A stretch of 31,638 nucleotides of DNA from Deltaproteobacteria bacterium GWA2_38_16 (GTDB taxonomy: Bacteria > Bdellovibrionota > JACOXK01 > 2-02-FULL-40-11): assembly GCA_001797335.1 (NCBI GenBank), contig MGPE01000004.1, positions 1-31,638 on the forward strand, read 5' to 3'. Under the pieces are notes generated by a model. It ran no database searches. It saw only the letters and a list, made by a program, of their open reading frames with translations, and was not told where the DNA came from. Position numbers and translations under genes: made by a program. Positions 1 through 31,638 of the stretch are shown one piece after another. How positions within the stretch are numbered: the first letter of the stretch is position 1; each line of letters begins with the position of its first letter.

Positions 1-928
1 CATGAAGAGGAAGATTTAATTTTGCTACTATTTCCATAATTCCAAGAACTGTTGCAGCACCTGCCATATCGTCTTTCATAGTTTCCATGGAATCAGCGGG
101 TTTTAAAGAAATCCCACCAGAATCAAAGGTAATGCCCTTTCCAACCAAACAAATGGTATCTAGCTCTTTTTTCCCTGAGTTATGTTCTAAAATAACAAAT
201 CGAGGAGGAATATCGCTTCCTTGATTAACGGCCAGCAAGGCTCCAAAGCCTTCTTTTTGCAATTCTTTTTCTGTAAATACTGTTACTTTGAGACCTACTT
301 TTTTAGCTACATCTTGAGCCATATTAGCCAAATCTGGAGCTTTTAAGGCATTGTGAGGAGTGTTCACGAGATTTCGAACCAAATTACAAGAATCTATAAA
401 AAGTTTTGCTTTTTCTAATCCTTTTTTTCCTTCCGTAAGTTCTTCTGCAGTATCTACTGCTACGGTTACTGTTTTTACACCTGAATTTTCTTTAGCCTCT
501 TTTTTAAATGGGGTGAATTTATAAAGAGGAAGTACTAAAGATTCAACGGCCGCTTGCGTTACTTCTTTTACGGTGTAATCTTCGAAAGATCCCACTGAAG
601 ACAGATGAAGCGTTAGGCTTGGAACTTTAAGCCGACCCGCGTGAGCAGAAGCTAAAATCAAGGCTTCTCTTAAACGATTCAATTTCATTTCAGATTTTTT
701 GCCTAAGCCAATGAATTGAATGTTTTGGTTAGGCCTGGCATAACGCAGAAAGATTTCTTGTTTAAAGTCTGCTTTAAAAACGTCATCTTTTTTTAATTTA
801 TCTAAAAGAGGTTTTAAAAATCCTCCATTTTTTGGAAGAACGGCCTTGCCCCCTTCTTGATAAACCGGGATGACTAGAGTATGATCTTTGATACTTTTTA
901 ACGAAGATTTTAGTATTTGTATTTTCAT
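1..928 (-). CDS. pepA: Leucyl aminopeptidase (cytosol aminopeptidase, M17), 3' part outside window
   Basis: About 309 N-terminal codons are present; the reading frame runs off the left edge. The M17 N-terminal domain is followed by the start of the catalytic domain. The signature VGKGITFDSGGISLKP, then METMKDDMAGAA, supplies the first metal-binding and active-site Lys and Asp residues. The later NTDAEGR motif lies outside the window. The family forms cytoplasmic hexamers that remove N-terminal residues from peptides. The ATG at 928-926 is chosen because the protein opens with the expected short strand (MKIQILKSSL) and a consensus promoter ends 8 bases before it. That placement implies a leaderless mRNA. 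It is transcribed divergently from the tRNA-Ser gene. The family call is firm; the C-terminal half cannot be checked. Confidence 0.95.
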   Translation of the reverse strand, partial: MKIQILKSSLKSIKDHTLVIPVYQEGGKAVLPKNGGFLKPLLDKLKKDDVFKADFKQEIFLRYARPNQNIQFIGLGKKSEMKLNRLREALILASAHAGRLKVPSLTLHLSSVGSFEDYTVKEVTQAAVESLVLPLYKFTPFKKEAKENSGVKTVTVAVDTAEELTEGKKGLEKAKLFIDSCNLVRNLVNTPHNALKAPDLANMAQDVAKKVGLKVTVFTEKELQKEGFGALLAVNQGSDIPPRFVILEHNSGKKELDTICLVGKGITFDSGGISLKPADSMETMKDDMAGAATVLGIMEIVAKLNLPLH

Positions 929-936
929 GGTGATAT

Positions 937-965
937 TTATAAGCGGCCCATACAAAATTTGTCAA
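937..965 (-). promoter_or_regulatory. Sigma-70-type promoter of pepA
   Basis: Read on the minus strand, a perfect -35 TTGACA (965-960) is followed by a 17-base spacer and TTATAA (942-937). The ATG begins at 928, only 8 bases past the -10 element. The expected transcription start therefore falls at or within about two bases of the start codon, which suggests a leaderless transcript. Confidence 0.7.
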
Positions 966-984
966 TTGTATTCTAAATTATCAC

Positions 985-1071
985 GGAGGGGTGGCAGAGT
1001 GGTTGAACGTGGCGGTCTCGAAAACCGTTAGGCTCGAAAGGGCCTCGGGGGTTCAAATCCCCCCCCCTCCG
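985..1071 (+). tRNA. tRNA-Ser, anticodon CGA
   Basis: The acceptor stem pairs GGAGGGG (985-991) with CCCCTCC (1064-1070), with discriminator G at 1071, as expected for serine tRNAs. The anticodon loop CTCGAAA sits between paired GCGGT and ACCGT arms and gives anticodon CGA at 1019-1021, decoding UCG. A long variable arm (about 1027-1045) confirms class II. The T arm carries GTTCAAATC. The 3' CCA is not encoded. A polyprenyl-synthetase-like gene starts 46 bases downstream with no obvious terminator between, so readthrough is possible. Confidence 0.96.
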
Positions 1072-1117
1072 AGCTTTGGTCCATACCGGACACATCGTTT
1101 ACACTTTGAGGCATAAC

Positions 1118-2089
1118 ATGTTTTTTTCTGGGCATACGGAAAAAGTTTTTCAAGTAGCTAAAAAACTAACCTACTCCTATATCACACAGCCAAAACAGAG
1201 AGATTTGTTTGAAGTCGCATTTGAAGGATTAAAACAAGATCTGTCTATTGAACCTTTTGTGCCTTTTATTCAAATTCCTCTTTATACACGACTGGGAATG
1301 GGAGGACATGAGGAAGAGGCCTATCCTATTGCCGCTTTAAACACCCTTCTTTTTTTAGGCATTGATATCATGGATGATCTAGCAGATGGAGATCTTCCTT
1401 TACATTGGAAGCACATAAAACCAGCAGATATAAATTTAGTTGCCTTTACGCTTCTCTGTGCGCTTCCACAAAAAATATTATCTGATGATTTTAATAAATC
1501 TTTGGCATGTAAGATGGCCATGCATACTGCTTTAGCAAATGGGTTTATGAAAATGAGTGCTGGACAACATCAAGATTTAGCAATGGTTCAAGAAACCCCC
1601 CTTGCTTCTGAAGGTGTGTTAAAGTCCGTCATTCAAAAAAGTGGAGAAGAACTTGCGCTTTTTACAAAACTCGGCGGATTGTATCATGATCTTTCTTCCG
1701 ATCAGATAGGGCTATTGTATGATTTTGGGCTTCATTTGGGTACGGCAGCCCAAATTTCTTCAGATTGCTATGATATTTTTGAGGCTTCTTTAAGTCGAGA
1801 CCTTGCTAATGGAGCGCGTACCTTACCCCTAGCTTTACATCTCGAAAAATTAGGGACAGAAAATAAAAAATCCTTTTTAACGCTTTTAAATGAGGTCCAA
1901 AAAGATCCTTCTCTTCGTGAAGTCATTAAAAATGAGCTTATCGAGCGTGGGAGTCTTCGCCATGCCGCATTGATGGTTGAGTATTATTGTCAAAAAGCCA
2001 ATTCAACATTAAGCCACATGGCCTTAAATCAGAATGCCAAGACATTATTAAAAAACGTAGCCGATCACGTGTCCTTTTTTTCAAAGTGA
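1118..2089 (+). CDS. Polyprenyl synthetase family protein (isoprenoid synthase fold), substrate unknown
   Basis: A 323-residue, mostly helical protein. The first aspartate-rich motif is DDLAD at residues 86-90 (context GIDIMDDLADGD). The second is a degraded SDCYD with D216 and D219, where family members usually have DDxxD. Conserved SGEEL and GARTLPLAL segments surround it. These are marks of trans-prenyltransferases, which condense isopentenyl diphosphate with allylic diphosphates. Overall similarity to FPP/GGPP synthases looks low, so the activity could be altered (ComQ-like or other divergent members). The ATG at 1118 is preceded by GAGG at 1108-1111; the frame is also open upstream to a TTG at 1076, but that start lies against the tRNA end. 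It stands alone, without dxs or other isoprenoid genes. Confidence 0.8.
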   Translation: MFFSGHTEKVFQVAKKLTYSYITQPKQRDLFEVAFEGLKQDLSIEPFVPFIQIPLYTRLGMGGHEEEAYPIAALNTLLFLGIDIMDDLADGDLPLHWKHIKPADINLVAFTLLCALPQKILSDDFNKSLACKMAMHTALANGFMKMSAGQHQDLAMVQETPLASEGVLKSVIQKSGEELALFTKLGGLYHDLSSDQIGLLYDFGLHLGTAAQISSDCYDIFEASLSRDLANGARTLPLALHLEKLGTENKKSFLTLLNEVQKDPSLREVIKNELIERGSLRHAALMVEYYCQKANSTLSHMALNQNAKTLLKNVADHVSFFSK

Positions 2090-2108
2090 AAGTTAATTAG
2101 AGCCGGTT

Positions 2109-2146
2109 CGGTGATTCCCCAGAAAATGTCACCGCTTTAATCTTTT
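2109..2146 (+). terminator. Possible weak rho-independent terminator
   Basis: CGGTGA (2109-2114) can pair with TCACCG (2129-2134) across a 14-base loop, followed by the T-rich run CTTTAATCTTTT. It lies just after the polyprenyl synthetase gene and before the next promoter. The stem is short and the loop long. Confidence 0.35.
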
Positions 2147-2169
2147 CTATACATAATAAAAAATATGGG

Positions 2170-2175
2170 TATAAT
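2170..2175 (+). promoter_or_regulatory. -10 element directly ahead of the nucleotidyltransferase gene
   Basis: A perfect TATAAT ends 8 bases before the ATG at 2184, so a transcript from it would be leaderless or nearly so. No good -35 hexamer is visible at 16-18 bases. No Shine-Dalgarno sequence precedes the ATG, which fits leaderless expression. Confidence 0.45.
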
Positions 2176-2183
2176 TATTTTCT

Positions 2184-2684
2184 ATGTTGTATTTTGAAGA
2201 CATTTTTAGAGGCTTAGAAAAAGCTCAAATAGATTACGTTGTTGTAGGGGGACTTGCTACGGTTTTACATGGTGTTGTTCGCTTGACAGCCGATTTAGAT
2301 CTTATTGTCGCCTTAAATAACGAAAACATTTCCAAATTTTCTAAGACAATAACAACATTGGGATACAAACCCAAGGCTCCTGTCCCTGCAGAACAATTGG
2401 GGAATCCTCAAAAAAGGCAAGAATGGATTACTGAAAAAAATATGATTGTATTCTCATTTTACCATCAAACAGAACACGATAAATCTATTGATGTTTTTGT
2501 AACAGAACCTATTTCTTTCCAAGAACTCAATAAAGAAAAGAAAATAATTAAAGTAGATAATTTTAAAATTCCGATATGCTCCATTAAACACCTTATTCAG
2601 CTAAAAGAAAAAGCAGGTCGCCCACAGGATTTGGCAGATATCAAGGCTCTTAAAAAGATAAGACTTCATGATGAAAAAAAATAA
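2184..2684 (+). CDS. Nucleotidyltransferase-fold protein (MNT/AbiEii-like), possible toxin-antitoxin partner
   Basis: A 166-residue protein with nucleotidyltransferase-superfamily marks: GG at residues 22-23, H29-G30 and R33, then the metal-binding pair D37-x-D39 (TADLDLIV), and a third acidic residue D103 in SIDVFV. The C-terminal stretch LIQLKEKAGRPQDLADIKAL is typical of the AbiEii/DUF6036-like group. Such proteins are often half of toxin-antitoxin or phage-defence pairs and transfer NMP to a partner or tRNA. The small gene that follows overlaps by 17 bases, indicating translational coupling. No substrate can be inferred from the sequence, and stand-alone house-keeping use cannot be excluded. 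Confidence 0.75.
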   Translation: MLYFEDIFRGLEKAQIDYVVVGGLATVLHGVVRLTADLDLIVALNNENISKFSKTITTLGYKPKAPVPAEQLGNPQKRQEWITEKNMIVFSFYHQTEHDKSIDVFVTEPISFQELNKEKKIIKVDNFKIPICSIKHLIQLKEKAGRPQDLADIKALKKIRLHDEKK

Positions 2685-2856
2685 ACTAAAAGAACCATTT
2701 AGTTTTGAACTTGATGACAAAAAACTTAAAGAAGCTCAGCAACTAACCCCAACAGAAATATTGCGCTGGCTTGCACAAACCAACGCCCTCTTAAATAAAG
2801 CGCTGACCCCAGAACAGAAAAAAAATTGGCAAAAAATAAGAAAAGGAAAATTTTGA
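2668..2856 (+). CDS. Small protein coupled to the nucleotidyltransferase
   Basis: A 62-residue basic protein without membrane segment or cysteine. The core LTPTEILRWLAQTNALLNKA, followed by LTPEQKKNWQKIRKGKF, is predicted helical. Proteins of this sort, with a repeated LTP-E-x-W pattern, are commonly found beside small nucleotidyltransferases. Two adjacent in-frame ATGs (2668, 2671) lie inside the end of the upstream gene, so expression is probably coupled. An antitoxin or partner role is inference from context. It could equally be an accessory subunit without toxin neutralising function. Confidence 0.65.
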   Translation: MMKKNKLKEPFSFELDDKKLKEAQQLTPTEILRWLAQTNALLNKALTPEQKKNWQKIRKGKF

Positions 2857-2901
2857 ATTTATGCGAGCCAAAATATAGCTATCAACTTAACTTGGTTCTT
2901 T

Positions 2902-3522
2902 TTAACTTTTAGCTAGCGTCAGGACGAATACTTTTTGGGCGCGGTGAGAGAGGAGAACTTTTTGGCATTCTTGGACTGTAGCGCCGGTAGTGTACACATC
3001 ATCTATCAATAAAATATTTTTAGCATAAATTTTATTTTCATTTTCTACTGAAAAAACTCCTAAAATATTTTTTTCTCTTTGGGTTTTTGAAAGATCTGTT
3101 TGAGAAGGAGTTTTAATTTTCTTTTTTAAAACGTTTAAAAAAAGAGGAAGCCTAAGTTTTTGAGAGAGCTCTTTAGCTAATAGAGCAGATTGATTATATT
3201 TTCTTTCTTGTAGTTTTTCAAAATGAAGAGGTACAGGAATAATACAATCAATGTCTTTGGGTACAAGATCTATCAAAAGATCTGCCAAAGGCTTAGCCAA
3301 TCCAAATTTATTTTCATATTTAAATAAGTGGATCAGATTTTTAAGAACGCCTTCATAGGCACCATAACTTATGGGTTCTTGGGGTTGATTGTGCGTTCGT
3401 TTAATTTTTTGAATACAAGAGGTGCATATAAGACTTTTAGATTCTTTTTGACATTCCAGGCATACTTCCAGCGTAAACACTTGAATTAACGATGAGAAGA
3501 GATTTGAAATCTTATCCAGCAA
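2902..3522 (-). CDS. comF: ComF family phosphoribosyltransferase-like protein
   Basis: 206 residues. An N-terminal zinc-finger-like pair, CLECQ and CTSC (about residues 21-36), precedes a type I phosphoribosyltransferase domain whose PRPP loop reads ILLIDDVYTTGAT. Conserved PVP and ERKYNQS segments match ComF/GntX. Family members are linked to DNA uptake in competent bacteria and to use of external DNA as nutrient (GntX), but the biochemical activity is not settled. The frame begins with TTG at 3522, overlapping the end of gpmI by 11 bases; no better start exists before the first Cys pair. It is the last gene of the long minus-strand block. Confidence 0.88.
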   Translation of the reverse strand: MLDKISNLFSSLIQVFTLEVCLECQKESKSLICTSCIQKIKRTHNQPQEPISYGAYEGVLKNLIHLFKYENKFGLAKPLADLLIDLVPKDIDCIIPVPLHFEKLQERKYNQSALLAKELSQKLRLPLFLNVLKKKIKTPSQTDLSKTQREKNILGVFSVENENKIYAKNILLIDDVYTTGATVQECQKVLLSHRAQKVFVLTLAKS

Positions 3523-5041
3523 TTAAATTTTTACCTGTTACTTCTTTGGGGACGTTAAGATTCATGAGATTTAAAATAGTGGGCATAAAATCAGCCAAAA
3601 TTCCATTATTAAGGGGAACTTTTTTTTGTTCAGGGTGAACATAATAAAAAGGAACAGGATTTGTGGTATGTGCGGTATGGGGCTTTAAGGTTTTATAATC
3701 AATCATTTGTTCAATATTTCCATGATCAGCCGTAATTAAAAGATGGCCTTTTTTGTTTGAAATAACCTGTAATATTTTTTCAATACAGTGATCTAGCGTT
3801 TCTACAGCTTTAATGGCAGCAGTAAGCTTCCCCGTGTGGCCAACCATATCTGCATTGGCAAAATTCAAAAGAATAAAACCAAATTCGTCTTTTTTAAGAT
3901 GGTCAATAACGGTTTCAGTAACTTCCAGAGCACTCATTTCGGGCTTTAAATCATAAGTAGGGACCTCTCGGGGAGAAGGGATTAAAATTCTTTTTTCTTG
4001 AGGAAACACTTTTTCTTCTCCTCCATTAAAAAAGAAAGTGACGTGAGCATATTTTTCTGTTTCTGCAATTCTTAACTGAGGAATATGATGTTCAGCTAAA
4101 ACTTGCCCTAAAATGTGGATTAAGCGAGCGGAGGGAAAAATAACAGGCAAGTTAAACGTGTCGTCATATCGGGTCATGCATAAGAAATGACATATTTTGG
4201 GAGATTTTATTTTTTTAAATTCTTTAAAATTGTTTTCAGTAAATGTACGTGTCAGTTGGCGGGCACGATCTGCTCTAAAATTAAAAAAGAGCATAGCATC
4301 ATTGTCTTGAATAGTACCTTTTGGATTAATCACAGAAGGTTGAATAAATTCATCTGTTTCGCCACGACTATTGGCGGCTGAAATAGCTTCTATAGGATTT
4401 TTAAAATTAAACCCTACGCCTTCTGTGAGGGCGCGATAGGCTTTCTCAATACGATCCCAACGTTTATCCCGATCCATGGCATAATAGCGACCACACAAAG
4501 TAGCAATTGTTCCTATTTTTTCTTTTTGAATAAATTCTTGAAGCTTTTGGATATAAGTAGCGCTGATGCTGGCTAGGGTATCTCTTCCATCTAAAAAACA
4601 ATGAAGATAAACAGTGTTTATATTTTCTTTTTTAGCGAATTTTAAAAGAGCAAATAAATGCTCAATGTGACTATGAACGCCACCATCAGAGACAAGGCCC
4701 ATAAGGTGTAAACGTGATTTTTTTTCTTTAACAAGAGAAAATATTTTTTTTAAGGGGGCATTTTTAAAGAAATCGCCCTCATCTATGGATTTATGAATGC
4801 GGGTTAAATCTTGATATACAATACGTCCTGCTCCAATATTGGTGTGGCCTACTTCGGAATTTCCCATTTGGCCCTCTGGTAGTCCCACAGAATGACCACT
4901 GGTCATGATTTGAGAATGATTTAATGTTTCAAGCTTTCTAAATGTAGGGGCGGATGCCAGAGCAATGGCATTTCCCTCTTTTTTGGGATTTATTCCAAAT
5001 CCATCTAAGACAATGAGCATGACAGGATTAGGCTTAGGCAT
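3512..5041 (-). CDS. gpmI: 2,3-bisphosphoglycerate-independent phosphoglycerate mutase
   Basis: 509 residues, the usual length for the family. It interconverts 3- and 2-phosphoglycerate in glycolysis with two Mn ions. The phosphatase-like half begins VLDGFG with metal ligand D13. The phosphoserine nucleophile is S62 in GQMGNSEVGHTNIG. Substrate-binding segments include FLDGRDT, GRYYAMDRDKRWDR and FFNFRADRARQLT. The C-terminal metal cluster includes NFANADMVGHTG and ITADHGNIEQM. It overlaps rlmH upstream by 8 bases and comF downstream. The ATG at 5041 begins directly with the family's N-terminal PNPVMLIVLDGFG. It is a paralogue in fold of the deoB product at 12413-13585. Confidence 0.97.
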   Translation of the reverse strand: MPKPNPVMLIVLDGFGINPKKEGNAIALASAPTFRKLETLNHSQIMTSGHSVGLPEGQMGNSEVGHTNIGAGRIVYQDLTRIHKSIDEGDFFKNAPLKKIFSLVKEKKSRLHLMGLVSDGGVHSHIEHLFALLKFAKKENINTVYLHCFLDGRDTLASISATYIQKLQEFIQKEKIGTIATLCGRYYAMDRDKRWDRIEKAYRALTEGVGFNFKNPIEAISAANSRGETDEFIQPSVINPKGTIQDNDAMLFFNFRADRARQLTRTFTENNFKEFKKIKSPKICHFLCMTRYDDTFNLPVIFPSARLIHILGQVLAEHHIPQLRIAETEKYAHVTFFFNGGEEKVFPQEKRILIPSPREVPTYDLKPEMSALEVTETVIDHLKKDEFGFILLNFANADMVGHTGKLTAAIKAVETLDHCIEKILQVISNKKGHLLITADHGNIEQMIDYKTLKPHTAHTTNPVPFYYVHPEQKKVPLNNGILADFMPTILNLMNLNVPKEVTGKNLIAG

Positions 5042-5471
5042 GGTGATACGGAAGTCCTTTAAGGATAGTATATGCGCGATATACTTGTTCTAGTAAAATG
5101 AGCGGAACCAATTCGTGATTTAACGTAAAACTGGAAAGAGATAAGGTGAGATCCGATCGTGGTTCATGAGAAAAACCATAGGGTCCACCCACAATAAAAC
5201 TAATATCTTTCATTTTTTGAGTGGTGAGCTGTTCCCAGGTTTTAGAAAAATATACGGAATTAAACTGCCGACCCCTTGAGTCTAAAATAATCGTAATCGT
5301 TTCTTTTTCAAGCTTTTGACAGTGTTCATAAAACTTTTTTTCATCTTTGGATTCAATCATCTGAATTGTCGCGTACGGTTTTAATTTAGAGATGTAATGT
5401 ACTATTCCGTCCTTAATAAAAGGAGGGTGTATTTTTTGTGGGAGAAGTATTTGTATATTATTTTGTGGCAT
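5034..5471 (-). CDS. rlmH: 23S rRNA (pseudouridine1915-N3)-methyltransferase RlmH
   Basis: 145 residues from the ATG at 5471. The frame is open to another ATG at 5516, but only the later start gives the normal N-terminus, a strand beginning NIQILLP, for this roughly 155-residue SPOUT enzyme. The knot and active site are recognisable: ILDSRGRQF, IVGGPYGF, LSLSSFTLNHEL, then LLEQVYRAYTILKGLPYHHA, which carries the conserved tail (YRA, YH). It methylates the pseudouridine in helix 69 of 23S rRNA using SAM. It overlaps rsfS upstream and gpmI downstream, so translation is probably coupled. The usual GKL near the N-terminus is not seen. Confidence 0.9.
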   Translation of the reverse strand: MPQNNIQILLPQKIHPPFIKDGIVHYISKLKPYATIQMIESKDEKKFYEHCQKLEKETITIILDSRGRQFNSVYFSKTWEQLTTQKMKDISFIVGGPYGFSHEPRSDLTLSLSSFTLNHELVPLILLEQVYRAYTILKGLPYHHA

Positions 5472-5856
5472 AGATTTTTTTATAATACGATTTTGGAATT
5501 TTAAGTCTGGGCGCATCGTGCCATAAGTTTTCTAAATCATAAAACTCGCGTACATATTCATAAAAGACATGAATGATAACGTCATTATAATCTAATAAAA
5601 TCCAATTTCCCTGTGCATATCCTTCTAACCCTAGGGGGTGAAGGTTTGCTTCTTTTTTAAGATTTTCTCGAATGGTATCGATAATCGTTTGAGCATGAAC
5701 AGAAGAAAGTGCTGAACAAATAAGGACATAGTCATTGAGAGTGTGCCAAGGTGTAATGTCCATGAGAATGACATTAAATGCTTTTTTATCTAAGGCTAGT
5801 TTTGAACAATAGAGTGCTAAATCTTTAGAGGTTTTAATTTTTTTCTTTGTCGTCAT
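5458..5856 (-). CDS. rsfS: Ribosomal silencing factor RsfS
   Basis: 132 residues from the ATG at 5856. Longer in-frame starts exist upstream, but the conserved fold begins at KTSKDLALYCSKLALDKKA. Typical segments are DYVLICSALSSVHAQTIID, GYAQGNWILLDYNDVIIHVF and REFYDLENLW. RsfS binds ribosomal protein L14 (uL14), blocks subunit joining and dampens translation in poor nutrition. The start lies inside the 3' end of nadD, a very common pairing. It has a slightly long C-terminal tail ending in KSYYKKIYATK. Confidence 0.93.
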   Translation of the reverse strand: MTTKKKIKTSKDLALYCSKLALDKKAFNVILMDITPWHTLNDYVLICSALSSVHAQTIIDTIRENLKKEANLHPLGLEGYAQGNWILLDYNDVIIHVFYEYVREFYDLENLWHDAPRLKIPKSYYKKIYATK

Positions 5857-6520
5857 GATAAAGGGAATACTTTTTAATATATTCTGCCACAGAGTGAGGA
5901 ACAAAGGAAGTATAAGGTTTATGATGGGCAATTTTTTGTCGTAGTTCCGAAGAAGAAATGTTTACTGTTGGAATTTTGACAATGTAGATGTCGTGCCCTG
6001 TGAAATGTCGATAGTGTTCTCCCTCTTTAAGCGTCGAAAATTCTTTTAAGAGCAGAGGACTTTCTAGAATTTTAGAAAGCGGATGTAAGGGATGCCCAGG
6101 ACGGCGAACAACTAAAAGGTGACAGTTGGAAAATATTTCTTCCACGTTTTTCCACTGAGAAATTCCTAAAAAAGCATCACTTCCCAGAATAAAATAAAGT
6201 TCAGCTCCAGGGGGCAAAATATTTTTGTAATGTTTTAGGGTGTGAATGGTATAGGAAACTTCTTTTTTATTGAGTTCAAATTCTGAAATAGAAAAATCAG
6301 GAAAGCCCTCGATTCCCTTTTTTACCATTTCAAGTCGATGAAGAGAAGAGGATGTGCCTAAATATGTTTTATAAGGAGAAATGTAGGCTGGAACAAAGTA
6401 AATGTGATCTAGCGAGAATTTTTCTTTTATTTTTGAAGCCGCTTTTATATGCCCATTGTGAATAGGATCAAAGGTTCCCCCAAAAAGACCAATGCGTTTA
6501 TGATCGGGCCAGTTCTTCAT
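5834..6520 (-). CDS. nadD: Nicotinate-nucleotide adenylyltransferase
   Basis: 228 residues. It adenylates nicotinate mononucleotide to deamido-NAD in NAD synthesis. The nucleotidyltransferase signature GGTFDPIHNGH is at residues 14-24, and the second signature ISSSELRQ lies near residue 190-200. FILGSDAF and VVRRPGHP complete the family pattern. It overlaps obgE upstream by 23 bases and rsfS downstream by 23 bases, so the three genes are tightly coupled. Confidence 0.96.
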   Translation of the reverse strand: MKNWPDHKRIGLFGGTFDPIHNGHIKAASKIKEKFSLDHIYFVPAYISPYKTYLGTSSSLHRLEMVKKGIEGFPDFSISEFELNKKEVSYTIHTLKHYKNILPPGAELYFILGSDAFLGISQWKNVEEIFSNCHLLVVRRPGHPLHPLSKILESPLLLKEFSTLKEGEHYRHFTGHDIYIVKIPTVNISSSELRQKIAHHKPYTSFVPHSVAEYIKKYSLYHDDKEKN

Positions 6521-7493
6521 GTGTTGTATAAATGAGTTCTTTTATTCCCTCTCCACTGGCGGCTGAGATGGCCAATGTTTTAAATCCTTGCTCTTTAAAC
6601 TGTTTTATATAGCCAATTATTTTTTTTGTATTTTGAAGGGTATCAATTTTACTTAAGATCACAATCTGATTTTTTTTAAGAAGCCGTGGATTATAAAGTC
6701 TTAATTCTTCATTAATTTGTTTAAAACGAGCTAGGGGATCACTGCTATCAGAAATATCAATAAGGTGTAAAAAAAGTTTTGACCGTTCGATATGTTTTAA
6801 AAATTTTATACCTAATCCTATCCCTTGATGGGCACCCAAAATAAGTCCTGGCATATCCGCTACCACAAAGCTTTTTTTTTCTTCCACTCGAACAACTCCC
6901 AAATTAGGCGTAAGGGTAGTAAAAGGATAATTAGCAATTTTGGGTTTTGAGTTTGAAATCCGAGAAAGAAGGGTAGACTTTCCAGCATTGGGAAGGCCAA
7001 TAATACCCACATCACATAAGAGTTTTAATTCTAAAAGAATATCTTTGATCTGGCTGCGTTCTCCAGGTTGAGCCTTCCTGGGGGCCTGATTAATGGAGTT
7101 TTTAAAAAAGTGATTTCCTTTACCTCCGCGTCCTCCTTTAGCAGCTGTAAAAGATTGTTCGTGTTGAGATAAATCTGCCAAGAGCTCTCCTGTTTTTTGA
7201 TCTCGAAATAAGGTTCCTTGGGGAACACGAATGATTAAATCGGTTGCATCGGATCCACTTTTTAATTGTCTTTGTCCAGGATCTCCAGATCGTGCTTTAA
7301 AATTTTTTTTATATTGAAAATCGAGCAGTGTAGAAAGAGAATGATCTGCTACAAAGATGATATCTCCTCCTTTTCCTCCATCCCCTCCATCAGGGCCACC
7401 CCGAGGAATAAATTTTTGTCTGCGGAAATTAATAGATCCGGCTCCGCCCGAGCCAGATTCAATATGGATTATGGCTTCATCAATAAATTTCAT
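6498..7493 (-). CDS. obgE: Obg family GTPase (ObgE/CgtA)
   Basis: 331 residues. The glycine-rich Obg fold (residues 1-160) contains GSGGAGSINFRRQKFIPRGG and many GGxGG turns. It is followed by a GTPase domain with G1 GLPNAGKS at 166-173, DMPGL as G3, ILSKIDT as G4 and a SAAS G5. The variable C-terminal OCT domain is absent, as in many non-Firmicutes. The protein binds the 50S subunit late in assembly and responds to ppGpp in studied species. It follows rpmA by 23 bases, the classic rplU-rpmA-obgE order. Confidence 0.97.
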   Translation of the reverse strand: MKFIDEAIIHIESGSGGAGSINFRRQKFIPRGGPDGGDGGKGGDIIFVADHSLSTLLDFQYKKNFKARSGDPGQRQLKSGSDATDLIIRVPQGTLFRDQKTGELLADLSQHEQSFTAAKGGRGGKGNHFFKNSINQAPRKAQPGERSQIKDILLELKLLCDVGIIGLPNAGKSTLLSRISNSKPKIANYPFTTLTPNLGVVRVEEKKSFVVADMPGLILGAHQGIGLGIKFLKHIERSKLFLHLIDISDSSDPLARFKQINEELRLYNPRLLKKNQIVILSKIDTLQNTKKIIGYIKQFKEQGFKTLAISAASGEGIKELIYTTHEELARS

Positions 7494-7516
7494 ATAAAAA
7501 TAAAGAGGGGAAATAA

Positions 7517-7771
7517 TTAGACGGGGTAAACGCTTACGCGTTTTTTGTTTTTAGCTGTTCTTTCAAAAGTAACGCGCCCCTTAATTTTAGAAAAAAGAGT
7601 AAAGTCGCTACCACAACCAACATTAAATCCAGGATGAATACGAGTTCCTAATTGGCGAAGAATAATAGTTCCTGCATTAATAACTTCTCCACCATAACGT
7701 TTTACGCCTCGTCTTTGTCCCTGACTATCTCGACCGTTACTGGTGCTACCTTGTCCCTTCTTATGTGCCAT
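7517..7771 (-). CDS. rpmA: 50S ribosomal protein L27
   Basis: 84 residues with the canonical N-terminus [20 protein letters not shown]. There is no cleavable N-terminal extension of the Firmicutes type. The L27 signature is present ([15 protein letters not shown]). The N-terminal arm reaches the peptidyl-transferase centre. It begins two bases after the rplU stop. Confidence 0.98.
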
Positions 7772-7773
7772 AC

Positions 7774-8178
7774 TTATTTAGCTTTCTTTACTGCAGAAAC
7801 CTTTTTAGTAACTGGTTTTTTAGATTTAGCAACTTTTTTTGTTTCAGGAGCTGTTTTTGCCGTGACACCTGAAAGGCTAATTTCTTTCACTTTTAATAGA
7901 GTAAGGAATTGACGGTGTCCTCTTTTTCTTCTGGATCCCTTTCGGCGTTTATATTTAAAGATAATGTGTTTTTCACCCTTCTCTTGGCTCATGATTTCGC
8001 ATAAAACTCCAGCCTTCTCAAGATAGGGATTCCCTACTTTTAGATCGGTATCAGAGATTAAGAGAACTTTCGGAAGAATAACTTCTTTTCCCAGAGGGCC
8101 TTCCAGTTTTTCAACTGAAATAAGATCTCCCACTTTTACTTTAAATTGTTTTGTTCCTGTTTCTACCACTGCGTACAT
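7774..8178 (-). CDS. rplU: 50S ribosomal protein L21 with Lys/Ala-rich tail
   Basis: 134 residues. The first roughly 103 are standard L21, with [18 protein letters not shown] and [17 protein letters not shown] (the rRNA-binding loop). About 30 extra C-terminal residues rich in Lys, Ala, Val and Thr follow ([14 protein letters not shown]). Such basic tails occur on L21 in various bacteria and probably add rRNA contacts. The ATG opens directly with the family N-terminus. It is followed closely by rpmA. Confidence 0.97.
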
Positions 8179-8231
8179 AGTATTTCCTTCTAACTACTTA
8201 AAAACGTTATCTTATAAGAATTTTACCCCAC

Positions 8232-10028
8232 TTAGTCAATGGGTTTCTTTTCTTCTTCTGAATTAACCTCAGGTTCTTTTGAGGGCTCTTCTGAAGATTC
8301 TTCAGAAGGGTCATTTTCTTCTTCTGATTCTTCTTCTTCGCTTTCTTCAATATCTTCTTCCTGTTGTGGGTGTGAAGAAAGGGCAGTTTTTTCTAATGAA
8401 GGGCCTTTAAATTCAAATTGTTCAATATGAAAGTCAGGATTAGGTTCAATAATGATTTTTTTATTAATCATTTTTTCAATCTTTCTAAATCCTTCCACTT
8501 CTTCTTCCTGCAAGGTTTTAGCAATGCTGGGATGAACAAAAAGTTGAATTTCTTTGACCGATAAATCTGTATGAAATTTGGAAAGCTCTCTAAAAATTTC
8601 ATAACAAACGGTTTTATTGTTTTTTACAAAACCTTTCCCCTCGCAATAAAAACAAGGGCTGCATAAGGTTTGAATAAGGCTTTCTCGGGTTCTTTTGCGA
8701 GTCATTTCGATAAGACCCAATTCAGAAATTTTTACAATAGAGTTTTTAGCACGATCTTTTCTTAAGGAGTCTTCAAAAGTACGATATACTTTTTCCCTAT
8801 GGTGATGTCTTTCCATATCGATAAAATCAACAATAATAATGCCACCACAGTTTCTAAGCCTTAATTGGTAGGCAATTTCCCTGGCTGCTTCTAAGTTAAT
8901 TTTTAAAATGGTATCTTCAAAATTTCTTTTCCCAACATATCGACCTGTATTGACATCAATCACCGTTAAAGCCTCAGCTTGATCGACGATAATATAACCC
9001 CCAGATTTTAACCATACGCGCCTTCCCATGGCTCGGTTAATTTCTGCCTCAACTCCATAGGTGTCAAAAATGGGTTCTCGCCCTTTATAAAATTTGACTA
9101 CTCGTTTTAAGGAGGGATTAAAATTTTCTAGGAAACGAAGAATTTGTTTATGATCCTTTTTAGAATCAATGACAATGCGATCAATGTCATCAACAAACAT
9201 GTCTCTTAAGGTGCGTAAAACAATGTTGAGTTCTTCGTGAAGCAAATAGGGGGAAGGAGCTTGGACTAAATCTTTTTCAATCTCCCTCCAAATTTTTAAG
9301 AGGTAATCTAAGTCAGCTTTAATTAAGCGCGGTTTTTTATTTTCACTGGCAGTTCGAATAATAACGCCCACATCATTGGGGCAATTGTCTTGAACAAAGT
9401 CTTTAAGTCTTCGCCGTTCTTTGTCAGAAGCAATACGTCGAGAAACTCCGATGTATCTAAAAGTGGGCATTAATACTAAATTTCTTCCAGGGATAGAAAG
9501 ATGCATCGTTAGCCTAGCCCCTTTAGTTCCAATGGGATTTTTAGTGACTTGAACTAAAACTTCCTGTCCTTCTTGGAGAAGTTCACCAATGTTTGGGGGT
9601 TGATGATTTCTAGATCGTCTAAAACGACGATTGTCTTGATATGATGGCCTTTCAGCAGGCACCCCTTGAGGAGGAGGTTCTGTGGATGTTTCCAAAGAAG
9701 GTTGCTGAGATTGCTCTTCTGCTAAAACATCGACATCATGATCATCTTCAAAATCTTCAATCCCAGGCAGATGATGTTGTGGAAAATCAGTGGTTTTTTC
9801 AGATAAAAATACATCCCCAGCGTATAAAAAGGCAGCTTTTTCTAAACCAATATCTACAAAAGCGGCCTGCATTCCAGGAAGTACGCGGGCAACTTTGCCT
9901 TTATAAATATTTCCAACAATTCCTTTATCTTGGGTTCTTTCGATATAAAGTTCAGCGACTGTACCTTTTTCAATGAGGGCAACTCGGGTTTCTTGCTCTG
10001 TGGCATTAATAATAAGTTCGTTACTCAT
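8232..10028 (-). CDS. rng: Ribonuclease E/G family endoribonuclease
   Basis: 598 residues. The N-terminus NELIINATEQETRVALIE is RNase-G-like. The S1 domain (from about residue 37) is split by an acidic, Pro/Gln-rich insertion around residues 75-145. The 5'-sensor and catalytic domain contains TVIDVNTG and GGIIIVDFIDM, with the two metal-binding aspartates, and a zinc-link CSPCFYC. The last roughly 50 residues are strongly acidic, mostly Glu and Ser, and probably disordered. The family starts mRNA decay and trims rRNA. The tail is much shorter than the E. coli RNase E scaffold and no RhlB or enolase sites were recognised, so RNase G-like is the safer name. Placement ahead of rplU-rpmA is common. 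Confidence 0.93.
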   Translation of the reverse strand: MSNELIINATEQETRVALIEKGTVAELYIERTQDKGIVGNIYKGKVARVLPGMQAAFVDIGLEKAAFLYAGDVFLSEKTTDFPQHHLPGIEDFEDDHDVDVLAEEQSQQPSLETSTEPPPQGVPAERPSYQDNRRFRRSRNHQPPNIGELLQEGQEVLVQVTKNPIGTKGARLTMHLSIPGRNLVLMPTFRYIGVSRRIASDKERRRLKDFVQDNCPNDVGVIIRTASENKKPRLIKADLDYLLKIWREIEKDLVQAPSPYLLHEELNIVLRTLRDMFVDDIDRIVIDSKKDHKQILRFLENFNPSLKRVVKFYKGREPIFDTYGVEAEINRAMGRRVWLKSGGYIIVDQAEALTVIDVNTGRYVGKRNFEDTILKINLEAAREIAYQLRLRNCGGIIIVDFIDMERHHHREKVYRTFEDSLRKDRAKNSIVKISELGLIEMTRKRTRESLIQTLCSPCFYCEGKGFVKNNKTVCYEIFRELSKFHTDLSVKEIQLFVHPSIAKTLQEEEVEGFRKIEKMINKKIIIEPNPDFHIEQFEFKGPSLEKTALSSHPQQEEDIEESEEEESEEENDPSEESSEEPSKEPEVNSEEEKKPID

Positions 10029-10081
10029 ATGTTTTTCTCTCTTCGTTTAAGATGACAGTATTTACGAGTAACTTTTAAGAC

Positions 10082-10330
10082 TTAGGCACTTGCAGCTTTG
10101 CAAGGTTTGTCTGATTTTGCACAAGCAGAAGATGAGGACGGTTGCTCTGTTTTTTTGGCGTAATCTGTTGCATACCAACCTTTTCCTTTAAGTTGAAAGG
10201 AACTCTGAGATACCATTTTTTCAATGGTACCCCCACATTCCATACAAGTCTTTTTTGGCTTATCTGAAATTTTTTGAAAGATCTCAAATCTTCTGTGACA
10301 TTTTCTGCAAGTATACTCGTAAACTGGCAT
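10082..10330 (-). CDS. FmdB family zinc-ribbon protein
   Basis: 82 residues. It starts MPVYEYTCRKC, with zinc ligands C8/C11 and C29/C32 (TCMECGG), the FmdB/CxxC_CXXC_SSSS regulatory domain. The middle FQLKGKGWYATDY is also typical. A short Ser/Ala/Lys tail carries two more cysteines. FmdB was first linked to regulation of formamidase, but most members have no known role. A competing frame at 10075-10287 lacks the zinc motif and is not real. The ATG at 10330 has AAGG five bases upstream. It lies 53 bases ahead of the RNase E/G gene. Confidence 0.92.
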   Translation of the reverse strand: MPVYEYTCRKCHRRFEIFQKISDKPKKTCMECGGTIEKMVSQSSFQLKGKGWYATDYAKKTEQPSSSSACAKSDKPCKAASA

Positions 10331-10395
10331 AAAAACCTTTTATTAAAATTTAATTGTCAAATAACTCTTACTTTTAAGGTGTAACACTAAAGAAT

Positions 10396-10427
10396 AAAAA
10401 AATCAACCCTCTAAAAGCCGATTTTTT
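10396..10427. terminator. Possible AT-rich terminator between plsC and fmdB
   Basis: AAAAAATC (10397-10404) can pair with GATTTTTT (10420-10427) around a 15-base loop. On the minus strand the hairpin follows the plsC stop and ends in a T run. The stem is almost all A:T, so its strength is doubtful. A TTGACA on the minus strand at 10360-10355 lies in the same gap, but no suitable -10 was found for it. Confidence 0.35.
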
Positions 10428-11262
10428 AAGCATTTTTAGGCTGATTTTCATAAGCCTTAATCCGGTTATACTCTTCTTGTGTCATAGGAACGGCTTGAGG
10501 AATAAAATTTCTAGAGTGATCTATAAGCGCAGAGATTTTTCCCATGAGTTCGTCTGTCAACGTTCGCAAAAGCTCTTTGGTAAGGGGAGTGTGATCATAG
10601 GAAGATAAGTCCCATGGTTTCCCAAATTTAACAGTAATTTTAACAGGCTTTGGAATGGGCAATTTTTCTCCTCTGGGTACAGCTTCTGGGCATAGTGCTT
10701 TTCCAGTTCCAGAAATGCCAACAGGAACAATAGGAACTTTAGCCTTTAAAGCTAAACGAATAGCTCCTGTTTTTCCTTTAAGGAGCCCTGTTTTAGCTTC
10801 TACGGCTGAGCGGGGAATGTCTTCTTCTGCAGGTATGGTTCCTTCTGGAAAAATGGACAATAGATGGCCCTCTTTTAAAAGCCCAGCAAAAAAATCTAAT
10901 GCCTCATTATCTCCTCCCCGAACAATGGGATAGGATCCTCCCAGTTCAATCAAAGGGCCTAAAATAGGGATTTTAAAATTTTCTATTTTCGACACAAACG
11001 TCACCGTGCGCCACGCGCAAATTCCAACCAGGGGAGGATCCAGATAACTTTGGTGATTGGCTGCTAAAATGATGCCTCCTGTTTTAGGAATGTTGTTATG
11101 TCCAATAATTTCAAGTCTAAAGTAAAGTTTGTGAAGAATAAAAAGTATAGCGCGCGTAAGGGTTCTTAAAAGAAAGGCCACGAAGGATTTTAACTTTAAA
11201 AATATTAAGACTTTTAGAAGTAATCGTAAAGAAGCATCTATTAAAGAAATAATAAATTTCAT
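10426..11262 (-). CDS. plsC: 1-acyl-sn-glycerol-3-phosphate acyltransferase family protein
   Basis: 278 residues. Hydrophobic N-terminal segments (about residues 1-47) suit membrane attachment. Motif I is NHQSYLD (H70, D75) and motif III is FPEGT, with PIVPVGISGTG as motif IV. These acyltransferases put the second acyl chain on lysophosphatidate in phospholipid synthesis. The C-terminus adds a short extension (MTQEEYNRIKAYENQ) beyond the typical 240-residue enzyme. The start overlaps the acylphosphatase stop by 4 bases (ATGA-type coupling). The exact acyl acceptor cannot be told from sequence. Confidence 0.9.
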   Translation of the reverse strand: MKFIISLIDASLRLLLKVLIFLKLKSFVAFLLRTLTRAILFILHKLYFRLEIIGHNNIPKTGGIILAANHQSYLDPPLVGICAWRTVTFVSKIENFKIPILGPLIELGGSYPIVRGGDNEALDFFAGLLKEGHLLSIFPEGTIPAEEDIPRSAVEAKTGLLKGKTGAIRLALKAKVPIVPVGISGTGKALCPEAVPRGEKLPIPKPVKITVKFGKPWDLSSYDHTPLTKELLRTLTDELMGKISALIDHSRNFIPQAVPMTQEEYNRIKAYENQPKNA

Positions 11263-11537
11263 TTAACCTCAAAAGAAGTAAAATCGCCTAAATTTTTGTC
11301 CCAGGTGACTTCTACTTCTGTAACTTCTGCACGCTCTGGGCCTTCATGACACCAATTTATCATTTTTTGAACAGGGTTAAATTCGCCCATAATATAGATT
11401 TCTACTTGGCCGGAGGGTAAGTTTCTCGCCCATCCTGTAAGGGACAAAGAATCAGCTATTTTTTTGGCATTGGCTCTAAAAAAAACACCCTGGACATGAC
11501 CTGAAATAATAAGATGTGCACGCTTAAATTGAGCCAT
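11259..11537 (-). CDS. acyP: Acylphosphatase
   Basis: 92 residues. The active-site loop GHVQGVFFRANAKK holds the phosphate-binding Arg, and WARNLPSGQVEI holds the catalytic Asn. The overall length and ferredoxin-like pattern fit the family. It hydrolyses acyl phosphates such as 1,3-bisphosphoglycerate. It is the first gene of an acyP-plsC pair and diverges from deoC. Confidence 0.95.
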   Translation of the reverse strand: MAQFKRAHLIISGHVQGVFFRANAKKIADSLSLTGWARNLPSGQVEIYIMGEFNPVQKMINWCHEGPERAEVTEVEVTWDKNLGDFTSFEVK

Positions 11538-11557
11538 AAAAAATGGATTCCTAGCAT

Positions 11558-11563
11558 ATTATA
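11558..11563 (-). promoter_or_regulatory. Candidate -10 element for acyP-plsC
   Basis: Minus-strand TATAAT (11563-11558) lies 20 bases before the acyP ATG. A clear -35 hexamer at the right distance was not found. It is back to back with the deoC promoter. Confidence 0.35.
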
Positions 11564-11578
11564 AACCTCTTGTAAACA

Positions 11579-11608
11579 TTGACATTTTTAAGTTTCAGGT
11601 GTTATATA
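11579..11608 (+). promoter_or_regulatory. Sigma-70-type promoter of the deoC nucleoside operon
   Basis: Perfect -35 TTGACA (11579-11584) is followed after 17 bases by TTATAT (11602-11607), or after 18 by TATATA (11603-11608). The ATG at 11620 lies about 12 bases beyond, so the leader would be only about 5 bases. No Shine-Dalgarno sequence is present. The placement rules out the GTG at 11599 as the start, because the -10 box lies within that codon's downstream sequence. No operator palindrome was seen. Confidence 0.7.
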
Positions 11609-11619
11609 CGCCAGCCTTT

Positions 11620-12423
11620 ATGGACCATCTTATTGAGCGCGTTACAGAAGAAGTGAAGAATAGACTTTTAGCGCAAGGGCTAAAAGATCACAAAAGTTCT
11701 ATCTTAAAACAGCCGATAACATTTACGATGCCCCCTAAAGCTAAAGAAGAGAAAAAAGAATTTGATCTGGCTTCTTACATTGATCACACCCTTTTAAAGC
11801 CAGATGCCAGCCATGAACAGCTTAAAAAGCTCTGCGAAGAAGCCATTCAATATCATTTTGCAACGGTCTGTGTGAATAGTTCTAATGTGGCCTATGTGGC
11901 TACTCTGCTTCGAGGTTCAGAGGTAAAACCCATTGCTGTCGTAGGATTTCCTCTAGGAGCAGCTTCCACCTCTGCCAAGGCCTTTGAAGCCAAAGAAGCC
12001 ATTCAAGTGGGGGCCAAAGAAATTGATATGGTCATTAATATTGGGGCATTAAAAAGTCGAGATTACACACTGGTCACGGCTGATATTGTAAAAGTAGTTG
12101 AAGCGTCAAAGCCCTATCCTGTAAAAGTAATTTTAGAAACAGCCATGCTAACAGAAGAAGAAAAAATTATTGCCTGTGTGCTTTCCAAGATTGCCGGTGC
12201 AGCCTTTGTAAAAACTTCAACCGGTTTTGGTCCGGGAGGAGCGACTGTAGAAGATGTAAAACTTATGCGACGAATTGTGGGAAAAGAAATGGGAGTAAAA
12301 GCCAGTGGGGGAGTTAAAACCTATAATGATGCGATGAAAATGATAGAAGCTGGGGCTAATCGGATTGGAACGAGTAACGGAATTACTATTGTTACCGGCA
12401 AAGGTAAGTCTTTTGGATATTAA
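11620..12423 (+). CDS. deoC: Deoxyribose-phosphate aldolase with N-terminal encapsulation-peptide-like helix
   Basis: 267 residues. The aldolase domain starts near residue 48 (LASYIDHTLLKP). It cleaves 2-deoxyribose-5-phosphate to glyceraldehyde-3-phosphate and acetaldehyde. Schiff-base K198 lies in AAFVKTSTGFG, with D136 (EIDMVINIG) and K227 (VKASGG) completing the catalytic set. Residues 1-47 are extra compared with ordinary DeoC. Residues 2-17 form an amphipathic helix (hydrophobic I5, V8, V12, L16) and residues 18-47 are a Lys/Pro-rich linker. This is the layout of microcompartment targeting peptides. The ATG at 11620 is chosen from the promoter position. Its 3' end overlaps the deoB start. 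It is the first gene of the nucleoside operon. Confidence 0.95.
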   Translation: MDHLIERVTEEVKNRLLAQGLKDHKSSILKQPITFTMPPKAKEEKKEFDLASYIDHTLLKPDASHEQLKKLCEEAIQYHFATVCVNSSNVAYVATLLRGSEVKPIAVVGFPLGAASTSAKAFEAKEAIQVGAKEIDMVINIGALKSRDYTLVTADIVKVVEASKPYPVKVILETAMLTEEEKIIACVLSKIAGAAFVKTSTGFGPGGATVEDVKLMRRIVGKEMGVKASGGVKTYNDAMKMIEAGANRIGTSNGITIVTGKGKSFGY

Positions 12424-13585
12424 AAGAGTTTTGATTTTGGTGTTGGATGGAGTTGGAATTGGAGCGCTGCCAGATGCCCATCAGTATGGCGATGAAGGCT
12501 CTCATACCTTAAAACATATTTCTGAAAAAGTAACCATGAAGCTTCCCACGCTTTCTAAGTTGGGACTCAGTCATATTGATCAAGATTTAAAAATAGAAAA
12601 AAATACATCTCCCATTGGATCTTTTGGAAAAATGTTGGAAGCCTCTCCTGGAAAAGATACTTCTACGGGGCATTGGGAAATGGTGGGAATTCATTTGGAT
12701 AAACCTTTCCCTACATTTTTAAACGGTTTTCCTAAAGAACTCATCGATCAATTTATTCAAAAAACGGGAGTTGGAAAAATTTTAGGAAATAAAGCAGCTT
12801 CTGGCACAGAAATTATTAAAGAACTAGGCGAGGAACACCTAAAAACAGAATATCCCATCGTGTACACCTCTGCCGATTCTGTATTTCAAGTGGCGTGTCA
12901 CGAAGATATTTTTCCTCTAGAAGAGCTTTATCATCTTTGTAAAATAGCAAGACGTCTGTGTGACCCCTATGGCATTGGGCGAGTCATTGCCCGGCCTTTT
13001 AATGGAGACAGTGCTAAAACATTTTCCAGGACTCCTTATCGAAAAGATTTTGTATATGAACTTCCCGAGCCCATGCTTTTAGATTTTTTAACGCAACAAA
13101 AAGTTCCTGTGGTTGGAGTTGGAAAAATTTCAGATATTTTTAATCACCAAGGGGTGGGGCGATCTTTAAAAACAAAATCTAATGTAGAAGGATTAAACAC
13201 GACTATTCAAGAAATGAAGACCTTAAAAAGAGGATTGTTATTTACTAACCTCATTGATTTTGACCAACAGTATGGCCATAGAAATGATGTGGAAGGATAT
13301 GCCAGGGCGCTAGAAGAATTGGACCAGAAATTACCCGATATTATGGAAACAATAGGATCTGATGGGCTCATGATCATCACCTCTGATCATGGAAATGATC
13401 CTACCCATCCAGGGACAGATCACACACGGGAATATGTGCCTCTTTTAGTGTATAGCCCTTCTTTTCAGAGTAAAAATTTAGGGATTCGAAAAACTTTTTC
13501 AGATATTGGACAAACAGTAGCAGAAATTTTTGGTCTTGCTCCCCTAAAACAGGGAACTAGTTTCTTAAAAGAACTCATGTCATGA
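12413..13585 (+). CDS. deoB: Phosphopentomutase
   Basis: About 390 residues from a TTG at 12413, overlapping the deoC stop. AAGG lies about 8 bases upstream and the family N-terminus IKRVLILVLDGVGIGALPDA follows at once, so the longer open frame to 12365 is rejected. It converts (deoxy)ribose-1-phosphate to the 5-phosphate. Alkaline-phosphatase-superfamily metal sites are visible: the Asp of LDGVG, the phosphothreonine region KDTSTGHWEM, DFDQQYGHRND, and TSDHGNDPTHPGTDHTRE. It feeds DeoC and receives sugar phosphates from the two phosphorylases of the same operon. Confidence 0.96.
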   Translation: MDIKRVLILVLDGVGIGALPDAHQYGDEGSHTLKHISEKVTMKLPTLSKLGLSHIDQDLKIEKNTSPIGSFGKMLEASPGKDTSTGHWEMVGIHLDKPFPTFLNGFPKELIDQFIQKTGVGKILGNKAASGTEIIKELGEEHLKTEYPIVYTSADSVFQVACHEDIFPLEELYHLCKIARRLCDPYGIGRVIARPFNGDSAKTFSRTPYRKDFVYELPEPMLLDFLTQQKVPVVGVGKISDIFNHQGVGRSLKTKSNVEGLNTTIQEMKTLKRGLLFTNLIDFDQQYGHRNDVEGYARALEELDQKLPDIMETIGSDGLMIITSDHGNDPTHPGTDHTREYVPLLVYSPSFQSKNLGIRKTFSDIGQTVAEIFGLAPLKQGTSFLKELMS

Positions 13586-14886
13586 GAGCAGTCGACATTA
13601 TCTACAAAAAAAGAGAAGGCCAAGCCTTAACTCAAGAAGAAATCTCTTTTTTAGTAAAGGGGTTTACTTCCAACGAAATCCCAGATTATCAGATGTCTGC
13701 ATTTCTCATGGCTTGTTTTTTTAATCCGCCCAGTTTTAAAGAAGCTACTTATTTAACAAAAAGTATGCTCTATAGCGGAAAGATATTTGATTTTTCCACC
13801 ATTCCTTTTCCAAAAGTCGACAAACATTCTACGGGCGGTGTGGGGGACAAAACCTCTCTTATTATTGCTCCCATTGTGGCGTCTTATGATGTGGCCGTTC
13901 CCATGATTTCGGGACGAGGACTGGGGCATACCGGAGGAACTTTGGATAAACTAGAATCCATCCCTGGATTTAACGTAAATCTTACTTTTCAAGAATTTGA
14001 AGAAAATCTTAAAAATATAAATGTATCGATGATGGGGCAAACTCAAGAAATTGCCCCAGCCGATGCTAAAATGTATGCATTAAGAGATGTGACGGCAACG
14101 GTAGAATGTATTCCTTTAATTACCGCTTCCATCATGAGTAAAAAATTAGCCGAAGGGACAGATGGTTTAGTGCTGGATGTAAAATTTGGAGATGGGGCGT
14201 TTATTCAAGATTTTAAAAAAGCCTGTGAATTGGCTCAGTGGATGGTGAAAATTGGAAAATCATTTGGGAAAAAAGTCATAGCCTTGGTGACCAATATGGA
14301 TCAACCCTTGGGAAATAAAGTGGGAAATAGTTTAGAAGTGGAAGAATCGATTGATGTCTTAAAAGGCCAAGGCCCCAAAGATTTAGAAGAGCTTAGTCTT
14401 AAATTGAGTGGGTATATGTTGCTTTTGGGAAAAGTGGCAAAATCTCTGCCAGAAGGGATCAAACTTTCTCAAAAAGCCATTGAAAATGGAAAAGCATTAG
14501 CAAAATTTAAAACGATGGTAAAAACTCATGGAGGAGATGAAAGCGTTGTGGATTCTTTTACTTGTTTACCAAAAGCGGCATATAAACAAGAATTTTTGGC
14601 CTCTAAAAATGGGTTTATTCAAAAAATTCAAGCTAAAGACATGGGGCTAGCAGCGGCTCTTTTAGGATGTGGCCGAAATACCATCACCGATACGGTGGAT
14701 TCTTCCGTAGGATTTACCCTTCATCAGAAAGTGGGTGATAAGGTTCAAAAAGGAGAAACGCTCTTGACTATTTACTATAATGATGAGAAAAAGCTTGCCG
14801 CAAGTATGGCCAAATTAAATACAGCCTATGCGATCAGTCAAAAAAGGCCTCGTTTTCAACCTCTTATTCGAAAGGTAATTTCTTAA
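13582..14886 (+). CDS. pdp: Pyrimidine-nucleoside phosphorylase / thymidine phosphorylase
   Basis: 434 residues, the length of family II nucleoside phosphorylases. The family pattern appears as KHSTGGVGDKTS near residues 81-92 (phosphate binding) and SGRGLGHTGGTLDKLESIPG. A C-terminal biotinyl-like alpha/beta domain contains VGDKVQKGETLLTIY. It splits uridine, thymidine or deoxyuridine to base plus (deoxy)ribose-1-phosphate. Whether it is a dedicated thymidine phosphorylase (deoA) or a broad Pdp cannot be decided by eye. The ATG overlaps the deoB stop by 4 bases. Confidence 0.93.
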   Translation: MRAVDIIYKKREGQALTQEEISFLVKGFTSNEIPDYQMSAFLMACFFNPPSFKEATYLTKSMLYSGKIFDFSTIPFPKVDKHSTGGVGDKTSLIIAPIVASYDVAVPMISGRGLGHTGGTLDKLESIPGFNVNLTFQEFEENLKNINVSMMGQTQEIAPADAKMYALRDVTATVECIPLITASIMSKKLAEGTDGLVLDVKFGDGAFIQDFKKACELAQWMVKIGKSFGKKVIALVTNMDQPLGNKVGNSLEVEESIDVLKGQGPKDLEELSLKLSGYMLLLGKVAKSLPEGIKLSQKAIENGKALAKFKTMVKTHGGDESVVDSFTCLPKAAYKQEFLASKNGFIQKIQAKDMGLAAALLGCGRNTITDTVDSSVGFTLHQKVGDKVQKGETLLTIYYNDEKKLAASMAKLNTAYAISQKRPRFQPLIRKVIS

Positions 14887-14913
14887 CCCCTTGATTTTAA
14901 AGGAGAAAATAAT

Positions 14914-16350
14914 ATGTCTAATACGGAAGAGAAAACACTAGGTGAAACCATGGCTACTTCTTTAGATACGTCTTCTCAAGAACGAGTAGGTTGGTTAACC
15001 GCAGGAAAGCTTATCCTTCTCAGTATAATTTCTTTAGGAGTTATTGTAGCACTTTTATCTTTAAGTGGAGAACCTGACACGTTAGTTTTGAGAGATCGGA
15101 TGATCAGTTTTTGGGGATTATTTATACTCATGGGTATAGCCTATCTTATGTCCAACAATCGCTCAGCCATTAGTTTAAGAGTAGTTATTTCTGGAATTCT
15201 CATTCAACTGGCCTTTGCATTGGCTGTGATGAAAACGCATGCTGGCCAAGTTTTTTTTCAAGTGATTGGAAATGCGTTTAGTGGACTTTTAGCGTTTACC
15301 AATAAAGGGGCGGCCTTTCTTTTTGGAGAAAAACTTTTAGACTCAACCAATTTTAGTTTTATTTTTGCTTTTCAAGTGTTACCTACCGTGATTTTTGTTT
15401 CTTCGGTGACAGCGGTTCTTTATTATTTTGGTGTGTTACAACGCGTGGTAGGAGCCATGGCGTGGGTGATGACAAAGCTCATGAAAATTTCTGGTGCTGA
15501 ATCGCTTTCGTCTGCCGTCAATGTCTTTGTGGGGCAAACAGAAGCTCCTTTATTTATTAGACCCTACGTTCCTCGGATGACGAATTCTGAACTTATGGTG
15601 GTGATGACGGGTGGTTTTGCAACGATTGCAGGAGCGGTCATGGCAGCGTACGCCATCTTTTTAAAACAAGCAGGTTTGGCAACAGGTCCCGGGCATTTAT
15701 TGGCAGCCAGTGTGTTATCAGCACCGGCAGCGATTGTAATGGCTAAAATTATGTTTCCTGAAACAGGGAAACCAGAAACCGCAGGATCTGGGACTGTTAA
15801 TATTCCTATTACTGATGTAAATGCTATTGATGCTGCAGCGCGAGGAGCTTCTGAAGGATTGAGATTAGCCGTAAATGTGGGAGCCATGCTCTTAGCCTTT
15901 ATTGCTTTTATTGCTCTTTTTAACTGGGTTGTAGGAGAGGGGCTTGATAAACTTTTGGTTTGGCAAGGTTTTTCTCCCCTTCAATTATCCTTAGAAAAAT
16001 TGTTTGGATGGGCATTTTCACCCCTGGCTTGGATAATGGGAGTGCCTTGGAAAGATTGTATTCAAGTGGGAAATCTTTTAGGCCAAAAAACCATTATTAA
16101 TGAATTTGTGGCCTATTTAAATTTAGCACCCATGGTGAAAGAAGGAACCATTTCTTTAAGGTCCCAAATTATTGCGCTTTATGCTCTTTGTGGATTTTCA
16201 AATCTTTCTTCTATAGCCATTCAACTGGGAGGCATTGGCGTTTTGGCTCCAGATCGTAGAGGAGATTTAGCAAGACTGGGCTTAAGAGCCATGATTGCAG
16301 GATCACTGGCTTGCTTTATGACAGCCTGTTTTGCTGGAATGCTTATTTAA
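14914..16350 (+). CDS. nupC: Concentrative nucleoside transporter (NupC/CNT family)
   Basis: 478 residues with about ten hydrophobic segments. Conserved CNT motifs are VGQTEAPLFIRPYVPRMTNS, GGFATIAGAVMAAY and CGFSNLSSIAIQLGGIG. The protein sits in the inner membrane and imports nucleosides with Na+ or H+. The N-terminal roughly 30 residues are a polar, Ser/Thr/Glu-rich cytoplasmic lead not found in short NupC proteins. Shine-Dalgarno AAAGGAGA precedes the ATG. Its place between the pyrimidine and purine phosphorylases supports uptake of external nucleosides for breakdown. Confidence 0.95.
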   Translation: MSNTEEKTLGETMATSLDTSSQERVGWLTAGKLILLSIISLGVIVALLSLSGEPDTLVLRDRMISFWGLFILMGIAYLMSNNRSAISLRVVISGILIQLAFALAVMKTHAGQVFFQVIGNAFSGLLAFTNKGAAFLFGEKLLDSTNFSFIFAFQVLPTVIFVSSVTAVLYYFGVLQRVVGAMAWVMTKLMKISGAESLSSAVNVFVGQTEAPLFIRPYVPRMTNSELMVVMTGGFATIAGAVMAAYAIFLKQAGLATGPGHLLAASVLSAPAAIVMAKIMFPETGKPETAGSGTVNIPITDVNAIDAAARGASEGLRLAVNVGAMLLAFIAFIALFNWVVGEGLDKLLVWQGFSPLQLSLEKLFGWAFSPLAWIMGVPWKDCIQVGNLLGQKTIINEFVAYLNLAPMVKEGTISLRSQIIALYALCGFSNLSSIAIQLGGIGVLAPDRRGDLARLGLRAMIAGSLACFMTACFAGMLI

Positions 16351-17169
16351 ATGACCGATCGTGCTTTTGTAAAAGAAGCAGCTCAATTTTTACAAGAAAA
16401 ATTTCAAGAAAAAGCGTCCCTTGCCATTGTCTTAGGTTCTGGATTGGGCAATTTTGTTGATTCCATCAAAAATAAGAAATCCATTTCTTATTCTCAGATT
16501 CCTCATTTTCCAAAATCAACCGTTTCGGGGCACGAGGGTAATTTTGTTTGGGGAAAGATAGAAGACGTTTCTCTTTTTATTTTACAAGGCCGGGTTCATT
16601 ATTATGAGGGGCATGATTTTAATGCGGTGACCTTTCCCATTCGGGTTTTAAAAGAGCTCAATGTTAAAACCCTTGTTGTTACCAATGCTGCCGGCATTGT
16701 TCGTACTTCTTTTAAGCCGGGAGAGCTTATGTTGATTAAAGATCATATTAATTTGATGGGGCATAATCCTTTGCGAGGGGAAAATGAAGAAGCCTGGGGC
16801 CCTAGATTCCCCGACATGTCCGAAGCCTATGATAAAAAATATTTAAGTATTGCTAAAAAAGTAGCTCGAACTTTAAAACTAGCTGTTCGAGAAGGGGTTT
16901 ATGTAGGGGTCAATGGCCCTAGTTATGAAACGCCGGCTGAGATTAAAATGTTAAAAACACTGGGGGCAGATGCCGTGGGAATGTCCACGGTTCCAGAAGT
17001 CATTGTGGCCAATCATCAAGAAATGAAGGTTTTAGGAATTTCTTGTCTTTCCAATTACGCGGCCCATACAGGCTCAAGGCTTTCTCACCAAGAAGTTTTA
17101 GATATTGGTAAAAAAGTTTCCGAAAAGTTTGGACTTTTTCTTAAAAATCTTGTTATGCATATGAGATGA
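16351..17169 (+). CDS. punA: Purine-nucleoside phosphorylase (trimeric, PNP-I)
   Basis: 272 residues. The phosphate loop LGSGLGNF, SGHEGNFVWG, QGRVHYYEGH and NGPSYETPAEI are present, as is GADAVGMSTVPE. The base-binding Asn of SCLSNYAA points to 6-oxopurines (inosine, guanosine and their deoxy or 5'-deoxy forms). It yields base and (deoxy)ribose-1-phosphate for DeoB. The ATG follows the nupC stop with no gap. The hypoxanthine product could be recovered by the hpt gene 7 kb downstream. Confidence 0.95.
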   Translation: MTDRAFVKEAAQFLQEKFQEKASLAIVLGSGLGNFVDSIKNKKSISYSQIPHFPKSTVSGHEGNFVWGKIEDVSLFILQGRVHYYEGHDFNAVTFPIRVLKELNVKTLVVTNAAGIVRTSFKPGELMLIKDHINLMGHNPLRGENEEAWGPRFPDMSEAYDKKYLSIAKKVARTLKLAVREGVYVGVNGPSYETPAEIKMLKTLGADAVGMSTVPEVIVANHQEMKVLGISCLSNYAAHTGSRLSHQEVLDIGKKVSEKFGLFLKNLVMHMR

Positions 17170-18188
17170 ATTTACCAGAAATTGGGCTATTTGGGATTTT
17201 AATCCTTGTTTTTACGGCTCCCTTTCTTTTTAAATCCATTGAACATAATTTAGAAATATTTTTATTTGCGATGGGCTGTTTAGCCGTGTCTATAACCGGT
17301 AGCTGGAATATGCACCTTGTCAGTGAAGCATTCAGAGAACCTCTTCCGATTAGTAGCGTTGTGTTAGGAGCGGGACTTTTATTTAAATGGAGCAGAAAAA
17401 AACTGGAAAGTGGAATTCAAGCGCTCTTAACCCGTATTCCTTTATCGATATTTATTTTTCTTCTCATTGTTTTATTGGGAGTACTTTCAAGCATTATTAC
17501 AGCTATTATTGCTGCTCTTATTTTGGTAGAAGTGATTTCAATCTTAAAATTAGATCGAACTTCAGAGATTCATATTACGATTATTGCCTGCTTTTCTATT
17601 GGATTAGGTGCTGCCCTAACGCCCATAGGAGAACCTTTAAGTACGATTGTGGTAGCTAAGCTACATCAAGATTTTTGGTATTTATTTAAAAATTTTGGAA
17701 TTTTAATTTTGCCGCCTATTTTTGTTTTAGGATTTTTTGCGCCCTTGTTTCATAAACCTTCTAAAGAGGGTCTAGAAGCTACTTCTTGGAAAGAAGAAGA
17801 TTCTATAAAGTCTGTGATCATTAGAGCGCTTAAAGTATATGTATTTGTGATGGCGCTTTTATTTTTAGGAGCGGGATTTAAATCCCTCATTAATACGTAT
17901 CTTATTGTTCTTTCCAGTGGAGTTTTATTTTGGTTAAATATGGCCTCTGCTGTTTTAGATAATGCAACATTAGCGGCGGCAGAAATTAGCCCAACTCTTA
18001 GCCATGTTCAAATAAAATCTATTCTCATGGCGCTTTTAATTAGTGGCGGAATGCTTATCCCTGGAAATATTCCTAATATTATTGCAGCCAGTAAACTTAA
18101 AATTAAAAGCCGAGAATGGGCAAAGCTCGGCGTTCCCCTGGGACTTGTCATGATGTTCATTTATTTTTTGATTTTACATATCATCTGA
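17166..18188 (+). CDS. DUF1646 family membrane protein, putative cation transporter
   Basis: 340 residues with about nine to ten hydrophobic helices. It contains ALTPIGEPLSTIVVAKL and, near the end, NIPNIIAASKLKIKSREWAK, features of the DUF1646/ion-transporter superfamily related to NhaD and ArsB-like antiporters. The paired PIGEPLST and PGNIPNIIAA segments resemble the two helix-hairpin tips of that superfamily. Its transported ion is unknown. It overlaps punA by 4 bases (ATGA). Being inside the nucleoside operon, it may rebalance Na+ or H+ consumed by NupC. That is inference. Confidence 0.8.
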   Translation: MNLPEIGLFGILILVFTAPFLFKSIEHNLEIFLFAMGCLAVSITGSWNMHLVSEAFREPLPISSVVLGAGLLFKWSRKKLESGIQALLTRIPLSIFIFLLIVLLGVLSSIITAIIAALILVEVISILKLDRTSEIHITIIACFSIGLGAALTPIGEPLSTIVVAKLHQDFWYLFKNFGILILPPIFVLGFFAPLFHKPSKEGLEATSWKEEDSIKSVIIRALKVYVFVMALLFLGAGFKSLINTYLIVLSSGVLFWLNMASAVLDNATLAAAEISPTLSHVQIKSILMALLISGGMLIPGNIPNIIAASKLKIKSREWAKLGVPLGLVMMFIYFLILHII

Positions 18189-18207
18189 CATATCACTATC
18201 TTAAAAG

Positions 18208-18609
18208 ATGGATACTCGCTTCTTAATTAATAAAGCCATTGAAGCTCGAAAAAAAGCCTATGCCCCCTATTCAAGACATAAAGTGGGAGCTGTGGCGGTG
18301 GCAAGCGATGGGGGGCTTTATACCGGATGTAATATTGAAAATTGTGTATTTTTAGGAGAGTGTGCAGAACGAGTGGCCATTTACAAAGCCTTAAGCAGTG
18401 GAGCAAAAAAAATTGTAAAAATTGTTGTGGTAACCGGAAATAAAAAACTTTCTCCTCCTTGTGGAATTTGCAGGCAAGTCATGCGAGAATTTAATCCAAA
18501 GCTTGAAATTGTTGTAGCCAATCTACAAAAAGAATTTAAAATTTTAACCCTTCAGGATCTTTTGCCCTATTCTTTTGGCCCAGATTCCTTTCGACTAGGA
18601 CAAGATTAA
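18208..18609 (+). CDS. cdd: Cytidine deaminase
   Basis: 133 residues, the short tetrameric type. Zinc ligands C52, C85 and C88 and catalytic E54 are visible in GECAERVA and PPCGICRQVM. YAPYSRHKVGAV is the substrate loop. It converts cytidine and deoxycytidine to uridine and deoxyuridine, which the pyrimidine phosphorylase can split. It lies 19 bases after the DUF1646 gene and 7 before the amidohydrolase. Confidence 0.96.
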   Translation: MDTRFLINKAIEARKKAYAPYSRHKVGAVAVASDGGLYTGCNIENCVFLGECAERVAIYKALSSGAKKIVKIVVVTGNKKLSPPCGICRQVMREFNPKLEIVVANLQKEFKILTLQDLLPYSFGPDSFRLGQD

Positions 18610-18616
18610 GAAAAAA

Positions 18617-19909
18617 ATGAAACCCCTCCTCATTAAAAATGGGACCGTTGTGACCATGAATCCGTTAAGAGAAACCTTAGCGGCAGATATCCTCATTGAA
18701 AATAACAAAATTAAAAAAATAGGAAAAAATCTTAAAATTCCTTCCGCTCAGATTATTGAGGCTAAGAATACTTGGGTGCTTCCAGGCCTTATTCAAACAC
18801 ATGTGCACCTGTGCCAAACTCTTTTTAGAAACCAAGCAGAAGATTTAGAACTGTTAGATTGGCTAAAAGAAAAAATTTGGCCATTAGAAGGGGGGCACAC
18901 AGAAAAAAGTGTGTTTTTATCTGCTCAGTTAGGCATTGCTGAACTTTTAAAAAGTGGGACCACAACTATTTTAGATATGGGAACGGTTCATCATACGGAT
19001 CAGATTTTTAAAGCCTGCGAAGAACTTGGAATTCGCGCTTTCTCAGGAAAAGCGATGATGGATGAGGGAAATGATATTCCTCGTGGACTTCAAGAATCAA
19101 CCCAAGATTCCCTAAAAGAGACCAAAAGACTCATTGAAAAATGGCATGGAGCTGCGCAAGGAAGGCTAAAGTATGCCTTAGCTCCCAGGTTTGTCCTTTC
19201 TTGTAGTGAAAAACTCTTGCGAGAAGTTCAAAAAATAGCTCAAGAAAAAAATCTACTTATTCATACGCATGCTTCTGAAAATAAAAAAGAGTGTGAGGAA
19301 GTTCAAAAACAAAAAGGAAAAACAACCATTGGCTATTTACACCAATTAGGATTATGTGGTCCTCATTCTTCTTTTGCCCATGGTGTGTGGCTTAATGATG
19401 AGGAATTAGAGATTCTTTCAAAAACAAAAACCAATATTTCTCACTGTCCTTCTTCAAATTTAAAATTAGGTTCGGGTATTGCCAATACTCCTAAAATGTT
19501 AGAGCAAGGCATTAATGTGGGATTAGGAGCAGATGGGGCTCCCTGCAATAATAATCTAGATATATTTCAAGAGATGAGATTAGCGGCACTTATTCAAAAA
19601 CCCTTGAGAGGAGTTAAAACCTTATCTTCTCAAACGGTTTTTGAAATGGCGACCTTAAAAGGCGCCAAAGCGTTGGGTTTAGAACAAGAAATAGGCAGTA
19701 TTGAGGTTGGGAAGAAAGCGGATATTGTTTTAGTTTCTAAGAATGTCTTACATGCCCTCCCTAATTCTGACCCTTATACGACACTCGTCTATTCTACCCC
19801 TGCCTCAGATGTACAAACCGTCATTGTAGATGGAAAAGTGGTCGTCAAAAACCGAAAAATTTTAACTACTTCTGAAGAAGACTTATTAGATTCAATCAAT
19901 TTCAGTTGA
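18617..19909 (+). CDS. Amidohydrolase, 5'-deoxyadenosine/adenosine-type deaminase (MtaD/DadD group)
   Basis: 430 residues. The composite beta-sandwich plus TIM barrel carries the metal set H-x-H in HVHLCQTLFRN, a His in HTHASE, a His in SSFAHGVWL and the Asp of GLGADGAP. SHCPSSNLKLGSG is also typical. These are the marks of the group that deaminates 5'-deoxyadenosine, S-adenosylhomocysteine, methylthioadenosine or adenosine, often misnamed chlorohydrolase. Guanine deaminase or another amidohydrolase is less likely but cannot be excluded. In this operon it would turn an adenine nucleoside into an inosine-type nucleoside for PunA. Confidence 0.88.
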   Translation: MKPLLIKNGTVVTMNPLRETLAADILIENNKIKKIGKNLKIPSAQIIEAKNTWVLPGLIQTHVHLCQTLFRNQAEDLELLDWLKEKIWPLEGGHTEKSVFLSAQLGIAELLKSGTTTILDMGTVHHTDQIFKACEELGIRAFSGKAMMDEGNDIPRGLQESTQDSLKETKRLIEKWHGAAQGRLKYALAPRFVLSCSEKLLREVQKIAQEKNLLIHTHASENKKECEEVQKQKGKTTIGYLHQLGLCGPHSSFAHGVWLNDEELEILSKTKTNISHCPSSNLKLGSGIANTPKMLEQGINVGLGADGAPCNNNLDIFQEMRLAALIQKPLRGVKTLSSQTVFEMATLKGAKALGLEQEIGSIEVGKKADIVLVSKNVLHALPNSDPYTTLVYSTPASDVQTVIVDGKVVVKNRKILTTSEEDLLDSINFS

Positions 19910-19955
19910 TGATGGCCATGTTTTTAGATACATAGGTTCTTCGATAAGATTAAGT

Positions 19956-20561
19956 ATGGGTTGCTGCGATACGAAAACTTATTTTTCAAAAGAAGTCATT
20001 AAAAAATTGAAATGGATACTCTACGCAGTATTTTTAATTAATGCGGGAATGTTTTTAGTAGAATTGATAAGCGGACTTATCGCCAATTCCAGTGCCCTAA
20101 AGGCAGATTCCTTGGATATGTTTGGAGATGCATTGGTCTATGGACTAAGTTTATTTGTTCTCTCTAAAAACCATAAGATTCAAGCTAGGGCTTCAGTGAT
20201 AAAAGGGTTAATCATGTTTCTCTTTGGATTATATGTTTTTGGGGAAGCTTTCCATAAAATAATTCATCCCATAGTTCCAACAGCACAAACGATTTCTCTT
20301 ATTGGTATTTTAGCGCTCATGGCGAACATGCTATGCTTTGTCTTATTAACAAAACATAAAGATAAAAATATAAATTTGAAATCTTCTTGGATTTGTTCCA
20401 GAAATGATCTTTACGGAAATGTCAGCGTTATCGGAGCGGGGATTCTTGTTGGTTATTTCAATTCCATGTGGCCAGATATTATAGTTGGTTTAGGAATAGC
20501 TGTGTTAGTGCTGTATTTTTCAGTCATGGTGATAAAAGAGTCACTCGCACATACGCAATAA
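19956..20561 (+). CDS. CDF-like cation transporter, short form without cytosolic domain
   Basis: 201 residues and six probable membrane helices, but lacking the C-terminal cytosolic domain of standard cation diffusion facilitators. Helix 2 has D54 and D58 (DSLDMFGD). Helix 5 has C147 and D151 (CSRND) where zinc CDFs have HxxxD, so the predicted metal site is D-D-C-D. The N-terminus carries a CC pair (residues 3-4). The CSRND form appears to belong to a recognisable short CDF subgroup. The metal could be Fe, Co, Zn or a softer ion. Its stop lies 5 bases from the converging stop of the SQR-like gene. No Shine-Dalgarno sequence precedes the ATG. Confidence 0.82.
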   Translation: MGCCDTKTYFSKEVIKKLKWILYAVFLINAGMFLVELISGLIANSSALKADSLDMFGDALVYGLSLFVLSKNHKIQARASVIKGLIMFLFGLYVFGEAFHKIIHPIVPTAQTISLIGILALMANMLCFVLLTKHKDKNINLKSSWICSRNDLYGNVSVIGAGILVGYFNSMWPDIIVGLGIAVLVLYFSVMVIKESLAHTQ

Positions 20562-20566
20562 AAAAA

Positions 20567-21724
20567 CTAAAACCATTTCCACAGCCACCATTTTTCAAAA
20601 AGGACCTTGCCAAGGTGCCCTGTAAAACTGGGAGCGCGCATTTTAATCTGTGGAGTGGGTTCAGCATAGAAATTTCCTTTTCCAATTCCGGCTTTGTTAT
20701 CTCCTGTTTCAATAAAGCATTCTCCATATCCGCTAAAAGATCTAACTTGGCCTTTACCCGTCCAGGCGTGTGCCAAATTTTCAGAAACTACTTCAGCTTC
20801 CCCATGTGCGAAAACTCCTGCTTTGGGCAAAGGTTTTCCTAATTTAAGCGGAATAACAGCAATATCTCCTATGGCATATATAGATTTAAATTTTGTTTCT
20901 AACGTGTGACGATCAACAGGGATCCATCCACTTTCATTGATAAGTCCGGAATTTTGTAGCACCTCTGGTGCTTGGTGCGGAGGTATATAAATTAAAAGGT
21001 CATAAGGAACGGAAACGTTATTATTAAAAAGGATCTCCTTTTTTTCAGGATTTATAGACTTAATTTGATGACTTGGATAATAACTAATTCCTTTCTGTTC
21101 AACCATCCTACGAACAGCGCTTGATATTTCAGGACCAGCAACTCCCATGGGACCAGGCTCAGCGGCATAAAGCTCTATTTGTACGGCAGGTCGTATTTTT
21201 TTCTTTCTACATTGATATTCAATAAGCATAGCAGCTTCGTAAGGTGCTGCAGGACATTTATAGGCGGGAGCTGCTGTCAGTAAAACAATGCGGCCAGAAC
21301 GAAATTTTGAAAGATCATCTCGAATGCCTTCGGTACCTTCGGCTGTATAGAGATTATGTCCAGCTTGAGTTAATCCTGGAATTTTTTCCGGTGCCAATGT
21401 TGCGCCCAGTGAGACAATTAAAGCATCACTTTTAAGCTCCTCTCCATTTACATGAACCGATTTTTTAATGGGATCAATGTGTTCAATGTTTCCGCAAACG
21501 ACTTCAATCCCCTTTTTTTCTAGGAGAGCGTAAGATTTTTGAATTTTTGAGAGTTGTCGTGTGCCCATCATCAGCCAAAGTAAAGAAGGGGCAAAAAGGT
21601 AATTTTTATCACGCTCAATTAATATGACGTGATCCTTTTTTGGCAAAAGCTTACGAAGTCTATTGGCAGCCACCAATCCACCGCTGCCCCCTCCCAATAT
21701 AAGCACTGTTTTATTTTGATTCAT
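20567..21724 (-). CDS. Sulfide:quinone oxidoreductase-like FAD flavoprotein
   Basis: 385 residues from the ATG at 21724, which is preceded by a good AAGGAG; a longer frame reaches 21754. The FAD Rossmann motif is GGGSGGLVAA (residues 11-20) and the second FAD contact is YAIGDIAVI. C157 (YKCPAAPYE) and C336 (GYGECFIETGD) are spaced like the catalytic cysteine pair of SQR. The C-terminus is rich in Trp, Phe and Lys (KWWLWKWF), suited to membrane docking. SQR oxidises sulfide to polysulfide and passes electrons to quinone. The ArsR and DsrE neighbours support a sulfide or polysulfide role. NADH dehydrogenase-2-like activity is a lesser possibility. Confidence 0.85.
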   Translation of the reverse strand: MNQNKTVLILGGGSGGLVAANRLRKLLPKKDHVILIERDKNYLFAPSLLWLMMGTRQLSKIQKSYALLEKKGIEVVCGNIEHIDPIKKSVHVNGEELKSDALIVSLGATLAPEKIPGLTQAGHNLYTAEGTEGIRDDLSKFRSGRIVLLTAAPAYKCPAAPYEAAMLIEYQCRKKKIRPAVQIELYAAEPGPMGVAGPEISSAVRRMVEQKGISYYPSHQIKSINPEKKEILFNNNVSVPYDLLIYIPPHQAPEVLQNSGLINESGWIPVDRHTLETKFKSIYAIGDIAVIPLKLGKPLPKAGVFAHGEAEVVSENLAHAWTGKGQVRSFSGYGECFIETGDNKAGIGKGNFYAEPTPQIKMRAPSFTGHLGKVLFEKWWLWKWF

Positions 21725-21742
21725 TTGCCGCTCCTTTTTTAA

Positions 21743-21819
21743 AAAACTAGACAATTGATTTTAATGTTAATATAGTAGTTTAGAAATTAATTGATTACAT
21801 TAAAAATGTCTAGATTTTT
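21743..21819. promoter_or_regulatory. Divergent promoter/operator region between the SQR-like gene and arsR
   Basis: CTAGACA (21747-21753) and its exact inverse TGTCTAG (21807-21813) flank an AT-rich core. Plus strand: TAGACA (21748-21753), 17 bases, TATAGT (21771-21776), directed at arsR. Minus strand: TAGACA (21812-21807), 17 bases, TAATTT (21789-21784), directed at the SQR gene. Each arm also holds the element TTTTAATGT in its own direction. The mirror layout suggests one regulator, probably the ArsR protein, controls both. Confidence 0.6.
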
Positions 21820-22164
21820 ATGGAAGAAAAAATAATTCAGCTTCATGCAGAAATCTGTAAGTGTCTTGCTAGTCCTGTGCGGCTGAAAGTTCTTAATGTT
21901 CTACGCAAAGGGGAAAAATCCGTTGATGTTTTAGCAAGAATACTAGGGGTACAAAAAGCAAATCTTTCCCAACACCTTGGAATCTTGCGACAACGAAAAA
22001 TTGTAACAACTCGAAAATCAGGATTAAATATTTTTTATTCAATTTCAAATCCCAAGATGTTGAAAGCGTGTGATATCTTAAGAGAAATACTTTTTGAGCA
22101 ACTTCAAGAAAGTGAAAAGCTGATCAAGGGAATGACGAAAAAGAAACAAGGAGAAGAAAAATGA
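21820..22164 (+). CDS. ArsR/SmtB family winged-helix regulator, probably sulfur-responsive
   Basis: 114 residues. The recognition helix region reads VQKANLSQHLGILRQRKIV, followed by the wing TTRKSGLNIFYSI. The arsenic/cadmium metal motif ELCVCDL is absent. Cysteines are C13, C15 (EICKCLASP) and C84 (MLKACDILREIL). The last, in the dimer helix, resembles the position used by thiol-sensing members near sqr genes (BigR/SqrR-like). It probably represses its own gene, the following dsrE-like gene and the divergent SQR gene, with release by polysulfide. The ligand is inference from context. Its stop overlaps the next start by 4 bases. Confidence 0.85.
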   Translation: MEEKIIQLHAEICKCLASPVRLKVLNVLRKGEKSVDVLARILGVQKANLSQHLGILRQRKIVTTRKSGLNIFYSISNPKMLKACDILREILFEQLQESEKLIKGMTKKKQGEEK

Positions 22165-22511
22165 AAATATTATTTATTTTAAATGATCCATCCTATGGTA
22201 GTGAACGAAGTTATAATGGATTGCGATTAGCTGGTTCTGTTTCTAAGCAAGAGGGGGTAGAGGTTTTTATTTTTATGATGGGGGATGCGGTTTCTTGTGC
22301 AAAGTCAGGGCAAAAAGTGCCGCAAGGATATTACAATATTGAGATAATGGTAAAAAATGTTCTTAGCAATAAAGGCAAAGTTTGTGTTTGTGGAACTTGT
22401 ATAGATGCTCGAGGTATTACAGAAAGCGAGTTAATTGATGGGGTAGAAAAAAGCACCCTGAGTTATTTAACAAATTGGACAATGGAAGCGGATAAAATTT
22501 TGGTATTTTAA
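22161..22511 (+). CDS. DsrE family protein
   Basis: 116 residues. It begins [23 protein letters not shown], typical of the DsrE/TusD fold, and carries C46 ([10 protein letters not shown]) and the cluster C75, C77 and C80 ([11 protein letters not shown]), the usual persulfide-carrying cysteine region. DsrE-like proteins carry sulfane sulfur between enzymes. Coupled translation with arsR and proximity to the SQR-like gene make a sulfur-relay role downstream of sulfide oxidation likely. The specific partner is unknown. Confidence 0.87.
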
Positions 22512-22573
22512 TTTCTTTGCTTTTTTTAAAATACCCATTAATAATTATTCTCCTAAACACAAGGGAGGTGATT

Positions 22574-23209
22574 ATGAACGTGATGAAAACAAAAATGGGA
22601 TGGATAGAAGTTGTATGCGGTAGTATGTTTAGTGGTAAAACCGAAGAATTGATTCGACGGCTGCGTCGCGCTCAAATTGCTAAATTAAAAGTTCAAGTTT
22701 TTAAACCCACCATTGATTCTAGATATTCTGCTGATCACATAGCTTCTCATAATTCTCAAAAACTCTTAGCCAAGGCCATTCGTTCAGCTCAAGAAATTTT
22801 AAATTTAGTGGAAAAAGATACCCAAGTAGTTGGAGTAGATGAAGCCCAATTTTTTAATCAAGATTTAGTAACGGTATGCCAAACGTTGGCCGATCGGGGA
22901 ATTCGAGTGATTGTGGCAGGATTAGATCAGGACTATCGCGGCGTTCCTTTTGAACCTATTCCTCAACTTTTAGCCGTAGCAGAATATATTACTAAAAATA
23001 ATGCTATTTGTGTGGTGTGTGGAAATCCAGCCAGCCGTTCCCAACGCATTGTAGCCGAAGGAGATCGAGTAGTGGTGGGAGCTCAAGAAGCTTATGAAGC
23101 CCGGTGTCGCTTGTGTTTTGATGCCAAGCTTCATGAAAAAATAAAACAAAAAGAAGAAAAGCACGCCAAATCTAAAACGACGCATCGTCAACCAGAAGTT
23201 AGGGCATAA
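22574..23209 (+). CDS. tdk: Thymidine kinase
   Basis: 211 residues from the ATG at 22574. The strong Shine-Dalgarno GGAGGTGAT just upstream fixes this start over an open extension to 22517. P-loop GSMFSGKT is at residues 16-23; VGVDEAQFF is the Mg-binding motif. Zinc cysteines lie in CVVCGN and CRLCF. The lasso loop is followed by a charged C-terminal tail of about 25 residues. It phosphorylates thymidine and deoxyuridine, competing with breakdown by the phosphorylase in the operon upstream. Confidence 0.96.
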
Positions 23210-23211
23210 CA

Positions 23212-24000
23212 TTGGAAGTAATGGGAGAAGTAGGGCATCGATATGGAGACAATTACCATATTTTGTCAGATCCTTTTTTGTCTTCTCTCTTAGCCACGCT
23301 GTGTTCTAAAAAAACAGAACAACCTCTCATTACAGATCTTATTAAAATTCTCTATCATGCTCTTTTGTGTCGAGTGGTGGGATTAGAATTTCCCTGTAAG
23401 AAAAATACCATTCAAACCCGAATGAGCAAATTTCATAAAGAAGCTGTCTTACAAGCACCTCTTATGGATTTTAATACCAAAGTAGTTACGGTTAATTTGG
23501 CCAGGGCCGGTATTGTCCCTTCACAACTCAGTTATGAATTTTTTAATCACATTTTTAAACCTAAATATGTCAGGCAAGATCATATTTATATAAATCGTGT
23601 AACCGATGCTAAAGATCATGTCGTGGGAAGCCAAATTAGTGGGTATAAAATTGGAGGGAGCATTCATAACGCCATGGTATTATTTCCAGATCCCATGGGA
23701 GCAACTGGGGGAAGCATTTGCGCAACTTTGAATTTATATAAAAAGAAAATTCCTGGAAAACCTTTAAAATGGATTGCCCTTAATTTAATTGTGACGCCAG
23801 AATATTTAAAAACGGTTAAAAAAGAACATCCCGACCTTAGGGTATATGCATTAAGGCTCGATCGGGGACTGAGTTCAAAAAGAATATTAAAAACAACCCC
23901 CGGGACTTATTGGGATCAGGAAAAAGGGCTTAATCAATTTCAATATATTGTTCCAGGAGCAGGAGGTTTGGGAGAACTGTTAAATAACGCTTTTGTATGA
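23212..24000 (+). CDS. Divergent uracil phosphoribosyltransferase-like protein
   Basis: 262 residues, longer than the roughly 209 of Upp. Recognisable UPRTase features are NLARAGIVPS (equivalent to the ILRAG segment), HIYINRVTD, and the PRPP-binding LFPDPMGATGGSICATL. The extra N-terminal roughly 60 residues include the usual dimer arm with insertions. It probably makes UMP or a related nucleotide from uracil and PRPP, but the substrate pocket near the C-terminus (VPGAGGLGELL) is close to rather than identical with the Upp GDAGDR pattern. The start is uncertain: a TTG at 23212 with AGGG seven bases upstream, or the ATG at 23221. It overlaps hpt by 4 bases. Confidence 0.78.
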   Translation: MEVMGEVGHRYGDNYHILSDPFLSSLLATLCSKKTEQPLITDLIKILYHALLCRVVGLEFPCKKNTIQTRMSKFHKEAVLQAPLMDFNTKVVTVNLARAGIVPSQLSYEFFNHIFKPKYVRQDHIYINRVTDAKDHVVGSQISGYKIGGSIHNAMVLFPDPMGATGGSICATLNLYKKKIPGKPLKWIALNLIVTPEYLKTVKKEHPDLRVYALRLDRGLSSKRILKTTPGTYWDQEKGLNQFQYIVPGAGGLGELLNNAFV

Positions 24001-24530
24001 AACCAAAAGAATATAAAGAAAATTTAAAAGTTTTGTTATCTGAAGAAATGCTTCAAAGGCGCATTCAAGAATTAGGAGCAAAAATTACCCAAGATTATAA
24101 GGGGAAAAAGCTCGTTATTGTGTGTATTTTAAAAGGGGCTTTTATGTTTTGTGCAGATTTGATTCGTCATATTGATCTGCCCTTAAGTTGTGACTTTTTT
24201 GGTGTGGCAAGCTATGGAGATTCCACAAAATCCTCAGGAATTTTACAAACGACCTTAGATGTGAGTAGTTCTTTAGAAGGCAAAGATGTTTTGATTGTAG
24301 AAGATGTGGTGGATACGGGACTGACGATTGAATATCTTCAACGGTATTTTTCTTCTAAAAATCCAAAATCCATTAAACTGTGTTCGCTTCTTTTGAAACC
24401 TAAAAGCTTAAAACAAAAAATTCAGGTTGATTATTGTGGTTTTGAAATTGGCGATGAATTTGTGGTGGGCTATGGCATGGATGCTGCTCAACACTACCGA
24501 AATTTAAAATATCTAGCGGTTTTGACTTAA
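23997..24530 (+). CDS. hpt: Hypoxanthine phosphoribosyltransferase
   Basis: 177 residues. The PRPP loop VLIVEDVVDTGLT, ILKGAFMF and the flexible loop FFGVASYGDSTKSSG are all typical. It recovers hypoxanthine or guanine as IMP or GMP. The purine bases released by PunA are its obvious source. It begins within the end of the UPRTase-like gene (ATGA) and its 3' end overlaps the converging aldolase gene by 18 bases. Confidence 0.95.
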   Translation: MKPKEYKENLKVLLSEEMLQRRIQELGAKITQDYKGKKLVIVCILKGAFMFCADLIRHIDLPLSCDFFGVASYGDSTKSSGILQTTLDVSSSLEGKDVLIVEDVVDTGLTIEYLQRYFSSKNPKSIKLCSLLLKPKSLKQKIQVDYCGFEIGDEFVVGYGMDAAQHYRNLKYLAVLT

Positions 24531-25220
24531 GAATTTCTGAACTTCTTCAGCTACAATTTGATCTAAAGGAAGTGTCTGAGAAGAAGGTGAAGAAGAAGGC
24601 GGTTTAGGGCGTCCTAATCCTGCCTTTTGTCTTTTTTCAAGAAGGGCCTGAATAAGATCTTGGGATAAAGGTTTTGGATTTCCTAAAGGCTTTGAATACC
24701 ATTCAATTTTAGCCAAATGTTCTACGAGTTCTAAGCGATAATAAGCTTGGGCCAAGGTGCTTCCAACTGCTAAAACTCCATGGTTTTTTAGTAAAAAAAC
24801 ATCGTAATAGTTTAAATATTCGGAAAGTTTTTTTTCACAAATAAGGGGAACTTCTTCACCCAAAGTGACGATGGCTTCGGCAATATATATTTTTTGAAGA
24901 GGAGTCTGGCTTACCGCAAAAGAAGTAGCCATGGGCGGATGCGCATGTACGATTGCTTGAATATCTGGCCTAGAATGATAACAGGTTAAGTGAAGATTGA
25001 TTTCTGAAAAAATATTATAGGTGCCGGCTATTTTTTTACCTTCTTGGTTTAAGGTTACCAGCATTTCTTCTGTAACGTCTCCCTTACTTTGGGCGGTAGG
25101 GGTGGCTATAATTTTTGTTCCAGATTTAACAGAAATATTTCCATCGTGATTGGCGACAAAGCCCTTGGCGTAAAGTTTATGAGAAAACTGGACGATGTGG
25201 TTTTTTATTTTTGATTCCAT
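24513..25220 (-). CDS. Class II aldolase/adducin family protein with C-terminal encapsulation-peptide-like helix
   Basis: 235 residues. Zinc ligands are H92 and H94 (HAHPP) and H147 (LLKNHG). E73 is the catalytic acid (FSEINLHL). This is the fuculose/rhamnulose/ribulose-phosphate aldolase-epimerase family. After the usual end near residue 200, a Gly/Pro/Ser linker (203-218) leads to a short amphipathic helix (219-233, LDQIVAEEVQKFLSQ). This matches the form of microcompartment targeting peptides and resembles the extra helix of DeoC in this window. A candidate reaction is cleavage of 5-deoxyribulose-1-phosphate to DHAP and acetaldehyde. Fuculose-1-phosphate cleavage is also possible. AAGGTG precedes the ATG. 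Confidence 0.88.
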   Translation of the reverse strand: MESKIKNHIVQFSHKLYAKGFVANHDGNISVKSGTKIIATPTAQSKGDVTEEMLVTLNQEGKKIAGTYNIFSEINLHLTCYHSRPDIQAIVHAHPPMATSFAVSQTPLQKIYIAEAIVTLGEEVPLICEKKLSEYLNYYDVFLLKNHGVLAVGSTLAQAYYRLELVEHLAKIEWYSKPLGNPKPLSQDLIQALLEKRQKAGLGRPKPPSSSPSSQTLPLDQIVAEEVQKFLSQNR

Positions 25221-25252
25221 GATGACACCTTATCTCTATTACATTTATTTAT

Positions 25253-25281
25253 TTGTCAACGCAGGATAATTAAGGTATACT
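25253..25281 (+). promoter_or_regulatory. Sigma-70-type promoter of the M14 carboxypeptidase gene
   Basis: TTGTCA (25253-25258), a 17-base spacer and TATACT (25276-25281). The leader would be about 90 bases. The minus strand of the same site reads TTGACA (25259-25254), a possible -35 for the divergent aldolase gene, although a matching -10 is weak. Confidence 0.65.
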
Positions 25282-25376
25282 TTTTTCGTTCTGCAGTACG
25301 TTCTTTTAAAATTGCACATTCTTGATAATTAAATCGAAGTATTTTTTCGTAGTAAAACCGAAAGGGGATCTTTTAT

Positions 25377-26645
25377 ATGCGAAAAGTGCTTGGTTTTTTA
25401 CTGTGTTTTTTCATTATATGTTCAAGTTTGGCATTTAAACCCATAGAAAAGGCTTCTTCAGAGCTTCAAGTGGTTAAAATTGATGCTTCTACGAAAGAAG
25501 AAAGAACAAAAATTTCTTCTTTGGGAGTCTCTATTGAAGAAGTGTATGATCATTATATTGTCGGTTTTTGTCATGAAAAAGAGTTGGCAAAACTTTCAAA
25601 ACAAGGATTTAATTTTAGAGTTCAATCTCTGCCCGCATTTTTACTGGATTTTCCCCCTTCGGATAGTGCTTTTCATAATTTAAAAGAATTAAATGATGAA
25701 ATACTGGCTTTAAGTCAAACCTATGCTTCCATTATGACCCTTTCTTCTATTGGAAAAAGTGTGGAAGGGAAAGATTTAACGATGATCAGAATTTCTGGTC
25801 CCCAAAACAAAGAAGGCGAAAAACAAGCTATTATTTTTCTGGGGACACATCATGCCCGGGAACATTTAAGTACAGAAGTTCCTTTTTATTTAACAAAATA
25901 TTTAGTCGAAAATTATGGAAAAGATGAAAAAGTAACCCAATTAATTGATGAACGAGAAATTTGGATTATTCCCTTAGTTAACCCAGATGGAACGGATTAT
26001 GATGTGAAAGGAAATAAACCTTATAAGTGGTGGAGAAAAAATCGCCAGGGAAAAGGGGCGGGATCTGTTTATGGGGTCGATCTCAATAGGAATTATGGAT
26101 ATAAATGGGGCGGAGAAGGAGCAGGAGATAGTCCAGATTCTGAAACTTATCGGGGAGAAACTGCTTTTTCTGAACCTGAAACACAGGCAGTAAAAACGTT
26201 TATTGAAGCCCATCCCAATATTACAACGCTTTTAACGTATCATACGTTTAGTGAGCTCATCTTATATCCGTGGGGGCATCAATACGATAGCATTGAAGAT
26301 CAAAAAGCTTTACGTGTTCATGAAGTTATGGCCCAGACCATGGGAAGAATGACGGGGTATAAACCTCAGCAATCGTCTGATCTTTATATTACGTCGGGAG
26401 ATACCACGGACTGGTCTTTTGGAGAACATGGGATTATTTCATTTACTTTTGAACTCTATCCTGCATCGCTGTGGGAAGGTGGATTTTATCCGCCCGCCAG
26501 CGTAATTCAAGATGTCGTGAATAATAATATTCCGTCGGCACTTTATTTAATTGATTATGCAGATAATCCTTATCGCGTGCTGTCGGGGATGAAACCGAGA
26601 GATTTTCTGACGGTGAGCGATGTATGGCCACCAAGGCTTCACTAA
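25377..26645 (+). CDS. Secreted zinc carboxypeptidase, M14 family
   Basis: 422 residues. The N-terminus (MRKVLGFLLCFFIICSSLAF) is a signal peptide. A pro-region or N-terminal domain runs to about residue 100. The catalytic domain has zinc ligands H159 and E162 (THHAREH), a later His in LLTYHTFSELILYPWG, and the catalytic Glu in FTFELYP. LVNPDGTDYD and GVDLNRNYGYKW are the substrate-binding parts. It resembles carboxypeptidase T-like enzymes and would remove C-terminal residues from peptides outside the cytoplasm. AGGGGATC precedes the ATG. No C-terminal anchor or sorting domain is visible. A hairpin follows the stop. Confidence 0.93.
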   Translation: MRKVLGFLLCFFIICSSLAFKPIEKASSELQVVKIDASTKEERTKISSLGVSIEEVYDHYIVGFCHEKELAKLSKQGFNFRVQSLPAFLLDFPPSDSAFHNLKELNDEILALSQTYASIMTLSSIGKSVEGKDLTMIRISGPQNKEGEKQAIIFLGTHHAREHLSTEVPFYLTKYLVENYGKDEKVTQLIDEREIWIIPLVNPDGTDYDVKGNKPYKWWRKNRQGKGAGSVYGVDLNRNYGYKWGGEGAGDSPDSETYRGETAFSEPETQAVKTFIEAHPNITTLLTYHTFSELILYPWGHQYDSIEDQKALRVHEVMAQTMGRMTGYKPQQSSDLYITSGDTTDWSFGEHGIISFTFELYPASLWEGGFYPPASVIQDVVNNNIPSALYLIDYADNPYRVLSGMKPRDFLTVSDVWPPRLH

Positions 26646-26648
26646 TAT

Positions 26649-26674
26649 CGGACGGACGGAAAACCGTCCGCGTC
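26649..26674 (+). terminator. GC-rich hairpin after the carboxypeptidase gene
   Basis: CGGACGG (26653-26659), loop AAAA, CCGTCCG (26664-26670) is a perfect 7-bp stem, with an additional CGGA copy just upstream. The following sequence CGTCTAAAAATTTTACG has no long T run, so termination would be weak. The hairpin is centred about 105 bases upstream of the predicted sigma-54 start, so it might instead be an activator site. Confidence 0.45.
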
Positions 26675-26739
26675 TAAAAATTTTACGCTTCCCTTGTATC
26701 CTCTAACTCTTATTTACGCTACAGAATGTATTTTCCGTG

Positions 26740-26756
26740 TTGGCACGAACTTTGCT
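26740..26756 (+). promoter_or_regulatory. Sigma-54 (-24/-12) promoter
   Basis: TTGGCACGAACTTTGCT matches the sigma-54 consensus TTGGCACG-N4-TTGC in every conserved position. The -24 GG is at 26742-26743 and the -12 GC at 26754-26755, exactly 12 bases apart. The predicted start is near 26767, about 60 bases before the coiled-coil gene. Use requires an AAA+ activator not present in the window. Confidence 0.75.
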
Positions 26757-26770
26757 TATCATCCTTTTTA

Positions 26771-26799
26771 TTGATTAGAGTAAAGTGCTCTTATATGAT
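26771..26799 (+). promoter_or_regulatory. Second, sigma-70-type promoter for the coiled-coil gene
   Basis: TTGATT (26771-26776), a 17-base spacer and TATGAT (26794-26799). It lies just downstream of the sigma-54 site, so the gene may have two modes of expression. The AAGGAG ribosome site follows at 26814-26819. Confidence 0.5.
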
Positions 26800-26827
26800 C
26801 AAACAATTTTAAAAAGGAGTAGTAGTA

Positions 26828-27316
26828 ATGATGAACCATAAAAATAATGGGAATGAATACATAACAAAAGATTTCTTAAAGGAAGCTTTTAATGATTTTG
26901 CACATCAATGGATTGTACCCCTCCATGCAGAGATAAAAACGATCAAGGAAGATGTAGAGGTTCTCAAAAAAGATGTCAAGGTTCTGAAAGAAGACGTGAA
27001 GGTGCTTAAAGAAGACGTGAAGGTGCTTAAAGAGGACGTGAAGGTGCTTAAAGAGGATGTACGAATTCTCAAAGAGGACGTGAAGGTTCTTAAAGAAGAT
27101 GTGAAGGTTCTTAAAGAAGATGTGAGAGTTCTGAAAGAGGATGTAAATGTACTAAAAGCAGATATGAAAAAAGTCAAATCTGATATTGCTGAAATGAAAA
27201 TAGATATCTCAGAGCTTAAACAAGAAATGAGAGAGGTAAAAAAAGTTCAAAAAAAACAAGATGTTCAAATTACTGCTTTTAAAGATTTTATTCGTTTTGG
27301 GGGTCGCTTAAGTTGA
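26828..27316 (+). CDS. Heptad-repeat coiled-coil protein, function unknown
   Basis: 162 residues with no signal peptide, cysteine or membrane segment. Residues 1-40 form a mixed lead (YITKDFLKEAFNDFAHQW). Residues 41-110 are ten nearly identical heptads of the form EDVKVLK, and residues 111-138 are four more degenerate heptads. The tail is KVQKKQDVQITAFKDFIRFGG. With V, V and L spaced at regular core positions, this should be one long parallel or trimeric coiled coil of about 15 nm. Repeat number is probably variable between strains. A good AAGGAG precedes the ATG; a second ATG follows at once. Its stop overlaps the pgpA TTG start. The role is unknown. Confidence 0.85.
   Translation: MMNHKNNGNEYITKDFLKEAFNDFAHQWIVPLHAEIKTIKEDVEVLKKDVKVLKEDVKVLKEDVKVLKEDVKVLKEDVRILKEDVKVLKEDVKVLKEDVRVLKEDVNVLKADMKKVKSDIAEMKIDISELKQEMREVKKVQKKQDVQITAFKDFIRFGGRLS
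26948..27157 (+). repeat. Tandem 21-bp repeat array encoding EDVKVLK heptads
   Basis: Ten in-frame 21-bp units lie head to tail. Units three to five (26990-27052) are nearly identical in DNA, reading GA(A/G)GACGTGAAGGTGCTTAAA, while outer units differ mostly at third positions. Degenerate units continue to 27241. The pattern suggests expansion by slippage or unequal exchange from a central unit. Confidence 0.9.
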
Positions 27317-27762
27317 AAGGCTTTATAACCATAATGGCTACGGGACTGGGATTAGGGTATTTGCCCTTTGCACCCGGAACATGGGGATCGCTGCTGGGGA
27401 TTTTACTGGCCTATGGGCTGTCTTTTTTATCTTTGCCCATAGCTTCTTTAACCTTGATCGCTTTTATTTTTTTTGCCATTTGGTGTGCGACACACGCAGA
27501 AACTTATTTTAAAAAAAAAGATGCTTCTCAAATTGTAATTGATGAAGTTTGTGGAATGGCAATTTCTCTTTTCTGTATTCCTTTTACTCTTCAAAATATT
27601 TTTATCGCTTTTTTGCTTTTTCGGCTATTTGATATTGTAAAACCTTTTCCAGCGCGTCTTTTTGAACAAAAATTAAAAGGTGGATATGGCATTGTTTTAG
27701 ATGATGTCATGGCAGGTATTTATGCCAATGTCATGTTACAAGGTATTCGGTTATTTTTATGA
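27313..27762 (+). CDS. pgpA: Phosphatidylglycerophosphatase A
   Basis: 149 residues, all-helical inner-membrane protein. Family marks are LGYLPFAPGTWGSLLG at the N-terminus and IVIDEVCGMAISL with the metal-binding Asp and Glu. FRLFDIVKPFP and LDDVMAGIYANV complete the pattern. It removes phosphate from phosphatidylglycerophosphate to give phosphatidylglycerol. The start is a TTG overlapping the previous stop (TTGA), with a G-rich ribosome site 9 bases before it; an internal ATG at 27334 would cut into the conserved N-terminus. It is coupled to pncC by a 4-base overlap. Confidence 0.92.
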   Translation: MKGFITIMATGLGLGYLPFAPGTWGSLLGILLAYGLSFLSLPIASLTLIAFIFFAIWCATHAETYFKKKDASQIVIDEVCGMAISLFCIPFTLQNIFIAFLLFRLFDIVKPFPARLFEQKLKGGYGIVLDDVMAGIYANVMLQGIRLFL

Positions 27763-28235
27763 GGGTAGAAGAAAAAATCATTCACCTTTTAACGCAGCAG
27801 AAAAAAACAGTTTCTCTGGCAGAATCTTGTACGGGAGGATGGGTAGGAGAAAAACTCACTTCTATTCCGGGAGCTTCAAAAGTATTTGGTTTTGGAGTAG
27901 TGAGTTACTCAGCCAAAGCCAAACAAAAATTATTGAATGTTCCTGCCTCTTTAATAAAAAAATATGGAGAAGTTTCTCCAGAAGTAGCTTGTGCCATGGC
28001 CAAGGGGATCTTATCTCTTTCTAAAAGCACCTATGCATTGGCGATTACGGGTATTGCAGGCCCAACCGGTGGTACTTCGAAAAAACCTGTAGGAACCGTG
28101 TGTTTATCATTGATTTCTAAAGATGGGCAGCATATAAAAAATAGGACCCTTTATTTAAAGGGTTCAAGACACCACATTAGAAAAAAAGCGTCTGATCAGA
28201 TTTTAAAAATGTTGTATTACTCTTTAACAAACTAA
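27759..28235 (+). CDS. pncC: Nicotinamide-nucleotide amidohydrolase (CinA C-terminal domain)
   Basis: 158 residues made only of the CinA C-terminal domain. The active-site [20 protein letters not shown] is present, as are the segments [25 protein letters not shown] and [19 protein letters not shown]. It deamidates NMN to nicotinate mononucleotide, which NadD (same window) can reuse. The N-terminal ADP-ribose pyrophosphatase domain of full CinA is lacking. It stands 13 bases before recA, the classic cinA-recA neighbourhood. Confidence 0.94.
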
Positions 28236-28248
28236 AAAAGGGGGTATC

Positions 28249-29319
28249 ATGACCAGTCCACTAACAGTAGAAACCAATAAAGAAAAAGGGAAATCCATTG
28301 AGCTTGCCATTAGCTCCATTGAAAAACAGTTTGGAAAAGGTTCCATTATGCGGTTGGGAGCTGAAGGAAATCTTCATGGAGATATTCCAGCTATTTCTAC
28401 CGGATCTTTAGGATTAGATATTGCGATGGGCGTGGGTGGCCTTCCCAGAGGACGTGTTATTGAAATTTTTGGTCCTGAATCTTCAGGAAAAACAACCTTA
28501 ACTCTTCATGCTATTGCAGAAGCACAAAAAGCAGGAGGAATTGCGGCTTTTATTGATGCTGAGCATGCCCTAGATGTGGATTATGCTCGAAAATTAGGAG
28601 TAAAAACCGATGATCTTTTAATTTCTCAGCCTGATACGGGAGAGCAAGCTTTAGAAATTGCAGAAACATTGGTCCGTAGTGGGGCCATTGATATTGTGGT
28701 TGTAGACTCTGTGGCAGCCCTGGTTCCCCGTGCTGAAATTGAAGGGGAAATGGGAGATTCTCACATGGGACTTCAAGCAAGGCTCATGTCTCAGGCCCTT
28801 CGAAAACTAACCGGAAGTATCAGTAAATCTAAAACTACCCTTGTTTTTATTAACCAACTTCGGATGAAAATTGGAGTGATGTTTGGGAATCCAGAAACGA
28901 CAACGGGTGGAAACGCCCTTAAATTTTATGCGACTACCCGAATTGATATTCGTCGGGTTGGAGCTATTAAAGAAGGAGAAGAAGTCAAGGGTGCACGAAC
29001 TTTAGTTAAAATTGTAAAAAATAAAGTTTCTCCTCCGTTTAAACATGTAGAGTTTGATATTCTTTATGGAAAAGGAATTTCTTATTTAGGAGAAGTCGTG
29101 GATTTAGGTTCAAATCACAATGTTATTGAAAAATCAGGGGCGTGGTTTACCTATGGGAATGAAAAATTAGGACAAGGCAGAGAAAAAGCCATTGAACATT
29201 TAAAGGCCAATCCTAAATTAGCAGAAGAAATTAAAAAGAAAATTTACCTGGCTGTTGGGTTTACTAAAAAAGAAGTGGTCCCGGCGGACAAACCCGCAGC
29301 TACTCCTAAGAAGAAGTAA
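28249..29319 (+). CDS. recA: Recombinase RecA
   Basis: 356 residues. Walker [10 protein letters not shown], Walker [16 protein letters not shown], the DNA-binding loops around [14 protein letters not shown] and [16 protein letters not shown], and [13 protein letters not shown] are all intact. The C-terminus ends in a short basic tail (PAATPKKK) where E. coli has an acidic one. RecA drives homologous recombination and LexA self-cleavage. No SOS box or separate promoter was seen upstream, so transcription probably comes from the pgpA-pncC operon. Shine-Dalgarno GGGGG precedes the ATG. Confidence 0.99.
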
Positions 29320-29330
29320 TTTTAAATTGA

Positions 29331-31638
29331 ATGCAGCTCGATGAAATTCGAAGGCGATTTTTAACTTTTTTTGAATCCAAGGGGCATGCTGTTTGTGCCT
29401 CTTCTTCTTTAGTTCCCAAAAATGATCCTACGCTTCTTTTTACCAATGCTGGGATGGTTCAATTTAAAGACTACTTTCTAGGCAGCCAAACTCCGGAATT
29501 TAAAAAAGCTACCACATGCCAACTCTGTATCCGCGCGGGTGGAAAGCATAATGATTTAGAAAATGTGGGAAAAACAGCTCGTCACCACACATTTTTTGAA
29601 ATGCTAGGGAATTTTTCTTTTGGGGATTATTTTAAAGAAAAAGCAATTCATTATGCCTGGGAATTTTTAACCCGAGAATTAAAAATTCCTAAGAAAAATC
29701 TCTATGTTTCTGTTTATGAGGAAGATAAAGAGGCTTATCAAATCTGGCATAAAAAAATAAAAATTGAACCCAAGCGAATTTATAAATTTGGGAAAAAGGA
29801 TAATTTTTGGGCCATGGGGGATACCGGACCGTGTGGTCCTTGTTCAGAAATTTATTATGATCAAGGAGAAACGGTAGGCTGTGGAAAGAAAACCTGTGAT
29901 GTGGGGTGTGAGTGTGATCGCTATATAGAGATTTGGAATTTAGTTTTTATGGAATTTGAAAGAACGAAAGAGGGGATTTTAACTCCACTTCCAAAACCAT
30001 CTATTGATACTGGAATGGGGCTTGAACGACTGGCCTCAGTTCTTCAAGGGGTTCAGAGTAATTATGATATCGATCTTTTTCAAAATCTTATTCGAGATAT
30101 CGAAAAAACAGTTTCAAGGAAGTATGGAGAAAATAGTGATTCTGATATTTCCCTTCGTGTGATTGCAGATCACATTCGTTCCACGACGTTTCTTATTTCT
30201 GAAGGCGTTCTTCCTTCAAACGAAGGGCGGGGCTATGTACTTCGAAGAATTATGAGGCGTGCCATTCGGCATGGCAAAAAACTGGGGCAAGATGCTCCTT
30301 TTCTTTATAAGTTAGTTTCTTCAGTAGTAGATCTGATGAACAAATCCTACCCTCAGCTCAAAGAACAAAAACCCTTTATAGAAAAAGTGATTTTTTCAGA
30401 AGAAGAGCGTTTTTTAAAGACGTTGGATAATGGGCTTAAAATTTTAGAAGGTGAAATTTTAAAACACCATGAACAAAAAAAGAAAATTCTTTCTGGTGAA
30501 ACCATTTATAAGCTCTACGATACTTTTGGTTTTCCGATAGACTTAATTTCTGTTCTAGCGCAAGAACAAAAATTAACTCTGGATATGTCCGGATTTGAAA
30601 CCTATATGAATGAGCAGCGAACACGGGCTCGAAGTAAATGGGTGGGATCGGGGGAGAAAAAAGAAAACCCCCTCTATCAAGAATTATCTAAAAAAATAAA
30701 GTGTGAATTTTTAGGGTATGAAACTTTTAAAACTTCCTCAAAATTAAAAGCCATTATTTTTGAAGGTCAGAGGGTTGATCTTTTACACGTAAAAGATCAA
30801 CCATTAGAGGTCGAACTTATTTTTGATAAAACTCCTTTTTATGGAGAATCCGGGGGGCAAGTTGGAGATACGGGCGTTATTAAAGCTGAAAAAGTGGAAA
30901 TTGAAATTACAGATACCCAAAAACCGTATCTTGAGTTTATTGTTCATCGAGGGAAATTAATTAAAGGAGAATTACAGGTTGGAAAATCCTATGAACTTCA
31001 AATTGATTGCGAACGAAGACACGATATTGTTTTAAATCATACAGCTACTCACATGCTTCACACTGCACTTCAAGAGCAATTGGGAGATCATGTGAGACAA
31101 GCAGGAAGTTTAGTAGCCCCAGATCGATTACGGTTTGATTTTACCCATTTTCAGCCATTAACCCCGTTAGAAATTGAAAATTTAGAAAATTTTATGAATG
31201 ATAAAATTGCTGCCAGTGACCCTGTGACAGTAACGGTAATGTCATTTAAAGACGCAATGGAAATTGGTGCTATGGCCCTTTTTGGAGATAAGTACGAGGA
31301 TAGAGTTAGGGTCATTCAAGTAGGGGATTATTCGATAGAACTGTGTGGAGGAACACATCTTCATTCAACATCTCAAATTAGGCTTTTTAAAATTATTTCT
31401 GAAACGGGAGTTTCTGCAGGAATAAGACGCATTGAAGCCTTAACGGGTAAAGGTGCCTTTCAATATCTTAAAACACGAGATGAAAAGTTAGGAGAAATTG
31501 AATTGGAATTAAAAACGAAGGCTTCGGATGTGCCTCATCGAGTTAAAAGTCTTTTGGAGCGAACCAAAGAGTTAGAAAGAGAACTTTCAAAGTCTCAAGA
31601 TAAGCGTGTTTCTGAAGAGTCGAAAGATCTTTTATCTC
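29331..31638 (+). CDS. alaS: Alanyl-tRNA synthetase, 3' end outside window
   Basis: The first 769 codons are present; the frame is open at the right edge. Class II catalytic motifs appear at the N-terminus (LVPKNDPTLLFTNAGMVQFK; GNFSFGDYF; GMGLERLASVLQG). The editing domain contains zinc ligands H570 and H574 (NHTATHMLHTAL) and C672 and H676 (CGGTHLHSTSQI). The C-terminal C-Ala domain is cut off. It charges tRNA-Ala and clears Ser and Gly. It begins 11 bases after recA with no recX between them, and a cotranscribed recA-alaS pair is likely. No ribosome site is obvious. Confidence 0.97.
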   Translation, partial: MQLDEIRRRFLTFFESKGHAVCASSSLVPKNDPTLLFTNAGMVQFKDYFLGSQTPEFKKATTCQLCIRAGGKHNDLENVGKTARHHTFFEMLGNFSFGDYFKEKAIHYAWEFLTRELKIPKKNLYVSVYEEDKEAYQIWHKKIKIEPKRIYKFGKKDNFWAMGDTGPCGPCSEIYYDQGETVGCGKKTCDVGCECDRYIEIWNLVFMEFERTKEGILTPLPKPSIDTGMGLERLASVLQGVQSNYDIDLFQNLIRDIEKTVSRKYGENSDSDISLRVIADHIRSTTFLISEGVLPSNEGRGYVLRRIMRRAIRHGKKLGQDAPFLYKLVSSVVDLMNKSYPQLKEQKPFIEKVIFSEEERFLKTLDNGLKILEGEILKHHEQKKKILSGETIYKLYDTFGFPIDLISVLAQEQKLTLDMSGFETYMNEQRTRARSKWVGSGEKKENPLYQELSKKIKCEFLGYETFKTSSKLKAIIFEGQRVDLLHVKDQPLEVELIFDKTPFYGESGGQVGDTGVIKAEKVEIEITDTQKPYLEFIVHRGKLIKGELQVGKSYELQIDCERRHDIVLNHTATHMLHTALQEQLGDHVRQAGSLVAPDRLRFDFTHFQPLTPLEIENLENFMNDKIAASDPVTVTVMSFKDAMEIGAMALFGDKYEDRVRVIQVGDYSIELCGGTHLHSTSQIRLFKIISETGVSAGIRRIEALTGKGAFQYLKTRDEKLGEIELELKTKASDVPHRVKSLLERTKELERELSKSQDKRVSEESKDLLS

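What the first reader, a model, noticed from the sequence alone, without database searches (positions are those of the whole stretch)
11620..11760. DeoC carries an N-terminal microcompartment-type targeting helix
Residues 1-47 precede the aldolase domain. Residues 2-17 (DHLIERVTEEVKNRLL) make an amphipathic helix with I5, V8, V12 and L16 on one face. A Lys/Pro-rich linker of about 30 residues follows. Normal DeoC proteins start close to the DHT segment. This layout is the known form of encapsulation peptides that direct enzymes into bacterial microcompartments. Sugar-phosphate-utilising (SPU) microcompartment loci are known to contain DeoC-type aldolases. No shell gene lies in this window, so the compartment would be encoded elsewhere.
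Basis: partly seen in the sequence, partly recalled or inferred. Interest (0 to 1): 0.82.

Follow-up and report, generated by a model that had tools for sequence, protein, structure and literature searches.

The report
Nucleoside aldolase tagged for bacterial organelle

Summary
Observation confirmed, interpretation supported. DeoC (11620-12423 +) has an amphipathic helix (residues 2-18, confident in AlphaFold2), a disordered linker (23-46) and an intact aldolase core. The AldDH has a similar N-terminal helix. Among 70 readable DeoCs of the phylum, the EP motif occurs in 8 of 9 shell-bearing genomes and 1 of 61 shell-negative ones, the exception being a 61%-complete MAG. A sister genus without detected shell genes lacks the extension. 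Two relatives encode shell, AldDH, EP-DeoC and a class II aldolase in one locus. A second probable cargo lies in the window: a class II aldolase (24513-25220 -) with a conserved C-terminal helix. Sutter et al. 2021 already noted distal, EP-like DeoC in HO-type genomes, so this is a new member of a known kind. What is added: the nucleoside-operon context, the second tagged aldolase, and a testable idea that both aldolases feed acetaldehyde into one shell. Encapsulation itself is inferred, not shown.

The parts
11620..12423 (+). DeoC, deoxyribose-phosphate aldolase, 267 aa, with N-terminal encapsulation peptide and linker
   Evidence: TIGR00126 equivalog 271.6 bits vs cut-off 117.3 over residues 50-258; DeoC-invariant D136, K198, K227
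11623..11670 (+). encapsulation-peptide helix DHLIERVTEEVKNRLL (residues 2-17)
   Evidence: helix 2-18 in AF2; motif score 28.4; only genome hit of an outside-trained profile; conserved without indels
11671..11763 (+). flexible linker (residues 18-48), variable in length among relatives
   Evidence: pLDDT below 50 at 23-46; 5-13 residue insertions among family members
12365..13585 (+). phosphopentomutase-like protein (deoB): deoxyribose-1-P to deoxyribose-5-P; the ORF call from 12365 overlaps deoC, the true start may be later
   Evidence: PF01676 Metalloenzyme; next to deoC in all family members examined; function assigned from family and context
13582..14886 (+). pyrimidine-nucleoside/thymidine phosphorylase
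   Evidence: TIGR02644, NF004490 above cut-offs
14914..16350 (+). NupC-type nucleoside transporter
   Evidence: PF07662, PF01773, PF07670
16351..17169 (+). purine nucleoside phosphorylase
   Evidence: TIGR01700 350.8 vs 293.4; NF006054 380.3 vs 218
18208..18609 (+). cytidine deaminase
   Evidence: TIGR01354, NF004064 above cut-offs
18617..19909 (+). 5'-deoxyadenosine deaminase-type amidohydrolase; possible feeder of the second aldolase
   Evidence: NF005557 611 vs cut-off 522
24513..25220 (-). class II (FucA/DrdA-type) aldolase with a C-terminal helix behind a Pro/Ser linker; second probable cargo
   Evidence: PF00596; best solved match 6btd = DrdA; linked to shell genes in L161 and G089
24516..24566 (-). 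C-terminal encapsulation-type helix LDQIVAEEVQKFLSQNR (residues 219-235)
   Evidence: helix 219-233 in AF2, low confidence with 4 sequences; conserved in G001-G005 and absent from class II aldolases of shell-negative families

Best explanation
Residues 1-20 of DeoC are an encapsulation peptide (EP) joined by a floppy linker to an ordinary deoxyribose-phosphate aldolase. The EP delivers the enzyme into an HO-type bacterial microcompartment whose shell and acylating aldehyde dehydrogenase are encoded elsewhere in the genome (contig C18). [quoted passage not shown] A class II aldolase encoded 12 kb away, with a C-terminal EP, is probably a second cargo. Shown here: the gene content, the helix/linker/core layout (sequence and predicted structure), conservation of the helix, co-occurrence with shells, and one-locus relatives. 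Inferred: encapsulation, substrate flow, the operon as one transcript, and the class II aldolase's substrate.
For: Shell and AldDH genes in the same genome. Shell proteins closest among solved structures to H. ochraceum HO-5815, HO-5816 and the 5v74 BMC-P. The C18 locus is syntenic (ligA/thioesterase flank, hldE/rsmE flank) in several family members and matches the window in G+C, which argues against contamination. The AldDH N-terminus is a similar helix, conserved in relatives. EP motif in 8 of 9 shell-bearing and 1 of 61 other genomes. Sister pair G006 (shell, EP) and G007 (no PF00936 or PF03319 match, no EP) nested inside the EP clade, implying joint loss. L161 and G089 carry shell, AldDH, EP-DeoC and a class II aldolase in one locus. 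AF2 layout. Helix constrained, linker drifting. BMC-H keeps AMVKAA and an AATEAGARSA stretch resembling the PduA groove residues to which EPs bind (PMC11157265; sequence).
Against: No experiment. G076 has shell genes but a DeoC without EP, from a different DeoC lineage. G005 has the EP but no shell gene was found (61% complete). No PduL, phosphotransacetylase or Fe-ADH match was found in this genome, so the acetyl-CoA exit and NAD recycling are unexplained. The helix is not extreme by hydrophobic moment. Training windows for the motif were registered by hand, and the association is not corrected for phylogeny beyond collapsing to families.
Confidence: 0.88

Rival explanations
1. The helix is an oligomerisation, stability or partner-binding element of DeoC unrelated to any shell.
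For: Several shell-negative relatives carry unrelated N-terminal extensions with amphipathic stretches (G061, G080, G104, G112). DeoC enzymes are oligomeric.
Against: Those extensions do not match the motif (all p > 0.01). The motif tracks shells, resembles the AldDH helix, and in a sister genus extension and shell are both absent.
Confidence: 0.06
2. The EP is real but a relic: the C18 compartment now serves another substrate and DeoC works mainly in the cytosol.
For: DeoC lies in a nucleoside operon, away from the shell locus; no PTAC or Fe-ADH was found to complete a classic core.
Against: The helix is under stronger constraint than the linker across the family, and no other EP-bearing enzyme except the class II aldolase and AldDH stood out in the genome.
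Confidence: 0.05
3. The helix targets another protein compartment (encapsulin) or only drives cargo condensates without a shell.
For: DeoC is associated with Family 4 encapsulins in archaea (PMC8346489); EPs can drive condensates on their own (PMC12339742).
Against: The genome has a full BMC shell set, and the one-locus relatives pair EP-DeoC with BMC shells. Encapsulin genes were not searched for here.
Confidence: 0.02

Closest known systems
HO-type BMC (Haliangium ochraceum; Sutter et al. 2021, PMC8217296)
   Same: Three BMC-P, HO-like BMC-H and BMC-Tdp, AldDH; DeoC at a distant site with an EP-like N-terminal extension, as the paper reports for some HO genomes. Myxobacterial loci L156/L157 show EP-DeoC near two BMC-P and a class II aldolase.
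   Different: Here DeoC is inside a nucleoside uptake/phosphorolysis operon, and the class II aldolase has its own C-terminal EP (none in the L156/L157 class II aldolases). The paper calls HO function enigmatic; this context points to nucleosides.
SPU (sugar phosphate utilization) BMC
   Same: EP-bearing DeoC with AldDH and BMC-P paralogues; predicted acetaldehyde chemistry from nucleic-acid sugars.
   Different: No RpiB gene at the C18 shell locus; DeoC is not in the shell locus; no PduL match.
SPU-like / ACI / PVM / GRM5 BMCs with PF00596 class II aldolase
   Same: A class II aldolase is part of the system; in ACI it carries a C-terminal EP (PMC8217296).
   Different: Here it accompanies an EP-DeoC; its best solved match is DrdA (5-deoxyribulose-1-phosphate aldolase), though no NCBIfam model reaches its cut-off.
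DHAP shunt / 5-deoxyribose disposal (DrdA, Ald2)
   Same: MtnA isomerase in the genome, a 5'-deoxyadenosine deaminase and a PNP in the window, and a FucA/DrdA-type aldolase that could release acetaldehyde + DHAP.
   Different: Not clustered as a drd or mtnK-mtnA-ald2 operon; MtnA is common in the phylum (57 of 114 genomes); substrate untested.

Membership tests
BMC cargo with N-terminal encapsulation peptide | 15-20 residue amphipathic helix at a terminus joined by a flexible linker | tested here: met
BMC cargo with N-terminal encapsulation peptide | resembles EPs of shell-locus enzymes | tested here: met
   score 28.4, null 99.99% 14.3; sole hit, E 0.049
BMC cargo with N-terminal encapsulation peptide | genome encodes a complete shell (hexamer, trimer, pentamer) | tested here: met
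BMC cargo with N-terminal encapsulation peptide | physical packaging in the lumen | not testable with these tools
   needs co-expression or purification
HO-type BMC | BMC-P triplet | tested here: met
   three PF03319 proteins on C18; assignment to the gray/orange clades of the triplet not done
HO-type BMC | HO-like BMC-Tdp and BMC-H | tested here: met
   HO-5816 E 1.4e-82; HO-5815 E 3.5e-44
HO-type BMC | AldDH in the HO/SPU5/SPU7 branch | not tested
   no reference AldDH tree was built
SPU BMC | DeoC-type PF01791 aldolase in the locus | tested here: inconclusive
   DeoC with EP is present but encoded away from the shell locus
SPU BMC | RpiB-type PF02502 isomerase in the locus | tested here: not met
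   none among the C18 ORFs, read by eye; genome not searched for RpiB
classic metabolosome core | PTAC (PduL) and alcohol dehydrogenase | tested here: not met
   no PF06130, no PF01515, no PF00465 match in this genome; zinc-type ADH not searched

The most novel reading that the evidence does not exclude
A single HO-type microcompartment acts as a general acetaldehyde chamber for nucleoside sugars: one tagged aldolase (DeoC) cleaves deoxyribose-5-phosphate from DNA, and a second tagged aldolase (class II, DrdA-like) cleaves 5-deoxyribulose-1-phosphate from 5'-deoxyadenosine (deaminase, PNP, MtnA), both feeding the same AldDH. This would assign a function to HO BMCs and place 5'-deoxyadenosine salvage in an organelle.
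Probability: 0.3. Interest if true: 0.7.

Novelty: new member of a known kind. Interest (0 to 1): 0.5.

Why it matters
The HO shell has been the main structural model of BMC shells, yet Sutter et al. 2021 call its organelle's function enigmatic and give only brief mention to distal, EP-like DeoC. This genome places EP-DeoC in an operon with a nucleoside transporter, purine and pyrimidine nucleoside phosphorylases and phosphopentomutase. That turns 'perhaps nucleic-acid catabolism' into a specific, testable substrate route, and identifies a second tagged aldolase. It also shows cargo encoded with the shell genes in two relatives and dispersed into metabolic operons in the window's family.

Tried and rejected
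Hydrophobic-moment scoring of N-termini does not separate EPs from other extensions. An unsupervised motif search over shell-adjacent DeoCs was captured by duplicates and cysteine-rich linkers and was dropped. PduL, Pta and Fe-ADH searches found nothing in this genome. The idea that C18 is contamination was rejected by synteny and G+C. The idea that N-terminal tails of shell-negative relatives are the same EP was rejected by motif score; PF03319 is also absent from 11 such or closely related genomes and from G005 and G007. MtnA co-occurrence is uninformative because MtnA is widespread. The profile contains this genome's own sequences, so it is used only to say that no further EP candidate stood out; one search is the independent version.

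Full report
Checking the observation. The window lies on contig C4 of a 2.0 Mb, 19-contig genome rated 100% complete. DeoC is 267 aa from ATG 11620; residues 1-47 precede the aldolase core, which matches TIGR00126 over residues 50-258. In relatives the same start codon before DHLI is kept. AlphaFold2 predicts helix 2-18 (block pLDDT 83-84), a disordered stretch 23-46, and a confident barrel. Within the family the helix is 53-79% identical to this one with no indels, while the linker is 25-42% identical with 5-13 inserted residues; in the closest pairs helix dN is 0.00-0.05 against linker dN 0.17-0.38 (short alignments, so these are rough).

PF00936 and PF03319 both ring in the genome, all on contig C18. 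Read in full, C18 has, on one strand: BMC-Tdp (10406-11065), BMC-H (10062-10406), BMC-P (9748-10038), AldDH (8315-9742), BMC-T (7763-8314), BMC-P (7476-7766), BMC-P (7192-7479). The closest solved relatives of BMC-Tdp, BMC-H and the first BMC-P are Haliangium ochraceum shell proteins (the organism of entries 5djb and 5v74 is from the HO- names and from memory). The BMC-T is nearer to PduT-type proteins. The AldDH starts MREIRDDQISYVVEKVLERLNG, a helix of the same design, conserved in relatives. Flanking genes (ligA and a thioesterase on one side, hldE and rsmE on the other) are shared by several family members.

Co-occurrence. Of 114 genomes in the phylum, nine have PF00936; 107 match the DeoC query, some only through distant relatives. 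N-termini were read for 70. A matrix built from 11 shell-adjacent DeoC helices of other phyla, registered by hand, gives p < 0.001 for nine genomes and p > 0.01 for all others: eight of nine shell-bearing genomes and one shell-negative genome (G005, 61% complete) carry the motif. G076, the shell-bearing exception, has a DeoC from a separate lineage. In the tree G006 (shell, EP) and G007 (89% complete, no shell gene found, no EP) are sisters inside an EP-bearing clade (support 99/92), the pattern expected if tag and shell are lost together. G007's assembly is not complete, so the shell's absence is likely but not certain. A profile made only from other genomes' DeoC and AldDH helices finds one place in this genome, the DeoC helix, at E 0.049.

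One-locus relatives. Bacteriovoracaceae SZUA-425 (L161) has BMC-H, BMC-P, AldDH, an RnfC/PduS-like protein, BMC-T, two BMC-P, EP-DeoC, BMC-Tdp, a class II aldolase with a C-terminal helix, and a triosephosphate isomerase in a row (the RnfC-like assignment is, the isomerase was read by eye). G089 has class II aldolase, BMC-Tdp, BMC-H, BMC-P, AldDH, BMC-T, two BMC-P and EP-DeoC. Apart from the place of BMC-Tdp in L161, the shell/AldDH order is that of C18. The window's family has the same parts in three places: the C18 locus, the nucleoside operon, and the salvage cluster at 22-25 kb of the window.

The second aldolase. The class II aldolase at 24513-25220 (-) ends in a Pro/Ser linker and LDQIVAEEVQKFLSQNR. 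G001-G005 keep this kind of helix behind linkers of very different length, and L161 and G010 have comparable ends; class II aldolases of shell-negative families end near residue 201 of the query without it. G005 (shell not found) also has it, and G006 and G089 have shell genes but no such tail, so the class II tag is less tightly tied to shells than DeoC's. Its best solved match is 6btd, which is DrdA, a 5-deoxyribulose-1-phosphate aldolase that yields acetaldehyde, but 4c24, a fuculose-phosphate aldolase, scores nearly as well. With the 5'-deoxyadenosine deaminase-type protein and PNP in the window and MtnA on contig C1, a route from 5'-deoxyadenosine to acetaldehyde is possible; this is inference.

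Mechanism. NupC imports nucleosides; phosphorylases release deoxyribose-1-phosphate; phosphopentomutase gives deoxyribose-5-phosphate; DeoC cleaves it in the shell; AldDH makes acetyl-CoA. Enzyme assignments rest on family models and established pathway knowledge; flow and packaging are inferred. EPs of this design bind the groove between shell hexamers in the Pdu system (PMC11157265), and this genome's BMC-H keeps the AMVKAA motif found there. How acetyl-CoA leaves and NAD+ is recycled is unknown, since no PduL, Pta or Fe-ADH match was found.

Comparison with the known. Sutter et al. [quoted passage not shown] They also describe HO satellite loci with two BMC-P and an aldolase, which L156/L157 resemble. 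The present case is therefore a new member of a known kind. The organism belongs to a family whose named members are 'Deltaproteobacteria bacterium' groundwater MAGs (contig lengths of L153 and L154 equal those of G004:C66 and G001:C18); placement in Bdellovibrionota is inferred from named relatives. A search for 'microcompartment' with 'Bdellovibrionota' returned three papers, none on this subject by title and abstract; the library is incomplete, so this is weak evidence on novelty.

Noticed in passing
L213, L214, L216, L217, L220, L222, L224-L232: In shell-linked loci from many phyla DeoC is read in one frame behind an RpiB-like domain, with an EP-like helix between the two in most of them, so the EP would be internal.
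   Followed up: no
L155-L160, L162, L166-L171: Myxobacterial DeoCs have a cysteine-rich segment (such as CAPSCDVCPNVDSCGT) between the EP-like helix and the core.
   Followed up: no
L008:7486-7508 and 9648-9670: A 23-bp dispersed repeat (CATCCTGAGCGAAGCGAAGGATC type) lies in frame in the AldDH EP-core linker and at the end of a BMC-P gene, giving HPERSEGS; L112 holds two close copies.
   Followed up: partly
L008:6353-7195 (-): A 280-aa protein with a signal-peptide-like start and no Pfam match follows the last BMC-P gene and is conserved beside the shell locus in G001-G004 and G010.
   Followed up: partly
window 26828-27316 (+): Coiled-coil protein built of near-identical LKEDVKV heptads.
   Followed up: no
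L050 (G061), L084 (G080): Shell-negative relatives with N-terminal amphipathic extensions on DeoC that do not match the EP motif well; purpose unknown.
   Followed up: partly
window 17166-18188 (+): DUF1646 membrane protein inside the nucleoside operon; no match to it was found in the fetched deoC regions of the relatives. Possibly a transporter.
   Followed up: no
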